DNA of 64,000 bases. Source: Haloprofundus salinisoli. GTDB lineage: Archaea > Halobacteriota > Halobacteria > Halobacteriales > Haloferacaceae. The notes beneath the pieces are model-generated. The model had not been told where the DNA came from. It ran no database searches and saw nothing but the letters and a program-made list of their open reading frames with translations. The translations under genes were made by a program, and so were the position numbers. Below, one piece after another: positions 1 through 64,000 of this stretch. The stretch spans positions 744,001 to 808,000 of the forward strand of contig NZ_CP083663.1 in the NCBI RefSeq assembly GCF_020097815.1, in the 5' to 3' direction. Positions within the stretch are counted from its first letter, which is position 1, and the number at the start of each line of letters is the position of its first letter.

Positions 1-426
1 GACCTCGAACTCGCCGCGCTCGGCCCCCACGGCCCGAACGTTCCAAGCGCCGTCGACCTCCGATCGGCGGCCAGAGAACGCGGTCTCACCGTCGTCACGT
101 CCGTTCACGACTTCCAGAAGACGCCGCCGATGGCGAACCTGCAGAGTCTGCTGTCGGCGGCGTGTGAGGCCGGCGACGTCGGGAAACTGGCGGTGACGGC
201 CACCGACCACTCGGACAGCCTCGCACTCCTCTCGGTGACCCACGAGGCGACGACGGCCGGCCACCGGGTGGCGACGATGGCGATGGGCGAACCGGGCCGC
301 CACACCCGCGCCGTCGCGCCGGTGTACGGGTCGAAAATCGGCTACGCGCCGCCGCGCGCCGAGAGCGCGACCGCCCCCGGGCAGTACGACCTCCAGACGC
401 TCGCGAAACTGGTGCGACAGCTCTGA
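1..426 (+). CDS. aroD: 3-dehydroquinate dehydratase type I (3' part)
   Basis: The 5' end lies outside the window; 141 C-terminal residues are visible, read in frame from base 1. The shikimate-pathway enzyme dehydrates 3-dehydroquinate through a Schiff base. The visible part has the SVHDFQKTP segment with the catalytic His, the GDVGKLAVTA segment with the Schiff-base Lys (visible residue 62), and the substrate-binding C-terminal block GEPGRHTRAVAPVYGSKIGYAPP followed by TAPGQYDL. These are diagnostic of class I dehydroquinases. The protein ends with a TGA at 424-426. No other shikimate gene is seen in the window. Confidence 0.93.
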   Translation, partial: DLELAALGPHGPNVPSAVDLRSAARERGLTVVTSVHDFQKTPPMANLQSLLSAACEAGDVGKLAVTATDHSDSLALLSVTHEATTAGHRVATMAMGEPGRHTRAVAPVYGSKIGYAPPRAESATAPGQYDLQTLAKLVRQL

Positions 427-552
427 CCGCGTCGGCAGGGAGAGACGGGCCGCCGAACTGTCGAAACTGTCAGTATATAATTATCTGTTCCTAACCAGAA
501 TTTCGTCGTAGAACCCACTAACTTATGCTTCGTGGCTTTGGACGTTGGGGCC

Positions 553-996
553 ATGGCCGACACACCCCGACGTGCACTCGTCGCCGCCGTTCTCGGGACG
601 GTGTTCGCCACCGTCGGGGTCGCAGGTGTCGCCCACCTGTATCTCCGGCGGTGGCGCCGCGGCGTGAGTTGGTTTCTGTTCGTCTTCGGCAGCGCCGTGG
701 GGCTCGTGTTCGCGCTGAACCCGTCGACGCTGTCGATATCGGCGGTGCTCGCGGAACCGATCTCGACGCTCACGTCGGCGACCGTCGAACCTTCGGCCGT
801 CTACCCGCCGCTTCTGTTCCTCCTGGGACTCAGCGTCTACGACGCCTGCCGCATCGCCATCAAACCGGCGGCGTCGAGCGACGGGGGCGTCTCCTGTCCG
901 GTCTGCGGCTATCCGCTGGACGCCGAACTGGAGTTCTGTCACTGGTGTAGCTCGGCCATCGCGTGGTCCGAGCCCGGTGCCGAGTCGGACCGCTGA
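553..996 (+). CDS. Membrane protein with C-terminal zinc ribbon
   Basis: A 147-residue protein with about three hydrophobic segments (near residues 8-28, 35-55 and 82-100), followed by a cytosolic CPVCGYPLDAELEFCHWC zinc ribbon with four cysteines in two CxxC pairs. It resembles small haloarchaeal zinc-ribbon membrane proteins of unknown function. The ATG at 553 was chosen because a TATA-like CTTATGCT lies about 27 bases upstream, giving a leaderless transcript. An in-frame GTG at 532 is the alternative. The gene is convergent with the PhzF-like gene. No function can be assigned. Confidence 0.8.
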   Translation: MADTPRRALVAAVLGTVFATVGVAGVAHLYLRRWRRGVSWFLFVFGSAVGLVFALNPSTLSISAVLAEPISTLTSATVEPSAVYPPLLFLLGLSVYDACRIAIKPAASSDGGVSCPVCGYPLDAELEFCHWCSSAIAWSEPGAESDR

Positions 997-1005
997 CTCC
1001 GCTTC

Positions 1006-1905
1006 TCAGGCTTCGAGTATCTCGTCGGCGTCGATCTCGGGAACGACGAGCGTGCCGTCGAACGTCGTCACCGCTCGCCCGCCGACGCGAACCTCGTCGC
1101 CGACGCGCACCCGAACGCGGCCGGATCTCTCCACGAACTCGCCTTGCTCGAACTGCATCTCGTCGGGGAGCGTGTCGAACGCGCCGACGTGTTCGAGGTA
1201 CGCGCCGCAGGCGCCGCTGGCGGTGCCGGTGACGGGGTCTTCGGGGACGCCCGTGCCGGGTGCGAACATTCTCGCGTGCAGCGTCGACTCGGCGTTCAGC
1301 GTGTCGAAGGTGAACAGATAGACGCCGGTGGCGTCGTACTCCTCGGTCAGCGCGGCGACGGCGCTCATGTCGGGCGTCGCACCGCCGACAGCGTCGAGGA
1401 AGTCGACGCCGAGAACGAGAAACGGGAGGCCGGTCGAGGCGACGGCCGCCGGGAGCTCGTCGGCGACCGCCCGAAACGAGTCGACCGGAACGCCGAGCGC
1501 CTCGCTCACGCGCTCGTAGTCGACGTCGACCGGCCGAACGGTCGGAGGCGACTGCGTCATCCAGACGACGCCGTCGTCGGTGAGTTCGATTTCGAGGTCG
1601 CCGACGTTCGTTTCGAGCGTGTGAACGCCCGCGTCGAGGACGTCTTCCTCGGAGAGATGCGCGTGCGCCGCGACGGTCGCGTGCCCGCAGAGGTCGACTT
1701 CCTGTGCCGGCGTGAAGTAGCGGATGCGTCGGTCGGCGCTCTCGGAGGGGCGGAGAAACGCCGTCTCACTCACAGACAGTTCGCGGGCGACCGCCTGCAT
1801 CTGTTCGACCGAGAGGCCGTCGGCGTCGGGGACGACGCCGGCGGCGTTACCCGCGAGCGGTTCGGTGGTGAACGCGTCGACCAACAACGCGCGACGAGTG
1901 TCCAT
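1006..1905 (-). CDS. PhzF-family epimerase/isomerase-like protein
   Basis: A 299-residue protein of the phenazine biosynthesis PhzF family, which has the diaminopimelate-epimerase fold. Family landmarks are present: the N-terminal FTTEPLAGNAAGVV, the SVSETAF block with the conserved Glu, the DLCGHATVAAHAHL block and the C-terminal GTGVPEDPVTGTASGACGAYL. Full family length is retained. PhzF itself isomerises a phenazine precursor, but most archaeal members have no known substrate and no phenazine genes are nearby, so only the family is supported. The ATG at 1905 is the natural start. Confidence 0.9.
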   Translation of the reverse strand: MDTRRALLVDAFTTEPLAGNAAGVVPDADGLSVEQMQAVARELSVSETAFLRPSESADRRIRYFTPAQEVDLCGHATVAAHAHLSEEDVLDAGVHTLETNVGDLEIELTDDGVVWMTQSPPTVRPVDVDYERVSEALGVPVDSFRAVADELPAAVASTGLPFLVLGVDFLDAVGGATPDMSAVAALTEEYDATGVYLFTFDTLNAESTLHARMFAPGTGVPEDPVTGTASGACGAYLEHVGAFDTLPDEMQFEQGEFVERSGRVRVRVGDEVRVGGRAVTTFDGTLVVPEIDADEILEA

Positions 1906-1952
1906 GCGCTCACCACCGGCCGGGGGACAAAGAAAGTATCACTCGGCGCGAC

Positions 1953-3440
1953 TCAGCGACGACGACGGACCGCCAGTCCCGCAATCGCCAGCAGGCAACT
2001 CAGCGCCGTCCCGAAGCGGGTGTCAGGGAGCAGCGTCGCGAAACTGGCCGACTCCGTCTCGGTGGTCGTCGTCGCGTCGGAGTCGGTCGGCGTCGCGGTT
2101 TCGGTCTGGCTCTCCGTCGACTGTGACTCCGTCGTCTGCACGGTCTCGGTCGTCTCCGTCGACGTGTCGGTTTCGGTGGGCGTCGCGGTTTCGGTCGGCG
2201 TGGACGTGGTCGTCGATGTGGCCGTAGTCGAAACCGTCGTGGTCGTCGATGTGGCCGTGGTCGAAGCAGTCGTCGTCGAGGTAGTCGACGTGGAGGTGGT
2301 CGTCGAGGACGGCGAACCGCACGCCTGGACGCTCTCGGTTATCGCCGAAGTCTCCTCGTCCTCGACGGGCACCGATTCGCCGGTGTCGCTACGCACTGCC
2401 TCGGTGACCACGTAGTACTGGTCACCCTCCGACCCGCTCAGATCGAGGTCGATGGTGACGTCCTCGCCGGGCCCGATGGGGACGTCGTCACCTTCCTTCG
2501 TCTCCTGGACGGTGTACGTATAGGTCACCGCGAACTCGTTGGGGTTCGAGACGGTGAGCTGACCGCACTGGTTCGAGCTGTCCTGAATCGATTGGACTGA
2601 CGGCGACGTAGAGGTCGTCGTCTCAGTCACCACAGGCGAACTCGTCTCGGTCGGGGTCGAAGTGGAAGTCTCGGTCGTCTCCGACGGGGCGCACGCCTGA
2701 ACGCTCTCGGTTATCGCCGAGGTCGCCTCGTCCTCGACGGGCACCGACTCGCCGGTATCGCTGCGCACTGCCTCGGTGACCACGTAGTACTGGCCCTCGG
2801 CGGCACCCAGGTCGAGGTCGATGGTGACGTCCTCGCCGGGCCTGATGGTGACGTCGTCACCTTCCTTCGTCTCTTGAACGGTGTACGTATAGGTCACCGC
2901 GAACTCGTTAGGGTTCGAGACGGTGAGCTGACCGCACTGGTTCGAGCTGTCCTGTATCGACTGGACCGTCGACTCCGCGGCAGTTGTCGTCTCCTCGGCG
3001 TCGTCGTCGGTCCCCTCCGAGTCGTCCGTCTCGTCAGAGTCACCACCGCTGTTCGAGTTTCCGGCGTTGTTCGAGTCACCGCCGTTATTCGAGCTGCCGG
3101 CATCGTTCGAGCTGCCAGCGTCGTTCGAACTACCGGAATTAGCGGAGTCGTCAGTACCGTCGTTGCCACCGGCGTTGCTCGAATCACCGGCGTCGTCGTC
3201 CGCGTCGGTCGTCGAGGACTCCGTCGTGGCGTTCGGTGTCGTCGCGTTCGGCGTCGTCGCGTTCGTCTCGTTGGTGACGAGTTCGGTACTGGAGGCGTCA
3301 CTGTTCGATTCGTTGACGGGGGAGAGCGACCCGGCGTCGAACTGTGATGCGAATCCGGAACCGATGGCGATTGCGCCCAGCGCGACGACGAGAAGTACCA
3401 GAAGCGGTACGTACTGTCGCTGCGAACCAGGGTCAGACAT
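1953..3440 (-). CDS. Ser/Thr/Asn-rich cell-surface protein, C-terminally anchored
   Basis: A secreted-type protein of 495 residues. It has an N-terminal hydrophobic segment (YVPLLVLLVVALGAIAIGSG), then a long Ser/Asn/Asp/Thr linker, two near-identical domains of about 90 residues each starting VQSIQDSSNQCGQLTVSNPNE and carrying two cysteines, then Thr-rich linkers and a C-terminal hydrophobic helix ending in RRRR. It is probably an S-layer-associated, glycosylated surface protein with a membrane anchor. No PGF motif for archaeosortase is present. The start at 3440 (MSDPGSQ) was preferred; 3452 is an in-frame alternative. The domain itself is not recognised. Confidence 0.8.
   Translation of the reverse strand: MSDPGSQRQYVPLLVLLVVALGAIAIGSGFASQFDAGSLSPVNESNSDASSTELVTNETNATTPNATTPNATTESSTTDADDDAGDSSNAGGNDGTDDSANSGSSNDAGSSNDAGSSNNGGDSNNAGNSNSGGDSDETDDSEGTDDDAEETTTAAESTVQSIQDSSNQCGQLTVSNPNEFAVTYTYTVQETKEGDDVTIRPGEDVTIDLDLGAAEGQYYVVTEAVRSDTGESVPVEDEATSAITESVQACAPSETTETSTSTPTETSSPVVTETTTSTSPSVQSIQDSSNQCGQLTVSNPNEFAVTYTYTVQETKEGDDVPIGPGEDVTIDLDLSGSEGDQYYVVTEAVRSDTGESVPVEDEETSAITESVQACGSPSSTTTSTSTTSTTTASTTATSTTTTVSTTATSTTTSTPTETATPTETDTSTETTETVQTTESQSTESQTETATPTDSDATTTTETESASFATLLPDTRFGTALSCLLAIAGLAVRRRR
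2319..2600 (-). repeat. Direct repeat copy A inside the surface-protein gene
   Basis: This copy of about 282 bp encodes the second of two near-identical domains. It matches 2691-2969 nearly base for base, at an offset of 369-372 bases, with one small in-frame indel (the SGSEGDQ versus GAAEGQ segment). Confidence 0.9.
2691..2969 (-). repeat. Direct repeat copy B inside the surface-protein gene
   Basis: This is the partner of 2319-2600, encoding the first domain. Silent differences are few, so the duplication is recent or is kept uniform by gene conversion. Confidence 0.9.
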
Positions 3441-3653
3441 TGCGTGCGGCAAGAACCAGTACCGCCTTTGTTATGGGCAACCGTTCGTTCGTTTCAGCCG
3501 TATGGGTCGGCATACTGTTTTGATAGGCCGAACGTACGACCGCCGGACTGGACCGCGATTGCACCCGGTTCGAAGTCGCGCCGAACGCTTTTGCTCGAAG
3601 CGCCCGTAGCGTGAACGAATGACTCGACCAGCGACGCTCGGAGGGACCTGCCG

Positions 3654-4634
3654 ATGAACATGCTCGTCGACGGCGAGTGGATGACCGACGCCTACGAGTC
3701 GACGGACGAAGACGGCGAGTTCGACCGGCAGGAGACGTCGTTCCGCGACCGAATCGAGGACCGCGAGGACGCGAAATTCCCCGTCGAGGCGGGTCGGTAC
3801 CACCTCTACATCTGCCGGGCCTGCCCGTGGGCCCACCGAACGGCGATGACGCGCTCGCTGCTGGGACTCGAACGCGCGATCTCGCTCTCGCTGACCGAAC
3901 CGGTCCGCATCGACGACGGGTGGGAGTTCTCAGAGCGGTTTCCGGACCCACTGTACGACGAGCCGTATCTCCGGGACGTCTACGTCCGCGCGGACGACGA
4001 TTACACCGGCCGCGTGACGGTGCCGGTGCTGTGGGACAGACAGGAAGAGACCGTCGTCAACAACGAGTCCGAAGAGATAATGCGGATGCTCGGCACGGAG
4101 TTCGGCCGCCTCGCCGAGCGCGACGTCGACCTCTACCCCGAAGGGTATCGAGACGAGGTCGACCGGCTCATAGACGACATCTACGACCCCATCAACAACG
4201 GCGTCTACCGCGCCGGGTTCGCCGACGCGCAGGCGGCGTACGACCGAGCGGTCGACGAGCTGTTCGAGGCGCTCGACCGCTACGAGAACGTCCTCGACGA
4301 GCGGCGCTACCTCGCCGGCGACGTGCTCACCGAGGCGGACCTAGCGATGTTCGCAACGTTGGTCCGCTTCGACCACGTCTACCACACCCACTTCAAGTGT
4401 AACCGCCGGGCGATTCACGAGTTCCCGAACCTCTGGAACTACACGAAGGAACTGTACCAGTTGCCCGGAATCGCGGACACGGTGAATCTCGAACACATCA
4501 CCGAACACTACTACCGGAGCCACGGCGACGTGAACCCCAAGCGATTGGTCCCCACCGGCCCGGACATCGACTTCTCGGGACCGCACGACCGAGACCGTCT
4601 CGCTGGCGGACCGCCGGACGCCCTGTTCGAGTAG
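3654..4634 (+). CDS. Glutathionyl-hydroquinone reductase-like GST (Ecm4/YqjG family)
   Basis: A 326-residue protein with a thioredoxin-fold N-terminal domain followed by a helical GST domain. The catalytic CPWAHRT motif (residues about 59-65, in YHLYICRACPWAHRT) and the following YHTHFKCN and PNLWNYTKELYQLPG segments are hallmarks of the Ecm4 family, which removes glutathione from glutathionyl-hydroquinones. Haloarchaea are known to use gamma-glutamylcysteine instead of glutathione, so the physiological thiol may differ. A GGAGG Shine-Dalgarno at 3640-3644 supports the ATG at 3654; an in-frame ATG at 3660 is possible. Confidence 0.9.
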   Translation: MNMLVDGEWMTDAYESTDEDGEFDRQETSFRDRIEDREDAKFPVEAGRYHLYICRACPWAHRTAMTRSLLGLERAISLSLTEPVRIDDGWEFSERFPDPLYDEPYLRDVYVRADDDYTGRVTVPVLWDRQEETVVNNESEEIMRMLGTEFGRLAERDVDLYPEGYRDEVDRLIDDIYDPINNGVYRAGFADAQAAYDRAVDELFEALDRYENVLDERRYLAGDVLTEADLAMFATLVRFDHVYHTHFKCNRRAIHEFPNLWNYTKELYQLPGIADTVNLEHITEHYYRSHGDVNPKRLVPTGPDIDFSGPHDRDRLAGGPPDALFE

Positions 4635-4735
4635 CGTATCCAGATAGTATATTTTCGAAGATAGACTCTCGAACGTGACGTTCGCCGAAACCTTTCGAGG
4701 CTCCGTGCTGAGTTCTCACAGGGAGAACAAACGTG

Positions 4736-5578
4736 ATGAACAACCGACGAGAGATGATGGACGAAGCAAAGCACGTCGCCCGCGCGCTGTTCGAGAACGA
4801 ACTGACCGAGTCGTCTGACGGGGACTCGGAGCCGTTCGACGTCGAACGGTTCCTCCGGACGCTCGCGGGACAGGACACAGAACAGAGTCGTGAGCGACGG
4901 ACGGGAAAGCAAGTGGTCGCGGGTTCGCTCGTCGCCCTCGGCGTACTCCGCCGAATGGCCCGAAACGAGCGAATCAAACAGTTGCTGACGGAGGCGACCG
5001 CTTCGGAACGGGAGATAGAAGACGAACCGACGCACAAAGGGTCGTCCGGGTCGCGGTCGGTCGTCGGTGCGCTACTGCGACTGCTCACGTTCGCCGTGGT
5101 CGTCGCCGTCGTCGCCTACGCCGTGCGGAAGCGCGGCGAGCTTGGCGAGCGTTCCGAGCCCGACGCGACCGAGCGCGACATCACCGAGACGAACGTTGCC
5201 GAGGAGGACGTGATGGGGACGAGCACCGCCGAGGAGGACGACGTCGACGAGATGGTCGATACGGTCGAAGACGAGGGCGGCGACGTCTCGCCGGAACCCG
5301 GTGAGACGGTCGTGGAGGAAGACGTCGTCGAGGCGGCGACGGGCGAGGAAGCCGGCGCGGAGACCGAAATCGAGGACGCGGAAACGGTCGACGAAACGGA
5401 GTCGGACGAAGAGGACGAGTCGCCGCTCGAAGCCGAGTCCGAAGAGACGGACGAAACGGACGAGTCCGAAGAGACGGACGAAATGGACGAAGCCGAAGAG
5501 ACGGACGAAGCGGAGGAGTCGGACGAAACGAGCGACGCCGAGGACGAGGAAACCGTCAACGAGTCGCCCGGCCAGTAA
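4736..5578 (+). CDS. Membrane protein with long acidic Glu/Asp-Thr/Ser tail
   Basis: A protein of about 280 residues with an N-terminal soluble part, one hydrophobic segment (LLRLLTFAVVVAVVAYAV, near residue 105), and then about 150 residues made almost wholly of Glu, Asp, Thr, Ser and Ala with repeated ETDE/EESDE-type units. The helix-then-basic RKRGE suggests a membrane-anchored protein with an unstructured acidic domain. A GTG at 4733 directly precedes the ATG at 4736; a GGGAG at 4721 lies at a suitable distance. No family is recognised. Confidence 0.75.
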   Translation: MNNRREMMDEAKHVARALFENELTESSDGDSEPFDVERFLRTLAGQDTEQSRERRTGKQVVAGSLVALGVLRRMARNERIKQLLTEATASEREIEDEPTHKGSSGSRSVVGALLRLLTFAVVVAVVAYAVRKRGELGERSEPDATERDITETNVAEEDVMGTSTAEEDDVDEMVDTVEDEGGDVSPEPGETVVEEDVVEAATGEEAGAETEIEDAETVDETESDEEDESPLEAESEETDETDESEETDEMDEAEETDEAEESDETSDAEDEETVNESPGQ

Positions 5579-5963
5579 TCCACTCGCGCCCCATCGCCGA
5601 GTCGACGGCTATCCGACGCCGACGACGCGCTCTTGTACGGCTCGTTCCCTAGAGTAGCCGTGTCATCGAGCGGCACGGTCAGACGCCTACTCACCGCCGT
5701 CATCCGGCTGAACTCCATCAGTCGACAGCCGATTTCGAGGGCTCGCGGTCTCCGCCGACCAGCGCTCGTCGAGGTACGTCTCGAAGGAAGTGAGCCCGCT
5801 GTCGTACCGGTCGCGTTTGCGACGAGAACCCGACGAGTCACGAACCGGCGTATGCGATGGGGTGAATAAGCGACACTACCGACAGACGCGGCGGTGTGCA
5901 CCGTTCGAGACGCGACGCCCGACCGGCTTCGGCTGACGGCGCGCCTGACGTCTGACCCTGTGA
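5579..5963. other. Intergenic region with no recognised gene
   Basis: About 385 bases lie between two converging genes. Short open frames exist on both strands, but none has a recognisable protein, start context or conserved motif. No tRNA-like or strong hairpin structure was seen. Confidence 0.6.
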
Positions 5964-6704
5964 TTACTGCACGCCGCCACGAATCGCCCGCTCGGCGTCG
6001 TCTAACGCCGCTTCGGCGTCGAACTCGGCGACGAGTTGTTCGAGTTCTTCGCGGGGTCTCTCGCGCAACTCGCGGGCGTGGCGGGTGACGTTCGGCACCG
6101 CGCGGATGACGTTGTCGACGATCGGGATGTCCGCGGCCCGCGCCGACCGCGACATGGGGTTGAGGTCGACGACGATTTCGACTTTCCCCAGCGCCGCCAG
6201 CGCCTCCGCTCTGTCGCCGTCTTCGAGCGGGACGAGCACCACGTCGGCGTCGCCGATACCGTCGGCGTCGACTTTCGCGCGTTCGTGCGAGAGCCCGGGG
6301 ATGCGGCCGTCGGCGGTCAGTCCCTTCACTTCGCTCGCCCCGTGGTCGCGCAGGTAGTCGGCGATGGCTTCCATCCGCTCGTCGGTGCGGTTGAACAGGT
6401 TCACTTCGAGCTCCGCGCCGACGGCGTCGGCGAGTTCGACCAGTTCGCCCGGGCAGAGGGCGGCGACGTTGCCGTTTATCGACAGCACCGGGTGCTCGGC
6501 CAGAAGCAACTGTGCTGCGGCGGCGCGCTCGGCGGCGTCGGCGCTCTCTATCGTGCGCTCGCCGAGGAGGTAGTCGAACGCCTCGCCGCGCCCCTGCGCG
6601 ATGAGCCCCTGTCTGCTGGTGATGCCCTCGTCGACGCCCTTCTCGATGCGATGTCGCGTCAGCAACGACTCGTATCGAGGGTGGTCTTCGGGAATCTCGG
6701 TCAT
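5964..6704 (-). CDS. 4-phosphopantoate--beta-alanine ligase
   Basis: A 246-residue archaeal phosphopantothenate synthetase (DUF137 family), the second step of the archaeal CoA route, which joins 4-phosphopantoate and beta-alanine using ATP. Family features include the start IPEDHPRYESLLTRHRIEKG, the SINGNVAALCPGELVELA block, NLFNRTDER and the C-terminal VDLNPMSRSARAADIPIVDN. It lies 34 bases downstream of the pantoate kinase gene on the same strand, so the two form one operon performing consecutive reactions. Confidence 0.95.
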   Translation of the reverse strand: MTEIPEDHPRYESLLTRHRIEKGVDEGITSRQGLIAQGRGEAFDYLLGERTIESADAAERAAAAQLLLAEHPVLSINGNVAALCPGELVELADAVGAELEVNLFNRTDERMEAIADYLRDHGASEVKGLTADGRIPGLSHERAKVDADGIGDADVVLVPLEDGDRAEALAALGKVEIVVDLNPMSRSARAADIPIVDNVIRAVPNVTRHARELRERPREELEQLVAEFDAEAALDDAERAIRGGVQ

Positions 6705-6738
6705 ACCGGCGATTGACGCGGGACGGTAAAAATCGGTG

Positions 6739-7626
6739 CTACTCGCGGCGCGGTATCGACGGCGAGGCGTCGCCCGCTGCGGGCGCGGGAGGTTCGTCGT
6801 CGAGCAGTCGCGCGCCCGCCGGGTGGCTCTGACAGACCGACGGGTCGTAGCCCGCCTCCGAGAGACCGGTTCCGAGCGCGAAGACCGAGTCGCCGAGCAT
6901 CGCCATCGACGCCTCGCCGTCGACGGCGTTCACGTCGCGTATCACCGCCTCGACGCGGTCGGTGAGCAGTCCGGCCTCCCGGGCGAACCGGCGCGAGGCG
7001 AGCATGAATCGGTCGAGCGTGGGCCGTTCGACGAGACTCGACAGCGCCCGCGCCCCGGCCTCCGAGAGTCGGGTCGTGTCGCCCGAGAGCACGTCTTCGG
7101 TGGAGAGCTTGCCGAAGGTGACGTACTCGACGCGGGTCTGGGCGGGAATCCCGTCCAGCAGTCCCTCGCCTGGCGCGCCGGGGTCGAGGCGAATCGGCAC
7201 GCCGCCGTGCGCCTGTGCGACGACGTCGCCGAGGCCCGTCCCGGACTGCACCTCCGCGCCGTGGGCGAGGGTGACGAGTTCGTTCTCCGAGAGCGCCCGG
7301 TCGAAAGCGTCGTTCGCGGCGAGGGCGGTTCCGAGCGCCATCGCCCCCGAGACGCCGAAGCCCGCGCCCAGCGGCAGCGACGTGTCGGCGTCCACGGCCG
7401 CCGTCACCGAGAGGGCGTCGAGCACGCGCTCGACCGGGTCGACGTCAAGTACGTCGCCGCTGAGCGTCACCGTCGTCGTCGCCGCCGGCCGAACCCGAAC
7501 GGTGACGCCGTCCGAGAGCGTCACGCCCGCCCCGCGGGAACCGGCAACTCTCGGGTCGTCATCGGGGTGGGCGCTGAAGAATCCGGTCACGTGACCCGGA
7601 ACGAACGCCACTGCCTCGCCAGCCAT
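6739..7626 (-). CDS. Pantoate kinase (GHMP superfamily)
   Basis: A 295-residue GHMP kinase that phosphorylates pantoate in archaeal CoA synthesis. It starts AVAFVPGHVTGFFSAH and carries the glycine-rich ATP loop LPLGAGFGVSGAMALG, both typical of archaeal PoK. The start at 7626 has a TTTAAC box at 7651-7656, about 27 bases upstream, which fits a leaderless transcript. The next gene supplies the following enzyme of the pathway. Confidence 0.94.
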   Translation of the reverse strand: MAGEAVAFVPGHVTGFFSAHPDDDPRVAGSRGAGVTLSDGVTVRVRPAATTTVTLSGDVLDVDPVERVLDALSVTAAVDADTSLPLGAGFGVSGAMALGTALAANDAFDRALSENELVTLAHGAEVQSGTGLGDVVAQAHGGVPIRLDPGAPGEGLLDGIPAQTRVEYVTFGKLSTEDVLSGDTTRLSEAGARALSSLVERPTLDRFMLASRRFAREAGLLTDRVEAVIRDVNAVDGEASMAMLGDSVFALGTGLSEAGYDPSVCQSHPAGARLLDDEPPAPAAGDASPSIPRRE

Positions 7627-7893
7627 ACTCCTTCATCTCCGCGCCGCAGGTTTAACAGTTACAATCCCGACCGACGGCGGTTCAACTCGTTCACGCCGAT
7701 AAATGGCGTATTTCCGCTCGGTAGCGTGTACCGTGGACTCGAACCGGAACCGACACACATCGGTCCGTTGAGCGGGTCTCGCGGCGGTCGAGCGGCTTGA
7801 ACACGAAGAAACGGTCGCGCCGCTTTTTACGGAATCGCGTTGTTGTCGATGACGCGACCAGCGGGTCGCAGATAGCTGACGGAGGACCCACCG

Positions 7894-8136
7894 ATGGCAA
7901 CTAACATCACCGAAGACGATGAGGGGAAGAAGGTCGTCGCCGGCGACGGCGACACCGTAGGCATCGTTGCAGATGTTGAACACGGGACCGCGTACGTCGA
8001 ACCGGACCCCGGACTCACCGAGAAACTCAAATCGAAGCTCGGTTGGGGTGAGAGGGACGAGGACACGTACCCGCTCCAGGAGGAAGCCGTCGAAGCGGTC
8101 ACTGACGACGAAATCAGACTTCGTCGGGACGTGTGA
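7894..8136 (+). CDS. Small PRC-barrel-like haloarchaeal protein
   Basis: An 80-residue acidic protein. The GKKVVAGDGDTVGIVADVEHGTAYVEPDPGL segment reads like a PRC-barrel-type beta domain found in many small haloarchaeal proteins, followed by LKSKLGWG and an acidic tail. The ATG at 7894 follows a GGAGG at 7881-7885. The family call is by pattern only, and no function can be given. Confidence 0.75.
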   Translation: MATNITEDDEGKKVVAGDGDTVGIVADVEHGTAYVEPDPGLTEKLKSKLGWGERDEDTYPLQEEAVEAVTDDEIRLRRDV

Positions 8137-8338
8137 CGCTCGGCGCGTCTGTTATGCCGTCCGCAACCTAACTCGCCGGACGGTCGACCAGTCAGACATG
8201 CATCACTCCCGGGCGCACCGACGTTTCGCGTCCAGTCCGTCGGTTTTCTCGATCACCGAGTCGAAGAGGACGCCGGCTGTCACACTCGCTTGATTCACTA
8301 CGTGCCGCAAAAGACCGACACAGCGCCGCTTCAGCGTG

Positions 8339-8902
8339 TCAGCGCTGCTGGTCGGCGAACGCGACGCGCGCGTTCGGATGCTGATCGGCGTCTTCGGCGA
8401 GGACGCCCTCATCGCGGAGCGCCTGTATCTGCGCTTTCGCTTCGGTCGGGTTGAGTTCGCCGAGAACGGCCGTCGCGCTGAGGAGGAGACTCCGCGGGAC
8501 GCCTCTCCCCGCGCCGCCCACGTCGAACGCGTCCGCGCTGTCACCGACATCGTCGAGGATGACTTCGAGGTACCGTCTCACGTCGCTCTCGCCCCGGAGA
8601 CTCTCGTGCCAGCGCTCGGGATACGTACTCACGCGGCCGTCGTCGACGGTGTAGAGGGCGTCGTTATCGTCCCACGAGGAGGACTCCGTCCGACGTTCCT
8701 CGACTGCGGACGGGACGCTGTCGGGGTCGATTTGAGCGCCGTCAGCCGCCAGCCCTTCGGCGTACGTCACGACGCGGTCCGGGGCGACGCCGGGGCGGTC
8801 ACTCCGCTCGTAGCGTTCGATGAGTCCGACGAGGTCCGAGACCAGAAGCGTGCGTCCGCGGTCGCCCGCCTCTTCGAGCACATGTTCGTTCAGTTCGGGC
8901 AT
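8339..8902 (-). CDS. Hypothetical haloarchaeal protein
   Basis: A 187-residue acidic soluble protein without signal or membrane segment. The C-terminal part (LLLSATAVLGELNPTEAKAQ, then QALRDEGVLAEDADQHPNARVAFAD) looks like a winged-helix-like or helical regulatory domain, but no family is certain. Codon use is like its neighbours. It stands alone between a small PRC-like gene and aspS. Confidence 0.7.
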   Translation of the reverse strand: MPELNEHVLEEAGDRGRTLLVSDLVGLIERYERSDRPGVAPDRVVTYAEGLAADGAQIDPDSVPSAVEERRTESSSWDDNDALYTVDDGRVSTYPERWHESLRGESDVRRYLEVILDDVGDSADAFDVGGAGRGVPRSLLLSATAVLGELNPTEAKAQIQALRDEGVLAEDADQHPNARVAFADQQR

Positions 8903-9043
8903 CGAATCGGGCTTGGGTGCAGACGCGAATAAGTTGCCTGCCCGTCCGAGTTACTCGCCGGTACGCTCGGTGAAAACTCCGGAGCCGCGTCTGGCGACTT
9001 TTCGAGCGGCGAAAAAACCGTGCGGTCGTCTGTTACGTCTCGC

Positions 9044-10351
9044 CTACGGCGACAGACGCTGCCTGTCACGTGGGAAGAGGACGGCCTCGCGGATGTTCTC
9101 CAGTCCGAGCATCGTCATGATGAGACGCTCGCCGCCGAGTCCGAAGCCGGCGTGCGGGGGCATCCCGTACTTGAACATCTTCGTGTAGTAGTCGAACGAC
9201 TCGGGGTCGAGCCCCTGCTGTTCGAAGCCGGCGACGAGGCGCTCGTAGCGGTGTTCACGCTGGCCGCCCGAGACGAGTTCCATGTTCGGGTGCATCATGT
9301 CGAACCCGGTCGAGAGTGACTCGTCGTCGTCGTCGTGGTCTTTGATGTAGAACGGCTTGATCTCGCTGGGCCAGTCGGTGATGAAGTAGTGCTCGCCGAC
9401 GTCGTCGCCGAGCGCCTTCTCGCCCTCCGTCGGCAGGTCGTCGCCCCAGACGAGGTGTTCGTCGAGTTCGCCCGACGCGTTGATGCGCTCGATGGCCTCC
9501 TCGTAGGTGAGCCGCGGGAACTCGCCAGAGGGTGCCTCGAACTCCTCTTCGAGCCCGAGCGCTTCGAGCTGGCGCTGACAGTTCTCATCGACGGCCTCGT
9601 ACGCCGCCTTGACGACGGCCTCGCAGACGTCCATCGCCTCGGTGTGGTCGATAAAGGCCGACTCGAAGTCGATGGAGGTCGCCTCGTTGAGGTGTCGCGG
9701 CGTGTTGTGCTCCTCGGCGCGGAAGATGGGGCCGACCTCGAAGACGCGCTCCAGACCGGAGCCGACCATCAGCTGTTTGAACAGCTGCGGCGACTGGTTC
9801 ATGAACGCCTCCTGGCCGAAGTACGTGATGGGGAACAGCTCGGTGCCGCCCTCGGTGCCGGTGGCGACGATCTTCGGCGTGTTGATCTCGGTCGCACGGA
9901 GGTCGCGGAACTTCTCGCGGACGGCGCGCTGGACCTCGGCGCGAATATCGAAGATTGCCTTCACCTCGTCCTTGCGCAGGTCGAGCGTCCGGTTGTCGAG
10001 ACGCGTTGGGAGTTCGGCGTCGACCTTGCCGGAGGGGTCTAGCGGCAGTTGCGGGTCGGCCTCCGCGATGACGTCGAGGCTCTCGGGGACGACTTCGACG
10101 CCCGTCGGCGCGCGCGGCTCCTCGCCGACCTCGCCGGTCACCGAGATGACGCTCTCGCGGTGGACACCCAGTCCGGTCTCGACGAGCGTCTCGTCCATCT
10201 CGTCCTTTTCGAACTTGACCTGAATCTTCCCGGTGGTGTCTCGGAGGATGAGGAATGCGATGCCGCCGAGGTCACGAACCTCGTGAACCCAGCCAGCGAG
10301 CGTCACCGTCTCGCCGGGTTCGGCGTCAGCTGCGTACGTTCGGTTGTGCAT
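9044..10351 (-). CDS. aspS: Aspartate--tRNA(Asp/Asn) ligase
   Basis: A 435-residue archaeal class II AspRS with an N-terminal OB fold ([21 protein letters not shown]), motif 2 ([21 protein letters not shown]) and the C-terminal motif 3 region ([28 protein letters not shown]). His23 and Pro82 occupy the two positions that in discriminating archaeal enzymes are Trp and Lys, which suggests a non-discriminating enzyme that also charges tRNA-Asn. GatB in this window would then convert Asp-tRNA-Asn. The start at 10351 has a TTAAAAA box at about -27. The gene is divergent from the Lrp-type gene. Confidence 0.96.
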
Positions 10352-10482
10352 GTCTACGCGTTCCGCGTCGGGAGGTTAAAAACGACCGATTCCGCCCGAG
10401 CGCGCGAAGCGCCGACGGTCGCCGTCGCCCATCCGTCGGGCGGAACAAAACACATTTGCACCTGTCGGTCACCTCTCTGGGT

Positions 10483-10953
10483 ATGTCGCGGGAACTTGAC
10501 GACCTCGACCGCTACATCATCTACGCGCTCCAGGGCGACGCCCGCGGGACGACCGCCCGAGAGATCGCCGAGATGAAGGGCGTCTCTGCCAGCACCGTGC
10601 GTAATCGAATCCACCGACTCGAAGACGGTGACATCATCCGAGGGAGCCACCTCGACATCGACTTCGAGGCCGCCGGCTATCAGCTGTACACGCTCATTCT
10701 CTGCACCGCCCCGATTCCCAAGCGCGAACAGCTCGCACGCGAAGCGTGCAACGTCGACGGCGTGGTCTCGGTCCGCGAGATAATGACCGGCGGCGAGAAC
10801 GTCCACATCACCGTCGTCGGCGAGGACAGCGACGACCTGAGCCGAATCGGCCGCGACCTCAGTTCGCTCGGTTTCGAGATCGTCGAAGAGGAACTCATCC
10901 GAAACGAGTACACCTGTCCGTACACGCCGTTCAGCGAATCCCCGGACGAGTAG
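10483..10953 (+). CDS. Lrp/AsnC-family transcription regulator
   Basis: A 156-residue protein. The N-terminal winged helix (DDLDRYIIYALQGDARGTTA, then EIAEMKGVSASTVRNRIHRLEDGDII, residues about 5-55) is followed by an Lrp-type ligand domain with GYQLYTLILCTAPI and VREIMTGGENVHITVVGED. The ATG at 10483 gives the compact family form. Upstream in-frame residues lack protein character. The gene shares a 131 bp divergent promoter region with aspS; the antiporter follows 422 bases downstream. The effector is unknown. Confidence 0.92.
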   Translation: MSRELDDLDRYIIYALQGDARGTTAREIAEMKGVSASTVRNRIHRLEDGDIIRGSHLDIDFEAAGYQLYTLILCTAPIPKREQLAREACNVDGVVSVREIMTGGENVHITVVGEDSDDLSRIGRDLSSLGFEIVEEELIRNEYTCPYTPFSESPDE

Positions 10954-11186
10954 CCGAGCGCCTCCGTTCGACGCCTCTTCTCCGCGGAGCGACTGCGCTG
11001 GTCGACGAACCGTGTCGACTCTCGGACAGCGTCTGGCGACTTGGCGAACGAACGCGGGCCTCTGAGCGTCTGCACGTGTCGACGACCGACAGTTCGAACA
11101 GTGCGTCGCATACGTTGAACACTCGTGAATTGCGAAATAAATACTACAACGAATTGTAGATGCGAAATCGGCAATATATCGCCTTC

Positions 11187-11192
11187 TTTATG
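11187..11192 (+). promoter_or_regulatory. TATA-like box for the antiporter leader ORF
   Basis: TTTATG is centred 27 bases before the ATG at 11217, the spacing seen for leaderless haloarchaeal transcripts. It would make the short ORF, not the antiporter, the first cistron. Confidence 0.5.
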
Positions 11193-11216
11193 GCGTTTCA
11201 GCGGTAAGAGCCGATA

Positions 11217-11375
11217 ATGAGAGTTCCCGTACCGAAGTCGAGCGACGGAACGTCGAAGTCGGACCGACGAGCGCGGGTTCGCCGGCCTGAGGGCCTGCTT
11301 CGGGAGTCGAGTCACCGCGAACCGTATCGGGGCCTGCGCGCTGATGCGGACGGTCGCGTCCCGGGGGTGAACTGA
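11217..11375 (+). CDS. Possible 52-codon leader ORF abutting the antiporter
   Basis: This short Arg/Ser-rich ORF (beginning MRVPVPKSSDG) is in the same frame as the antiporter. Its TGA at 11373-11375 directly precedes the antiporter GTG at 11376. Its ATG sits 27 bases after a TATA-like box. The peptide matches no family I know. It may be a coupling leader, or simply 5' UTR. Confidence 0.3.
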   Translation: MRVPVPKSSDGTSKSDRRARVRRPEGLLRESSHREPYRGLRADADGRVPGVN

Positions 11376-12620
11376 GTGGTCGAAGCCTCCGAAATCAGCA
11401 TCCTCGGTCTGCTGTTGGTTCTTGCCGTCGCGTGGGTGTTCGGCGCGCTCGCAGAGCGCTTCGGCTACCCCGCGATGATGGGCGAACTGGCGGCGGGGCT
11501 CCTCTTCGGGCCGCCGCTACTGGGAATCATCCAACCCTCGGAGGTGTTGATGGTGCTGTCGGAGCTCGGCGTCTTCCTCCTGATGGTGTACGTCGGGACC
11601 GAAGTCGACCTCCACAAGCTATTCGAACTCGGTCCGCAGGCGCTCCTCATCGCTATCGGCGGGTTCGTCATCCCGTTCGGCCTCGGCTACGCGGCCGGCG
11701 TCGTTCTCGGCGTGTCGATGGGAGGGGCGCTGTTTCTCGGACTGGCGATGGCGGCGACATCGCTGGCGACAAAGTCGCGCATTCTCTCTGACCTCGACCT
11801 GCTCGACACCCGCATCGCGGGGGTGCTTCTCGGCGGTGCGCTCGTCTCCGACGTCGGCGTGCTCGTCGCGTTCGCGGGCATTCTCGGCTTCGTCGAGGCC
11901 GGGTCGGTCGACCCGCTCAGCATCGCCCTCATCTTCGGGAAGGCGCTGGCGTTCTTCGCCGTGACGCTGTTCATCGGCGACCGCTTCCTCCCGCCGATGT
12001 GGACGAAACTCGAAGACCTCCGCGAACAGTACGGCTTCGTCGACAAGACGACGGCGTTCACGTTCGCGCTGCTGGTCGCACTGGTGTTCGCCGAGCTCGC
12101 CGCGCTGGCGGGGCTGCACATGATTATCGGCGGCTTCATGGCCGGGATGTTCCTCCGACAGGCCGACATCACGCCGGGGTTGTACGAACACATGGAGAAC
12201 GTCATCTACGACCTCGCTATCGGCTTCTTCGCGCCCATCTTCTTCGTCACCGTCGCCTTCGAGTTGACGTTCGACGTGTTCACGCAGAACCTCGGCCTGC
12301 TCGTGCTGTTGGTGGCGCTCGCGTTCATCGGTAAAATCGTCGGCTCGTGGCTGTTCTCGCTGCCGACGAAGCTCACCTCCCGCGAGGGGCTGGTCATCGG
12401 CTTCGGGATGAACGGCCGCGGCACCGTCGAGATCATCATCGCCTCCATCGGTCTGTCGGCGGGCGTCATCGACCAGCAGATGTTCTCCATCCTCGTGTTC
12501 ATCGCCATCTTCACGACGGCGCTCGTCCCGGTGACGATGACGTGGGGCGTCAAGCTCCTGGAGTCGGCGGATGAACTCGTCAAACTCGACGAGGAGGAGA
12601 CGATCAGCACGGCGGACTGA
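11376..12620 (+). CDS. Cation:proton antiporter, CPA2/Kef-type
   Basis: A 414-residue polytopic protein with about 12 hydrophobic helices. It belongs to the Na+/H+ exchanger (CPA2) family: LAERFGYPAMMGELAAGLLFGP near the N-terminus, and LVSDVGVLVAFAGILGF and GLHMIIGGFMAGMFLR in the transport core. It lacks the C-terminal TrkA-N domain of full Kef proteins, though an acidic tail remains. A GTG start follows GGGGGTGA at 11363-11370. It probably contributes to Na+ or K+ and pH balance at the cell membrane. A short ORF ends right before it. Confidence 0.9.
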   Translation: MVEASEISILGLLLVLAVAWVFGALAERFGYPAMMGELAAGLLFGPPLLGIIQPSEVLMVLSELGVFLLMVYVGTEVDLHKLFELGPQALLIAIGGFVIPFGLGYAAGVVLGVSMGGALFLGLAMAATSLATKSRILSDLDLLDTRIAGVLLGGALVSDVGVLVAFAGILGFVEAGSVDPLSIALIFGKALAFFAVTLFIGDRFLPPMWTKLEDLREQYGFVDKTTAFTFALLVALVFAELAALAGLHMIIGGFMAGMFLRQADITPGLYEHMENVIYDLAIGFFAPIFFVTVAFELTFDVFTQNLGLLVLLVALAFIGKIVGSWLFSLPTKLTSREGLVIGFGMNGRGTVEIIIASIGLSAGVIDQQMFSILVFIAIFTTALVPVTMTWGVKLLESADELVKLDEEETISTAD

Positions 12621-12680
12621 CCGCTCTCGGTCGTCGAACGTCGACTCGAAACGAAAAGCGAACGCGCGGAGCGAAGAGAA

Positions 12681-13391
12681 CTACTCGGCGTGGGCGTCTT
12701 TGACGCCTTCGACGGTTTCGCGGACCGCGTCGACGCCCTCGTCGTGCAGCAGGTCGCCGACGACGATGACGTCGGCGTACTGGCCCATCTCGTAGGCGGC
12801 GTCGTAGCTGCGGATGCCGCCGCCGTAGAACAGCGTCGAGTCGTCGAGCGCGTCCTGGGCGGCCTGTACTTTCTCGGTGTCGCCGTACATCCCGGAGTAC
12901 TCGACGTAGACGATATCCTGTCCGAACATCTTCTCGGCGACAGCGGCCCACGCGGCCACGTCGTCGGTGGACTGGTCGCAGTCGGCGTCGGTCAACTGCG
13001 CGACCGAGGCCTCCGGGTTGAGGACGATGTACGCCTCGGTGTGGGTGCGGCCCCAGTCGAGACCGTTCTCGATGCGGACCCACTCCTTGTGTGCGCCGGT
13101 CACCCAGAAGGAGTCGCTGGCGTTGAACACGGTCGGGATGAGGTAGCCGTCGAGCGCGTCGTCGTCGACGACGACGGCGGGGTTCGACGGCTCCTGGTAC
13201 AGCGGCACGTCGTACTCGGCGCACGCGTCGACGACGCGCTGCATCTTCTCGGTGGTGATGTCGAGCGTGCCACCGATCTCGATGGCGTCGGTTCCGGTCT
13301 CGCAGGCGTCGGCGAACGTCTCGCCGTCGACGAGCTCTTTGTCGGGATCGATTTTGAGGATGTGGTCCCACGATTCCCACGGCAGAGTCAT
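12681..13391 (-). CDS. Geranylgeranylglyceryl phosphate synthase
   Basis: A 236-residue TIM-barrel prenyltransferase that makes the first ether bond of archaeal lipids from sn-glycerol-1-phosphate and GGPP. Signature blocks are [40 protein letters not shown] and the phosphate-binding [21 protein letters not shown] box about 27 bases upstream of 13391 supports the ATG. topA lies upstream on the same strand, separated by a 224 bp hairpin-rich spacer. Confidence 0.95.
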
Positions 13392-13471
13392 TGGACTGTG
13401 TACTTCGGGGAGCCGTTAAAAAGGGTGCGGAACGCTAGTTTCTCAAAGTCACGGTGGCGGAATAGCGAGTA

Positions 13472-13596
13472 CGCTCACTGCGAACGAACGAAGTGAGCGA
13501 GTAGGCCGACGACTGAGTGGGGGTGCGAAGCACCGAAACGAAGGAGGAGTGCTTTTGGTCCAGCTTTCACCGAGCGAAACCGCTTTGCGGTTTCGC
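13472..13596. repeat. Cluster of three hairpins (REP-like) between topA and GGGPS
   Basis: Three perfect inverted repeats follow one another. CGCTCACT/AGTGAGCG is at 13472-13479 and 13492-13499. GGTGC-GAA-GCACC is at 13522-13534. GCGAAACCGC-TTT-GCGGTTTCGC is at 13574-13596. They lie just after the topA stop on the minus strand and could end its transcript or be a repeat element. No gene is present in this spacer. Confidence 0.75.
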
Positions 13597-13615
13597 GCAG
13601 CGTAAAAGGTGGGAG

Positions 13616-16132
13616 TTAGTCCGCTTTCGCCTGCCAGTCTCGAACCGTATCCGCGCCCACGCCCTCGACACTCGCAGCCACGTCGTCGGGGTCGGCGTCT
13701 TTCAGCCCGGGCACGTCCGCGATCCCGGCTTCCTGCAGTTTCTCGGCCGTCTTCTCGCCGATGCCGGAGATGCTCTGCAGTTCGTCGCCGCCGACCTGCT
13801 GGGCCTGGTACTCGCGGTAGTTACAGATGGGACAGCCGAGCTCCCACGGCTCGTCGCCGTTGTGGACGACCAGGTGGGGAAGGCCGTGCTCCTCGCACTC
13901 CTCGTCGGTAACTTCGATCTCGCCGCGGCGCGGCAGCGGCAGCGAGTAGTCGCAGTCGGGGTAACGCGTACAGCCGACGAGCCGAGAGCCCGAACGGAGC
14001 TGTTTGATAGCCAACTCGCCCCCGTGTTCCTCGCCGCACTCCGGACACGTCCCGATGACGAGGTCGTCCTGCTCGTCGGCCTCGTCGGCTTTACACTGCG
14101 GACAGCCGTGGACGAACGTCTTCCGCCCGGCGAGCATCTTCACGTGGTGGAGGCCGTGCTCCTCGCACTCGTCTTCGAGGATGAGCGGCTTCCCCGTCGA
14201 CGGCAGCGGGAGCGTGTACTCGCAGTCGGGGTAGCCGTCGCAGCCGACGAAGTACGACCCGTACCGACTCTTGCGAACGAGGAGGTCCGCGCCGCACTCC
14301 GGGCACGGTCCGAGCGTCTTGTCCGCCTTCAAGGATTTTTGAAGCTGTGTTCCCAGCTCGTCGCTGGACTCCATCAGCCCCTCGAAGACGGTTTCGAGCA
14401 TCTCGCGGGACTCCTCGGTCACGTCCTCGAAATTCGTCTCTCCGTCGGCGATGGCGAGCATGTCCGCCTCGAGTTGTGCGGTCATCTCCTCGCTGACGAT
14501 GCGGTCGGCGAACTCCTCGGACGCGCTGACGACGGCGCGGGCGAGGCGGGTCGGCCGCGGCGGGTCGTTCTCGATGTAGTTTCTGTCGTAGAGCTTCTGA
14601 ATCACGTCGTGGCGGGTCGCCTTCGTCCCGATTCCCATCTGCTCCATCGTCTCGATGAGCCGCGACTGGCCGTAGCGGCGCGGCGGCTGGGTCTGCTTCG
14701 CCTCGAAGCGGGTGTCGGTGACCGCGAGCTCCTCGCCCTCCGAGACGTCGGGGACGAAGCTCTCGGTGTTGTTGAAGTACGGGTAGACGGCGTGGTAGCC
14801 CTCTTTGACGAGGCGCTTGCCGTTGGCCTTCAGCGAGAGCGGTTCGCCGTCGGCCGTCACGTTGGCGACGACGCGGAGGTGCTCCCACTTCGCCGCCTCG
14901 GCGACGGTGGCGAAGAACCGCCGGACGACGAGTTCGTACACCTCGTACTCGTCCTCGGAGATATCGGCCGAAGAGGGAAGCTCGCCGGTCGGGTGGATCG
15001 GCGGGTGGTCGGTCGTCTCCTCGTCGCCTTCTGTCGCCGTGAGTTCGTCGAGTTCCAGGAGAGATTCCGCGTCGTCGCCGAAGCGCCGCGTGCCGACGAA
15101 CTCCGAGACGAGTTCCTCGGGGTCGAGGTCGTCGGGGTAGACCGTGTTGTCCGTCCGCGGGTAGGTGATGTACCCCGCCGTGTAGAGGTCCTCGGCGATG
15201 CTCATCGCGCGCTGGGCGGAGTAGCCGATGCTGCCCGCCGCGCGGATGAACTGCGTGGTGTTGAACGGCGCGGGCGGCTTGTCCGTTCGCGTGCGGCGGC
15301 GGACCGACTGGACCGTCGCCGACGAGGCGGTCCGGAGCGTGTCGTAAACCGCGTTCGCGGTCTCTTCGTCCCAGACGCGCTCGGCCTCGTTGCTGTCCTC
15401 GTCGTGGTAGAAGTACTGCGCCTCGAACTCCTCGCCCGTCTCCGACTTTTCGAGGTCGGCGAACAGCTCCCAGTAGTCCTCGGGGTCGAAGGCGTCGATT
15501 TCGCGCTCGCGGTCGACGATGAGTTTCAGCGTCGGCCCCTGCACCCGACCGACGGAGATGAAGTCGTTGCCGAGCTGTCGGGCCGACAGCGAGAGAAAGC
15601 GCGTGAGCGCCGCGCCCCAGACGAGGTCGATTATCTGGCGGGCCTCGCCCGCCGCGGCGAGGTCGAAGTCGAGGTCTTCTGGATTCTCGAACGCCTCGGT
15701 CACCTCGCGCTTCGTGATGGAGGAAAAGCGCACGCGGTCGATGGGGGCCTCCTCGTTCACGTCGCGGACGAGTTCGTACGCCTCCTTCCCGATGAGTTCG
15801 CCCTCGCGGTCGTAGTCGGTGGCGATAGTGACGCGGGAGGCGTGGCGCGCGAGTCGCCGGAGGGCGGCGACGATGTTCTCCTGCGTCGGGTGTTTGTCGA
15901 TGGGCGCGTCGATGAGTTCGACGGGTTCGACGTCGCGCCAGTCGTTGTACTCCGGCGGGAAGTCGACGCCGACGACGTGACCCGACAGCCCGATGCAGCG
16001 CTTGCCGCCCCACTTGTAGACGTTCACCCCGTTCATCCGCTCGGCGTCGGCGGACTCGCCGCTGAGGATGTCCGCGATTCGCCTCGCGGCGTTGTCCTTC
16101 TCGGTGATTATCAGTTCCGGCCCCTTGCTCAT
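13616..16132 (-). CDS. topA: DNA topoisomerase I (type IA)
   Basis: An 838-residue archaeal topoisomerase I. An N-terminal Toprim domain (LIITEKDNAARRIADILSG; DYDREGELIG with the metal-binding Asp/Glu) is followed by the gate domains with the active Tyr in AGYITYPRTDNTVYP (near residue 320). Three CxxC-type zinc fingers follow at the C-terminus, and a helix-hairpin-helix tail (SISGIGEKTAEKLQEAGI). It relaxes negative supercoils. Length and domain order are normal for haloarchaea. The ATG at 16132 fits a leaderless start. Confidence 0.96.
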   Translation of the reverse strand: MSKGPELIITEKDNAARRIADILSGESADAERMNGVNVYKWGGKRCIGLSGHVVGVDFPPEYNDWRDVEPVELIDAPIDKHPTQENIVAALRRLARHASRVTIATDYDREGELIGKEAYELVRDVNEEAPIDRVRFSSITKREVTEAFENPEDLDFDLAAAGEARQIIDLVWGAALTRFLSLSARQLGNDFISVGRVQGPTLKLIVDREREIDAFDPEDYWELFADLEKSETGEEFEAQYFYHDEDSNEAERVWDEETANAVYDTLRTASSATVQSVRRRTRTDKPPAPFNTTQFIRAAGSIGYSAQRAMSIAEDLYTAGYITYPRTDNTVYPDDLDPEELVSEFVGTRRFGDDAESLLELDELTATEGDEETTDHPPIHPTGELPSSADISEDEYEVYELVVRRFFATVAEAAKWEHLRVVANVTADGEPLSLKANGKRLVKEGYHAVYPYFNNTESFVPDVSEGEELAVTDTRFEAKQTQPPRRYGQSRLIETMEQMGIGTKATRHDVIQKLYDRNYIENDPPRPTRLARAVVSASEEFADRIVSEEMTAQLEADMLAIADGETNFEDVTEESREMLETVFEGLMESSDELGTQLQKSLKADKTLGPCPECGADLLVRKSRYGSYFVGCDGYPDCEYTLPLPSTGKPLILEDECEEHGLHHVKMLAGRKTFVHGCPQCKADEADEQDDLVIGTCPECGEEHGGELAIKQLRSGSRLVGCTRYPDCDYSLPLPRRGEIEVTDEECEEHGLPHLVVHNGDEPWELGCPICNYREYQAQQVGGDELQSISGIGEKTAEKLQEAGIADVPGLKDADPDDVAASVEGVGADTVRDWQAKAD

Positions 16133-16265
16133 TGGCAGGCGATATGCGAAGGGGCGGCCTAAACCTTTCGCGGTCGTTTGCGACGAAATCGCAAGGGGGC
16201 GTGGACGCGCGCACGTGCGACGCTCGCGCAGCGCGCTCGCGTATGCGCGAGAACTTAATCTCGGC

Positions 16266-18128
16266 TCAGACGTGCTCGTCCAGGAACGCTCGAATCTGCT
16301 CGAACTCCTCGACGAGGTTCGACCGCGTCGTCGTGTGGTGACCCTCGTCCTCGAAGACGAGCTTCTCGACGGGCACGCCCCGCTCGCGCACCCGCTCGAC
16401 GATCTGCTCCGTCTCGCCGACGGGGACGCGCGGGTCGTTCGCGCCGTGCTGGACGAACAGCGGGCACTCGATTCGGTCGACCTTGTGAATCGGGCTGATC
16501 TCTCTCAGCAGCTCGCGGTCGTCCAGCGACCCGTACTCGGCGGCGCGGTGGTCGCGCCGCCACTCGCCGGTGTTCTCGAGGAACGTCTCGAAGTCGGCGA
16601 TGCCGACGAACTCCACCGCCGCCGCCCAGATTTCGGGGTACTCGGTGATGGCCGCGAGCACCATGAACCCGCCGTAGGAGCGGCCGTAGGCGACGATTCG
16701 GTCGGGGTCGACCATATCATGCTCGTAGAGCCAGTCGACGGCCGCCCGAATATCTTTCACCGAGTCCATCCGCTTCTCGCGGTCGTCGAGGTGGGTGTAC
16801 GTCTTCCCGTAGCCGGAGGACCCGCGGACGTTCGGTTCCAGTACGGCGTACCCCTCGTTGAGAAAGTACTGCTTCGTCGGGTAGAACCACGGCCGCCGCT
16901 GGTGTTCGGGGCCGCCGTGGATATCGACGATGACCGGCGTTTCGCCCGGTTCGGCGTCCGCGGGGAGCGTCCAGTACGCCGGTATCTCCCTCCTGTCGGG
17001 AGAGCTTTGCTCTCCCGTAGTCGCGTTCGCTTCACTCACGCGACCGTCGAAGCTCTCGTACCGAATCGTCTCCGCGCTCCGGAACGTCGACTGCGGGATG
17101 CCGACGGTGTCCAACGACGTCCAGCGCGTCGGTTCGGAGGTCCCGTCTACGGTTCCGACATAGATGCCGAACGGCTCGCTGTTCTCCGAGAACGTGAACG
17201 CGAACCGCTCCCCATCGGGACCGAGCGTCACGTCGGCGGCGACGCCCTCCGGGAGGTCGACTTCCGCAACGTCGACGGCCGTCTCGTCGACGAATTCGCC
17301 CGCGTACAGTTCCGAGTAACCGTCGACGTTGCGGCCGTAGACGAGTCTTCGAGAGTCGCGGTCGAAAGCGAACTCCTCGACGTTCCAGTTGCCGTCTCCG
17401 CCATCGCCGTCGGCAACGACGTCGATATCGGCCGTGTCGAGGTCGAGTCGTCCGAGGTAGCTCCTGTCTGCGTCGTGGTTCGTCACCAGATACAGCACGT
17501 CGCTTCCGGGACCGAACGTCACGCAGTCGTAGCTGGCTTCTCCGTCGGGGGTGACGACACCCACCTCGCCGGTTTCGAGCTCCAGAATAGACACCTCCTG
17601 GTCGAAACTCGCGTGTGCCTCGCGGAGCGCGAGCGATTCCCCGTCGGGACTCCATCCGAGCGCTTCGAGCCAGCCGTCGGACTCGAAGACGAGTTCAGCG
17701 TCGTCCGGGCCGCCGTCGCGGGTTTGCACGTACACGTCGAACGCCTGCGCGTCGCGCCGGTTCGAGGTGAACGCGAAGGAGTCGCCCGACGGCGACCACC
17801 CGCCCCAGCCGTGTATCGCGTCGGGGCGCTCAGTGAGACCGTGAATCGTCCCGTCGGCGGCGTCGTAGCGGAACAACTGGTCGCGCTCGTCGCTCCCCTG
17901 GTCCATCCCGAAGACGAACTCGTCGCGCGTCGGCGACCAGTCGATAAACGAGATTCGCTCCTCGAACGCGGTGAGTCGCGTCGGCGGCGCGTTCGCCCCG
18001 GCGAGCGTCCAAATCTGCGGCGTCCCGGTCGTGTCGCGGACGAACGTGAGGCGCTCGCCGTCCGAGGAGAACGCGGGCTGTCGGGCGGCGTCGATGCCGA
18101 GATAGCGAGCGACGGCGTACTGTGGCAT
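16266..18128 (-). CDS. S9-family serine peptidase (acylaminoacyl/prolyl oligopeptidase-like)
   Basis: A 620-residue cytosolic peptidase with a WD40-like beta-propeller (residues about 15-340) followed by an alpha/beta-hydrolase domain. The catalytic triad is Ser484 in GRSYGGFM, Asp565 in GANDPRVPVG and His597 in DEGHHTTTR. The ATG at 18128 was chosen because CTTATC lies about 27 bases upstream; the longer in-frame start at 18167 would put that box inside the gene. Between the propeller and the hydrolase, SFDG-R and REIPAYW are split by a 16-residue insertion carrying two hairpins in its DNA (separate entry). The triad is intact, so the enzyme is probably active. Confidence 0.92.
   Translation of the reverse strand: MPQYAVARYLGIDAARQPAFSSDGERLTFVRDTTGTPQIWTLAGANAPPTRLTAFEERISFIDWSPTRDEFVFGMDQGSDERDQLFRYDAADGTIHGLTERPDAIHGWGGWSPSGDSFAFTSNRRDAQAFDVYVQTRDGGPDDAELVFESDGWLEALGWSPDGESLALREAHASFDQEVSILELETGEVGVVTPDGEASYDCVTFGPGSDVLYLVTNHDADRSYLGRLDLDTADIDVVADGDGGDGNWNVEEFAFDRDSRRLVYGRNVDGYSELYAGEFVDETAVDVAEVDLPEGVAADVTLGPDGERFAFTFSENSEPFGIYVGTVDGTSEPTRWTSLDTVGIPQSTFRSAETIRYESFDGRVSEANATTGEQSSPDRREIPAYWTLPADAEPGETPVIVDIHGGPEHQRRPWFYPTKQYFLNEGYAVLEPNVRGSSGYGKTYTHLDDREKRMDSVKDIRAAVDWLYEHDMVDPDRIVAYGRSYGGFMVLAAITEYPEIWAAAVEFVGIADFETFLENTGEWRRDHRAAEYGSLDDRELLREISPIHKVDRIECPLFVQHGANDPRVPVGETEQIVERVRERGVPVEKLVFEDEGHHTTTRSNLVEEFEQIRAFLDEHV
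16992..17044 (-). repeat. Hairpin-bearing in-frame insertion inside the S9 peptidase gene
   Basis: Bases 16992-17039 encode 16 extra residues (VSEANATTGEQSSPDR). The DNA has a perfect 9 bp stem with TTT loop at 16997-17017 (CGGGAGAGC/GCTCTCCCG) and a 7 bp stem with an 11-base loop at 17020-17044 (GTCGCGT/ACGCGAC). The loop word GAGTGAAGCGA resembles the intergenic hairpin cluster near topA. The reading frame is preserved. Confidence 0.7.
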
Positions 18129-18273
18129 GCTTGCACAGTGGCCGCGGACCGGATAAGGGTTCAGCATCCGGCGGGCGTTTGCCGGGAGCGCGGGAGTCGT
18201 CGTGAGTGTCGCACACGTCGCTCGCCGGAAGCCGTGCGCTTATCTGTCGACCGACCGAGACTCCCGAGAGAAC

Positions 18274-19704
18274 GTGTCGAAGCAGCGCGAGAGCCGCATC
18301 GATATGACCACCGGCGCGATCTCCCCGAAACTGGTCGCGCTAGCGTGGCCGCTGGTCGCCGGGAACCTGCTCCAGACGTTTTACAATCTGGCGGACATGT
18401 TCTGGGTCGGCCGTGTGAGTCCGGAGGCGGTCGCTGCCGTCTCGCTCATGTTCCCGCTGTCGTGGATGTTCGTCTCGACGGCGATGGGCATCACCGCGGC
18501 GACCATCGCGCTCGTCTCCCAGCACGTCGGTGCGGGCAACGACCGCGAGGCCGACCACGTCGTCGGCCAGACGATTCTGCTCACGCTCGCCGTCGCGACG
18601 GTACTCTCGGGGGTCGGCCTCGCCGCTCAGCGCCCGCTGCTGTCGGCGATGGGCCTCTCCGGACCGGTCTTTACGGAGGCGCTCGCGTACATCGAAGTGA
18701 TCTTCGTCGCCCTCCCGTTCACGTTCTGCTTCTTCGCCTTCCGTGCGGCGCTGCAGGGCGCGGGCGACACGAGGACCGCGATGTGGCTGATGGTCGGGTC
18801 GGCGGGGCTGAACGTCGTCCTCGACCCCTTTCTCATCCTCGGGTGGTGGGTGTTCCCCGCGATGGGGACCCGGGGTGCGGCGGTCGCCACCCTCGTCTCG
18901 CGCGCGCTCGTCACCGCCGCGGGCGTCTACATCCTGCTGCGCGGCGATTGGGGCGTTCGGCTTCGGCCCCCCGACCTCCGCCCCGACAGAGGTGTGCTGA
19001 AGAAGCTCGTCGAAGTCGGCTACCCGGCGACGCTCGACGGGTGGGCGCGCAGTTTCGCCGCCGTCGCGATGGCGACGCTCGTCGCGCAGTTCACCGTCGC
19101 CGCCATCGCCGCCTACGGTATCGGCGTGCGCCTCATGTCCGTCTCGTGGACTGTCTCCGGGGCCGTCGGACAGGCGACGGCGACGGGCGTCGGCCAGAAC
19201 CTCGGCGCACAGACGCCCGAGCGGGCGGCGGAGGTGACGTGGAAAGCGACCGTCGGTACGATGGGCGTGCTGTTCGCCGCCGCGGCGGTCGTCTTCGCCT
19301 TCCCGGACGTGGCGATGCGAATCTTCGTCGGCGACGAGGCTGTCGTCGCCGAAGGGGTTCGGTTCCTCCGCATCATCGCGCCCTTCTGGGCGTTCTTCGG
19401 CGGGACGATGGTGATTCAGGGCGCGTTCCGCGGCGCGGGGCAGACGAAGGTGGCGATGGCGCTGTCGTTCCTCTCGCGGTGGATATTCCGCGTCCCGGTG
19501 GCGCTCGTCCTCGCGTTCGCGTGGTCGGTTCCGCTGCCGGGCGGGGTGGCGGTTCGCGCCCTCGACTGGGGCGTCGACGGCCTCTGGTGGGCGTTCGCCG
19601 TCGGCGCGACGGCGGCGTTCGTCGTCGCCGTGCTGTGGTTCCAGCGCGGCGGGTGGCAGACGGGGGTTTTAGAGGAGAGCGAGCGGCCCACGGCGGCGGA
19701 CTGA
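18274..19704 (+). CDS. MATE-family multidrug/Na+ exporter
   Basis: A 476-residue polytopic transporter with 12 predicted helices in two MatE halves. The start of the first half, SPKLVALAWPLVAGNLLQTFYNLADMFWVG, and of the second, LKKLVEVGYPATLDGWARS, are typical. It exports cationic compounds in exchange for Na+ or H+. The GTG at 18274 was chosen because the residues before the ATG at 18304 (RESRIDMTTG) resemble the usual MATE N-terminus, and GCTTATC lies about 30 bases upstream. A second, distinct MATE gene is found at 31456. Confidence 0.9.
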   Translation: MSKQRESRIDMTTGAISPKLVALAWPLVAGNLLQTFYNLADMFWVGRVSPEAVAAVSLMFPLSWMFVSTAMGITAATIALVSQHVGAGNDREADHVVGQTILLTLAVATVLSGVGLAAQRPLLSAMGLSGPVFTEALAYIEVIFVALPFTFCFFAFRAALQGAGDTRTAMWLMVGSAGLNVVLDPFLILGWWVFPAMGTRGAAVATLVSRALVTAAGVYILLRGDWGVRLRPPDLRPDRGVLKKLVEVGYPATLDGWARSFAAVAMATLVAQFTVAAIAAYGIGVRLMSVSWTVSGAVGQATATGVGQNLGAQTPERAAEVTWKATVGTMGVLFAAAAVVFAFPDVAMRIFVGDEAVVAEGVRFLRIIAPFWAFFGGTMVIQGAFRGAGQTKVAMALSFLSRWIFRVPVALVLAFAWSVPLPGGVAVRALDWGVDGLWWAFAVGATAAFVVAVLWFQRGGWQTGVLEESERPTAAD

Positions 19705-19722
19705 TTCGAACGGGTCGTCCTC

Positions 19723-20979
19723 TCAGCTCCGTCGACTCGCTACTGCCGTGAGCAACGCCGCCGCGATTGTCGCCGTCGCACCGATTACCGCGACCAGAAT
19801 CTGCGTGTCGGTCAGGTCGGAAAGGGTGGCGGTGTCGGCCACGGTAGACGCCACGGGTTCTTCGACCCGCTCGGAGACGACGCCGAGCGAGTAGTTCGGG
19901 AGGCTTCCGCCATCGGAGCGGACCCAAAAGTGGTACGCTCCGGTCTCGGGTGCGACGAACTGTCCGACGGTTCCGTCGAAGGTGAGGTCTATCGGCGAAT
20001 CGCTCGGGTCGCGGATGCCGTAGAGAATCGGCTTGTCGTTGTCGAGCGCGATGCTGACGGTGTCCCCTTCCGACGCCTCGAACGCGTAGTAGTCGACGTC
20101 GGCGTCCGACGCGATCTCGCCGTTCAGTACCGTCCCCGGTGACAGCCACGTGCTGTTTCCGAAGTCGTCGTTCGGTTCGTTGACCGGACGGTTGCCGCCG
20201 ACTTCGATGGTGTAGGTTGCGGCAATCTCTCCCGACGGTATCACGACGAAGTAGTACGTCCCCGATTCGGGAGCGACAAACCGCCCGACGTACGTCTCGT
20301 TGTCGTCGCTCACCAGCGAGAAGCGAACCGGTTCTTCGAGGAGCGAACGGTGGTTGTCGTCCAGAAGCTCGTAGTGGACGTACCCGTCGACGACGAACGT
20401 GAGGGTGACGTTCGCCCCCTTGACGGCCTCGAACGCGTACCAATCCTCGTCGTTCGCCGAGGTGATTTCGCCGTCTACCGAGTCACCATCCGCCAGCACC
20501 GTGCTGCTCTCGTGGTCGTCGTTCGGCTCGTTCGGCGGGTGAGTCCCTGCGATTTCGACGGTGTACGTCGGCGTGCTCCCTTGGTGCGACGTTATCAGGA
20601 GGTAGTACGTCCCGGTCCGAGGAACAGCGAACGACCCGACGTTGGCGTCCCCGCTACTCTCGAAGGAGAAGTCGGCCGGCACGTCCCTGAGTGAGCGTCC
20701 GTCGGCGTCGTGGAGGTCGTAATCCACTAACGCCCTGTTCTCGAGCGTGAGGGTGGCCGCCATCCCCTCGACGGCCTCGAAGGCGTACCAGTCTCGATCG
20801 GTCGCAGAGGAGACGCTACCGCTGAGAATCTGGCCCGCGTCGAGCGATGTCGCGGTCTGCTTCGAATCGTTCGGTTCCTGCTCTGTGACCGGCTGTGCGA
20901 ACCCCGTTTCGCTGACGCCGCCCGTGAGGAGGGCTACCGAAATCAGCACTGCCAAGATCCGCTTCGAAACTGGTATCAT
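19723..20979 (-). CDS. Secreted protein with three PPC-type beta domains
   Basis: A 418-residue exported protein. A Sec-type signal (MIPVSKRILAVLISVALLTG, residues 1-25) is followed by three pre-peptidase C-terminal-like domains, each with an EPND start, a DxDWYAFEA or DVDYYAFEA core and a GTYY(L/F) or GAYHF strand. A C-terminal hydrophobic helix ending ASRRS anchors it. The start at 20979 places the signal peptide at the N-terminus; 43 further in-frame codons upstream have no signal character. It is probably a surface protein, with no catalytic domain present. Confidence 0.87.
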   Translation of the reverse strand: MIPVSKRILAVLISVALLTGGVSETGFAQPVTEQEPNDSKQTATSLDAGQILSGSVSSATDRDWYAFEAVEGMAATLTLENRALVDYDLHDADGRSLRDVPADFSFESSGDANVGSFAVPRTGTYYLLITSHQGSTPTYTVEIAGTHPPNEPNDDHESSTVLADGDSVDGEITSANDEDWYAFEAVKGANVTLTFVVDGYVHYELLDDNHRSLLEEPVRFSLVSDDNETYVGRFVAPESGTYYFVVIPSGEIAATYTIEVGGNRPVNEPNDDFGNSTWLSPGTVLNGEIASDADVDYYAFEASEGDTVSIALDNDKPILYGIRDPSDSPIDLTFDGTVGQFVAPETGAYHFWVRSDGGSLPNYSLGVVSERVEEPVASTVADTATLSDLTDTQILVAVIGATATIAAALLTAVASRRS

Positions 20980-21462
20980 AATAATTCCTAATAGACGCTT
21001 CTTTCGATATTGAACGTTCCGCGACACGAACGGGACAGTCAGGCAAACGGTGAATGTGCGTTCCAGTCGGGGACAGATTCTTGAAACGAATACTCCGAGT
21101 CGTCGCATCCGTCCCCGACTCCGCCACCCCCGAGTTACGGTCGGCCTGACGCTCGTGTTGAATCAACTGTCCCCCCGGAACTCTCACTCACCGGAAACGA
21201 GTACACGTACGAACACGTGCGGCCCGCCGCCAACGAGAGCGGTCCGTACCTTGGAGACGACTGTCACGTCTACGCCGGCGTCGACGGCATCGGCTGTCGC
21301 CACGAACAGCGCCCGCCGCGGGAGTGCATCGCTGACGCGTCGCTGTTGACGGCGACCAGAGAGTCGAGTACGAGGGGTCGTACTACGCGCTCGCAAGAAC
21401 TCGACAGACGACAGTCCTCCCGCGGGACCGTTCGCGGAGGACAGTCTCGAAGGGCCGAGAGC
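20980..21462. other. Intergenic region, possible decayed coding trace
   Basis: About 480 bases lie between gatB and the PPC protein. On the plus strand, 21085-21310 reads open as protein-like sequence (including VPPELSLTGNEYTYEHVRP and CHVYAGVDGIGCR), but it has no suitable start and no recognised family. It may be the remnant of an exported protein gene. No RNA gene was seen. Confidence 0.3.
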
Positions 21463-22983
21463 TTACTCGTCTAACCTCTCTCTGAGCATCCCGTTGACGC
21501 TGCCGGGGTCGGCGCTCCCGCCGGTCTTCTGCATCACCTGGCCGACGAGGAAGTTGATTGCGCCGCCCTCGCCGTTGTGGTAATCCTCGACGGCGTCGGG
21601 GTTCTCCTCGATGGCCTCCTCGACGGCGGTGACGACGGCGTCGTCGTCGGCCTTGCCGAGACCCGCCTCCTCGATGACGTCGTCGGGGGCCATCCCGTCG
21701 TCGAGCATCCGCCGGAGGACGACCTCTTCGGCGTTCTTCGTCGTGATCTCGTCCTCCGCGACGAGCTCGACGAGGCGGGCGAACTCGTCTAACCTCCCTT
21801 CGACGTCCTCGATGGCCATGTCGCGGTAGTTGAGTTCGCCGAGCAGGTTGTCGGCGACCCACGTCGCCGCGAGGTCGGGGTCGAACGCCTCGGCGACGCG
21901 CTCGTAGAAGTCCGCGACCTCCTTCGTGGAGGTGAGTTTCGAGGCGGACTCGGCGTCGAGACCGTACTCCTCGCGGAAGCGCTCCCGACGGGCGTCGGGG
22001 AGTTCCGGAATCTCGATAGTCTTCTTCCACCCGGCGACCTGCAGCGGCGGGAGGTCGGCCTCGCGGAAGTAGCGGTAGTCCTTCTCCTCCTCCTTGGTCC
22101 GCATCGAGACGGTGGAGCCGTGGGCTTCGTTGAAATGCCGCGTCTCCTGCTCGACGGTCTTGCCGCGCTGGACGAGGTTCCGCTGCCGGGACGCCTCGTA
22201 CGTGAGCGCCTTCTCCGCGCCCTTGTGACTGGAGATGTTCTTCACCTCGGTGCGGTTGGCCGCTTCCAGTACCTCCCCGGGAATCGAGCCGTCGTCTCGA
22301 ATCTCGTCGGCGGGGACGAGACTCAGGTTCGCGTCGATGCGGAGCGATCCGTCGCGCGTGGAGTCGAAGACGCCGAGGTATTCGAGCACTTCTTCGAGCT
22401 TTGCGAGGAACGACCGGACCTCCGAGGGACTGCGGAAGTCGGGTTGGGTGACGATCTCCATCAGCGGCGTGCCGGCGCGGTTGTAGTCGACGAGCGTGTA
22501 GTCCGCGCGGTCGATGGCGACCGTCCGCGAGTCGAGGGCCCCCGCGCCGTCGCGGACGTGTTTGATGCTGCCGGGGTCCTCTTCGAGGTGGGCGCGACGG
22601 ATGCTGACTGCCCGACGTTCGCCCTCGACGGCGAACTCCAGTGTGCCGTCCTGACAGATCGGGGCGTCGTACTGCGTGATCTGGAAGTTCTTCGGCAGGT
22701 CGGGGTAGTAGTAGTTCTTCCGGTGAAAACGCGTCTGTTCGGGGATGTCGGCGTCGAGCGCCTTCCCCACTTTGACGGCGGCCTCGACGGCACCCTCGTT
22801 GAGCACGGGGAGCGCGCCGGGGAGTCCGAGACAGGTCGGACAGGTCCGGGTGTTCGGGTCCTCGTCTTCGGCGGCGTCGGTCGAACAGCCGCAGAAAATC
22901 TTCGTCGCCGTCTCGAGTTGGACGTGGACTTCCAGCCCGATGACGACGGCGAGGTCGCGCTGTTCGAGCGCTTGCGCGGTCAT
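21463..22983 (-). CDS. gatB: Asp-tRNA(Asn)/Glu-tRNA(Gln) amidotransferase subunit B
   Basis: A 506-residue GatB. The N-terminal amidotransferase domain carries VIGLEVHVQLETATKIFCGCS and the TCPTCLGLPGALPVLN zinc/ammonia-channel segment, with YYYPDLPKNFQITQYDAPI following. The C-terminal YqeY-like tRNA-binding tail ends NFLVGQVMQKTGGSADPGSVNGMLRERL. With GatA and GatC (outside the window) it amidates misacylated tRNAs. This fits the non-discriminating AspRS nearby. A CTAAATA box lies about 27 bases before the start. Confidence 0.96.
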   Translation of the reverse strand: MTAQALEQRDLAVVIGLEVHVQLETATKIFCGCSTDAAEDEDPNTRTCPTCLGLPGALPVLNEGAVEAAVKVGKALDADIPEQTRFHRKNYYYPDLPKNFQITQYDAPICQDGTLEFAVEGERRAVSIRRAHLEEDPGSIKHVRDGAGALDSRTVAIDRADYTLVDYNRAGTPLMEIVTQPDFRSPSEVRSFLAKLEEVLEYLGVFDSTRDGSLRIDANLSLVPADEIRDDGSIPGEVLEAANRTEVKNISSHKGAEKALTYEASRQRNLVQRGKTVEQETRHFNEAHGSTVSMRTKEEEKDYRYFREADLPPLQVAGWKKTIEIPELPDARRERFREEYGLDAESASKLTSTKEVADFYERVAEAFDPDLAATWVADNLLGELNYRDMAIEDVEGRLDEFARLVELVAEDEITTKNAEEVVLRRMLDDGMAPDDVIEEAGLGKADDDAVVTAVEEAIEENPDAVEDYHNGEGGAINFLVGQVMQKTGGSADPGSVNGMLRERLDE

Positions 22984-23264
22984 TAGGCGGGCTATGACGG
23001 CGGGCGGCTAAATACTAACGCCTCGGTCCCGCGCTTCGATACTGCCGAGAGAAGAACGGGGAGCGCGGCTGCTTCGACCCCGCCCGCTTCGGACCGTCGG
23101 GGCGCACCCGTGTCTCTGCACGATGTCCGGCGTACTGGCACACGGCGTTCGGCTCCGGGCCCGTCATCCGAATCCTCGAATTTCGGCTGATTCGGACGCT
23201 CTCAGCGAATCGTCCGCTCTCCGTCTGACGTACATTTATGGGGGCGGAGGAGCGGAATACGTCC

Positions 23265-23543
23265 ATGAGTAATCGGGTGGAGGAACTCGAATCCCAAGTG
23301 TCGGAACTGAGAGCCGCCGTCGACGGCCTCACCGAAGAGCTCGTCGAGACGAAGGAGCGACTGCGCCAGTTGGAGGCGGCGACCGACGCCGAACCGACCG
23401 TCCAGTCGTACGCCGGCGCCGAGACGACCGACGAGGCCTCTGCGCCCGCACCGGAATCGGAGGCCGAAGAAGCTAAATCCACCGAGGAGAAGGCTCAAGA
23501 AAGCGAGTCGGAATCCGACGAAAGCGACATCATCGTCGCCTGA
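23265..23543 (+). CDS. Small coiled-coil acidic protein upstream of smc
   Basis: A 92-residue protein. The N-terminal 45 residues form a clear heptad coiled coil (RVEELESQVSELRAAVDGL, TEELVETKERLRQLEAA), followed by an acidic Ser/Glu tail ending DESDIIVA. It resembles a conserved haloarchaeal family usually found beside smc. It ends 32 bases before smc on the same strand, suggesting co-transcription. The ATG at 23265 starts the coiled coil; an in-frame ATG at 23238 is less likely. Function is unknown. Confidence 0.82.
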   Translation: MSNRVEELESQVSELRAAVDGLTEELVETKERLRQLEAATDAEPTVQSYAGAETTDEASAPAPESEAEEAKSTEEKAQESESESDESDIIVA

Positions 23544-23575
23544 GTCGTCGGGTCGACTCCCTCCACGAGCAACAC

Positions 23576-26500
23576 ATGCATATCAAAGAGCTCGTCCTTG
23601 ACAACTTCAAGAGTTTCGGGCGCAAGACCCGAATCCCGTTCTACGAGGACTTCACCGTCGTCACCGGCCCCAACGGCTCCGGCAAGTCGAACATCATCGA
23701 CGGCGTGCTGTTCGCGCTGGGCCTCGCCCGAACGCGCGGTATCCGCGCCGAGAAACTGACCGACCTCATCTACAACCCCGGTCACGACGACGGGGAGTTC
23801 TCGGGCGGTCCCCGCGAAGCCAGCGTCGAAGTCGTCCTCGACAACAGCGACGGCACTCTCGACCGGTCGCAGGTGACCACCGCCGCCGGCACCGACAACG
23901 TCGGCGACGTCGACGAGATCACCATCCGCCGCCGGGTGAAGCAGACCGAGGACAACTACTACTCGTACTACTACCTGAACGGCCGGTCGGTGAACCTCTC
24001 GGACATCCAGGACCTGCTCTCGCAGGCGGGCGTCGCCCCCGAGGGGTACAACGTCGTCATGCAGGGCGACGTGACCGAGATCATCAACATGACCGCGTTC
24101 CAGCGGCGCGAGATCCTCGACGAGATCGCGGGCGTCGCCGAGTTCGACGCGAAGAAGGACGCCGCCTTCGAGGAACTGGAGACCGTCGAGGACCGCATCG
24201 GCGAAGCCGACCTCCGCATCGAGGAGAAAGATGAGCGCCTCGACCAGCTCGCCGACGAACGCGAGACGGCGCTCGAGTACAAGAGTCTGCGCGAGGAGAA
24301 AGAGGAGTTCGAGGGTTACCTGAAAGCCGCCGAACTCGAAGACAAGCGCGCGGACTTCGAGCGGACCACGAACAAAATCACCTCGAAAGAAGGGAAACTC
24401 GCGGAGCTCCGCGAGGAACTCGACACCCGACAGGGTCGGCTCTCGCGGCTCGAAGACGAACTCGATGAACTAAACCGAGAAGTCGAGCGCAAGGGCGAGG
24501 ACGAACAGCTCCGAATCAAGCGCGAGATAGAGTCGGTCAAAGGCGACATCAGCCGCCTCGAAGGCCAGATAGAGAACGCCGAGGAACGCAAGGAGACCGC
24601 CGAAAACGAGCGGCGACAGGCGTTCGTCGAAATCGATCACAAGCAGGAGAAAGTCGACGACGTCTCGACGCAGATGCGGCAGGTGAAAGTCGAGAAAGCC
24701 TCGATAAAGAGCGACGTCGTCGACAAGCGGACGACGCTCGCCGAGATACAGGAGGAGATAGAGAACGTCGACACCGAGTTCGACGAGCTCAAAGCCGACC
24801 TCGCCGACCGCCGCGAGCGCGTCGAGGAGCTCAAATCCGAGAAGAACGAGCGACAGCGCGAGAAAGACCGCCTCCTCGACGAGGCGCGACGGCGTTCGAA
24901 CCGCGTCAGCGAGGCGCGCGACGACCTCGAGGCCGCACACGAGTCGATTCCCGAACTGAAGGCGAAACTCTCGGAACTGCACAGCGAACTCGACAAGGCG
25001 CAGAAGAACGAGTCGAAGTCCCAAGAGATCGTCTCGGAGTTCCGCGAGAAGAAACAGGCGCTGCAGGACGAACTGAGCGAGGTCGAAGACGACATCCGCT
25101 CGAAGCAGTCCGAGTACGCCGAACTCGAAGCTCGGGCGGGACGCAACGGCGACAACTCGTTCCCGCGCTCGGTGACGACCGTGTTGAACGCCGGTATCGA
25201 CGGCGTCCACGGCGCGGTCGGCCAACTCGGCTCCGTCGCCGGCGAGTACGCCGTCGCCTGTGAGACGGCCGCAGGTGGACGACTGGCGAACGTCGTCGTC
25301 GACGACGACGGCGTCGGCTCGTCCTGTATCGACTATCTCAAATCCCGCAACGCGGGCCGGGCGACGTTTTTGCCCATCACGAAGATGCAGAACCGGCGGC
25401 TGCCGCGGAAGCCGCGCGACCCGGGCGTCGTCGACTTCGCGTACAATCTCGTGGAGTTCGACAGCGCGTACGACAGCGTCTTCTCGTACGTGCTCGGGTC
25501 GACGCTCGTCGTCGAGGACATGCAGACCGCCCGGCAGTTCATGGGTGATTACCGCATGGTGACGCTCGACGGCGACCTCGTCGAGAAGAGCGGTGCGATG
25601 ACCGGCGGCAGCCGTGGCGGGTCGCGTTACTCCTTCTCCAAGTCGGGAGAGGGCCGCCTCGAACGCGTCGCCAAGGAGATCTCGAAGCTCGAAGACCGGC
25701 GACGGTCGCTCAACGGCGAGATCCGAGATCTGGAGGGCAAACTCGACGACGCCCGCGAGCGGCAGTCGAACGCCGCTGACAAGGTGCGCGCCATCGAGGG
25801 CGACATCAGCCGAGTGGAGGGAGACCTCGACGGCGCGAAGTCGAAGATCGAGGAGTTGGAGGCGACGCTCGAGGAGTTGGAGGCCGAACGCGACTCCGTC
25901 GACGAGGAGATGAGCGACCTCGACGCGGAGATACACGAGATAGACGCCGAAGTCGCGGACGTCGAGGCGGAGATTGAAGAACTGGAGTCCGAACTCGCCG
26001 ACTCGAAGATTCCGGAGCTGACGAGCCGCGCCGACGACGTCCGCGCGGACATCGACGAGCTCGAACATCGGATGGACGGGTTGGATAGCCGCCTCAACGA
26101 ACTCCAACTGGAGAAGCAGTACGCCGAGGAGGCCGTCTCTGACCTCGAAGAGACCGTCGAGAACGCCCAGAACCGCAAGGCCGCCGCCGAGGAGAAGATC
26201 GCCGAGGCCGAGGCCGCCATCGAGGAGAAGGAGGCGGTGCTCGACGAGAAGCACGAGGCGGTCGAGGAACTCGAAGAGGAGCTCGTCGAACTCAAGACGG
26301 AACGCAACGAGCTCCGCGAAGAACTGCGAGAGGCGAAGGACGAACGCGACGAGCAGAAGGAAGCCGTCTCGCGGGCCGAGTCGCGTCTCGAATCGCTCGA
26401 AAGCGCGAAGGAGCGCCTCTCGTGGGAGATCGACGAACTCGAAGCCGAGGTCGGAGAGTACGATCCCGACGAGATTCCCGACCACCAAACGGTGGAGAGG

Positions 26501-27238
26501 AACGTCGAACGGCTCGAAGGCGAGATGGAGGCGCTCGAGCCGGTCAACATGCTCGCCATCGACGAGTACGACTCCGTCGAGGCCGACCTCTCGGACCTCC
26601 AGGAGCGTCGCGACGTGCTCGTCGAGGAGCGAGATGGCATCGAAGAGCGCATCGAGCAGTTCGAGACCCAGAAGAAGCGCACGTTCATGGAGGCGTACGA
26701 GGCCATCGACGCGCAGTTCCAGCGCATCTTCGAGCGTCTCTCGGCGGGGTCGGGCGAACTTCACCTCGAAGACCCCGAAGACCCCTTCGAGGGCGGGCTG
26801 ACCATGAAAGCCCAACCCGCCGACAAGCCGATTCAACGGCTCGACGCGATGTCCGGCGGCGAGAAGTCGCTGACGGCGCTCGCGTTCATCTTCGCCATCC
26901 AGCGGCACAACCCCGCGCCGTTCTACGCGCTCGACGAGGTGGACGCCTTCCTCGACGCGGCCAACGCCGAACGCGTCGGCCAGATGGTCGACGACCTCGC
27001 GGGCGACGCGCAGTTCGTCGTCGTCTCGCACCGCTCGGCGCTGCTCGAACGCTCCGAGCGCGCCATCGGCGTGACGATGCAGGGCGACAACGTCAGCGCC
27101 GTCACCGGGATTCGGTTCGGCAATCAGAGCGGTGACAGCGACGACAGCGACGGCAACGACGGCGATTCCGACGACGGGGGTGACGGCGACAGCGACGCCG
27201 ACGAGGGTCTCCCCGCGGAGGTGAGCGCCGATGACTGA
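23576..27238 (+). CDS. smc: Chromosome segregation protein SMC
   Basis: A 1220-residue SMC ATPase of the condensin type. The Walker A GPNGSGKS is at residues 31-38. Two long coiled coils flank a hinge (about 520-650, with LGSVAGEYAVACETAAGGRL). The ABC signature MSGGEKSLTALAF and Walker B YALDEVDAFLDAANAERV lie in the C-terminal head. An acidic Asp/Gly-rich tail ends the protein. It dimerises at the hinge and organises the chromosome. Its last bases overlap scpA by 8 nt, so the two are translationally coupled. Confidence 0.97.
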   Translation: MHIKELVLDNFKSFGRKTRIPFYEDFTVVTGPNGSGKSNIIDGVLFALGLARTRGIRAEKLTDLIYNPGHDDGEFSGGPREASVEVVLDNSDGTLDRSQVTTAAGTDNVGDVDEITIRRRVKQTEDNYYSYYYLNGRSVNLSDIQDLLSQAGVAPEGYNVVMQGDVTEIINMTAFQRREILDEIAGVAEFDAKKDAAFEELETVEDRIGEADLRIEEKDERLDQLADERETALEYKSLREEKEEFEGYLKAAELEDKRADFERTTNKITSKEGKLAELREELDTRQGRLSRLEDELDELNREVERKGEDEQLRIKREIESVKGDISRLEGQIENAEERKETAENERRQAFVEIDHKQEKVDDVSTQMRQVKVEKASIKSDVVDKRTTLAEIQEEIENVDTEFDELKADLADRRERVEELKSEKNERQREKDRLLDEARRRSNRVSEARDDLEAAHESIPELKAKLSELHSELDKAQKNESKSQEIVSEFREKKQALQDELSEVEDDIRSKQSEYAELEARAGRNGDNSFPRSVTTVLNAGIDGVHGAVGQLGSVAGEYAVACETAAGGRLANVVVDDDGVGSSCIDYLKSRNAGRATFLPITKMQNRRLPRKPRDPGVVDFAYNLVEFDSAYDSVFSYVLGSTLVVEDMQTARQFMGDYRMVTLDGDLVEKSGAMTGGSRGGSRYSFSKSGEGRLERVAKEISKLEDRRRSLNGEIRDLEGKLDDARERQSNAADKVRAIEGDISRVEGDLDGAKSKIEELEATLEELEAERDSVDEEMSDLDAEIHEIDAEVADVEAEIEELESELADSKIPELTSRADDVRADIDELEHRMDGLDSRLNELQLEKQYAEEAVSDLEETVENAQNRKAAAEEKIAEAEAAIEEKEAVLDEKHEAVEELEEELVELKTERNELREELREAKDERDEQKEAVSRAESRLESLESAKERLSWEIDELEAEVGEYDPDEIPDHQTVERNVERLEGEMEALEPVNMLAIDEYDSVEADLSDLQERRDVLVEERDGIEERIEQFETQKKRTFMEAYEAIDAQFQRIFERLSAGSGELHLEDPEDPFEGGLTMKAQPADKPIQRLDAMSGGEKSLTALAFIFAIQRHNPAPFYALDEVDAFLDAANAERVGQMVDDLAGDAQFVVVSHRSALLERSERAIGVTMQGDNVSAVTGIRFGNQSGDSDDSDGNDGDSDDGGDGDSDADEGLPAEVSADD

Positions 27239-28079
27239 GTTCGAAGAGAGCGACGTCCCCGACGTCGTTCCCGAGGCCGTCGAAGAGACGGCCGAGGACG
27301 AGGTCGAACCGGTCGAACTGCTCGTCCAACTCGCCGAGGAGGGCGAGATAGAGCCGTGGGACATCGACATCGTCGCGGTCACCGACGCGTTCCTCGAACG
27401 CCTCGACGCGACGGACCTTCGCACGTCCGGTCGCGCGCTGTTCTACGCGAGCGTCCTGCTTCGGATGAAGAGCGACGAACTGCTCGCGCCCGAGGAGCCC
27501 GAGGAACCCGAACCGGAGCCGTGGGAGATGGCGATGGAGGGCGGCGACGATGTGGCACCGGGCTTCGACCCCATCGACGCGCTCGAAGACGAGATGGACC
27601 GCCGCCTCGAACGCCGGAGCGCCCGCGGGTCGCCGGAGACGCTGGACGAACTCGTCCACGAACTCCGCGAGGCCGAGCGCGGGTCGTGGTGGAAGCGCTC
27701 CCGAGAGTACGACACCACGTCCTCGCCGCGCGGGTTCAGCCGCGGGACGCAGACGCTCGACTACCACGCCGCCGACGACCTGCGTCGGGACGGCGAACCC
27801 GGCGAGGACGAGGTGACGGGGACGACGCACGACGAGCATATGGAGGACACCATCGAGACGGTCGAGGCGCACCTCCGCGAGCAGTACGAGAACGGACGCG
27901 ACGAGGTGCTGTTCGCCGAACTCCGGGGCGTCGGCGGCCGACCCGTCGAGACGTATCTCGCGCTGCTGTTCTTGGCGCACCGCAGCGTCGTCACCCTCGA
28001 ACAGGACGACCTGTTCGGCGACCTCTGGGTGCAGCCGAGAGACGAAGAGACGAAGAAGACGCCGGCGGTCGCCGACTGA
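27231..28079 (+). CDS. scpA: Segregation and condensation protein A
   Basis: A 282-residue kleisin partner of SMC. The family block VELLVQLAEEGEIEPWDIDIVAV and LRTSGRALFYASVLLRMKSDELL is at residues about 25-85. The middle is acidic and variable. The C-terminal winged helix (VLFAELRGVGGRPVETYLAL, LFLAHRSVVTLEQDDLFGDLWV) binds the SMC head. The gene overlaps the 3' end of smc. No scpB follows in this window. Confidence 0.94.
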   Translation: MTEFEESDVPDVVPEAVEETAEDEVEPVELLVQLAEEGEIEPWDIDIVAVTDAFLERLDATDLRTSGRALFYASVLLRMKSDELLAPEEPEEPEPEPWEMAMEGGDDVAPGFDPIDALEDEMDRRLERRSARGSPETLDELVHELREAERGSWWKRSREYDTTSSPRGFSRGTQTLDYHAADDLRRDGEPGEDEVTGTTHDEHMEDTIETVEAHLREQYENGRDEVLFAELRGVGGRPVETYLALLFLAHRSVVTLEQDDLFGDLWVQPRDEETKKTPAVAD

Positions 28080-28158
28080 GGCCGACCCGTTCTCGGTGGC
28101 GACGCGGCGGGTTCGCCGACGGGACGCCGCCAGTGGAAACAGGAAGACTCCCCGAATC

Positions 28159-28563
28159 TCAACTGAACTCCATGTATCGGGCGTGTTCGAGCCACTCTTC
28201 GAGCGACGGCGAGCGGTAGAATCTGACCTCGTTCTGTCGCGGGTCGTAGTCGACGACACCCGCCGCATCCAGACGCGGTAACTTCGAGTGGTGAACGTCG
28301 ATTTTGACCTGCTCCCGAGACGGGGGGTCGGCTCTCTCCGTGCCCGCCGCCTCGTACTCGCACACGGCGTCGACCACCTCCTCGGCTCCGGTCACGTCGC
28401 TCTCCATCCCGTAGAGGTAGTAGAGAACGTATCTGAGACGGGCGACGCTCAGAAGGTCGAAGATAGCGTCGAGATTCCCGGTGACCTGCGAGTACCGGAC
28501 TAGCTGACTCCCACCACCACTGTTGCTCTCACCACCTTTCGGACCGGATTCATCGTCAGACAT
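28159..28563 (-). CDS. DUF7344-type winged-helix-like regulator
   Basis: A 134-residue protein. After a Gly/Ser-rich start it has LDAIFDLLSVARLRYVLYYL and VKIDVHHSKLPRLDAAGVVDYDPRQNEVRFY, the pattern of the haloarchaeal DUF7344 winged-helix family, often annotated as putative transcription regulators. The ATG at 28563 is supported by an AGTAAA box about 27 bases upstream; longer in-frame starts lack this. A second member is at 47286-47678. Confidence 0.82.
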   Translation of the reverse strand: MSDDESGPKGGESNSGGGSQLVRYSQVTGNLDAIFDLLSVARLRYVLYYLYGMESDVTGAEEVVDAVCEYEAAGTERADPPSREQVKIDVHHSKLPRLDAAGVVDYDPRQNEVRFYRSPSLEEWLEHARYMEFS

Positions 28564-28733
28564 TCTACTCACCATACAACGCCCGCGTAGTAAATGTCGG
28601 TGCTTTAACAATAATATCGCGATTGAAAAATTATCCGATTTCAGAGAGAGAATAACGGGTCACGGGTGAAAACGGCGTTCGGTTCGTCGGCCTCGAAAAC
28701 CGGTGGGAGCCGACGCCCGAAGGGGGCGAGCGT

Positions 28734-29594
28734 TCAGTCGAGGTAGTCGCCGACCAGCAGGTCGACGCGCTCGCGCGTCTCCTCGGGGACGGCGTCGGCG
28801 GGCGTGTTGACGGTTCCTTCGAGCGCCGTATGCGCGTCGCACTCGAACTCGTCGGGGAGCGTCCGGATGGCCTCCTCGACCGTGCGCTTGATGGCCTCCT
28901 GATTCTTCTCGGCGTTTTCGAGCACTTCTTCGAGCGTCACCTCGTGGTCCCGCTTCCAGACGTCGTAGTCGGTGACGCCCGCGACGGTGGCGTAGGCGAT
29001 CTCGGCCTCGCGGGCGAGTTTCGCTTCCGGAACCGCCGTCATCCCGACGACGTCCCATCCTTGCGAACGATAGAACTCGCTCTCGGCGCGCGTCGAGTAC
29101 TGCGGCCCCTCGATGCAGACGTAGGTGCCGCCCTCCTGTCTCTCCGCGTCGGTCGCCGACTCCGCGGCGTCGGCGAGATGCGAGACGAGTTCGGGGCTGT
29201 ACGGCTCCGTGATGGGCTGGTGGACGACGATGCCGTCGCCGAAGAACGTCGAGGTGCGGTGCTTCGTGCGGTCGAAAATCTGTCCCGGGACGACGAGCGT
29301 TCCCGGCGGCAGCTCCTCCTTCAGGCTGCCGACGGCGTTGGAAGCGAAGATATACTCGACGCCCAGTTTCTTGAACGCGTAGATGTTCGCGCGGTACGGT
29401 AGATTCGTCGGCGAGCGGCCGTGTTTCGGGCCGTGGCGCGGCAGGAACGCGACTTCGCGGCCCGTATCGCCGAACTCGCCGACGGTGACCGGCGCGCTCG
29501 GTTCTCCGTAGGGCGTCTCTATCTCCTCTTCGCGGGTGTTCGACAGCGGAAGCGCCTCGTAGATCCCGCTTCCGCCGATGAAGCCGATAGCCAT
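28734..29594 (-). CDS. mtnP: S-methyl-5'-thioadenosine phosphorylase
   Basis: A 286-residue purine-nucleoside-phosphorylase-family enzyme that cleaves methylthioadenosine to adenine and methylthioribose-1-phosphate. It starts AIGFIGGSGIYEAL, then has the phosphate-binding FLPRHGPKHGRSPTNLPYRAN, SNAVGSLKEELPPGTLVVPGQ and the substrate loop CIEGPQYSTRAES, GMTAVPEAKLARE. The ATG at 29594 gives the normal N-terminus. Eight further in-frame codons upstream are unlikely. Confidence 0.93.
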   Translation of the reverse strand: MAIGFIGGSGIYEALPLSNTREEEIETPYGEPSAPVTVGEFGDTGREVAFLPRHGPKHGRSPTNLPYRANIYAFKKLGVEYIFASNAVGSLKEELPPGTLVVPGQIFDRTKHRTSTFFGDGIVVHQPITEPYSPELVSHLADAAESATDAERQEGGTYVCIEGPQYSTRAESEFYRSQGWDVVGMTAVPEAKLAREAEIAYATVAGVTDYDVWKRDHEVTLEEVLENAEKNQEAIKRTVEEAIRTLPDEFECDAHTALEGTVNTPADAVPEETRERVDLLVGDYLD

Positions 29595-29730
29595 GGTAGT
29601 ACTGGTGTCGATGTCCACCTAAGAACACTGGTTCTGTCGAGGCGTTCCGACCGGTAGTCGTGCCCGGGTCGCCGTCGAAAGGGGTCTCCGAATCGCCGTC
29701 GAAAGCGGGGTGTGCTCCGTCAGGGGTCGG

Positions 29731-30750
29731 TTACAGGCCGAGGCGGGGACCGACTCGCTTCTGAAACCACGTCGCCAGTTCGATGCTCGGGCGCTCTCTC
29801 GTCAGTTTGTACATCGGCACGAGGTCGGGGCCGAGTTTCGACTTCGGCTGACCGGAACGCGGGTCTATCGCGCCGTGTAAGTTGTAGCGGGAGACGCCTG
29901 CTTCCTTGGCGTCGCGGATAATCTGCCAGTCGAGCAGCTCGTTCGCCGGAACGTTCTCGAGGGGTCTGGCTCCGCCCTTCCACCACCACGTCGTGTCGCC
30001 GAACCGGACGGCTATCTTCCCACCGACGTACTCGCCGTCTTTCAGACAGACGTAGGGTCGGGCCTGCTCGTCGGGGAGCGCCTCGTAGTAGTCGAGAACC
30101 TGCTCGGGGCTGGTGTCTTGGTAGGCGATGTCCGACTGCTCGAACCGCGCCCAGATGTGCTCGGCGATGCGGCGCGCCTCGGGTTCGCCGCCGACCCGAA
30201 TCTCGCATCCGGCATCGCGCGCCTCGTCGATCGCGCGGCGGACCGACCGGGAGAACGACCGTTTGATTTCGTCGAGTTCGCGTTCGAGATCGACGATGTA
30301 CGTCGCGTCCATCTCGACGTCGAAATCGTTCCACACCCACGGCCGGAAATCGCCGTACCGGTCGGTGGTGTGTATCTGGAACCGGTCGGGGTCGAACCGG
30401 TCGTCGACCCACTCGATACACCCCTCGACGAACTGTCGGTGGCGACGCTCTCGCTTTCTCGTCTTGAGATTCTCGTAGTTCGAGAGAATCGGCCCGAGGA
30501 GGATTATCGAGATCCCCTCCGGCGGGGATTTCACCAGTTTGAGCGGCCCCTTCTGCTTCTCGAAGAAGGGGAACAGGCCGACCGGCTCCTCGCCTTTGTA
30601 GCCCACTAACCGATGAAGCGACGCGTCGGCCTCCGACGCGATGACGCGGAGGACGCCGGACTGGTGAAAAGGCGTCGCCATCGGCGACTGTTCGACCAGG
30701 TAGTCCCACTCCTCGTCAGTGCCTGAGTGTCGGCGAATCGATACGGTCAT
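29731..30750 (-). CDS. FemAB/GNAT-like acyltransferase
   Basis: A 339-residue protein of the FemAB/BioF2-like GNAT family. The N-terminal part has EWDYLVEQSPMATPFHQ and GLFPFFEKQKGPL. The C-terminal acetyltransferase part has RSVRRAIDEARDAGCEIRVGG, YVGGKIAVRFGDTTWWWKGG and the YNLHGAIDPRSGQPKSKLGP block. Such enzymes transfer aminoacyl or acyl groups to cell-surface sugars or peptides in other organisms; the substrate here is unknown. A shortened copy lies immediately upstream (30773-31177). Confidence 0.85.
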   Translation of the reverse strand: MTVSIRRHSGTDEEWDYLVEQSPMATPFHQSGVLRVIASEADASLHRLVGYKGEEPVGLFPFFEKQKGPLKLVKSPPEGISIILLGPILSNYENLKTRKRERRHRQFVEGCIEWVDDRFDPDRFQIHTTDRYGDFRPWVWNDFDVEMDATYIVDLERELDEIKRSFSRSVRRAIDEARDAGCEIRVGGEPEARRIAEHIWARFEQSDIAYQDTSPEQVLDYYEALPDEQARPYVCLKDGEYVGGKIAVRFGDTTWWWKGGARPLENVPANELLDWQIIRDAKEAGVSRYNLHGAIDPRSGQPKSKLGPDLVPMYKLTRERPSIELATWFQKRVGPRLGL

Positions 30751-30772
30751 GCGGGATAATTACCAATGGAGG

Positions 30773-31177
30773 CTATAGCCGTTTTCTCAGTTTCAGGGCT
30801 CTGTCTCCGAGAGAGAACCGTTGGAGCGTGCTCTCGGAGAGCAGTGCCGGGAGTTGAATCGACGCGAATTCGGAGCTGACTACCGATGAGAGGTCCTCTT
30901 TCTGCTGCTGAACCCACGTTCTCAACTGAAGCACCCGATGCTGTCGCGTCAGGTCGTACGTGGGAACGAGTTCGGGCGAGAACTTCGCCTTCGCGCCGCT
31001 CGTTCGTCGCTCTAGCGCTCCGTGGAAGTCGAACTGGGTCGCCCCCACCTCCGCCGCCATCAGACGCAGAACATCGAACTGATGAAACGGCGTCCCCATA
31101 GACGACTGTTCGAGCCACTCGTCCCAGTCATGCTCTGTACACGTCGTCTCGGAGAGATGTTCGACCGATATCGACAT
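30773..31177 (-). pseudogene. Internally deleted copy of the FemAB/GNAT-like gene
   Basis: This 134-residue frame joins the N-terminal motif of the full-length neighbour (EWLEQSSMGTPFHQFDVLRL) directly to its C-terminal block (FDFHGALERRTSGAKAKFSP, then ELVPTYDLTRQ). About 200 central residues, including the acetyltransferase core, are missing, yet the frame is kept. It lies 22 bases upstream of the full-length gene on the same strand. It is probably a relic, but could be a small expressed protein that binds the full-length partner. Confidence 0.75.
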
Positions 31178-31455
31178 ACGTAACTGTTTTCTGGTAAACA
31201 CATCAGTGCTTTTTCAAAGAATTCGGTATCTCAGAACTTTCGATTGGTTCCGGTTTTTGATAGGATACCTCACCCAGAATCGGTGCTGGTCGGGCACCGT
31301 GCCGGGTCGGACTCGGCGGGCTCTCATCGCGCTCGAATCCAGACGGACGAACACGAAGCCTGTCGATATTGCCGCGACCGTTCGATTGCGGAGCCGTACC
31401 GGCAACACCAACTGGTTCGTGGTAGCCACTATCAGGAGAGTTGAAGTAGTTTGCT

Positions 31456-32919
31456 GTGTTTCACGAGACAGTGACAGCGCCCTCCTACAAGAGCGAGCTG
31501 ACAGATGGCGACCTCGTCAGGCCGATGCTTCGGTTGGCAGTGCCGATGGTCGTCATTCAGCTCCTCCAAGTGATGTACAACGTCGCGGACACGTTCTGGT
31601 TGGGGCTCCTCTCGGCGAACGCCGTCGGCGCGCTGAGCCTCGCGTTCCCGATGATCTTCTTTCTCATCTCCATCGGCGGCGGCTTCACCGCCGCGGGGAC
31701 GATTCTCGTCGCGCAGTACACGGGTGCCGACAGCGACGGGTCGGCTGATCTCATCGCCGGACAGACTATCTCGTTCGTGACGCTTCTGGCGGTCGCCATC
31801 GGAATCTTGGGCTTCTTCGTCACCGACCCGATGCTCTCGCTGTTGCCGACGGACGTGGAGACGGGCACGGACATCGTTCCGCTCGCGGGCGACTACATGC
31901 GCCTGTTCTTCCTCGGGTCGCCGTTTCTCTTCGGCTTCTTCATCTTCTCGTCGCTGATGCGTGGCTACGGCAACACGCGGGTGCCGATGCTGGTGATGGT
32001 CGTCAGCGTCGCCATCAACGTCGTGCTCGACCCGCTGCTCATCTTCGGGTGGTGGGTGTTCCCCCGGTTGGAGATAGAGGGCGCGGCCATCGCGACGATT
32101 CTCGCCAGAGCCGTCGCGGCGGCCATCGGGATGTACGTGCTCTTCGGCACCGACGTGGGTCCGGACGTGCGTCTCGAACACCTCCCGCTTCGGTTCGACC
32201 GCGTCCGCGACATCGTCTCGCTCGGCGTACCGACGGCGCTCGAACAGTCCACCAGCGCGCTCGCGATGATTCTGATGACCGCGATGGTCGCCACGTTCCC
32301 CCCGGCGGTCGTCACCGCGTACGGCCTCGGCAACCGCCTCACGTCGCTCATTTTCCTCCCGGCGATGGGGATGGGCCAGGCCATCGACGCCGTCGTCGGC
32401 CAGAACCTCGGCGCGGGCAAACCCGAGCGCGCGGCGCGAGCGGCGAAACTCGCGGCGAAGATCGTCACCGTCGCGTTGCTTCCGCTGGCCGTCGTGGCCG
32501 CCGTCACGCCCGAACCGATCGTCGCCGTCTTCCTCGGGGCGGGCGGTCCGCGGGCGGCGGAGACCATCGCCCACGCCAGCGACTACCTCCGCATCGCGTC
32601 GGTGATGTTCGTCTTCATGGGCGTCCTCCAGGTGATGCTCGGGACGTTCCGCGGCGCGGGCAACACGAAGACGGCGCTCGTCATGTCGGCTATCACCCTG
32701 TGGGTCGTCCGCCTGCCGGCGATGTACGTCCTCGTTTTCGTCGAGAACTGGGCCGAAACCGGCATCTGGGTCGCCGTCGCCCTCGGCGACATCGGCGGTG
32801 CCATCGTCGCCGTCGCGTGGTTCACCCGCGGGACGTGGAAAAGCGCCGTCGTCGACACCGACGACGGGGAGTCGTCGAAGAACGAGTGCACCGCCGACAG
32901 GACGCCGACCGACGACTGA
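31456..32919 (+). CDS. MATE-family multidrug/Na+ exporter
   Basis: A 487-residue transporter with 12 helices. The first MatE half starts MLRLAVPMVVIQLLQVMYNVADTFWLG and the second VRDIVSLGVPTALEQSTSALA. The loop QNLGAGKPERAARAA and the ERAAEVTWKA-type equivalents mark it as homologous to the MATE gene at 18274, but clearly diverged. A GTG at 31456 starts the protein. The 254 bases upstream contain no gene. The substrate is unknown. Confidence 0.91.
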   Translation: MFHETVTAPSYKSELTDGDLVRPMLRLAVPMVVIQLLQVMYNVADTFWLGLLSANAVGALSLAFPMIFFLISIGGGFTAAGTILVAQYTGADSDGSADLIAGQTISFVTLLAVAIGILGFFVTDPMLSLLPTDVETGTDIVPLAGDYMRLFFLGSPFLFGFFIFSSLMRGYGNTRVPMLVMVVSVAINVVLDPLLIFGWWVFPRLEIEGAAIATILARAVAAAIGMYVLFGTDVGPDVRLEHLPLRFDRVRDIVSLGVPTALEQSTSALAMILMTAMVATFPPAVVTAYGLGNRLTSLIFLPAMGMGQAIDAVVGQNLGAGKPERAARAAKLAAKIVTVALLPLAVVAAVTPEPIVAVFLGAGGPRAAETIAHASDYLRIASVMFVFMGVLQVMLGTFRGAGNTKTALVMSAITLWVVRLPAMYVLVFVENWAETGIWVAVALGDIGGAIVAVAWFTRGTWKSAVVDTDDGESSKNECTADRTPTDD

Positions 32920-32949
32920 GAACTAACTAAAAATCGGAGCGTGGCCGCT

Positions 32950-33423
32950 CTAGGCGCTCGCTTCGCGCATCTCGTCTGCGCCACTCGGAATCACGCCGAG
33001 TTGTTCCATCATGCCCAGCGCGTGCGGACTGTTGAACTCCTCGATGCACAGCTCGCCGTCGAATCGGACGATGGTGATTCCCGGCGTCTCCACCGACTTC
33101 CCGGTCGGCGGAATCTCCATCCCGCGGACGCGGAGCGTCCCCTCGTGGGTGCCAGTGACACGGTATCTACAGACGACGCAGTCGTCAGCGACGACGAGTT
33201 CGTCGATGTGGACGGTGAGGTCCGGCATCGCCTCACGGTACGACTCGATGAGCGCCCGGTACTCGTCGGCGCCGCGGAACGACTGTTCGAGTTGGTAGTG
33301 CGTCGAGACGTAGCCGTCGGCGAGCGCCTCGTCCAGTACGTCGTACTCTCCTCTGCTCCACGCTTCGTCTGCGACGCGTCGGAACTGTGCCTCCATCTGT
33401 CTCTTCGGTTCGGTGGTTGCCAT
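32950..33423 (-). CDS. SnoaL-like ester cyclase-family protein
   Basis: A 157-residue NTF2-fold protein of the SnoaL/ester cyclase group: AWSRGEYDVLDEALADGYVSTH, FRGADEYRALIESYREAMPDL and VCRYRVTGTHEGTLRVRGMEIPPTGKSVETPG are characteristic. Members include polyketide cyclases, but most archaeal ones have no known substrate. It converges with the MATE gene. The ATG at 33423 gives the usual N-terminus; 33438 is possible. Confidence 0.87.
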   Translation of the reverse strand: MATTEPKRQMEAQFRRVADEAWSRGEYDVLDEALADGYVSTHYQLEQSFRGADEYRALIESYREAMPDLTVHIDELVVADDCVVCRYRVTGTHEGTLRVRGMEIPPTGKSVETPGITIVRFDGELCIEEFNSPHALGMMEQLGVIPSGADEMREASA

Positions 33424-33505
33424 ATCTGTCACCAACATTCGTGTACAACTCGCGGAGAGATAGAGATTCGCTCAGCGATCCAAGATAGTTCTGATTCCTC
33501 TAATC

Positions 33506-34120
33506 CTATTTAGAAGGTTCAGAATAGTAGAATCGAGTAGGGAGGTTTTCCAATTCCACCGTTCTTGCAGGCTGATAACTCCGGCCTAAATTGCACTTAT
33601 ACTCCAGTTCGAACAGTAGTTCCTTTCCGGTTCTATCGTCAAAATCGAAGGCTGGGTGCCTCAACTGGCAGAAATCAGACGCCTGGACGATTTCTGTTTC
33701 GAGTTCGAGTAGTCTACTCATTTCACTCTCACCAATTGGAGAAACGGTAACAGAGAGTTCGTGAGCGGGACCTTTTCCGAGATTTAGGACGCCTACCCGG
33801 CTGTTGTTTTGGACTCCAATAAAAAGGGTAGGAGCAACACTGGCCTCACGAGTACGTTTGCTCTCTCGCACCGACAGTAAGGTAAAAATGGCGGACAAGA
33901 GAGCGATAACAACTAACGAGACATCTTGGATGCTGATTGATTCTTGGATACTGTGAATATAGAACAACAACCCTACAACAACCGCCGTGCCAACAAGCAG
34001 AACTGAGACTCCATCGAAGGTCCCAATACTAAATTCAGATAGACGATTTCGGTCAGAAATACTGGTTTGATTAATCAGTTCAACCTCATCTGTTGAATCA
34101 GAAGACGAATTACTTGACAT
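33506..34120 (-). CDS. AT-rich membrane protein of unknown family
   Basis: A 204-residue protein with two adjacent helices (residues about 36-57 and 64-82, GVSVLLVGTAVVVGLLFYIH and LVVIALLSAIFTLLSV) and a soluble C-terminal beta-rich domain containing GVLNLGKGPAHELSVTVSPIG and FCQLRHPAFDFDDRTGKELL. The base composition is visibly AT-rich, with codons such as ATA, AAT and TTA, unlike every neighbour, which suggests recent transfer. The pattern of two helices plus a C-terminal sensor-like domain resembles small membrane proteins of defence or accessory regions, but no function is recognised. Confidence 0.75.
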   Translation of the reverse strand: MSSNSSSDSTDEVELINQTSISDRNRLSEFSIGTFDGVSVLLVGTAVVVGLLFYIHSIQESISIQDVSLVVIALLSAIFTLLSVRESKRTREASVAPTLFIGVQNNSRVGVLNLGKGPAHELSVTVSPIGESEMSRLLELETEIVQASDFCQLRHPAFDFDDRTGKELLFELEYKCNLGRSYQPARTVELENLPTRFYYSEPSK

Positions 34121-34176
34121 ATTTTGCTACTGTTCAGTGTGCGTACTTGAAATAATCTATGGACACCGTCCGTTCG

Positions 34177-35145
34177 TCAGATAACCGCGCCCGACTCCAA
34201 CACCGCAATCAACAGCGTCAGCACCGGAATACTGACGATCGTCGTCGAGAAGACGACGGCGCTGACGTACTCCGCCGCCGAGAGACCGCCGATGGTCACA
34301 CCGTCGGAGAACTCGATGACGAGGATGAGCGGCGTGATGGCGGCGGGCATCGCGCATTCGAGGACGAACACGCGGGCGACGGTGGAGTCGGCGAATCCGA
34401 GCGCGAAAGCGACTCCCAAGCCGACGACGGGCGCGACGGCCATCTTCAACGCGCTCGCGACGCCGACGCGCGAGAGCGCGGAGCCGTAGTCGGTGTTGGC
34501 CAGTTGGATGCCGAGGATGAGTAGCATCACCGGAATCGAAGAGTCGCCGACGAGTTTCAGCGTCTCCATCGCCGCGCCGTCGACGGGCGGAACGAGGCCT
34601 AACCACCGCGCCGCGAGGGCGACGACGACGGCGTAGACGAGCGGGATGCGGAGCACGCGCTTGAACCCGGCCAGCCCCGCCGACCCGCCGCTCCGAGAGG
34701 CGATGTAGATGCCGGCGGTGTACATCAGCACGCCTTGCACCGAGAGGTAGAGCACCGCTGTGCTGCGTCCGGTCGCGCCGAATGCGAACTCCGAGAGCGG
34801 GACGCCGTAGTTACCCGCGTTCGGGAAGGCGCTGACGAGGACGAGCGCGCTCAATAACGGTTCGGGTTCGCCGAGCAGTCGGCCGATACCCTCGGCGACG
34901 ACGATCATCGCGAAGGTATAGACGGCGACGCCTGCGGCGACTCGGACGAGCGTTCCACCGCCGAGCGTCGTCGTCGCGAGACTGTGAAAGACGAGTGCGG
35001 GCGCGAGAACGTAGAGCGTAATCGTGTTCAACGGACCGGGGTCGACGTTCTGCGTTCGACCGAGTAGAAAACCGACGCCCGCCAACGTGAGGATCGGCAG
35101 TATGGCAGTGGCGAAGATAGAAACCAGTGACACGCTCGAAGCCAC
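34177..35145 (-). CDS. AEC-family transporter (auxin efflux carrier type)
   Basis: A 322-residue protein with ten predicted helices. The family N-terminus is present (ILPILTLAGVGFLLGRTQNVD), as are PNAGNYGVPLSEFAFG, with the conserved Asn-Tyr-Gly-x-Pro motif, and ECAMPAAITPLILVIEF near the end. AEC proteins export small organic acids or similar compounds. A GTG start at 35145 is used because no suitable ATG exists. Confidence 0.88.
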   Translation of the reverse strand: MASSVSLVSIFATAILPILTLAGVGFLLGRTQNVDPGPLNTITLYVLAPALVFHSLATTTLGGGTLVRVAAGVAVYTFAMIVVAEGIGRLLGEPEPLLSALVLVSAFPNAGNYGVPLSEFAFGATGRSTAVLYLSVQGVLMYTAGIYIASRSGGSAGLAGFKRVLRIPLVYAVVVALAARWLGLVPPVDGAAMETLKLVGDSSIPVMLLILGIQLANTDYGSALSRVGVASALKMAVAPVVGLGVAFALGFADSTVARVFVLECAMPAAITPLILVIEFSDGVTIGGLSAAEYVSAVVFSTTIVSIPVLTLLIAVLESGAVI

Positions 35146-35221
35146 CTGTGCAACGATACCAAACGTTTCGGATGCGGCGACCTACGGTGTGTGAACGGTG
35201 TCGAAGGCTGTCTGTAACCGA

Positions 35222-35935
35222 CTACGCGCCGACGCCTTCGTTGTCGATGAGCCGCCACGCGTCCGACCCGGTGGTCTCGACGAACTCGCGGCGCTCCATC
35301 TCCGCCATCACTTCCTGCAGGCGGTCGGGTTGGGCGATCTCCATCCCGATGGGATCGACGTCGTGGAACTCGTCGAGGTAGTGGCGCACGTCGTCGAGTT
35401 CGAACGTCTCCTCGTCGGCTTTCACCATCACGCCCGAGATGAGGTCGACCATGTCCTCGATGAAGTTCCACGGATAGACGATCCAGGCCCACTCCTCGAG
35501 GCGCTCGCCGACGTAATCGGGCTCGAACTCGCTGGTCTGCAGCAGTTGCAGCGTCGCCGTGTGAACCTCGTTCGCGCTGCGCTCGCGGACGTACTCGTCG
35601 GCGCGCTCGATGGAGCCGCCGGTGTCGGCGATGTCGTCGATGATGAGCACGTTCTTGCCTTCGACGCTGCCCTCCGGCATCGGATAGCGGACCTCGGGTT
35701 CGCCCGACTTCTGAGCGGTGCCGACGTAGTGTTCCATCTTCAGACTCGTCAGGTCGTCCAGTCCGAGGAAGTCGCAGAGACACCGACCCGCGAACCACCC
35801 GCCGCGGGCGAGCGCGACGACCACGTCCGGTTCGAACGACGACTCTTTGACGTCGTCGCTCACGTCGCGGCAGAGCCCGTAGATGTACTCCCAGTTGGTG
35901 ATCGTGCACTTGAACTCGTCGGGGAGGTCGCTCAT
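35222..35935 (-). CDS. Phosphoribosyltransferase-family protein
   Basis: A 237-residue protein. The PRTase domain (residues about 10-175) has PDVVVALARGGWFAGR and the PRPP-binding loop VLIIDDIADTGGSI. A C-terminal helical segment (DDVRHYLDEFHDVDPIGMEI, then MAEMERREFVETTGSDAWRL) may be a small winged helix. Haloarchaeal members are annotated as purine phosphoribosyltransferases; the base is unproven. The ATG at 35935 is preferred over an in-frame extension to 36082 with no protein character. It is divergent from thi4. Confidence 0.85.
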   Translation of the reverse strand: MSDLPDEFKCTITNWEYIYGLCRDVSDDVKESSFEPDVVVALARGGWFAGRCLCDFLGLDDLTSLKMEHYVGTAQKSGEPEVRYPMPEGSVEGKNVLIIDDIADTGGSIERADEYVRERSANEVHTATLQLLQTSEFEPDYVGERLEEWAWIVYPWNFIEDMVDLISGVMVKADEETFELDDVRHYLDEFHDVDPIGMEIAQPDRLQEVMAEMERREFVETTGSDAWRLIDNEGVGA

Positions 35936-36086
35936 TTCCGACTGTGACTCTGCCACGGCCGCACATAAGGGTTTACAGGTAGTCTCGTCGCCTTCTCCGG
36001 GCCGAATCGGCTCGAACGCGACTCCGTCGCGGCACCGATAGGCGACCCGCCGAACGGCGAGCGTCGCGGGCCGGACGACCACAAAG

Positions 36087-36092
36087 TATTAA
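36087..36092 (+). promoter_or_regulatory. TATA-like box for thi4
   Basis: TATTAA lies about 27 bases before the thi4 ATG at 36117, giving a leaderless transcript. A regulator such as ThiR could act on the following stretch to 36116, but no operator was identified. Confidence 0.5.
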
Positions 36093-36116
36093 CACCCGGT
36101 TGTATCACTAGGTAGT

Positions 36117-37049
36117 ATGTCGGAGTTCACCGGATTCTCCGCGACCGGAGAGGCGGAAGTGACCCGCGCGATAGCCAGCGAGTGGAGCGAGGAGTTTCTC
36201 GACTACACAGAGAGCGACGTCATCGTCGTCGGCGGCGGACCGTCGGGGTTGATGGCGGCGAAAGAGCTCGCCGACCGGGGCGTGAAGACGACCGTCGTCG
36301 AGAAGAACAACTACCTCGGCGGCGGGTTCTGGCTCGGCGGTTTCCTGATGAACACGGTCACCGTCCGCGACCCCGCCCAGACGGTGCTCGACGAGTTGGG
36401 CGTCCCCTACGAAGAGACCGAGGAGGCCGACGGGCTGTACACCGCGAAGGGCCCGCACGCCTGTTCGGCGCTCATCGCCGCCGCCTGCGACGCCGGCGCG
36501 CGGATGCAGAACATGACGGAGTTCACAGACGTCGTCGTCCGCGACGGACACCGCGTCGCCGGCGTCGTGATGAACTGGACCCCGGTCCACGCGCTGCCGC
36601 GCGAACTCACCTGCGTCGACCCCGTCGCCGTCGAATCCGACCTCGTCGTCGACGCGACGGGGCACGAGGCCGTCGTCGTCTCGAAGCTTCAGGAGCGGGG
36701 CGTCCTCGACGCGCCGGGCATCGAACACGCCCGCGAGCACAACGTCGGGATGGACCAGACGGGCGAGAACGAGTACGGCGCCCCCGGCCACGACTCGCCG
36801 GGCCACGACTCGATGTGGGTCGCAGAGAGCGAAGACCAGGTCGTCGAGAAGACGGGCCTCGTCCACGACGGCCTCGTCGCCACCGGGCTGGCGACGGCGA
36901 CGACGCACAAGCTCCCCCGGATGGGGCCGACGTTCGGCGCGATGCTGCTGTCGGGTAAGCGCGCCGCGCAGGTCGCGCTCGACGAACTCGACGCCGACGC
37001 CGCGCCGGTCGAGATGGTCCCCGAGCGGCCCGCGCCGGCGGACGACTGA
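36117..37049 (+). CDS. thi4: Thiamine thiazole synthase Thi4 (Cys-type)
   Basis: A 310-residue protein that makes the thiazole half of thiamine from NAD and glycine. It has the dinucleotide-binding [18 protein letters not shown] (residues about 36-53), [14 protein letters not shown] and the C-terminal [15 protein letters not shown]. Residue Cys166 in ELTCVDP lies at the position of the sulfur-donating Cys of yeast Thi4 (Cys205), so a suicidal single-turnover mechanism is expected rather than the sulfide-using His type. A TATA-like TATTAA is about 27 bases upstream. thiR lies 1.5 kb away on the other strand. Confidence 0.94.
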
Positions 37050-37071
37050 CGGCGGAGCGCGGCAGAACGCA

Positions 37072-37317
37072 TCAACCGTCCGGCGGAACGCCGACCAACC
37101 CCGCGCTCACGTCCCAGAGCCGGTGTCGAGTCGGCTCGTCACCGACCGACGAGGTCGACCGAACCGCTTCGTCGTCGACGTAGACGCCGTTTCGTTCCAC
37201 GAGTTTCGAGCCGAGAGCCGCCGCGAGGAAACTCTCGGCCTCTCCGTCGAGCGACCCCGTGAATCCGAGCGGGAGGTGCGAGAAAGCGGCGGTCGGCGAG
37301 TTCGCGGGCGACAGCAA
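37072..37317 (-). pseudogene. C-terminal remnant of a short-chain dehydrogenase
   Basis: The frame encodes about 81 residues whose last 50 (GEAESFLAAALGSKLVERNG, VYVDDEAVRSTSSVGDEPTR, HRLWDVSAGLVGV) look like the C-terminus of protochlorophyllide-reductase-like SDR proteins, which end with a similar RLWxVSxxLVG. The Rossmann fold with TGxxxGxG and the YxxxK active site are absent, because the plus-strand gene at 37350 occupies their place. It is most likely a gene remnant. Confidence 0.55.
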
Positions 37318-37349
37318 TAACCATCCGTCCGACGACGAAACAGGGGAGC

Positions 37350-37799
37350 ATGAGCGACGAAGCGACGTTCCGCGAACTGCAACGGTTCCGTCAGCGCTGG
37401 CTCTGGTTACTCCTCGGTGGCGGGTTCGCGTTCTCCCTCCTTCTCGGCCCCGTCTCGGTGATCGGCTTCGCCGTCTTCGCCGCCGTCGGACTGCTGCTCT
37501 ACAACGCCCGACTGGAGACCGAAGTTCGAGACGACGGGGTCTACGTTCGGTTCGCCCCCGTTCACCGCTCGCCGCGGCGCATCTCCTGGGAAGAGCTAGT
37601 CTCCGCGGAGGCGACCAGCTACAGCCCCATCGGCGAGTTCGGCGGGTGGGGTATCCGGTGGCGACCCGGTACGGTCGCCTACTCAGTCAGCGGGAGCGAG
37701 GCCGTTCGTATCGAACGGACGGGGAATCGAGACGTCATCGTCGGGTCCCAGCGCGCCGCGGAGTTCGCCGAAGCCATCGACCGCGCGCGTCGGCGGTAG
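37350..37799 (+). CDS. Two-helix membrane protein with PH-like domain
   Basis: A 149-residue protein. It has two adjacent helices near residues 18-50 (WLLLGGGFAFSLLLGPVSVI, GFAVFAAVGLLLY) and then a beta-rich domain (VRFAPVHRSPRRISWEELVS, GGWGIRWRPGTVAYSVSG, GSQRAAEFAEAIDRA) of the bacterial-PH/DUF6141-like kind. Function is unknown. The ATG at 37350 has a GGGGAG at 37343-37348, close to it. Confidence 0.8.
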   Translation: MSDEATFRELQRFRQRWLWLLLGGGFAFSLLLGPVSVIGFAVFAAVGLLLYNARLETEVRDDGVYVRFAPVHRSPRRISWEELVSAEATSYSPIGEFGGWGIRWRPGTVAYSVSGSEAVRIERTGNRDVIVGSQRAAEFAEAIDRARRR

Positions 37800-37810
37800 C
37801 GAGGGTGAAC

Positions 37811-38503
37811 TCAGCGAACCGTCCCCGCGCCGAGGCGGGCGAATCCGAACGCGTGCGTCGAGTACGTCGCGTCGTCACACCGATTTCGAAGCGCTCGCTG
37901 GGCGGCGACGACGCGGCGGTCGAGCACCTTGGTCGCCGCGCTGAGATCCGCCGGGCGCTTCGACGGCATCCCCGCCAGCACGAGACCGTAGAACAGCGCG
38001 TTCAGCGGGCGAGCTTCGGGGCGTGTACTCCGCGCCAACTCCAACAGCGCGAGGCGACCGCCGGGACCGACGAGGCCGGCCCAGTCGCCGACGACGGCGG
38101 CGGGGTCGGCGAGCATCCCGGAGACGAACGAGGCGACGACGGCGTCCGCCTCTCCGAGTGGTGGCTTCGTCGCGTCCGCGCGGACGACGTGGACGTTCTC
38201 CCAGCCCTCGCGGGCGACCCGCTCGCGGGCGACGGCGAGCATCCCCGGCGAGAAGTCGACGCCGACGACAGCGCCCGACGAGCCGACGCGTTCGCGGAGG
38301 TACGCGAAGTTCGCGCCCGTCCCGCAGCCCATCTCGACGACGGTGTCGCCCGGTTGTGGGTCGAGCGCCGCGGCGGTGCGCTCGCGGAGCGTCGAGACTC
38401 CGGGGCCGTACGTCGCCAGCGCGTCGTACAGCCGCGCCCAGCGGCTGTAGAACACCTGTGCGGTCGTGACGCTCGGGCGAGTCACTTCCCCGCGGTCGCT
38501 CAT
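37811..38503 (-). CDS. Class I SAM-dependent methyltransferase
   Basis: A 230-residue UbiE-like methyltransferase. Motif I VVEMGCGTGANFAYL (near residue 55), the acidic loop VVGVDFSPGMLAVARERV and RADATKPPLGEADAVVASFV are typical. The substrate is unknown. Its ATG overlaps the thiR stop by 4 bases, so it is translated as the third gene of the dcd-thiR operon. Confidence 0.9.
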   Translation of the reverse strand: MSDRGEVTRPSVTTAQVFYSRWARLYDALATYGPGVSTLRERTAAALDPQPGDTVVEMGCGTGANFAYLRERVGSSGAVVGVDFSPGMLAVARERVAREGWENVHVVRADATKPPLGEADAVVASFVSGMLADPAAVVGDWAGLVGPGGRLALLELARSTRPEARPLNALFYGLVLAGMPSKRPADLSAATKVLDRRVVAAQRALRNRCDDATYSTHAFGFARLGAGTVR

Positions 38504-39402
38504 CGCAACAGCTCTCGAACCGCGGCGGCGACGGTCGGCGCGTCCGGCCCGAGCACGTACGTGATCGGTTCGATGCCGTAGCTCCCCGTCTGGTATAGCA
38601 CGAACGTCTCGTCGAGTTCCACGCCGTCGAGCGCGGCGGCGACGGCGTCCGTCGGTGCGTCGGGGTCGAACTCAATGCTCTGATAGCCCGCGTCTTCGAG
38701 TGACTCGACGATATCGGGGTCGTAGCGGACGTTGACGGCGGCGCGGACCGACGCGCCCGCCTTCCGCGCCGAGAGCAGCACGGAGGCGACGTGGCCGCTC
38801 GCGCCGAACTCGGGGTCGCCCGCGACGGTAGCGCGACCCTTCACGTCGAAGATGCGACCCGGAACGGCGGCGACGTCCTCTATCTCCTCGGCGTCGGGGA
38901 GACACTCGGCGAGGTTCGAGCCGACGTGCGGGATGAGTCCGGCGAAGCCGCTGGCGTTCGTCAGCGTCCGGAGGCCGCGCCGGACCGACGAGAGCACTCG
39001 TTCGGTGGCTCTGAGTGCGCTGTCGGGGTCGTGAACGTCGAACTCCCCCTCGAACTCGGCGAGCTCGGGCATCGCGTCCTCGTGGAGGTCCGCGAGCAGG
39101 TCGCCGTCTTCGAGGCGGCGGATGAGCACCTCGGCTTCGACGAGCGCCTGTAGCTGGCTCATCTCGCCGGACGCCAACCCCTCGGCCACGCGCTCGACGA
39201 GGTCCCTGACGCGCTCGTCTGCCTCGACGGCCTCGTTGCGCGCGACGCGGCCGTGGGCGTACTTCGAGACGGCGCTCTGGCTGACGCCGAGCGCCTCGGC
39301 GACCTCCTGTTGGGTGAACTCTCTGTCGCGCAGATCGGCGGCGAGCATCGACCGGAACGTCGGGAGGAACTCCTCGACGACGACTTCCTCGACGAACTTC
39401 AT
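38500..39402 (-). CDS. HTH-ThiN regulator of thiamine genes (ThiR-like)
   Basis: A 300-residue protein. An XRE-type helix-turn-helix ([20 protein letters not shown], residues about 30-50) is followed by linker helices and a C-terminal ThiN domain (about 125-298, with [40 protein letters not shown]). The ThiN domain normally makes or binds thiamine phosphate. HTH-ThiN fusions are known archaeal regulators of thiamine genes, which agrees with thi4 1.5 kb away. It overlaps dcd and the methyltransferase gene by 4 bases each. Confidence 0.88.
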
Positions 39403-39980
39403 CCGTGGAACTCGGGGTCGTCGCCCAGCCGCGACGCCTGCGGGCCGCGCTGGCCCTGATACTTCGACCCGCGTTCGACGCCGTACGGACGTTCGGCCCG
39501 CGTCTTCAGTTCGGTGAAGATGAGTTGCGAGACGCGCATCCCGGGCGAGAGCGCGACCGGTGCGGTGCCGAGATTCGACAGTTCGAGCGTGATCTGGCCC
39601 TCGTAGCCGGGGTCGACGATACCCGCGGTGGCGTGGATGACGATGGCGAGGCGGCCGAGCGACGAGCGCCCCTCGACGGTGGCGATGAGGTCAGGCGGAA
39701 TCTCGACGCGCTCTTTCGTCGTCCCGAGCACGAAGTCGCCGGGATGGAGGATGAACTCGTCGCCCTCGTCGACGTGCGTCTCGGAGACGTACTGGCCGAT
39801 CTCCGCTTCCCTGTTGGGGTGGATACAGGAGATGTTCGTCCGCTGGAACTCCAGGAACTCCTCGCCGAGTCTGAGGTCTATGCTCGCCGGTTGCACTTGC
39901 ATGTCGAGGTCGTCGAGCGGTTCGACGACGAGGTCACCGGCCTCCAACCGTTCGAGGAGGTCCACGTCCGAGAGTATCAT
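39399..39980 (-). CDS. dcd: dCTP deaminase
   Basis: A 193-residue enzyme that deaminates dCTP to dUTP. It has the conserved [19 protein letters not shown] and [16 protein letters not shown] blocks containing the catalytic Glu, and [12 protein letters not shown] at the C-terminus. Some archaeal forms also act as dUTPases; the sequence alone cannot decide. The start at 39980 is fixed by a TTTTAC box (plus strand 40005-40010) about 27 bases upstream. It is the first gene of the dcd-thiR-methyltransferase operon. Confidence 0.94.
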
Positions 39981-40004
39981 ACTGGGGTGGCCGCGTGCCA
40001 GCAC

Positions 40005-40010
40005 GTAAAA
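40005..40010 (-). promoter_or_regulatory. TATA-like box for the dcd operon
   Basis: On the minus strand this reads TTTTAC, centred about 27 bases before the dcd ATG at 39980. This is the leaderless spacing, and it selects 39980 over the longer in-frame start at 40004. Confidence 0.55.
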
Positions 40011-40050
40011 TCTCCCGGTCGACTCGGAGCCGGTCGCTCATCTGCCTCGA

Positions 40051-40757
40051 TTAGCTCACAGTTCCCAAGAGGAACACGACGAGCGCGACGAGACCGGCGA
40101 CGCCGCGGGCCACGTCGCTATCGAGGCCGCGGGCGTGTTCGAGACCGGCAGACCAGACGAACAGCTGCCACCCGGCGACGACGAGACCGAGCGCGAACGC
40201 GATAGGCCAGTCGAGAAACGACTCAGGCCTTGCAGCTGCCCGAGCAGCGTCTCGGGGTTCTGCGAGAACGACGTCTCGCGGATGACCCGCATCGCCGCGA
40301 CGACGCCGACGGCCGACTCGACGAGCATCGGGACGCCGCCCCAAGCGGCGACGGCCAGCGTATCGCCGAACGTTCCTCGGTCGCCGCCGCGAGAGAGCAG
40401 GTGGAGGACGGCACCGACGACGGCCCACCCGAGAAGCGACGACAGGAACACGACCGGGAGGAGGCCGGCGAACCGGTCCCAGAGCTCGTCGCCGAGGTTC
40501 AGCTCCCGCGTCTCCGGCTGGTCGCACCCGGGCCAGTCGTCGCCGTGCTGTTCGCAGACCCAGTCCGGTGGTCGGTTGTCGTTCTCGGCAGTGACGGTCG
40601 TGTCCAACGCTTCGCTGAACTGCCAGCCGACGAACCCGACGGCAGCTGTCGTCAGTAGTGCGACGAGTAGAGCGATCACGAGCGCGCGACCGAAACTGAG
40701 TCCGGGCGCGCGCTCTCGGAAGTACTCGCCGGGGTGGAGGAGGGGCGTGCGGGGCAT
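40051..40757 (-). pseudogene. Yip1-like membrane protein, frameshifted
   Basis: The N-terminal part (MPRTPLLHPGEYFRERAPGL onward, with helices at about 25-45 and 95-120) runs in one frame to about 40230. The homologous C-terminal part (ESFLDWPIAFALGLVVAGWQ, LFVWSAGLEHARGL, VALVVFLLGTVS) continues in another frame to the stop at 40051. One base appears to be missing near 40225-40232. The paralogue at 40811 has the same N- and C-terminal segments in one frame, which supports a real frameshift or a sequencing error. Confidence 0.8.
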
Positions 40758-40810
40758 CGTCCGCGCCGACTCGGTACAGCGGTATAGTTCTTGTCGAATT
40801 CACCGACACT

Positions 40811-41389
40811 CTACCCGAGGAACAGGACGAGCGTCGCCACCGCGGCGAGTGCGGCGACGCCGGCGGCGACGGGCGTCTCCGTCCGGTGGACGCGGCGCAT
40901 CCCGCCGAAGCAGACGTACGCCTGCCAGCCAGCCCCGAGGAGAACCGCGAAAAGCCCCACGACGCCGACGGCGGCGAACGTCGGTTGAGCCGTCTCGGGC
41001 GTCGCCGGAACCGCTCGATAGAGGACCAGCGGTGCGAGCGGACCGACCACGAGCGGCACCGACAGCGGGACGAGCGTCCACCCGACGAGTGCGAGCGACG
41101 CGCGGAACCCGCCGTCGCCGTCGCCCCAGCGGACGAACAGGTGGACGAAGAGCGTGACCAGCAACCAGAACGCGAGCACGCCGAAGAGCAGCAGCGGTAG
41201 TTGTGCGAGCGCTGCGACGACTACCCCGCCGAGACCGGTTCGACCGGCGGCCAGGACGACGAGCGAGACGAACGTGGCGGCGAAGCTCGCCAGGACGAGG
41301 GACCCGACGGCCAGCGCCGCCGTCCGAAGCGGCGGCGAGCGCCGTCCCTCGAAGTACGCACCGGGGCGGAGCAGCGGCGTTCGAGGCAT
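40811..41389 (-). CDS. Yip1-like membrane protein
   Basis: A 192-residue protein with about five helices. It starts MPRTPLLRPGAYFEGRR like its neighbour and ends with GAGWQAYVCFGGMRRVHR and a last helix VAALAAVATLVLFLG. The fold resembles Yip1-domain proteins, which are poorly characterised in archaea. The start at 41389 is set by homology to the paralogue. Longer in-frame sequence to 41713 is antisense to pth2 and unlikely. Confidence 0.82.
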   Translation of the reverse strand: MPRTPLLRPGAYFEGRRSPPLRTAALAVGSLVLASFAATFVSLVVLAAGRTGLGGVVVAALAQLPLLLFGVLAFWLLVTLFVHLFVRWGDGDGGFRASLALVGWTLVPLSVPLVVGPLAPLVLYRAVPATPETAQPTFAAVGVVGLFAVLLGAGWQAYVCFGGMRRVHRTETPVAAGVAALAAVATLVLFLG

Positions 41390-41464
41390 ACATCTCCGTT
41401 CGCGGCCGACGGTCTTCTGTCCGACGATAGCAGGTGATTTACCGCGCCGAGGGAGAGTGGTGGT

Positions 41465-41803
41465 ATGAAGCAGGTCATCGTCGCCCGGACCGACATCGGG
41501 ATGGGCCGCGGGAAGCTCGCCGCGCAGGTCGCCCACGCGTCGCTGTCGGCCTACGAGGACGCCGACTCGCGCACACGAAAGAAGTGGAAAGGCGAGGGCC
41601 AGAAGAAAGTCGTCGTGAAAGCCCGCGGCGAGAAGGAGCTCTTTCGCTTGGCTGACCTCGCCGAACGCGAGGGACTGCCGCACGCCGTCGTCCGCGACGC
41701 GGGGCACACGCAACTGGACCCGGGCACGGTGACGGCGCTCGCCGTCGGCCCCGGACAGGACAACCTGGTCGACAAGGTGACGGGCGACCTCTCGCTGTAC
41801 TGA
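41465..41803 (+). CDS. pth2: Peptidyl-tRNA hydrolase (Pth2 type)
   Basis: A 112-residue archaeal/eukaryotic Pth2 that frees tRNA from stalled peptidyl-tRNA. The family blocks [52 protein letters not shown] and the C-terminal [20 protein letters not shown] are complete. It stands alone on the plus strand between the Yip1 pair and a hypothetical gene. Confidence 0.95.
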
Positions 41804-41827
41804 GCCTCCCGACGCTCCCGTTCCCGC

Positions 41828-42229
41828 TCAGACCATCTCCTCTGCGGTGTCGACGCCGACGACCACGCCGACGGCGTCCTCGGCCGGGGGAGCGCTCTCC
41901 ACCGAGGAATCGAACAGGAGTCGCGCCTGCTCGTCGTGCGCCCGACGAGCAGCCGCGAGCAGCTCTTCGTCGAGGTCGAACGACGCCGCGAACGCCTCCC
42001 ACACCGCCTCGTCGACGAGGTACGCCCGCCGTCCGTCGACAGTGACGTAGTCGTACCCGCCTTCGTACTCTGAGTGGTTACCGAGCAGTTCGGCGTCGAG
42101 GACGAGGAGCGCGTCCGTCAGGTCGTCCGCGCCGACCCCGGTTTCGTCGGCAGTGCGTTCGACGACGGCCGCGTCGAACGGCAGTTCCCGCGTCTGTTCG
42201 ACGTCCGAAGCTGAAGTGGAGTCGGTCAT
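41828..42229 (-). CDS. Hypothetical acidic haloarchaeal protein
   Basis: A 133-residue acidic protein without signal or membrane helices. Recognisable parts are [20 protein letters not shown] and [20 protein letters not shown], which look like a compact alpha/beta domain. No family is recognised. It is divergent from truD, and both starts lie in a short region with the truD promoter. Confidence 0.7.
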
Positions 42230-42290
42230 CTGTCCGGTCGAACGGACGGCCGCCAGGGGTTTTTCGGTTGTGGCCGACGAACTACAGCGC

Positions 42291-42296
42291 TTTTAT
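42291..42296 (+). promoter_or_regulatory. TATA-like box upstream of the truD leader ORF
   Basis: TTTTAT is centred about 26 bases before the ATG at 42319 and about 70 bases before the truD ATG at 42363. The position fits a transcript that begins at or near 42319. Confidence 0.55.
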
Positions 42297-42318
42297 CGCC
42301 ACCGCCGCAACCGCGGGT

Positions 42319-42363
42319 ATGAACGTACCGACGCGAGAGACGGACGCAGCGAGGCGACGCTGA
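42319..42363 (+). CDS. Possible 14-codon leader ORF overlapping truD
   Basis: This short ORF ([14 protein letters not shown]) starts at the predicted leaderless 5' end. Its TGA shares one base with the truD ATG (TGATG at 42361-42365). It is very basic at the C-terminus. It could couple truD translation, or be chance. Confidence 0.35.
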
Positions 42364-43712
42364 TGCGCGAGGGACACCCCATCGAACGCGAGGTCGGCAT
42401 GGAGTACTACGTGAGCGACGCCGACGGTATCGGCGGCGAGCTCCGCGTCGAACCCGAGGACTTCCGGGTCCGCGAACTGGAGGCATTCGACGCCGCGCCC
42501 GTCGATTCCGACCCCGGAGCGTACGCGAATCTCGTCGTCCGCGCGACGCTGCGCGGGTGGGACACCAACGATTTCGCCGCGCGCCTCTCCGATTCGCTGG
42601 GCGTCAGCCGCGAACGCATCTCGTGGGCCGGGACAAAGGACAAACACGCCGTCACGACCCAGTTGTTCACCGTCCGCGGCGGCGACCCGGCGGACCTGCC
42701 GGACGTGCGCGACGCCGACGTGGAGGTCGTCGGCCGCGCGGGCCGCGACATCTCCTTCGGCGACCTCGCGGGCAACGCGTTCGGCATCCGCGTCCGCGAC
42801 GCCCAGGTTCCCGAAAACGTCGACGAGATAACCGAGCAGTTGCGCGAGTTCGGCGGCGTCGATGACGACGCCGACGTTCTCGGCGTCCCGAACTACTTCG
42901 GCCAGCAGCGCTTCGGCAGTCGCCGTCCCGTCACGCACACCGTCGGCCTCCACGTTGTCCGCGACGAGTGGCGCGAAGCCGTGCTCTCGTACGTCGGCAA
43001 CCCCCACGAGAACGAACCCGACGAGACCCGCGAGGCCCGCGCCGTCGTCGACGCGGAAGCCGACAGCGCCGGCCCCGACTGGCACCGCGCGCTCGACCGG
43101 ATGCCCGGCTACCTCCGCTACGAGCGCTCGATGCTGCACCGCCTCGACGAGGACGGCGCGGAGACCGACGAGGACTGGCGGCACGCGCTCGAAGCCGTCC
43201 CCTCGAATCTCCAGCGCCTGTTCGTCAACGCCGCGCAGTCGTACGTGTTCAACCGCATCCTCTCGGAGCGACTCCGCCGCGGGCTGCCGTTCGACCGACC
43301 CGTCGAAGGTGACGTCGCCTGCTTCGCCGACCGCGACGCGCCCGAGGACCTGTTCCGCCCGGACACCGACCGCCTGCAGGACGTGACGGGGCGTCGCGTC
43401 GACATCGTGGGCAAGCACTGCGAGCGCGGCCGCGCGTTCGTCACCGCGCCGCTGGTCGGGACGGAGACGGAACTCGGTGAGGGGGGACCGGGCGAGATAG
43501 AGCGCGAGATTCTGTCGGAGTTGGACCTCGAACCCGCCGACTTCGACCTCCCCGGAAACTTCGAGTCGACGGGGACGCGCCGGGCGATTCTGGTTCGGTC
43601 GCGGATGAGTATCGAGGAGAACCCCCTCGACTTCGAGTTCTCGCTCCCCTCTGGGTCGTACGCGACGGCAGTGATGCGCGAGTACACGAAGTCGGGGCCG
43701 CTGGAGCTCTGA
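42363..43712 (+). CDS. truD: tRNA pseudouridine(13) synthase
   Basis: A 449-residue TruD that makes pseudouridine at position 13 of tRNA. The conserved blocks are FRVRELEAF, the catalytic Asp in [48 protein letters not shown] and the C-terminal [15 protein letters not shown]-like sequence ([18 protein letters not shown]). The start [19 protein letters not shown] is the usual haloarchaeal form. A 14-codon ORF ends at its ATG. Confidence 0.94.
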
Positions 43713-43721
43713 CCGGCGACC

Positions 43722-45098
43722 TTAGCTCGCTGCAGTACTGTCGTCGCGCGGTTCGGATGGCGGCGCACCGCCATCACGTCCGCCACTTGCGAGCGACGCC
43801 CCGACGAGCAGCAGCGGTGCACCGAGGAGGGCGATGGCGACGGCGTAGACGCCCGCAAGGAGGACGAGCAACAGCGCCATCCCGGCCACCGGAGCGGTGA
43901 GCGGCGACCACGACATCACCGGGAGTGCGAACGCCAACGTCGCAATCCCGAGGCGGCGGTTTCCGCGGCCGACCGCGTACCCCGCCGGAAGGAGCGCGAA
44001 GGCCGGAACGACGAACGGCAGACTCGACAGGAGCGCGGTCGTCACGCCGTGCGCGCCGAACAGCGCGGCCCCGCCGATAGCCGCGGCGGCGGCGAGACAC
44101 GTCGCGAGGGCGGCCCCCGCGAGCACCGTCCGGAAGGTCGCGCGCTCGCGGACCGCCGTCGTCGAGAGCGTGACTCCGACCGCAGCGAGACCGACGCCGA
44201 TGCCGAACACCGGCGCGTCGAACCCGCCGATTCCCAGTACCGTCACGGGAAAGAGCGGATGCGCCGCCGCGAGCACACCGACCGCGACGAGACCGACTCC
44301 CGCGTAGTTTTCGACCCGCTCGAAGCGCCCCTTCCGCGTCGAGAGCCACGACACCGCGCCCGCGACGCCGCCGACGAGGGTGGCGAAGAACGCGGTCGGC
44401 AGTCCGACGAACACGCCTACGTTCAGTGCGGTTATCGGACCGAGTTTCTCGGCGACGGCGAGCGGACTCAGCGCCGCCCCGAACGCGCCGTCTTCGGGAA
44501 CGAACGTGACGAACCGACCTTCGTGGGCATCGGTGAACTCGGTGAGCCTCATCCGCCGTCCGTCGTTAGAGACGGTCGCCCCCGGCGTGCTCCAGCCGAC
44601 GCGCATTCCGTCGGGCGCGACGACGGTGAGTTCGTCCGCGCCGAGTCCCGCGAGGTTGCGGTAGCCGTACCCCTCGGTGAACGCGCCCGAGCGGAGCGTC
44701 CCGCCGACCGACCGCTCGGCGAACCCGGCTTCGCGGTACCGCGCGGTCACCACGCCCACCTCCGAAACGTTCGACGACCGGAGTTCGGTGTCCCACATCG
44801 CGCGGTCGGCGATGGACTCGCGGAGCGTGGCGTTGCCCCGGAGTCGCGCCGTGGCCTCAGACTCGACGACGCGGTTGCGGACGACCCACGTCGCGCTCCC
44901 GTTGCGGTGGATACGGACGGTCGCGGTGCTCCGCTCGACGGAAAGGTCGACGCCGTGACCGGCGGCCGTCTCGGCGAAGGAGTCGCCGCAGCCGTCACAG
45001 AGCGGACGCGGCGGCGGACGGGCAGCGGCGAGCGGTGCGGCGAGCGACGCGACCAGGAGGGCGGTGCAGAGGAGGGCGAACCGGGGCGGACGGTTCAT
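43722..45098 (-). CDS. Exported multi-pass membrane protein
   Basis: A 458-residue protein with a Sec signal (FALLCTALLVASLAAPLAAA) and a CDGC pair near residue 35. An extracellular domain of about 200 residues follows (VRIHRNGSATWVVRNRV; ERSVGGTLRSGAFTEGYGYR), and then about seven helices in the C-terminal half. This layout resembles haloarchaeal membrane proteins with a DUF-type lumenal domain; no function is known. The start at 45098 puts the signal first. Longer in-frame sequence to 45347 lacks protein character. Confidence 0.8.
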   Translation of the reverse strand: MNRPPRFALLCTALLVASLAAPLAAARPPPRPLCDGCGDSFAETAAGHGVDLSVERSTATVRIHRNGSATWVVRNRVVESEATARLRGNATLRESIADRAMWDTELRSSNVSEVGVVTARYREAGFAERSVGGTLRSGAFTEGYGYRNLAGLGADELTVVAPDGMRVGWSTPGATVSNDGRRMRLTEFTDAHEGRFVTFVPEDGAFGAALSPLAVAEKLGPITALNVGVFVGLPTAFFATLVGGVAGAVSWLSTRKGRFERVENYAGVGLVAVGVLAAAHPLFPVTVLGIGGFDAPVFGIGVGLAAVGVTLSTTAVRERATFRTVLAGAALATCLAAAAAIGGAALFGAHGVTTALLSSLPFVVPAFALLPAGYAVGRGNRRLGIATLAFALPVMSWSPLTAPVAGMALLLVLLAGVYAVAIALLGAPLLLVGASLASGGRDGGAPPSEPRDDSTAAS

Positions 45099-45489
45099 GT
45101 CACTGGTGTAGATTGACGCGCCAAGAACGTTCCGGAGGGTGAAACGACCGCTGCAGTGACGCATCGGAAGGACAATGCTCGGCGGTGACAGTTCTTTTAG
45201 CTCGATGACGCGAGCGCGATAGACTCCGGTGCCCGTCTCGAAAGTCCACCTTCCGTAGACTCGCTTCTCCGCTATCGACCCGCAGCAGCGGTTATCACCG
45301 TTGCCGCATCGGTCGGTTCTTTCCTCGATTGGTCGTTCGTCGTCCACCTCGTCGCCTTCGAGGCGAAGTCGGCTGGATGACTACAGTCGCATCGACCGCG
45401 CTGGCGGCGCTCGGACACTCGTTCACGTTCGGGTCTGATTCCGACGGTTGAGCCCGAACGCCCATCCCATCGGGCGTCGTTCACCGCGT
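45099..45489. other. Intergenic region with no recognised gene
   Basis: About 390 bases lie between two divergent genes. They must hold both promoters. TTTTAG-like AT-rich stretches occur near 45195, but no clear spacing to either start was found. No RNA gene or repeat was seen. Confidence 0.55.
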
Positions 45490-46188
45490 ATGACCGCCGA
45501 TCACGAACCGCTCGAACGCCTCGACACCGGTCTCTGGACCTACCGCGAACCGCTGCGCTTCTTCGGACTCGAAATCGGTCGCGTGATGGTCGTCGTCCGC
45601 CTCTCGGGCGGCGGCCTTCTCGTTCACTCGCCCGCGGAGTTGACGCCCGACCTCCGCCGCGCGTTGGGCAGCCTCGGCGACGTACGGTTCGTCGTTCCGG
45701 CGAGTAAGCTTCACGGCCACCTCCACATGGAGCAGTACCGCGAGGCGTACCCGCGCGCCGAGTTGTTGGCCGCACCGGGTCTCGACCGCCGGCGGTCGGA
45801 CCTCGATTTCGACGGCCTGCTCGGCGGGACGCCCGACCCGCGGTGGAGCGCCGATATCGACCAGACGGCGTTTCTCGGCAACCGGTGGCTCTCGGAAGTC
45901 GAGTTCTTCCACCGATCGAGCCGAACGCTGATTCTCGGCGACCTCTGCTATCACGTCACCGCCGACGCGCCTCCGGCGACGCGACTCGTCGCGCGTCTCG
46001 CCGGGATGTACGGCCGTCTCGCAGTACCGCCGGACTTCAAGAGAACGGTGGTGAACGAGGCGGCGGCGCGGACCTCCGTCCGAGAGATGCTCGCGTGGGA
46101 GTTCGACCGCGTTCTCGTCGGGCACGGCTCGGTACTGGAGACCGGCGGACGCGAAGCGTTCAGCGAGGCGTTCGACTGGCTCCTCTGA
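45490..46188 (+). CDS. DUF4336 protein (metallo-beta-lactamase-like fold)
   Basis: A 232-residue protein. The block LDTGLWTYREPLRFFGLEIG, MVVVRLSGGGLLVHSPAELT, VVPASKLHGHLHMEQYREAY and LILGDLCYHVT place it in DUF4336, thought to have a metallo-beta-lactamase-like fold with the usual HxHxDH motif reduced to HGHLHM. The substrate is unknown. The ATG at 45490 starts the family N-terminus; 14 in-frame codons upstream are not convincing. Confidence 0.86.
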   Translation: MTADHEPLERLDTGLWTYREPLRFFGLEIGRVMVVVRLSGGGLLVHSPAELTPDLRRALGSLGDVRFVVPASKLHGHLHMEQYREAYPRAELLAAPGLDRRRSDLDFDGLLGGTPDPRWSADIDQTAFLGNRWLSEVEFFHRSSRTLILGDLCYHVTADAPPATRLVARLAGMYGRLAVPPDFKRTVVNEAAARTSVREMLAWEFDRVLVGHGSVLETGGREAFSEAFDWLL

Positions 46189-46235
46189 CGCCCCCAAACG
46201 AACGGAGTTATAGGTCACCGAAAACCAGATTCGGT

Positions 46236-46964
46236 ATGCACTGCGGTCGGTGCGGCACGCCGTTAGAGCGACCCGGAGACTACTGTCTGACCTGCCGCAC
46301 CGGCAACTGCGACGCCGTCGTCCTCGACTGTTCGCGCGACCGGGCGACGCTCACGTTTCTCGACGAGGACGCCGTTCTCGGCGAGACGACGGTGACGACG
46401 GTGCCCGAGACGGGCGAGGAGTCCGGCGTCGTCGAACTACGGAACTTCGCCGGACGCGTCGCCGACGAGGTCCGGCGCAAGCGCCCCGAGACGGTGTACG
46501 CGGCGGGCGACCGGGGCGTCATCCGCGAGACGCGCGCGCAACTGCACTACGAGTTCTACCGCGTCCGCGACGACGACCCCGTCGAGGCCGTCGTAGAGAG
46601 TCGCGGCGAACGCGCGCTCGAAGTCGTCGAGGCGCCGCCGGGCGAGAAGCTCGGCGGGTCTCACACGACGATCATCGGCGGGCGGAAGGGCCGCAAAGCA
46701 ATCGGCGTCGTCGCCAGTCACCCGCACGTCAAGAAGATAATCCCGGGCCCCATCGACGCCGGCGGGAAGGGGTCGCGGACGAGCCTGCGGGCGAAAGTCA
46801 CCCGCGCCGACGACAACGGCAACGTCCGGTTCCTGTTGCGCGACGGGTCGAGCGTCCAGGAGAACCGCGTGGTGACGACGGCGATGGACCGCGAGACGGG
46901 CGAGCGCGTCCGCGACGACCTGAACGACGCGCTCGTCGAGGCGGAGCTACAGTCGGCCGACTGA
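46236..46964 (+). CDS. DUF2103 predicted metal-binding protein
   Basis: A 242-residue protein. The N-terminal zinc ribbon MHCGRCGTPLERPGDYCLTC carries two CxxC pairs. The C-terminal domain has LGGSHTTIIGGRKGRKAIGV, VVASHPHVKKIIPGPIDAGG and KGSRTSLRAKVTRADDNGNV, diagnostic of DUF2103. The ATG at 46236 preserves the first CxxC. Its function is unknown, but the fold suggests a nucleic-acid role. Confidence 0.9.
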   Translation: MHCGRCGTPLERPGDYCLTCRTGNCDAVVLDCSRDRATLTFLDEDAVLGETTVTTVPETGEESGVVELRNFAGRVADEVRRKRPETVYAAGDRGVIRETRAQLHYEFYRVRDDDPVEAVVESRGERALEVVEAPPGEKLGGSHTTIIGGRKGRKAIGVVASHPHVKKIIPGPIDAGGKGSRTSLRAKVTRADDNGNVRFLLRDGSSVQENRVVTTAMDRETGERVRDDLNDALVEAELQSAD

Positions 46965-47285
46965 GCGGTCGAGACGAACCGACGAGCGGGTCGGGCGGAC
47001 ACCACGCTTGCGCTGGTGTTTCGACCGGTCGCTTGAATCTGCAGGAGACACGGCCCCGTCTCCCGTCTGTACTGCCGGTCGGGCGTGACGATCACTCCCG
47101 GCGTTTTCGCCAACGCTCTTTCGAGAATCGAACTCGAAAGGGTACGGTCGGCGATGAGCGGCTGGCGTTCGTCCCGGTCTGTGCGAAACTACCGCACGGT
47201 TCGGTGAAGATAGATCGGCTGGCAGTTGGTGCAACGAGTCCGACAGAGACCGCACGATCGAACGGGGCGGCGAGAGAGCGCACCG
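46965..47285. other. Intergenic region with no recognised gene
   Basis: About 320 bases lie between converging genes (DUF2103 and a DUF7344-type gene). Short frames on both strands show no motif, and no hairpin or RNA gene was seen. Confidence 0.55.
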
Positions 47286-47678
47286 CTACGTCAGTTCTTC
47301 GACAGCCGCGAGGTCGACCCAGTCGTGAATCACGGGACTGTCGGACTGTTCGACGGTGTCTCGGTCGCGGTCGTAGCTGACCGCACCGATGTCGTCCAGT
47401 TTCGGGAGGTGGACGTGCCGAAGCGACACCAGCAGGCTCCGGAAGTGGTCGGGTTCGACGTCGTCGAGACACTCGACTTCCCACGCAGTCATCGTGTCCG
47501 CAACGTCGCAGACGTCGACGGTTTCGCCGTTCGCCTGATGGAGATAGTACAACACGTCGCGTCGGCGTCGGTTCGACAGCGCGTCGAACGTTTCGTCTAA
47601 GCGCACACGGTCGACGGCTGCGGACGGTGCGTGCGTCGGGTGGTCGCTTTGGCGTCCGAGCGTATGGTCGTTTGACAT
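47286..47678 (-). CDS. DUF7344-type winged-helix-like protein
   Basis: A 130-residue protein with LDETFDALSNRRRRDVLYYL followed by LRHVHLPKLDDIGAVSYDRD and a C-terminal DSPVIHDWVDLAAVEEL, the same layout as the protein at 28159. These proteins are presumed DNA-binding regulators in haloarchaea. It is divergent from rpl37ae, but nothing links their regulation. Confidence 0.8.
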   Translation of the reverse strand: MSNDHTLGRQSDHPTHAPSAAVDRVRLDETFDALSNRRRRDVLYYLHQANGETVDVCDVADTMTAWEVECLDDVEPDHFRSLLVSLRHVHLPKLDDIGAVSYDRDRDTVEQSDSPVIHDWVDLAAVEELT

Positions 47679-47830
47679 GGTGAGGTGAGCACCCGGGGCA
47701 GTCCCCAGCGCGCATAGAAACCGACGCCAGACACCCCAAACTGTGGCGCTTTCACAGTCATGGTTTTATGTGAGATTTCCAATCGAACACCCGGTAGTAC
47801 CATCTGCGAATCAAAGGCGGACTCGTAGGC

Positions 47831-47836
47831 TTTATC
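47831..47836 (+). promoter_or_regulatory. TATA-like box for the rpl37ae operon
   Basis: TTTATC lies about 30 bases before the rpl37ae ATG at 47864, suitable for a near-leaderless transcript covering rpl37ae, rpoP, pcc1, pfdB and DUF3194. Confidence 0.6.
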
Positions 47837-47863
47837 TGTCCGCTCGGGATAGGTGTCAGCACT

Positions 47864-48130
47864 ATGGCCGACAACAAGGCACGACAGACCGGCAGCGCGG
47901 GTCGCTTCGGCGCGCGCTACGGTCGAGTCGCGCGCAAGCGGGTCTCCGACATCGAATCCGAGATGCGAAACGCCAGCGTCGACGGCGAGGACGTCAAACG
48001 TCTCGGCACGGGCATCTGGGTCAACAAAGAGACGGGCGAGAAGTTCACCGGCGGCGCGTACCGACCGGAGACGCCCGGCGGACGCTCTGTCCGACGCTCC
48101 ATCCGCGCGGCGCTCGACGAAGACGAGTAA
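47864..48130 (+). CDS. rpl37ae: 50S ribosomal protein L37Ae, zinc-less form
   Basis: An 88-residue ribosomal protein of the L37Ae/eL43 family. The N-terminus [20 protein letters not shown] and the C-terminus [20 protein letters not shown] are conserved. The four cysteines of the usual zinc ribbon are all absent: the middle reads [20 protein letters not shown]. Cys-less versions of ribosomal zinc-ribbon proteins are known, so it is probably functional. It leads a five-gene operon. Confidence 0.9.
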
Positions 48131-48139
48131 TCACACAGT

Positions 48140-48274
48140 ATGAGTTACAAATGCTCCCGCTGTAAACGCGACGTCGAACTCGACGAGTACGGGGGCGTCC
48201 GCTGTCCGTACTGCGGTCACCGCGTGCTCCTGAAAGAGCGCGCTCGCGTCGTCAAAGAAGTCGACGTGAAGTAA
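48140..48274 (+). CDS. rpoP: DNA-directed RNA polymerase subunit P
   Basis: A 44-residue zinc-binding subunit (Rpo12) of archaeal RNA polymerase. It reads [15 protein letters not shown], then a second zinc half [20 protein letters not shown]. The two CxxC pairs are complete. It lies 9 bases after rpl37ae and 10 bases before pcc1. The gene is too short for most ORF cut-offs. Confidence 0.95.
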
Positions 48275-48284
48275 CTGCGAATCA

Positions 48285-48554
48285 GTGTCGCATCTGAGCG
48301 TTCTCCGCTTTTCGTACCCCGACGAGCGGCGCGCCCGCGTCGTCGAGCGCAGCGTCCGCGTCGAAGTCGGCGAGATCGACGACGAGCGGTCGCGCGCGAG
48401 CGTCGCAAGGGAGGGAGACACCGTCGAAGTGCGAGTCGAAGCCTCGGACCTCGTCGCGCTCCGCGCCGGCGTCAACTCGTGGACCCGGATGGTCGCCGTC
48501 GCAGAGCGCGTCTCGGGGCTGGGAGCCGCCGCCGACCCCCGGGCGGGAGAGTAA
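48285..48554 (+). CDS. pcc1: KEOPS complex subunit Pcc1
   Basis: An 89-residue Pcc1-type protein. The family pattern is an alternating beta-alpha fold with FSYPDERRARVVERSVRVEV, REGDTVEVRVEASDLVALRA and GVNSWTRMVAVAERV. Pcc1 dimerises within KEOPS, which makes the t6A modification on tRNA. A GTG start at 48285 follows rpoP closely. Kae1 and the other KEOPS genes are not in this window. Confidence 0.88.
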   Translation: MSHLSVLRFSYPDERRARVVERSVRVEVGEIDDERSRASVAREGDTVEVRVEASDLVALRAGVNSWTRMVAVAERVSGLGAAADPRAGE

Positions 48555-48593
48555 ATACGGGGCTTTTTCAGTCCGGCGCGCATCGGACCGACT

Positions 48594-48998
48594 ATGCAAG
48601 GAAGTCTGCCACCGGAGGCGCAGGAGAAGCTCGAAGAACTGCAGGACCTTCAGGAGACCGCACAGCGCGTCGGCGCACAGAAACAGCAGTCCGAGAGCAC
48701 GCTCTCGGAGTCGAAGACGGCGCTCGAAGCGCTCGACGACATCGACGAGGACGCGACGATGTACCGCGAAGTCGGCGAACTGCTCGTCGAGACCGAGTAC
48801 GACGAGGCCCGAAACCAGCTCGATGACCGCGTCGAGAGCCTCGAAATCCGCGTCGAACAGCTCAAAAAGCAGGAAGAGCGCGTGCAGGAGCAGTTCGAGA
48901 GCCTGCAGACCGAGCTCCAGCAGATGCTGCAGGGCGGCGGCGCGGGCGGCCCCGGCGGTCCCGGCGGGATGGGCGGTCCGGGCGCAGGCGGCGCGTAG
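48594..48998 (+). CDS. pfdB: Prefoldin subunit beta
   Basis: A 134-residue prefoldin beta. Two coiled-coil arms ([40 protein letters not shown]) flank the beta hairpin core ([20 protein letters not shown]). A Gly-rich tail ([17 protein letters not shown]) ends it. With the alpha subunit it delivers unfolded proteins to the thermosome. The DUF3194 gene starts on the next base after its stop. Confidence 0.95.
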
Positions 48999-49253
48999 AT
49001 GGGCGCCGACGCCGAACCGACAGATGACGAGGTCGTCGAGACCGCCGCGGACGCCGCCGAAGGCGTCATTTTCGCGCACTACACGCAGTCGGACGTGCGT
49101 GACATGGACGTGACGGTCACGTTCGAGGACGGCGTCTTGGACGTGGACGTGTACCTGAACGCGCCCGACGACGTCGACCCGGAAGTCGTCGCCGACGAGG
49201 CGGCGCTGGCGGCGCGCGACGCCGTCGACGAGCTGTTCGCAGCGAGCGAATAG
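48999..49253 (+). CDS. DUF3194 protein
   Basis: An 84-residue acidic protein that directly follows pfdB without a gap, as DUF3194 members do in haloarchaea. It reads DEVVETAADAAEGVIFAHYT, VRDMDVTVTFEDGVLDVDVY, with an AALAARDAVDELF helix at the end. Function is unknown. The close packing suggests a role linked to prefoldin or translation. Confidence 0.87.
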   Translation: MGADAEPTDDEVVETAADAAEGVIFAHYTQSDVRDMDVTVTFEDGVLDVDVYLNAPDDVDPEVVADEAALAARDAVDELFAASE

Positions 49254-49318
49254 CCGCGACCGCCGCTTTCTTTCCGGAACTCTCCCTCCGAGCGAGGCGA
49301 ACAGTTATGGTTATGAAT

Positions 49319-49331
49319 GCTAATAGTTAGC
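49319..49331. promoter_or_regulatory. Small inverted repeat before the zinc-finger gene
   Basis: GCTAA-TAG-TTAGC lies 2 bases before the ATG at 49334, just downstream of a TTATGG box (49305-49310) at about -27. Its place at the transcription start suggests an operator, or chance in a short AT-rich stretch. Confidence 0.35.
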
Positions 49332-49333
49332 AC

Positions 49334-49546
49334 ATGGCTACCGGTGGTCGAGACCGCAGCGGAACGACGGCGTTGGACAGACTCCGGTCGCACTACGACC
49401 GAGCCGACTTGCGCTGTCCGCGGTGCGGGTACGAGGACGAGGACGGAAAGTGGACTGCGCGGACGACCGGTTCACAGGTGTTGTATCGCCACGTCTGCCC
49501 GAGTTGCGGCGAAATTCGGACCCGGACACTCCGACTGAGTCAGTGA
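49334..49546 (+). CDS. HVO_0649-family zinc-finger protein
   Basis: A 70-residue protein with a zinc ribbon: CPRCGYEDEDGKWTARTTG then CPSCGEIRTRTLRL, giving two CxxC pairs. It matches the HVO_0649 family of small haloarchaeal zinc-finger proteins by pattern. A TTATGG box about 27 bases before the ATG supports a leaderless start. The role is unknown; many such proteins are presumed RNA or protein binders. Confidence 0.85.
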   Translation: MATGGRDRSGTTALDRLRSHYDRADLRCPRCGYEDEDGKWTARTTGSQVLYRHVCPSCGEIRTRTLRLSQ

Positions 49547-49675
49547 CTCGGCGGCGCCGAAGACGCGCCGGCGGCCGATAGCGGTAGCTCCTTTCTCTCT
49601 CGACACACCAGTTCCCGACGGCCTCTCGTTTTCGCTACGCGGTACCCGAATCGGCGAACGAGGAGCGTGGACCGC

Positions 49676-51685
49676 TCACGCGAGGAAGAAGATGAGGACG
49701 CTCACGAGTATCGTCGCGCAGGCGATAGCCGCGGCGAACGCCCCGCCCATCGAGACGGCGACGTTGGCGTGGCTGGCGAGCGTCTCGGTGCGGTCGTTAC
49801 CGAAGACGGTCACCTCGGCGTGTTCGACGGCCATCCCGGACTCGACGGGTTCGCAGTCGGCGACGGCCTCCGAGGCGAGGCGGCGAATCAACGACCGGAG
49901 TTCGTCGTGGTCGATGGCCGCACCGACCTGGTTGTCCGCCTTCACGGTGTTGACGATGTGCGTGTCGGTGGTCATCACCTCGGCGGCGTCGACGAGGCCG
50001 CCGCCGTCTCCGACGACACGCTCGGCGCTCGCCTTCGCATCGCCGCCGTTCGTGCTGGGTGCGCCGACGACTTCGGGGTCGCCGGGAGATATCGAGTCGA
50101 CGCTCTCACAGAGGTCCGAGACGATGCTGTCGCGGAGCCCCGGTTCCATGTTGTTGCCGTCGACGAGCACGTACGCCGTTCGCTGCCCCTCGACTTCCGA
50201 GACGGCGACGCGGATGCCGAGCGGCCCGATACCCTCTCGCGGCGTCCACTCGGTCGGGTCCGAGGCGACGCCCAGACGCAACCGGTCGGTGTCGGCCTCG
50301 GAGAGCGCCCGGCCGACCGCTCCGGCCCCTCGAATCATGTCGAAGGAGCGCCGACTCCCGGGCGTAACGTGGCCGAGGTCCGGGCCCTCCAGGCCGTTGT
50401 TGCAGTTGTGGGCGTCGACGAGCAGCACGTCGTCGAGGCCGGTGGTTCGGGCCTCCGTCGCCGCCGAGAGGCCGACGGAGTACTCCACGTCGTCGGCGAA
50501 GTTCGGCGCGAACGTCGAGACGACGAGCGCGTCGTCGCCGAAGCGCTGTCCGAGCAACTTGGCCTCGCCGGAGTCGACGCGGACGCTCCGGGACGCTTCG
50601 ACGGTGTACTCGATACGCTCGTGGGCGTTCTCGGCCGCTTCGAGGATAGTGTCTACCTCCCGTTCGGTGACGAGGTTGAAGTCGTGGCCGGCCGTCGCGT
50701 GCGGCGGGAACGCGAGCCCCTCGCTGCGCCGGGCGACGCGTTCGGGGAAGTTACCGCCGCCGATTTCGCCCATCGGGCCGGGGTGTATCATCGGGAGGAT
50801 GAACTGGGCTTTCTCGTCGCCGTCGGCGTCGCGGAACGCGAGGACGGTGACGGGGACGACGGCTTCCTGACCGAGTTGCTCGAAGAAGTCCTCCAGCTCT
50901 CGGGAGCCTTCGGCGATGTGGCCGATGAACCCGCGGATGAAGTCGAGGACGGAGACGCCGAGGCTGTTGCGCCACGGACGGTCGATGACTTCGAGGAAGG
51001 CGTAGACGCTCATCGCGTAGATGACGCACATGACCCCGAGGAGGACGAAGTGGTCGAGCGTCAGCGCCGAGACGACTTCGGGTGCCTGCTCGGAGCGGGC
51101 GAAGTATGGCATCAGGTAGGCGTCGAGGATGGGGCCGCCGACTTCGAGAAAGCTGAGCGTCCCGCTGTAGATGAAAAGCAGTACCGCCGAGACGAGCGTC
51201 TGGATGCTCGCCGGAACCGACGCGACGAGGATGGACGAGCGCGACACCGCCATGATGACGAGCAGGCGGAGTGCGAAGATGGACGCGAGCGCGACGATGA
51301 GCACGTTGTAGACGAACCGCTGGTCGAGCGAGGCGAACACGGCGACGATGGCCGCGACGGTGAGCAGACCGATGAGGACGATCTCGCAGGCCAGCGCCAG
51401 CAGCGACGACCGGTTCGGCGTCAGTCGGCCGCCGAGAAACCGGTCGACGCCGGTGGTTGCGACGCTGGCGACGACGGTCGGAATTCCGACGAAGAAGATG
51501 CCCTCCCAGGCGTCTTTGCCGACGAAGAACAGACCCCGCCACGTCCCTTCGCGGAGGCCGGAGTCGAACGCCCCGACGCCCGCGATGCCGGCGATGAGCA
51601 GCGCGAACCCGAGGCTCGCGTACCACGAGGGAGCGCGGAAGATAAACCGCGACAACCCGGCGAGGTTGCTCTGCGACGTTGTCAT
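49676..51685 (-). CDS. DUF2070 family membrane protein
   Basis: A 669-residue protein. About seven N-terminal helices (residues 20-260) are followed by a large soluble domain that contains FILPMIHPGPMGEIGGGNFP, DVLLVDAHNCNNGLEGPDLG and a final helix. These Asp/His-rich blocks are typical of archaeal DUF2070, which has been suggested to be a membrane hydrolase but is uncharacterised. The start at 51685 has a CTAAAA box about 27 bases upstream. Confidence 0.92.
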   Translation of the reverse strand: MTTSQSNLAGLSRFIFRAPSWYASLGFALLIAGIAGVGAFDSGLREGTWRGLFFVGKDAWEGIFFVGIPTVVASVATTGVDRFLGGRLTPNRSSLLALACEIVLIGLLTVAAIVAVFASLDQRFVYNVLIVALASIFALRLLVIMAVSRSSILVASVPASIQTLVSAVLLFIYSGTLSFLEVGGPILDAYLMPYFARSEQAPEVVSALTLDHFVLLGVMCVIYAMSVYAFLEVIDRPWRNSLGVSVLDFIRGFIGHIAEGSRELEDFFEQLGQEAVVPVTVLAFRDADGDEKAQFILPMIHPGPMGEIGGGNFPERVARRSEGLAFPPHATAGHDFNLVTEREVDTILEAAENAHERIEYTVEASRSVRVDSGEAKLLGQRFGDDALVVSTFAPNFADDVEYSVGLSAATEARTTGLDDVLLVDAHNCNNGLEGPDLGHVTPGSRRSFDMIRGAGAVGRALSEADTDRLRLGVASDPTEWTPREGIGPLGIRVAVSEVEGQRTAYVLVDGNNMEPGLRDSIVSDLCESVDSISPGDPEVVGAPSTNGGDAKASAERVVGDGGGLVDAAEVMTTDTHIVNTVKADNQVGAAIDHDELRSLIRRLASEAVADCEPVESGMAVEHAEVTVFGNDRTETLASHANVAVSMGGAFAAAIACATILVSVLIFFLA

Positions 51686-51798
51686 GCCGACGAGATTATG
51701 GGCGTGCCTCCTAAAACCTCGCTACTTGTCGCACCGGTGTGACAGTCACTCCCGGTGTCAGTCCGAGCGGAGGGTTCCTTCGGCGACGCTCGGGTCGC

Positions 51799-52350
51799 TC
51801 AGTTCTCGCAGCGGGCGATGAAGTTCTCGAACACTTCCTGACCGCGTTCGGTGTGGGCGACCTCGGGGTGCCACTGGACGCCGTAGAGGTCGCGGGAGAC
51901 GTCGCTCATCGCCTCGATACCGCAGACGTCGCTCGTCGCGGTGTGGGTGAAGCCCTCGGGAAGCTCCTTTACCTCGTCGGCGTGACTCGCCCAAACGCGG
52001 GTCTCGGGCGCGAGCGGTCCGATGAGCGGATCGCCGTCGTCGAGCACTTCGACGGTCACGTCGGCGTAGCCGCCGTAGTCGCCCGACCCGACGCGTCCGC
52101 CGAGCTCCGCCGCCATCACCTGCATGCCGAGACAGATGCCGAGCACGGGAACGTCGAGGTCGAGGTACTCCGCGGAGCGCCCGGCGCGGTCGGCGTCCGG
52201 ACCGCCCGAGAGGACGATGCCGTCGGCGTCCACCTCTTCGGACGGCGTCTCGTTGTCGACGAGCTCGGTGTCGACGCCCGCGTCGCGCAAGGCCCGCTGC
52301 TCTAAATGTGTGAACTGCCCGTGGTTGTCGATGACGACGATTCTGGTCAT
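51799..52350 (-). CDS. guaAA: GMP synthase subunit A (glutamine amidotransferase)
   Basis: A 183-residue class I glutamine amidotransferase. The nucleophile Cys is in VLGICLGMQVMAAELGG (near residue 77), and the His-Glu pair is in YGVQWHPEVAHTE. It releases ammonia for the separate PP-ATPase subunit B, which is not seen here. The ATG at 52350 starts MTRIVVIDNHGQFTHLEQ, the normal N-terminus. A CTAAAAA box about 27 bases upstream supports it. Confidence 0.92.
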   Translation of the reverse strand: MTRIVVIDNHGQFTHLEQRALRDAGVDTELVDNETPSEEVDADGIVLSGGPDADRAGRSAEYLDLDVPVLGICLGMQVMAAELGGRVGSGDYGGYADVTVEVLDDGDPLIGPLAPETRVWASHADEVKELPEGFTHTATSDVCGIEAMSDVSRDLYGVQWHPEVAHTERGQEVFENFIARCEN

Positions 52351-52490
52351 GGCGGGGGTTGGACCGACGAGCCTAAAAACGAATCGGAGTCGGGGCGATA
52401 TGAGCACGTTCGTGCATCGAAGAACGTGAGAGTCGAGTGTTCACGGCGACGCCGAGCGGGTGCGAGGTCGAACCGTGGCGGTGGGGCCCC

Positions 52491-53036
52491 TCACGAACGG
52501 TCGTCGGACGTGCGGTCGAACCGCTCGCTCGCCGACCGAAACCCGAACTCGGACTGCTCCTCGCTGCGGCGCTGTTCGCGCGCCGCCAGCGCCTCGGTGT
52601 CGGGATTCACGTCGTCGTCGACGCGGGCGAAGGAGCGGTGGACTTTCGCGTGACACCAGCGGCAGAGCGACACCGTGATCTCGTGGGACGGGTCGGCGTC
52701 GTCTCCGCCATTGCCGTGGTACGAGAGGTGGTGTTCCTCTAGCAGCGGACGCGCCGACGAGCGGTGCGCCATCCGAATCTCCTCTAACCCGCAGCGGACA
52801 CACTCGCGTCCGTCGGTGGTCGAGCGGTAGTGCGGACAGTCGCGCCAGTCGCAGTCGGCCTCGCCGACGAGACAGCGGTACTCGTCGGCGCGGCGTGCGC
52901 GGGCGAACTCGGGGTCGTCGCCCGCGTGCTTCAGCGCGTACCGACACCGCCCGTCGCCGGTCAGGTGGTCGCACCGCCCGGCGAACTCGTACGGGTCGTC
53001 CACGCCGACCGAGGTTCCCTCCGGCGTCTTCTCCAT
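52491..53036 (-). CDS. HNH-like zinc-binding protein
   Basis: A 181-residue haloarchaeal protein. An N-terminal Cys cluster (CDHLTGDGRCRYAL, CLVGEADCDWRDCPHY) precedes an HNH-like core with CVRCGLEEIRMAHRS, LEEHHLSYHG and HEITVSLCRWCHAKVHRSF. The last segment resembles the His-x-x-Cys...His motif of HNH nucleases. It might act on nucleic acid, but neither activity nor partner is known. It is a single gene flanked by two intergenic stretches. Confidence 0.78.
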   Translation of the reverse strand: MEKTPEGTSVGVDDPYEFAGRCDHLTGDGRCRYALKHAGDDPEFARARRADEYRCLVGEADCDWRDCPHYRSTTDGRECVRCGLEEIRMAHRSSARPLLEEHHLSYHGNGGDDADPSHEITVSLCRWCHAKVHRSFARVDDDVNPDTEALAAREQRRSEEQSEFGFRSASERFDRTSDDRS

Positions 53037-53351
53037 GTGTGCGCACCTCGGTTCCGGCGCTACTTGAACGCTCGACGTTCGGTGTTATCTACCGACGCCA
53101 CCGACAGCCGCGAGCGACGACGTGCGTTCGCGCGTCTCGGTTTCTGAGTCTGGAGTACACAATATTCCCGTAAATATCAGCTAGATTTGAAGACAGTCGT
53201 CCGATGAGTCTTATTCGGTTTTGAAATTCGATATAAAATAACTTCAGAACTATCGCATATGAAACGGTAGGTTGAAAACCCCAGATGTTGGTAGATGGAT
53301 TACAACCAGATTACTGCTGGTCGCTGACGCCAGCATGGGCGCGATATATAC
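53037..53351. other. AT-rich intergenic region with promoters
   Basis: About 315 bases. From about 53160 on it is strikingly AT-rich, with TATAAAA at 53233-53239 and GATATATA at 53342-53349, just before the HalOD1 gene. It probably carries the promoter of that gene. No coding sequence or RNA gene was seen. Confidence 0.55.
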
Positions 53352-53705
53352 ATGAAAGACCACTCATCATCTCACACTGGACACTCCTACGACACCGACC
53401 GCTATCGACAACGACACGAAGTCATCGTCGACCCCGCCGAGACCGACCTCTCGTTCGCAGTCATCGACGCGATCGCGTCCGTCGAGGGTGTCGACCCCCT
53501 CGACCTCGACCCCTTCATGCACGAGTCGATCAACCCCGACGCGCTGAACAACCTCTTTGCTGGCACCGAGAAGACCAGTCTCGGCGGCTCCGTCGCGTTC
53601 GAGGCGCTCAGCTACACCATCGTCGTCGAGAGCCACGGCCGAATCACCGTCTACGAACAGAAAGACGGCGGCGGGCGGCGGACGCTCGCGGCCGGCATGC
53701 GGTAA
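53352..53705 (+). CDS. HalOD1 output-domain protein
   Basis: A 117-residue protein made of a single HalOD1 domain, a haloarchaeal putative signalling output domain. The pattern is VIDAIASVEGVDPLDLDPFM, SINPDALNNLF and SVAFEALSYTIVVESHGRIT. Such stand-alone HalOD1 proteins are common in Halobacteria and have unknown partners. The ATG at 53352 begins a short His/Ser-rich lead before the domain. Confidence 0.85.
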   Translation: MKDHSSSHTGHSYDTDRYRQRHEVIVDPAETDLSFAVIDAIASVEGVDPLDLDPFMHESINPDALNNLFAGTEKTSLGGSVAFEALSYTIVVESHGRITVYEQKDGGGRRTLAAGMR

Positions 53706-53761
53706 CGTCTCCTATCGAGCGAATCTGACACACTTTTACCGCTCCGTCGTAACGCCGAGTC

Positions 53762-54097
53762 GTGCAACTCGTTCACGAGGGACGACCGATAGCGAGGACC
53801 GTCGAGTTCGCGGATGGCTTTCTCCAACAGAGTCGGGGTCTGATGTTCCGACGGTCGGTCCCCGACGACTACGCGCTCGTCTTTCGCTTCGACGAGGCGG
53901 AGCGCCGGAGCCTCCACATGCTGTTCGTCCCGTTTCCGATCGACGCGCTCTGGATGGTCGACGGCGAGGTGACAAAGCGGGCCCGACTCTCCGGATGGAC
54001 CGGCCTCGGCTGGGGAATCGCCGACACCATCGTCGAGCTCCCGGCGGGGGCGGCCGACGGCGTCGACGAGGGCGACTCGGTCGAACTCGTCGAGTGA
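53762..54097 (+). CDS. DUF192 family protein
   Basis: A 111-residue DUF192 protein. RTVEFADGFLQQSRGLMFRR, FDEAERRSLHMLFVPFPIDA and LWMVDGEVTK are the family signature; function is unknown. The GTG start at 53762 has a TTTTAC box (53734-53739) about 27 bases upstream. The gene is 54 bases downstream of HalOD1 on the same strand, with its own promoter. Confidence 0.87.
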   Translation: MQLVHEGRPIARTVEFADGFLQQSRGLMFRRSVPDDYALVFRFDEAERRSLHMLFVPFPIDALWMVDGEVTKRARLSGWTGLGWGIADTIVELPAGAADGVDEGDSVELVE

Positions 54098-54200
54098 GCG
54101 AACCGACGGCGACTGGTCCGGCATCGACTGAACCGACCGCGGCGGCGAATCCGGCTGGCAAGTTCTGTCATACCCCACAAGTTGATATGCCGACGGCCTA

Positions 54201-54206
54201 AGGAGG
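54201..54206 (+). promoter_or_regulatory. Strong Shine-Dalgarno before the leuA start
   Basis: AGGAGG lies 8 bases before the ATG at 54215. Such a full-match site is uncommon in the window, and it marks 54215 as a translation start even though that frame closes after 27 codons. A four-codon ORF (MPTA, 54187-54201) overlaps it. Confidence 0.6.
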
Positions 54207-54214
54207 CGTCTACA

Positions 54215-55850
54215 ATGTCGGACCATACCAGTTCTGGCACGGAGGATAGGGTAAGTCGCCGCGAGGCGACTGGCCGAGAAATTCCGCGCCCAAGATAACT
54301 CATCGACCGACGACGCGAACGCGACTGCCACCCCGTTCGCAGCGTCGCTCGACGGACGCGACGTACTGCTTTTGGATACGACGCTCAGAGACGGCGAGCA
54401 AGCGCCTGGTGTCTCGCTCTCGGCGACCGAGAAGGTCGACATCGCACGCGCACTCGACAGAGCGGCGGTGCCGTTCGTCGAGGCCGGAAGCGCCTGTACC
54501 GGCGCGGGCGAACGCGACGCCATCGCCCGCGTCGCCGACCTCGACCTCGACGCGACGGTGACGAGCTTCGCTCGGGGCGTCCGCGCCGACGTCGACCTCG
54601 CGCTCGACTGCGGCGTCGACGGCGTCAACCTCGTCGTCCCCGCCAGCGACCGCCACGTCGAACGGAAGGTCGGCACCGACCGCGACTCGGTCGTCGAGAC
54701 GACGGTCGAACTCGTCGAGTACTCCCGCGACCACGGGCTGTGGGTCGAGGTGCTCGGGGAGGACGGCTCCCGGGCGGACCTCGAGTTCCTCGACCGCCTC
54801 GCCGCGGCCGCGCACGACGCCGGAGCCGACCGCTTCTGCTACTGCGACACCGTCGGCCACGGCGGCCCCGAGCACACCGAGCGCGTCGTCTCGAAACTGG
54901 CCGAGCACGGCCCGACGAGCACGCACGTCCACGACGACCTGGGCTTCGCCATGACGAACGTCCACGCCAGCCTCCGGGCGGGCGCGGACCTCGTCCACGC
55001 CACGGTCAACGGCGTCGGCGAGCGCGCGGGCAACGTCGCGCTCGAAGAAGTCGCGGTTGCGCTCTCGCACTGCTACGGCGTGGCGTGTGCGAACCTCGAC
55101 GAGCTGTACTCGCTCGCACAGACCGTCGCCCGCGCGACGGAGACGCCGCTGCCGCCGAACAAGGCCGTCGTCGGCGAGAACGCCTTCGCCCACGAGAGCG
55201 GCATCCACACCGACGGCACGTTGAAGGACGAGGCGATGTACGAACCGTACCCGCCCGAGACGGTGGGTCGGGAACGACGCCTCGTCCTCGGCAAGCACGC
55301 CGGGCGCGCCGGCGTCCGGGCGGCGCTCGACGAACACGGCGTCGAGGTGACCGTCGACGAACTCGCGCGAGTCGTCGAACGCGTCAAAGGCCTCGCCGAG
55401 CGCGGCAAACGCGTCACCGACGCCGACCTGCTCACCATCGCCGAGGACGTGCAAGGTCGCGCCCGCGAGCGCCGCGTCCGGCTCGTCGACCTGCAGGCGA
55501 CCAGCGGCGGCGGCGTCCCGACCGCCAGCGTCAGACTCGCCGTCGACGACGAGGAGCGCGTCGCCGCCGGAACGGGCAACGGTCCCGTCGACGCCGCCGT
55601 CGAGGCGGTTCGCACGGCGCTCGGTCCCGACGCCGCCTTCCAGCTGGAGTCGTACCGCGTCGACGCCATCTCCGGCGGCACCGACGCCGTCGTCACCGTC
55701 GCAGTCGAACTCTCCCGGGGCGACCGGTCGGTGAGCGTCGCGGCGGCGGACGCCGACATCACCCGCGCGAGCGTCGTTGCGATGGTCGACGCGCTCGACC
55801 GGTTGCGCGCGCCGAAAGCGGTGGTCGACGCGCCGCCCGCTGACGACTAG
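54215..55850 (+). CDS. leuA: 2-isopropylmalate/homocitrate synthase-family enzyme, apparent 5' frameshift
   Basis: The main frame (54255-55850) encodes a LeuA-type enzyme: LLLDTTLRDGEQAPGVSLSA, HVHDDLGFAMTNVHASLRAG, NGVGERAGNVALEEVAVALS and FAHESGIHTDGTL, plus the C-terminal LeuA regulatory domain (DLQATSGGGVPTASVRLAVD). It condenses acetyl-CoA with a 2-oxo acid. No good start exists in this frame. The ATG at 54215 with a strong AGGAGG opens another frame (MSDHTSSGTEDRV) that stops at 54298. A +1 shift around 54250-54256 would join the two. The usual ilv/leu genes do not follow. Confidence 0.85.
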
Positions 55851-55937
55851 CCGTCGACGCTGACCATCGACGCTGACCGCCGACGACTAACCGTCGACGG
55901 CCGCTGACTGCCTGACGACCGCCGACGACTGGCGGTC
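55839..55937. repeat. Degenerate repeats and hairpin after leuA
   Basis: Bases 55839-55859 and 55879-55899 are direct copies (GCTGACGACTAGCCGTCGAC type) with two differences; the first contains the leuA stop. A hairpin GACCGCC-GACGACT-GGCGGTC follows at 55917-55937. It could end transcription, although no T-run follows. No gene is seen up to 56142. Confidence 0.5.
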
Positions 55938-56142
55938 GTATGTCGTCTCCCGAACCCGGTTGGTATCGAGACTGCGGCGACGCACACCGTCGACGAGTCA
56001 AGTTCGTCAGTGACCAGAGCATCGAGCGTCGATCGTGACACACGTGTCAACTCTCCCCAGTCGAAAATCGACAGACTGCGTGACGAAGTCGGTTATTTTA
56101 CCTATCATGAAACTTATCACTGATGTCGATACTACTGACTGT

Positions 56143-56667
56143 ATGCAACGTCGCCGCTTCTGTGCCCTCCTCGGAACGGTCGCCGTCGGCGGAACCGCCG
56201 GGTGCGCCGGTCGACTGCCGGAGTTCCGCAAGAACGCCCAGTTTCCACCCGCCGCCCACGACGTGGAGTTCGACGCGAGACTCGACGGCAGTCCGACCGA
56301 ACGGGTCGACGTCGGCTCTCGGTTCGGCGTCCTCCGCCCGGCGAACAACGGACCGCACGGACTCAACGTCTGGAACGACGGCCCGCCCCGCGAGATAACC
56401 GTCGCCGTCTACCGAAACACGCTCCGAGCGCACGAGACGTTCGAGCGGACGTTCGAGTTGGCCGCCGACGAGTACGTCGCGCTGACGCTGCACCGTCCGG
56501 CGAACTACACCACCGTCGTCGACATCGAGGACGCGTCGGCCGCGACGGTCGGCGTCGACCGGTCGAACTTCGACTGCAACGAGTCGGTGACGACCGTCGC
56601 CGTCCGCGAAGGCGGGCGGCTGGAGTGTTCGTCGTGGTCGACGACGATGGGATGCGGCCCCTTCTAG
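56143..56667 (+). CDS. Tat-exported lipoprotein of unknown function
   Basis: A 174-residue protein. The N-terminus MQRRRFCALLGTVAVGGTAG combines a Tat-like RRRF and a lipobox with the lipid-modified Cys in GTAGCAG, so it is a Tat lipoprotein as usual in haloarchaea. The mature part is beta-rich (ITVAVYRNTLRAHETFERTF; EYVALTLHRPANYTTVVDIE) with three C-terminal cysteines. The ATG at 56143 has CTTATC at 56113-56118, about 27 bases upstream. The function is unknown. Confidence 0.82.
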   Translation: MQRRRFCALLGTVAVGGTAGCAGRLPEFRKNAQFPPAAHDVEFDARLDGSPTERVDVGSRFGVLRPANNGPHGLNVWNDGPPREITVAVYRNTLRAHETFERTFELAADEYVALTLHRPANYTTVVDIEDASAATVGVDRSNFDCNESVTTVAVREGGRLECSSWSTTMGCGPF

Positions 56668-56720
56668 TCGGGCGAAGTGAAACACCGAAGTGAGTCGACG
56701 GCGAACCTCGGTCCGTCACC

Positions 56721-57035
56721 GTGAGCGAGTTCGTCGTCGAAGTGAAGCCGTCGGCGCGGCGGACCAACGGCGCGGTCGGTGCCGCCGTCGTCCGCCGCGG
56801 GACCCGTCGCCGTTTCGGAACGCGTGCCGACGCCGAGTCGTGGGCGGCGTCGCTCTCCGGCGGGGGCGAGCCTCGCGTCTGGGTTCGACTGGCCGACCCG
56901 CGAGACGACTCCGCCGTCGACGCATATCTCGTCGGCCGTCGCGAACGAGTCGCGCTCGACGGCGCGTACGACAAGCGCCGACGCCGGCTCCGCGGCGGGA
57001 CCGAGAGTGAACAGTCCGGCTTCGACCGGTTCTGA
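56721..57035 (+). CDS. Small hypothetical haloarchaeal protein
   Basis: A 104-residue protein starting with GTG (VSEFVVEVKPSARRTNGAVG). It is Arg-rich with RRRFGTRADAESWAASLS and DAYLVGRRERVALDG. No domain is recognised. It ends 6 bases before the converging AI-2E-type gene. The clean codon use and conserved-looking start suggest a real gene. Confidence 0.65.
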   Translation: MSEFVVEVKPSARRTNGAVGAAVVRRGTRRRFGTRADAESWAASLSGGGEPRVWVRLADPRDDSAVDAYLVGRRERVALDGAYDKRRRRLRGGTESEQSGFDRF

Positions 57036-57041
57036 CCGGGG

Positions 57042-58049
57042 TCAGTCGCCGCCGACCGGCAGCTGGTCAGCGCCGGCGTACTCGCGGACGTACACGTCGA
57101 CGAGCGTTTTCAGCACGCCGAGGATGATGGGGCCGAAGAAGATACCCATGAACCCGAACGCCGCGACGCCGCCGAAGATACCGACGACGAACAGACCGGG
57201 GTTGAGATGCGCTTCCCGCCCGCCGATGACGGGACGAAGGTAGTTGTCCGAGAGGCTGACGACGACGGCCCCGTAGACGAACAGAACGCCCGCCGAGACG
57301 TATCGGCCGGTGAGTCCGAGATAGACGGCCGCCGGAAACCAGACGATGGACGCGCCGATGAGCGGCAGAAGCGAGAGCAGAACCGTGAAGACGGTCCAGA
57401 AGATGGCGCTCGGAAAGCCGACGATGACGAATCCGATGCCCGTGAGGATTCCCTGCACGATGGCGACGAGGACGTTGCCGACCAGCACCGCCCACATGAG
57501 TCGGTCGATACGAGCGTGGAGTTCGTCCTGTATCGGCGACGGCAGCGGAATCGCTCGCCGAATCCACGCGACGAGCGCCGTTCCGTCGGTCAATAGATAG
57601 TAGAGCAGAAACAGCAGGACTGTGAGGCCGATGACCGCGTTCGAGAGGCCACCGAAAACGTCGACGACGCTGCCGACGAGCGTCGACCCGCTTCCCTCTG
57701 CGGACCCGAACAGTGCTTCGACGGAGAGACCCATCTGGGCGAGCTCACCGAACGGCGTCGACCCCGACAGCAGGTCGCGGACGGCGGTGACGACGGAGCG
57801 AGCCTCCTGGAGGACGACTTGCACGACGAGGGCGATGGGGAGCAGAACGGCCAGCGTCGAGACCACGATGAGCGCCGCGGCGGCGATTCGAGACCCGATT
57901 CGCGGTTCGAGCCGTCGGTGAACCGGCTTCAACACGTAGGCGAGAAGGACCGCCGCGAGGATGTACTGAAGAAACGGAAACAGCAGTAGTGCGGAGAGTA
58001 CGCCGACGATCCCTATCGCGAACAGGAGAAACGCGCGGTCGCGCTGCAT
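57042..58049 (-). CDS. AI-2E-family transporter-like membrane protein
   Basis: A 335-residue protein with about eight helices. The N-terminal FLLFAIGIVGVLSALLLFPF, and LAYVLKPVHRRLEPRIGSRI, plus the C-terminal GVLFVYGAVVVSLSDNYLRP and PGLFVVGIFGGVAAFGFMGI, FFGPIILGVLKTLVDVY, are characteristic. Members export varied solutes or Na+. AI-2 itself is doubtful in archaea. The ATG at 58049 has a GATAAAT box about 27 bases upstream. Confidence 0.9.
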   Translation of the reverse strand: MQRDRAFLLFAIGIVGVLSALLLFPFLQYILAAVLLAYVLKPVHRRLEPRIGSRIAAAALIVVSTLAVLLPIALVVQVVLQEARSVVTAVRDLLSGSTPFGELAQMGLSVEALFGSAEGSGSTLVGSVVDVFGGLSNAVIGLTVLLFLLYYLLTDGTALVAWIRRAIPLPSPIQDELHARIDRLMWAVLVGNVLVAIVQGILTGIGFVIVGFPSAIFWTVFTVLLSLLPLIGASIVWFPAAVYLGLTGRYVSAGVLFVYGAVVVSLSDNYLRPVIGGREAHLNPGLFVVGIFGGVAAFGFMGIFFGPIILGVLKTLVDVYVREYAGADQLPVGGD

Positions 58050-58171
58050 ACCTCTTCTAAGGGGCGACGACCGGATAAATCGGGAGGCTCGCACCGAAAC
58101 GGGCGTCTCGGGGAGACGACGGTGACGGTGAGAGCCGCCGCGGCTTCACGCCGAGGTGCGACCGCCCCGAC

Positions 58172-58645
58172 TCACTCGGTGCGGTCGTCTCGTGAGACGT
58201 TTTCCGGCGACGACTCGCCGTGCTCGCCGCTTCTGAGCAGGTGTGCGAGTCTTCGTTCGAACTGCTCGTCGCTCAGTTCGCCGTCGGCGTAGCGCATCTG
58301 GAGGGCGGCGATCGGGTCCAGTTCCGGCGACCGGTCGCTCACACTCGGACGGGAGGCGACGGCGGAGACGCTACGGAGTACCTCGCGTGCAATCGAACAG
58401 GTTGCCGTGAGACCGACGAGGCCGAACAGCAGTACTCCCCACGCCGAGACCATCCCGTCGGGGACCGTGAGCAGGAACGCCAGCGAGTCGAGCGTCCGTT
58501 CGACGACTCCTTCATGGAGCAGCCCGGCGAGAAGATAGGACGCAGCCGAGAGGACCAACTCGACGCTCAGTACGAGTGCGAGGAGCGCGACGATAGCTTG
58601 CGACGTCGACTCCGAGCGTGTTCGACTGCCGACTGACCTTCGCAT
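58172..58645 (-). CDS. Two-helix membrane protein with SHOCT domain
   Basis: A 157-residue protein. Two helices (AIVALLALVLSVELVLSAAS; MVSAWGVLLFGLVGLTATCS) are followed by a C-terminal SHOCT motif DPIAALQMRYADGELSDEQF, ERRLAHLLRSG. SHOCT domains mark many haloarchaeal membrane proteins and may mediate oligomerisation. Function is unknown. It lies upstream of the AI-2E-type gene on the same strand, 122 bases away. Confidence 0.82.
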   Translation of the reverse strand: MRRSVGSRTRSESTSQAIVALLALVLSVELVLSAASYLLAGLLHEGVVERTLDSLAFLLTVPDGMVSAWGVLLFGLVGLTATCSIAREVLRSVSAVASRPSVSDRSPELDPIAALQMRYADGELSDEQFERRLAHLLRSGEHGESSPENVSRDDRTE

Positions 58646-58797
58646 GTCTCACTGTTTCAAAGGAAGACAGTATGTAAGTTTCCGTGTCCGTCCGTACTAA
58701 AGCCGGTGTCGACGACCGCCACCGCGTCCGCGATGGTGGGTGAGGGCGGTCTCGTCGCGGCGAATCGATATACGTCTGTGCGTTGCGAACTCAGTCG

Positions 58798-59031
58798 ATG
58801 GGAGACTCCGATACCGAACCGGTCGCGGTACCGCGCCAAGTGCACTGCGAACTCAAGACGCTCCGTCAGATGGGAACCCACGAATTGCTCTCCGAGGAAG
58901 TGCTCGACGGCTTGGAGACGTACAACTTCGGGACCGCCCGACAGTGGGTTATCGAGAATCCGGAGGCGTACGTGCAGGCGGTGTACCACGGCACGAGAGA
59001 CGAGACGGTGGCCGACACGCCCTCCGAGTAG
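58798..59031 (+). CDS. Small hypothetical protein
   Basis: A 77-residue protein (MGDSDTEPVAVPRQVHCELK, TLRQMGTHELLSEEVLDGLE and AYVQAVYHGTRDETVADTPS). It is acidic and soluble with a single Cys, and resembles no family I recognise. The ATG at 58798 is preferred over an in-frame TTG at 58783. It lies upstream of Mn catalase on the same strand, 170 bases away. Confidence 0.6.
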   Translation: MGDSDTEPVAVPRQVHCELKTLRQMGTHELLSEEVLDGLETYNFGTARQWVIENPEAYVQAVYHGTRDETVADTPSE

Positions 59032-59201
59032 TCGCGTCCGCTCGTCGCCGAACGCGCGAGTTCTCTCCGGGTCCTCAGTGAGCGGACACACTCGAAACGC
59101 GGACGCTCAATTCATCTGTACTTAGTTGGACGGTTGTAACTCGCCTGTGTCGTGTATTGTCTTTATGTGCAAAACGCCTGCGATATTCAACGGTGAAGTA
59201 A

Positions 59202-60095
59202 ATGTTTTACCACGAAGGAGACCAACTGCAGTACCCAGTCGAAGTCGAAGAGCCGGACCCGATATTCGCGAAGATGCTCCAGGAGGGCATCGGAGGCGTC
59301 GAAGGCGAGCTCCGGGTCGCGCTCCAGTACATGGCGCAGGCGATGGGACTGCCGAAGACGGAGGAGTTCAAACCGTATCGCCGGGCGCTCATCGACACCG
59401 CCGCCGAGGAGTTCGGCCACGTCGAGATGTACGTCACCGCCGTTCACAAGAACTTGCAGGGCGCGCCGGTCCAACTGAAAGAGGAGGTGCTGGGCGGGAG
59501 GGACTACGCGACGCTCGCCGGACTCCAACCGAGACAGTTCCTCTCCGGCGGACTGAACCCGCAGTTCGTCGACGCCAACGGCGCACCGTTCAACGGTAAC
59601 TACGTCGTCGCGAGCGGCAATCTCGCGGCCGACCTCCAGTCGAACATCGCCGCCGAGTCGACGGGACGGCAGCTCGCCTGCCGACTGTACGAGATGACCG
59701 ACGACCCGGGGATGAAAGACATGTTCTCGTACCTCATCGCGCGCGACACGATGCACCAGAACCAGTGGACGCAGATGCTGAAGGACCTCGGTGACCCCGA
59801 CGACCCCTACGACGTGCTTCCGATTCCCGACAGCTTCCCGGACGAGGCGGAGAACCAGGAGTACAACTACGCGTTCATGTCCACGGACATCGAGGAGCAG
59901 TCGAACCCCGACGAACCGTGGACGACCGGCACGTCGCCGGACGACGAGGGAGAGTTCTCCTTCTTCAACCAACAGGATCTCGACGGATACGAACCGGACG
60001 TCGAGGAGTCGAAGCCGGAGACGTACAACAGCCCGATACCGGACGGCGAAGACGCCCTCGTCGGCGACGAGGACGACTCGAAGGACGGGAAGTGA
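59202..60095 (+). CDS. Manganese catalase
   Basis: A 297-residue di-manganese catalase that splits hydrogen peroxide. The metal-binding helices are visible: GVEGELRVALQYMAQAMGL, TAAEEFGHVEMYVTAVHKNL, NIAAESTGRQLACRLYEMTD and LIARDTMHQNQWTQMLKDL provide the Glu/His ligands. A long acidic tail (residues about 235-297) follows, longer than in bacterial forms. GGTGAAG at 59191 lies 5 bases before the ATG, with CTTTATG at 59160-59166 as a TATA-like box. Confidence 0.93.
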   Translation: MFYHEGDQLQYPVEVEEPDPIFAKMLQEGIGGVEGELRVALQYMAQAMGLPKTEEFKPYRRALIDTAAEEFGHVEMYVTAVHKNLQGAPVQLKEEVLGGRDYATLAGLQPRQFLSGGLNPQFVDANGAPFNGNYVVASGNLAADLQSNIAAESTGRQLACRLYEMTDDPGMKDMFSYLIARDTMHQNQWTQMLKDLGDPDDPYDVLPIPDSFPDEAENQEYNYAFMSTDIEEQSNPDEPWTTGTSPDDEGEFSFFNQQDLDGYEPDVEESKPETYNSPIPDGEDALVGDEDDSKDGK

Positions 60096-60117
60096 ACCGT
60101 GAGGGAGTGTTCACGCG

Positions 60118-60996
60118 ATGACTTCGACTGAAGAGCGTCGTCGCCGGCGTTCCCGAAAGCGTCGGCGCGCCCCGACGTCGCGGCGCGGCTTCCTCGTACT
60201 GGCCGGGGTGACGGCCGGAGTGGGGCTCCCGGCCGGAACCGCCGGCGGAAGCGAAAGCGACCGACGCAGCCGGCAGCTGGTCGTCGCTGCGAGTCCGGCG
60301 CAGCGCGAGACGGCGCGCGACGCAGTCGCTCGATTCCGTGAGAGCGATCCGAGCGTCGGCGTCTCGTTTCGCGTCGCGGAGACGACCGAGGGTTTCCGAC
60401 GATTCGCCGCCGGCGACGCCGATGTTCTCGCCGCCAGTCGACCGATTCTCCCCGCAGAACGGACGCGGGTGGTCGAAAACGGCGTCGCGTACGCGAATCG
60501 GGAGATTCCGACGAACAGGATGGTGTTACACCAGCCGGAGTCGACGTGGTGCGAGTGTCTGTCGCCGGGGCGAATCGCCGAGGCGTGGAGCGGCGATGGA
60601 CCGGTCGAGACGTGGGCGGAGGCCGCACCCGAGGATGCGGCGGGTTCGGTGACGTTCGGCCCGGAGTACGACAGCGACGAGAACGGCGGGAGCCGCCGAC
60701 GCGCACCGCCGACTCCGGACGGGACGATGCTCGTCCGCGGCGTCCGCGAGTTCCAGTACGCCTCCGGGTTCGGCGGCGTCGGGTACTACGAATCGGACAG
60801 CGAACATCTCGCGAGCGCGTCCGCCGCGAGTGACGACGCGGCCTCGGAAACGCCGCTCGTCCGACTCTCGTTCCTCTACGTCGACCGCGATTCGCTCGAA
60901 GAATTGGCGGCGGAGGAACTGATTCGGGCGTACTCCCGCCGGAGCGCGGAGCGGGTGGGCCGGACGACCTACTACGAGAATCCGATCGGCGGGTAG
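60118..60996 (+). CDS. Tat-exported periplasmic-binding-protein-like protein (PstS-type)
   Basis: A 292-residue protein. An unusually Arg-rich lead (about 20 residues, RRRSRKRRRAPTSRRG) precedes the Tat motif SRRGFLVLAGVTAGVG. The mature part resembles the PBP type II fold of PstS phosphate-binding proteins: LVVAASPAQRETARDAVARF, GDADVLAASRPILPAERTRV and GVGYYESDSEHL. It has no permease partner in the window. It is 22 bases after Mn catalase, so the two may be co-transcribed. Confidence 0.8.
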   Translation: MTSTEERRRRRSRKRRRAPTSRRGFLVLAGVTAGVGLPAGTAGGSESDRRSRQLVVAASPAQRETARDAVARFRESDPSVGVSFRVAETTEGFRRFAAGDADVLAASRPILPAERTRVVENGVAYANREIPTNRMVLHQPESTWCECLSPGRIAEAWSGDGPVETWAEAAPEDAAGSVTFGPEYDSDENGGSRRRAPPTPDGTMLVRGVREFQYASGFGGVGYYESDSEHLASASAASDDAASETPLVRLSFLYVDRDSLEELAAEELIRAYSRRSAERVGRTTYYENPIGG

Positions 60997-61043
60997 CGGT
61001 CGAGACTGTCTCACCCGTCTCCATTTTTACTGGAGTATTCGAC

Positions 61044-61185
61044 GCGCCGAGAGAGATCTGAACCACGGTCGTTCCGCTCGCGTTCGTTTGCTCCACTCCC
61101 TAACTCGAATCTCTCGACCGACGTTTACCTCGTTGAGCCTCGCAGCGCGATGAAACGCGCCGCTCGGAGTGCAACGATCCGAAAA
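61044..61185. repeat. Tandem unit 1 carrying a copy of the tRNA-Ser 3' end
   Basis: This 142 bp unit begins GCGCCGAGAGAGATCTGAAC, a degenerate copy of the tRNA-Ser 3' end (the tRNA reads GCGCCGAGGGAGAGATTTG there on the plus strand). It ends with a block GCGCGATGAAACGCGCCGCT followed by CGAAAA, shared with unit 2. No gene is present. Confidence 0.75.
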
Positions 61186-61329
61186 GCGCCGAGCGAGAGA
61201 TCTGAACTACGCGGACTTCGCTCCCGCCGGTCGCTCGTCCTCTCGTTCAAATCTCTCGTCGGGCGGGTACACAGAACCGAGCCTCGCGGCGCGATGAAAC
61301 GCGCCGCTCGGAGTGTGAGTCTCTGAAAA
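61186..61329. repeat. Tandem unit 2 carrying a copy of the tRNA-Ser 3' end
   Basis: This 144 bp unit begins with a 22-base copy of the tRNA-Ser 3' end (two differences). It has an inverted repeat CGAGAGATCTGAAC / GTTCAAATCTCTCG (61194-61207, 61245-61258, one mismatch), resembling T-arm sequence in both directions, and a perfect 8 bp hairpin GCGGCGCG-ATGAAA-CGCGCCGC at 61286-61307. It directly abuts the tRNA gene. Confidence 0.75.
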
Positions 61330-61330
61330 G

Positions 61331-61415
61331 CGCCGAGGGAGAGATTTGAACTCCCGAGTCCGAACGGACAGTAGATTTCGAATCTACCGCCTTGGCCAGG
61401 CTAGGCTACCTCGGC
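61331..61415 (-). tRNA. tRNA-Ser (anticodon CGA)
   Basis: On the minus strand, the acceptor stem is GCCGAGG/CCTCGGC. The anticodon arm reads GTAGA-TTCGAAA-TCTAC with anticodon CGA. The long variable arm TGTCCGTTCGGACTCG marks a class II tRNA, and the T-arm is GGGAG-TTCAAAT-CTCTC. The discriminator is G and CCA is not encoded. Length is 85 nt with no intron. It reads UCG codons. Confidence 0.96.
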
Positions 61416-61542
61416 TTCCGTTCCTACAATCGCCCGCCCTCGTTTAATCGGTTTCGATTTCTCCGAACCGATTCGACAGTGTCAGTGACACTCACAGAGG
61501 GGCCAATGGGTCTAAGTTCTCCGAGAACGCCTGTCGGGATAC

Positions 61543-62505
61543 ATGGATATCTCCGAAGCGAGTACCGCCTGTGACCAGGTCCTCGACACGGTGAAAGGTG
61601 CGGTCATCGCAGACGACGAGTTCTTCGAGCGAATCATGCTCGGCGTGCTCGCCCGCGGCCACGTCCTCCTCGAAGACGTCCCCGGCACCGGCAAGACGCT
61701 CACCGCCCGCAGCATCGCACAGGCGCTCGGCCTCAGTTTCTCCCGCGTGCAGTTCACGCCCGACCTGCTCCCCTCGGACGTCACCGGGACGAACATCTTC
61801 AACGAGCAGGACCGCAGTTTCGAGTTCTCCGAAGGCCCCATCTTCGCCAACATCGTCCTCGCCGACGAGATCAACCGCGCGCCGCCGAAGACGCAGGCCG
61901 CGCTCCTCGAAGCGATGGAGGAGGGACAGGTGACCGTCGACGGCGAAACCCACCAGTTGCCCAAGCCCTTCTTCGTCATCGCGACGCAGAACCCCGTCGA
62001 ACAGGAGGGGACGTTCCCGCTCCCCGAGGCGCAGGTCGACCGCTTCTCGGTGAAGACCGCCATCGGCTACCCCGAACTCGACGGCGAGGTCGAACTGCTG
62101 CGCCGTCGCGCCGGCCGCGACACCCGCAGTCCGACCGTCGAGCGGGTGCTCTCATCCGACGAGGTGCTGGCGATGCGGGCGACGCCCGAACGCGTCCGCG
62201 TCCACGACGACCTGTTGCAGTACATGGCCGAACTGACGCAGGCGACCCGCAACGACCGCCGCGTCGCCGTCGGCGTCTCCCCGCGCGGCACCCAGCGGAT
62301 GTTCGAGGCGACCCGCGCCCGCGCCGTCTACGCCGGCCGCGAGTTCGTCACGCCCGACGACGTCAAGCGCGTCAGTCATCCGGTGTTGGCCCATCGTCTC
62401 GTGCTCACGCCGGACGCGAAAGTCTCCGACGTGGACAAAGGCGACGTCGTCGACGACGTGCTCAACTCCGTCGACGTGCCGACCGTCGACTTCGAAAAGC
62501 GGTAG
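61543..62505 (+). CDS. MoxR-family AAA+ ATPase
   Basis: A 320-residue AAA+ protein. Walker A EDVPGTGKTLTARSIAQALG is near residue 45, Walker B NIVLADEINRAPPKTQAALL near 105, with QNPVEQEGTFPLPEAQVDRF as sensor 1/arginine finger. MoxR ATPases work as chaperones, often with DUF58 and von Willebrand proteins. The DUF58 gene lies nearby on the opposite strand. Confidence 0.93.
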   Translation: MDISEASTACDQVLDTVKGAVIADDEFFERIMLGVLARGHVLLEDVPGTGKTLTARSIAQALGLSFSRVQFTPDLLPSDVTGTNIFNEQDRSFEFSEGPIFANIVLADEINRAPPKTQAALLEAMEEGQVTVDGETHQLPKPFFVIATQNPVEQEGTFPLPEAQVDRFSVKTAIGYPELDGEVELLRRRAGRDTRSPTVERVLSSDEVLAMRATPERVRVHDDLLQYMAELTQATRNDRRVAVGVSPRGTQRMFEATRARAVYAGREFVTPDDVKRVSHPVLAHRLVLTPDAKVSDVDKGDVVDDVLNSVDVPTVDFEKR

Positions 62506-62537
62506 CGCGCGCCGTCGGTCCGATTCGATTCGTTATC

Positions 62538-63035
62538 TCAGTCGCGCAGCGCCGCCACGAGCGCGACCACGCCCAACAGCAGGAACACGAGCGCCGTCAC
62601 CGGTTGCCCGCCGCCGGCGGCTCGGTACGCGCCGTAGCCCAAGACGGTGGCGACGATACCGACCGAGAGCGTCGACGCCGCGTGAACGAGTTCCGCCCGG
62701 TTCGTGTCCGTCTCCCGACCCAGCTGCTCACCGATACCGATGGCGTTCTCGCCGACGTCCCACGCGAACACGGCCGCGAGCAGTCCGACGAGCAGCAGCT
62801 CGGGACCCGACCCCGCGACACCGCCGAAGACGACGGCCGCGAACAGCGCGACCCCGCCGGTGGTCACCGCCCGACGCCCGCCGACGAGCAACCCGACCGC
62901 GAGGACGACGACGCCGACGGCCGCCGCCGACAACGCCGTCGTCGAACTCAGCGCCGCCGCGACGAGACAGACGCCCGCGCCGACCATCGAGAGCGAGACG
63001 CTCAAAAGCGCCGGCTTCCGCGTGACTTCGCTCAC
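62538..63035 (-). CDS. DUF7519-type membrane protein
   Basis: A 165-residue protein with about five helices (ALLSVSLSMVGAGVCLVAAA; ALSAAAVGVVVLAVGLLVGG; VALFAAVVFGGVAGS; AVFAWDVGENAIGIG; VTALVFLLLGVVALVAAL). It resembles the small membrane protein commonly linked to DUF58/MoxR loci in haloarchaea. Its GTG at 63035 overlaps the DUF58 stop by 4 bases (GTGA), so it is coupled to that gene. A longer in-frame reading is antisense noise. Confidence 0.8.
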   Translation of the reverse strand: MSEVTRKPALLSVSLSMVGAGVCLVAAALSSTTALSAAAVGVVVLAVGLLVGGRRAVTTGGVALFAAVVFGGVAGSGPELLLVGLLAAVFAWDVGENAIGIGEQLGRETDTNRAELVHAASTLSVGIVATVLGYGAYRAAGGGQPVTALVFLLLGVVALVAALRD

Positions 63036-64000
63036 GAGGACCACCGTTCCCGTGCGCGGGCGAGTTCGGTCGCCAGCGACTCGTCGCGCCAGTCGATGAC
63101 GCGGATGCCGGCGCGTCGGAGTCGACTCATCCGGTTCCGGCGCTCGACGCGCGCGAGGCGACGTCCCGGCGTCTCGTCTGCCGTCGGGTCGGGGCTGACG
63201 ACGGTGACGAGGTGGCCGTAGGCGTCGAGTCGCCGCGCCGCGGTGACGACGTAGTCGTCGACCAGCGGCGAGAACAGGATGACCTGTGCGTCCGCCGGCA
63301 GACGACGCTGGAGGCGGCGGAGGCGAATCGAAGGGAAGAACGCCGCGTCCTCCGGGGGCGTCGGCGCGAGCGACGGATGCGTCGCCAGCAGCCTCCGTCC
63401 GCGCGCGCGGTGGTCTTGACCCGTCCCCGGCGGTAGCCAGAGGTTCTCGGCGGCGAACGTCGCCACCCCCACTCGGTCGCCGCCGTCCAGCAGCGCGACG
63501 AACGTCTCGCCGGCGGCCTCCGTCGACCGTTCGACGGCGTTCGGCGCGTCCGCTTCGGGCGCGAGATACGACTCCTCGCGGGCATCGACGAGCAACACGA
63601 CCGTCGCCGCACGCTCTTCTCGAAACTCGGTCGTCGCGAGTTCGCCGGTCCGCGCGAGTCGGTTCCAGTCGACGCGCTTGAGCGGGTCGCCGCGGCGGTA
63701 CTCGCGCGTCGACGTGAACTCCAGTCCCGCGCCCGCGACGTCCGTCGCGATGCGCCCGGCGTACTGCGTCGTCAACCCCCGAAGCGGGAGGTTCTCCGTC
63801 GCCGACAGCCGTGGTTCGCAGCGGAGCACCGTCTCGGTGTTCGTCTCCGTCGCGCGCTCGTTGCTCCCGCTGGCGTTGCGGACGATGACTCGCATCGGTT
63901 TCCACTCGTGTTCGCCGCGAACCGCGCGCACTTCGTAGGAGAAGCGCGCCCGCTTGCCCGGTCTGAGCGCGGTTCCGAGCCGAGCGGTCCCGTCGGTGAC
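63032..64000 (-). CDS. DUF58 domain protein (5' part outside window)
   Basis: The gene runs off the right edge; about 322 C-terminal residues are visible. The DUF58 signature is FTSTREYRRGDPLKRVDWNR, LARTGELATTEFREERAATV, followed by a von Willebrand-like fold (VVLLVDAREESYLAP; GDRVGVATFAAENLWLPPG). Such proteins act with MoxR ATPases in envelope functions. The next gene overlaps its stop. Reading stays open to base 64000, so the start is not in the window. Confidence 0.9.
   Translation of the reverse strand, partial: VTDGTARLGTALRPGKRARFSYEVRAVRGEHEWKPMRVIVRNASGSNERATETNTETVLRCEPRLSATENLPLRGLTTQYAGRIATDVAGAGLEFTSTREYRRGDPLKRVDWNRLARTGELATTEFREERAATVVLLVDAREESYLAPEADAPNAVERSTEAAGETFVALLDGGDRVGVATFAAENLWLPPGTGQDHRARGRRLLATHPSLAPTPPEDAAFFPSIRLRRLQRRLPADAQVILFSPLVDDYVVTAARRLDAYGHLVTVVSPDPTADETPGRRLARVERRNRMSRLRRAGIRVIDWRDESLATELARARERWSS

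Follow-up and report, generated by a model that had tools for sequence, protein, structure and literature searches.

A 51-nt double-hairpin insert in the S9 peptidase gene described here is, in our judgement, very probably (probability of about 0.8) a copy of a non-autonomous mobile element that was moved in trans and has been kept in frame as a protein loop. The comparisons show elements of ~45-57 nt with two adjacent hairpins, which fall into several sequence families and are dispersed in many haloarchaea.

The insert in the S9 peptidase gene

The window (the whole 64,000-nt stretch of DNA that was analysed) carries an intact gene for a 633-aa peptidase of the S9 (prolyl oligopeptidase) family on the minus strand at 16266..18167. 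Its product matches Pfam PF00326 (E=1.8e-45) and contains a PD40 beta-propeller. An earlier note on this DNA had held that frame and catalytic triad were preserved, and this is the case: the 633-aa reading frame is uninterrupted, and Ser497 (GRSYGG, 16677..16679), Asp578 (GANDPR, 16434..16436) and His610 (DEGH, 16338..16340), all on the minus strand, lie in invariant columns of the alignment.

As placed by the gap in the orthologue alignment, the insert spans 16992..17042 (minus strand) in codon register and encodes residues 376-392, RVSEANATTGEQSSPDR; 16994-17044 is a sequence-equivalent alternative split. The alignment reads SFDG-[RVSEANATTGEQSSPDR]-REIPAYW, and together with the junctions it gives 17 residues and 51 nt, which corrects the 16 residues and 48 bases given previously. 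The insert is missing from 4/4 congeneric orthologues (85-88% identical), in which SFDG/REIPAYW is uninterrupted, and 28 more distant homologues were aligned, all but two of which have nothing at this site. The expectations that the family normally runs straight through as SFDGREIPAYW, and that orthologues would reveal the extra residues as strain-specific, are therefore borne out. The two exceptions have insertions at the same site whose sequences differ from RVSEANATTGEQSSPDR. At locus L049, from another family of the order, the insertion at the S9 site is a double hairpin too (GACGGGC-AAC-GCCCGTC + GCGGGAC-GGA-GTCCCGC).

Both hairpins of the insert were found where the note had placed them. 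Hairpin 1 (17020..17044, minus strand; arms 17020-17026/17038-17044) has a 7-bp stem, GTCGCGT/ACGCGAC, and an 11-nt loop, GAGTGAAGCGA, which by the family consensus described below consists of a tandem GA/GA mismatch and, on top of it, a mini-hairpin with 2 bp and a GAA loop. Hairpin 2 (16997..17017, minus strand; arms 16997-17005/17009-17017) has a perfect 9-bp stem, CGGGAGAGC/GCTCTCCCG, and a 3-nt TTT loop. Folded as single-stranded DNA the insert reaches -18.5 kcal/mol (z = -5.8), a stability that was equalled by 0/200 shuffles. A search of Rfam with the insert gave no match at E<=1.

A dispersed repeat family with covarying stems

When the source genome (G000) was searched by words and with a 63-nt stretch of DNA, the matches were weak. 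One of them, at C1:2375562+, is the same element with compensated stems. The search for the paired words proposed in the earlier note turned out both ways: only the S9 copy holds both words, while other copies with paired hairpins do exist, including one in hisD. Exact words are too strict, and the repeat family was seen only once structure was scored alongside sequence. The likeness to hairpins near topA that had been reported was not upheld, as GAGTGAAGCGAACG occurs once in the window and the sole further near match, at 61085 with 3 mismatches, lies at a distance from topA. The family model applied to the 64,000-nt window found no credible copy besides the S9 insert.

A first covariance model (R1) detected 7 copies at E<2e-6 in G000 and matches in 12/12 other haloarchaeal genomes, with 6 to at least 99 per genome at E<=1; these counts are lower bounds, 150 candidates having been scored per genome. 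Most relatives sampled hold dozens of copies of this family (family I), which are mainly intergenic, the repeats being dispersed both between and inside genes. A second model (R2), built from coding copies, matches the S9 insert at 16992-17047 with 71.9 bits (E=1.2e-14) and has matches in 69/119 genomes of the taxonomic family, representing 19/28 genera. In a sample of 148 genomes from the phylum, R2 matches were confined to the haloarchaeal order.

The stems covary strongly. Across 44 family-I copies, standard pairs make up 98.1% of pair cells and 17/18 pairs show two-sided changes; 0/500 shuffles were comparable, and pairing with slid partners reached at most 50%. Because the copies were aligned by fitting them to the model, the pair counts favour it, but the margin is large nonetheless. 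Stem 1 has a conserved tandem GA/GA mismatch under a 2-bp stem, typically with a GAA loop. Among DNA mini-hairpins, GCGAAGC stands out for its stability.

Several observations concern the wider organization of family I. Intergenic copies at five loci (L089, L114, L123, L126 and L135, at ~1400-1700) lie inside composite repeats of 100-250 nt with several further hairpins, e.g. GCAGACGCTTCGCGTCTGC and ends containing CTTTTGGTC. On the two sides of hairpin 2 the flanking base changes together among copies (GCTCG...CGGTGC or GCACG...CGGAGC), and from the sequences it looks as if hairpin 2 were invertible relative to hairpin 1. One copy (L132 of G048, 1501-1623) has two successive GA/GA internal loops in stem 1, suggesting that stems may grow by 4-nt GANN units. 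A candidate in an alpha-amylase gene (L095, 28.6 bits) was dropped as it does not form two clear hairpins.

Family-I copies in genes and the use of one frame

The hisD copy at C1:2375562+ is in frame and also 51 nt long, FSG-[HVSEANVTAEVRSSSGS]-RELG. It is common to G000 and its congener G004, with different insert peptides in the two, and is missing in three other congeners (G001-G003). In the source genome, an sdhA-like gene (G000:1721431) and mutL (G000:1603224) also hold a family-I copy in an open frame, as do pheT (G011) and a uracil-DNA glycosylase gene (G048) elsewhere. The mutL copy scores weakly under R1 and 57.9 bits under R2, among whose building sequences it was. Orthologues with an empty site cover the S9 and hisD inserts, and the other four copies are assigned by their placement in an open frame; the counts of coding copies derive from samples. 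In the hisD genes of G011 and G010 (L062 and L063), different insertions of about a dozen residues occupy the same site without clear paired hairpins; they are possibly decayed older inserts.

All family-I coding copies (6/6) have the same orientation and frame (VSEAN/VPASEAS...). When tallied in the non-coding copies, this is the frame in which acidic residues most outweigh basic ones, and it contains stops in 4/32, while the remaining sense frames are Arg-rich with stops in 14/32 and 25/32. Two antisense frames have stops in just 3/32 and 1/32, yet basic residues outnumber acidic ones in them. Since these antisense frames are poor in stops as well, stops alone do not explain the choice of frame. 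Frame properties were also tallied for a mixed set of copies.

Double-hairpin insertions of other sequence

To look beyond family I, ~800 kb of G000 was aligned to syntenic blocks of three congeners and the alignment gaps were listed. Two or more perfect hairpins are present in 12/169 insertions of 36-66 nt, compared with 1.45 expected from random segments (p ~5e-8); the scan is conservative, missing family I with its imperfect hairpin 1. By folding energy, 13/243 insertions pass the 1% null level (2.5 expected), some of them simple repeats. An ab initio scan for adjacent perfect hairpins gave a ~4-5x excess over shuffled controls; it is noisy and misses stems with GA/GA.

Roughly twelve further double-hairpin insertions, 45-57 nt long and in frame, were found, with largely unrelated sequences. 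Confident coding hosts are the genes for GFPP synthase (GFPPS), a Dna2-like helicase, a CAAX protease, MTAP, a CxxCxxCC protein and a DUF309 protein, together with lhr, folD, mutS, trpC, trpA (in both G000 and G004) and topA (in G004). With hisD, the core genes among the hosts are trpA, trpC, mutS, topA, folD, GFPPS, MTAP and lhr. The suggestion of the note, a possible route by which haloarchaeal proteins gain insertions, holds, and the route is a recurrent one. Every catalogued coding insert has a length divisible by three and contains no stops. Two intergenic copies, a 49-nt double hairpin at G001:944762 and a family-II copy of ~55 nt downstream of glyA (G000:C1:2554560-2554618), indicate that the elements are not intrinsically bound to lengths divisible by three. 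The copy after glyA may break a small gene remnant out of frame.

Some of these inserts form further families. Family II comprises the copies in trpA, GFPPS and CAAX, at G000:646129 and at G000:2554560, which have ...GAGCCAACCAGAA...TTCTGGTGACG or part of it in common, and family III those in topA, MTAP and the Dna2-like gene, with GAGACGTCGGAGACGTCTC or close variants. The inserts in lhr, folD and trpC are among the singletons within the DNA compared.

Two loci are described separately. The topA gene of G004 (C1:2081814, L230), orthologue of the topA gene at 13616-16132 of the window, has a 48-nt family-III insert in its C-terminal part by a zinc-finger motif, and the window's gene is without it. 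In G000, three double-hairpin inserts lie within ~3.5 kb (C1:714372-717908, L207), in the CAAX protease gene, trpC and trpA, and this region may be an insertion hot spot.

Predicted structure and apparent decay of stems

In the AlphaFold model of the S9 peptidase the insert (376-392) is a turn between strands 366-372 and 393-400 and the only internal stretch below pLDDT 50. The hisD insert (~108-124) is modelled as a low-pLDDT turn between strands 101-104 and 126-129; that model has one further low-confidence internal stretch, 379-399. Judging from frame use and these predictions, the S9 insert would be translated, its 17 polar and disordered residues lengthening a beta-turn on an enzyme that still functions.

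The stems of the hisD and trpA copies are perfect in G004 and have one mismatch each in G000. These copies are shared by both genomes and hence older. The two examples, few as they are, suggest that the hairpin is not under selection in the host gene; stems appear to decay after insertion, so that the hairpin would be a property of the mobile form and not a function in the host gene.

Proposed origin and mobilisation of the inserts

We propose that an enzyme recognising the folded form would move the element in trans, and that integration would occur without restriction as to frame. Purifying selection would then keep, within genes, those copies whose length is divisible by three and that are free of stops and placed in a permissive loop, where in-frame inserts might be tolerated as acidic or polar surface loops. 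Judged by presence and absence in up to five congeneric genomes, the insertions are probably recent. No consistent target duplication or target motif was seen across the insert junctions compared; the trpA and GFPPS copies have GACG repeats on their flanks.

A remnant of an IS200/IS605 element reduced to its termini (PATE), or a REP/BIME, moved on single-stranded DNA by a hairpin-reading Y1 TnpA/RAYT, would also be ~50 bp long with palindromes near both ends and no consistent target duplication, and the diversity of element families would mirror that of the transposases. Terminal-only PATEs of 52 bp are known in Haloquadratum (PMC3119063). We nevertheless consider this origin unlikely. Y1_Tnp (PF01797, IS200/RAYT) has 0 matches in G000, whose genome is 99.4% complete, and none in the copy-rich G042 (at least 99 family matches at E<=1; genome 81% complete). 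Around 22 matches to tnpA in relatives, no family-I copy lies within the flanking DNA, and by eye no GTAG/CGTC tag is conserved in the aligned copies. The mobilising enzyme has possibly been lost, or is unrelated to IS200/605/RAYT. The proposal of the earlier note that a small palindromic mobile repeat entered the gene and became a protein loop is retained, while its designation as REP-type, in view of the lack of tag and Y1, is not.

The palindromes could instead have formed locally within a permissive loop, by slippage or by template switching, with no dispersal of an element: template switching can yield perfect short hairpins, some inserts have no relative in the DNA compared, and the S9 site was hit again in another genus with a different sequence (L049). 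This is improbable: copies of families I, II and III at unrelated loci have loops, linkers and internal mismatches in common, as local events would not. It is highly improbable that ribosomes skip the insert as a mobile bypassing element, with hairpins acting in the mRNA and no peptide loop being made. Intragenic hairpin inserts do resemble the byps of mitochondria and the gap in gene 60 of phage T4, but bypassing would need neither the multiples of three and lack of stops of every catalogued coding insert nor the single frame of the family-I coding copies, and these constraints on length and frame speak against it. On informal inspection, take-off and landing codons that match were not noticed. 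A functional loop selected for salt adaptation, and gained or lost through ordinary indels or allele exchange, would accord with the polar peptides seen here and with the occurrence of insertion peptides in halophilic proteins, such as the 19-residue peptide of Halobacterium CysRS that is thought to aid flexibility (PMC3940603). This we regard as quite improbable for an insert that is strain-specific, hairpin-forming and repeated in unrelated proteins, and the hisD peptides differ between G000 and G004. A mobile double-hairpin element remains our preferred explanation.

Comparison with known elements

Palindromes within coding sequence have been described from Rickettsia, from Wolbachia and from M. 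jannaschii (PMC10969869, PMC2229807, PMC2996958). As with the RPE and Wolbachia palindromes (Ogata et al. 2000, 2002, 2005), which are described as intergenic as well as in frame in conserved genes, translated, tolerated and of several families per genome (PMC10969869, PMC2229807), the haloarchaeal elements are dispersed between and within genes, with in-frame insertion, relatives having empty sites and catalytic residues being kept. RPEs measure ~105-150 bp, form long stem-loops and have a conserved peptide (PMC2229807, PMC10969869); the S9 insert, at 51 nt with two short hairpins, is not of that kind, and the haloarchaeal elements differ in their 45-57 nt, two adjacent short hairpins, covarying stems and many unrelated sequence families. 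The coding palindromes of Methanocaldococcus jannaschii (Suyama et al. 2005; as cited in PMC2229807 and PMC2996958) are likewise archaeal and fused into protein genes; this host belongs to a different archaeal class. On the best reading, the haloarchaeal elements work like the coding palindromes of Rickettsia and Methanocaldococcus while being shorter, two-hairpin and diverse in sequence.

The PATEs/SMRs of Haloquadratum walsbyi (Dyall-Smith et al. 2011, PMC3119063) are also short, transposase-free and palindromic; they are described as IS605-derived, with longer complete copies and no target duplication. In-frame coding insertion is absent from the passages on PATEs that were consulted, and no IS605 link was found for the haloarchaeal double hairpins. 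The S9-type element resembles PATEs in its near-terminal palindromes without terminal inverted repeats; no palindromes in common with an IS605-type transposon were found around the 22 tnpA matches. REP/BIME/REPIN elements with RAYT are likewise short dispersed hairpins, sometimes paired, and in some species REPs also occur within genes (PMC3733652). In contrast to them, the two hairpins of the S9-type element are not inverted copies of each other, and tag and Y1 are lacking. With its ends in two different hairpins and no consistent target duplication seen, the element does not fit a MITE with terminal inverted repeats, and the coding inserts do not show the free length and frame of a mobile bypassing element. 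Fungal mitochondria have dispersed, presumed mobile elements of two adjacent hairpins; these are mitochondrial, and a relation to the haloarchaeal ones is not demonstrated. No earlier description of in-frame double-hairpin elements in haloarchaea was found in a literature search without most subscription papers, which does not prove novelty.

Implications

Most knowledge of in-frame coding palindromes comes from Rickettsia and Wolbachia, and a single report concerns archaea. In the present data the process looks widespread among free-living archaea. Several double-hairpin events per 400 kb differ between species of one genus, in genes that include mutS, topA, hisD and trpA. Double-hairpin insertion offers a concrete, testable origin for loop insertions in halophilic proteins, and the findings point to mobilisation machinery that would act on very small folded elements. 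More tentatively, and at somewhat less than an even chance, haloarchaea may harbour a superfamily of minimal mobile double hairpins (45-57 nt) that has not been described before, in which architecture is kept over sequence, essential genes are entered, and a mover reads the shape of the hairpins in DNA or RNA. If so, these elements would be a main source of the loops that set haloarchaeal proteins apart from their homologues.

Follow-up and report, generated by a model that had tools for sequence, protein, structure and literature searches.

In the window, i.e. the whole analysed stretch of 64,000 nucleotides from a contig of Haloprofundus salinisoli, ARAGORN and Rfam place a tRNA-Ser(CGA) gene on the minus strand (61330/61331–61415), and directly downstream of it, in tRNA sense, lie two tandem units with a spacing of 142/144 bp. 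Read in the same sense, each unit is composed of a linker with a T-run and a hairpin, an inverted T-arm, a hairpin core and a copy of the tRNA 3' end (Table 1). Repeat comparison of the locus revealed a repeat of 74 nt, present once in each unit (61135 and 61279; 88% alike), along with further repeat pairs at 61051/61195 and 61105/61247. In the proximal unit, the mirror of the T-arm extends imperfectly towards the acceptor, to about 61265. Rfam reported the tRNA as the sole family at gathering score at this locus. Of the genes beside the window units, four identifiable ones were tested and proved not to be integrases. A sequence-only reading of this DNA had described two tandem units, each with a copy of the tRNA 3' end, and a GCGCGATGAAACGCGCC hairpin block common to both, which agrees with the anatomy found here. 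It had also assigned the inverted T-arm-like pair to the second unit alone, which had to be corrected, as such arms are present at 61245–61257 and at about 61104–61116.

Table 1. Features of the tRNA-Ser(CGA) locus in tRNA sense, with positions in the window.
Feature	Position	Strand	Sequence or remark
tRNA-Ser(CGA) gene	61331..61415	-	ARAGORN, Rfam
T0, putative template block	61331..61351	-	tRNA nt 53-73, T-loop to mature 3' end
Linker of tRNA-proximal cassette	61258..61330	-	T-run at its start
Strong linker hairpin, proximal cassette	61278..61311	-	CCGAGC-GGCGCG-TTTCAT-CGCGCC-...-GCTCGG
Inverted T-arm, proximal cassette	61245..61257	-	GAGAGATTTGAAC
Hairpin core, proximal cassette, type B	61208..61244	-	GAGAGGACGAGCGACC..GGGAGCGAAGTCCGCGTA
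T1, copy of tRNA nt 53-73	61187..61207	-	19/21 positions match
Linker of distal cassette	61117..61186	-	T-run at its start
Linker hairpin, distal cassette	61134..61167	-	Repeat of the proximal one
Inverted T-arm, distal cassette	61104..61116	-	GAGAGATTCGAG
Hairpin core, distal cassette, type A	61064..61103	-	AGGGAGTGGAGC..GCGGAACGACCGTG
T2, copy of tRNA 3' end	61045..61063	-	Two bases shorter

A tRNA-linked family in the class Halobacteria

A DNA search with the window region retrieved similar stretches behind many other tRNAs, both in the same genome and in relatives, and a systematic survey of tRNA flanks showed that tRNAs for Gly, Arg, Lys, Val, Phe, Ser, Met and Leu, among others, are followed by copies of their own 3' end. 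With an own-tail copy defined by at least 17 of 21 matching positions of tRNA nt 53–73, such copies were detected behind 13 of the 48 tRNAs (27%) in the window's genome, compared with 15 of 2262 trials (0.7%) in which foreign tRNA tails reached the threshold on the same regions, leading to the conclusion that the copies in this genome are not due to chance. Two congeners carry own-tail copies behind 40% and 34% of their tRNAs. Across the three genomes foreign tails passed in 0.7–1.4% of trials, and the own tail was the best or tied match in 45 of 46 copies.

Across 75 units, the copy begins at G53 with an identity to its own tRNA of about 1.0, keeps about 0.9 as far as N73 and falls to 0.3–0.5 right outside this block. 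The inverted arm mirrors nt 54–62 and follows its own tRNA at the variable position 57, with pairing to the own T-arm, R57 included, reaching 0.98 compared with 0.74 for the tails of other units. Beyond nt 54–62 the mirroring is weak yet significant (p = 4e-5), extending to the acceptor in a few units. The copies behind tRNA-Glu(TTC) in the genus of G067 (L432/L433/L435) deviate from their own tRNA at three positions, which shows that homogenisation with the tRNA is incomplete.

For a wider census, paired inverted and direct T-arms were sought with the pattern GGATTYGAA N26-56 GTTCRAATCC, using the reversed pattern as a control. Matches were obtained in 184 of 194 genomes of the class Halobacteria, representing 63 of 65 genera, with zero matches for the control in the same genomes. 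Elsewhere in the phylum, the pattern matched only 2 of about 312 genomes. A stricter, proline-type pattern searched against 84,980 species gave 14 matches, all in haloarchaea. Inspection of 30 fetched loci revealed that nearly all units lie 17–195 nt behind a tRNA and match the acceptor of that tRNA; the exceptions comprised a coding-sequence match, a displaced unit, tRNA 3' relics and an intron-containing tRNA miscalled by the finder. No genuine units were found away from tRNAs or tRNA 3' fragments. One true unit on a viral contig (L264, IMGVR_UViG_3300000875_000004) stands behind a tRNA-Glu and has a TTCG apical loop; the other viral-contig matches were mostly bacterial tRNA-Ser(CGA) genes, whose anticodon arm and T-arm together imitate the pattern, and were discarded. 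We also observed a second class of units that mirror and copy the acceptor part of the tRNA alone and contain an antisense-type core, namely at tRNA-Ala (L401, L398) and, in the window's own genome, at Arg and Gly tRNAs (L047, L058, L079, L045).

The cores recur as families across units and frequently contain the apical element GA-N-C-loop-G-N'-GA, with a covarying N-N' pair (R-Y), which is many times denser behind tRNAs than elsewhere. Among 98 cores, the motif lies on the tRNA-sense strand in 55 and on the antisense strand in 2. Rfam assigned no family at gathering score to 16 unit-bearing loci except the tRNA and one unrelated leader. In the open-access literature we found no description of such units; an earlier notice elsewhere is possible. 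By these genome comparisons, the units form a class-wide, tRNA-linked family in Halobacteria for which the open-access literature yielded no described counterpart.

Differences between relatives

Which tRNAs carry units differs among congeners, and the layout varies between relatives. The window's genome (G000) has no unit behind Leu-CAA, and the same flank sits behind a copy in the congeners G001 and G004. At Phe and at Ser-CGA, G004 holds one further unit on the tRNA side of the segment that stands first in G001 or in the window. In the empty-site comparisons with two congeners, the differences amount to single units only. In the Ser-TGA flank (L164, L196), two segments occur in opposite order in G001 and G004. 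Automatic calling of 41 congener comparisons was mixed, in part because old copies score below the threshold: 9 were cleanly of the empty-site type, including a few that tandem tRNAs explain trivially, 11 were of the reverse type, and the rest were mixed or undecided.

Within arrays, the copies are graded by position: in 51 arrays with at least two copies, the first (proximal) copy is the better match to the tRNA in 38, whereas the last one is in 7 (p = 1e-5). Some arrays behind one tRNA hold different cores, and similar cassettes are found behind different isotypes (Phe/Asp, 93% over 62; Ser/Pro, 87% over 124; Gly/Glu, 82% over 125), several of these alignments beginning at the first bases after N73.

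Possible origins of the units

Tentatively, and with somewhat less than even confidence, we favour the reading that the window units belong to a family of non-coding hairpin cassettes arranged in polar tandem arrays, individual cassettes being acquired and lost with nt 53–73 as the boundary. Judged by comparison between loci and genomes, the block boundaries are exact, the copies are specific to their own tRNA and the distal copies decay; empty sites and extra tRNA-proximal units occur in congeners, and cassettes are common to several isotypes. A cassette would consist of linker, inverted tRNA tail and hairpin core, with tRNA nt 53–73 on both sides serving as recombination or target site. New cassettes would enter next to the tRNA and be lost as whole units, every gain leaving the tRNA intact and depositing a further copy of its 3' end, by a dedicated recombination step that probably proceeds via the hairpin of the tRNA-sense strand. 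Against this reading stands that target duplication accounts for the direct copy but not for an inverted arm that matches the tRNA, that loss between 21-nt direct repeats together with interspecies exchange could yield much of the pattern without an enzyme, that no cargo genes were seen, that neither Cas1 nor a Y1 transposase occurs in the window's genome, and that just 9 of the 41 congener comparisons are cleanly of the empty-site type. The stronger proposition, that haloarchaea have an undescribed system for inserting small, non-coding cassettes with a hairpin at tRNA 3' ends, with nt 53–73 of the target tRNA copied at every insertion and the tRNA as fixed array head, is possible but doubtful.

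The single-strand bias of the cores and the pairing of the inverted arm with its own T-arm would also be expected if the units were maintained as RNA. The tRNA transcript would then read through into the unit, the 3' strand of the hairpin mimicking T-arm and acceptor, and the trailer would either be set free as a small RNA, with RNase Z as one candidate nuclease, or act in tRNA 3' processing or termination, with selection on RNA pairing maintaining inverted arm and core. Folded as RNA, the proximal window hairpin reaches z = −3.9 (0 of 200 shuffles as good), linker hairpins have a median z of −1.9 versus 0.0 in the control, and T-rich trailers follow the tRNA in 70% and the copy in 52% of cases, all of which speak for such an RNA, as do two 3' ends mapped downstream of tRNA-Pro in H. 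volcanii (PMC7237163), where the units are putative. Several RNA-seq-verified sRNAs of H. mediterranei (HM16_V, HM27_V, HM43_V and others) adjoin tRNA genes (PMC5852579) and may be such units. However, the distal window hairpin folds no better than shuffles (z = −0.4), unit presence is erratic among congeners, and Ser-CGA lacks a unit in all 29 species sampled in the genus of G016. The core loops were often GNA triloops closed by C-G in a first, DNA-like count; a wider count was less clear, so that loop statistics were dropped as proof of a DNA form and the GNA preference alone was retained as suggestive. C(GNA)G triloops belong to a class of extraordinarily stable DNA mini-hairpins according to Yoshizawa 1997 and Hirao 1994, as cited in PMC6479982, and the preference hints, suggestively only, at a single-stranded DNA form of the cassettes rather than at RNA. 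DNA folding energies showed no significant excess. Overall, we regard a functional trailer RNA as less probable than the cassette reading, but as a serious rival to it.

A process requiring neither a dedicated enzyme nor a function was weighed as well, in which replication template switching at the near-palindromic T-arm would yield inverted and direct copies of the tRNA end, while ordinary homologous recombination and gene conversion, acting between copies, loci and species, would account for their deletion, homogenisation and exchange. Repeat-mediated loss is documented in haloarchaea and is reported to be frequent between direct repeats in Haloquadratum (PMC3119063); conversion by the nearest copy would likewise produce the polarity between first and last copies, and a general process would also give a unit class mirroring the acceptor alone. 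Such a process does not readily account, however, for core families that recur throughout a class with covarying stems on a single strand, for the restriction to Halobacteria or for the sharp block end at N73, and we consider it, too, less probable than the cassette reading, though likewise a serious rival. Far less probable, and mostly refuted, is a stack of attachment-site scars left by conventional integrative elements. In archaea, tRNA 3' parts are common integrase targets, with the T stem-loop as one known target region (PMC8371274), and the block from T-loop to N73 resembles this type. Units of about 100–145 bp with an inverted arm and a hairpin core nevertheless have no parallel in integrase scars, and similar cassettes occur at many isotypes, each with a 21-nt block from G53. 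A genuine 5.5-kb integrative element with a tyrosine integrase (PF00589) resides in tRNA-Gly(TCC) of the same genome (C1, about 373.2–378.8 kb; L394); between the anticodon loop and N73 its block spans 44 bp, while the tRNA fragment displaced by the element retains its own hairpin unit, from which we concluded that conventional integration differs from, and is independent of, the units. The sequence-only reading had left the origin as an alternative between such scars, now unsupported, and a repeat family copying a tRNA end, which came close to the picture obtained, with units across the class, in the window's own genome as in its relatives, each matching the tRNA it follows.

Irrespective of origin, a repeat family apparently templated by each tRNA's own 3' end is present in nearly all Halobacteria and almost confined to that class. 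If the cassettes move, a recombination system would be anchored on genes that rank among the cell's most conserved, and if the units are RNAs, they would constitute a class-wide small RNA family linked to tRNAs; either reading is directly testable in Haloferax.

Comparison with known systems

The T-loop attachment sites of tRNA-targeting tyrosine integrases (Williams classes, cited in PMC8371274) resemble the present arrangement in that the identity block begins within the tRNA and reaches its 3' end, as G53–N73 does, and in that the tRNA is left intact, whereas the haloarchaeal units are non-coding stretches of about 100–145 bp with inverted arm and core at many isotypes. Short non-coding palindromic repeats are likewise known from haloarchaea as PATEs, MITEs and small mobile repeats, which are dispersed, the small mobile repeats and PATEs being reported without target duplication (PMC3119063), whereas the units described here are bound to tRNA 3' ends. 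A Y1 (HUH) transposase, as in elements of the IS200/IS605 type (PATE/REP-like), was rejected as required agent, because the enzyme was found in 65 of 97 genomes of the class and not in the window's genome.

The nearest known precedent is the set of 178-bp tandem repeats of E. coli tyrT with the rtT RNA, where every unit behind the tRNA gene repeats the 3' end of that tRNA. Those repeats are known from one locus in one bacterial group and are not known to carry an inverted arm, whereas the haloarchaeal units combine such an arm with a hairpin and occur behind many tRNAs per genome throughout the class. The corresponding Rfam family (RtT) gave no match at gathering score in the window locus or in the 16 unit-bearing loci. 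CRISPR adaptation and casposon insertion at tRNA 3' ends share with the proposed cassettes a proximal insertion that duplicates a fixed block. Cas1, however, had no match in G000–G003 and, among 97 Halobacteria genomes, was present in 39 and absent from 58, so that a casposon or CRISPR machinery was rejected as required agent. In integrons, a polar cassette array is built from cassettes each ending in a hairpin (attC) on one strand. The logic is alike in the polar array, the one-strand hairpin, the paired arms at the boundary and the variable middle, and unlike in that no cargo genes were seen in the haloarchaeal cassettes and that their arms are tRNA T-arms. Should the proposed insertion system prove true, tRNA-headed cassette arrays would follow a logic similar to that of integrons or CRISPR arrays.
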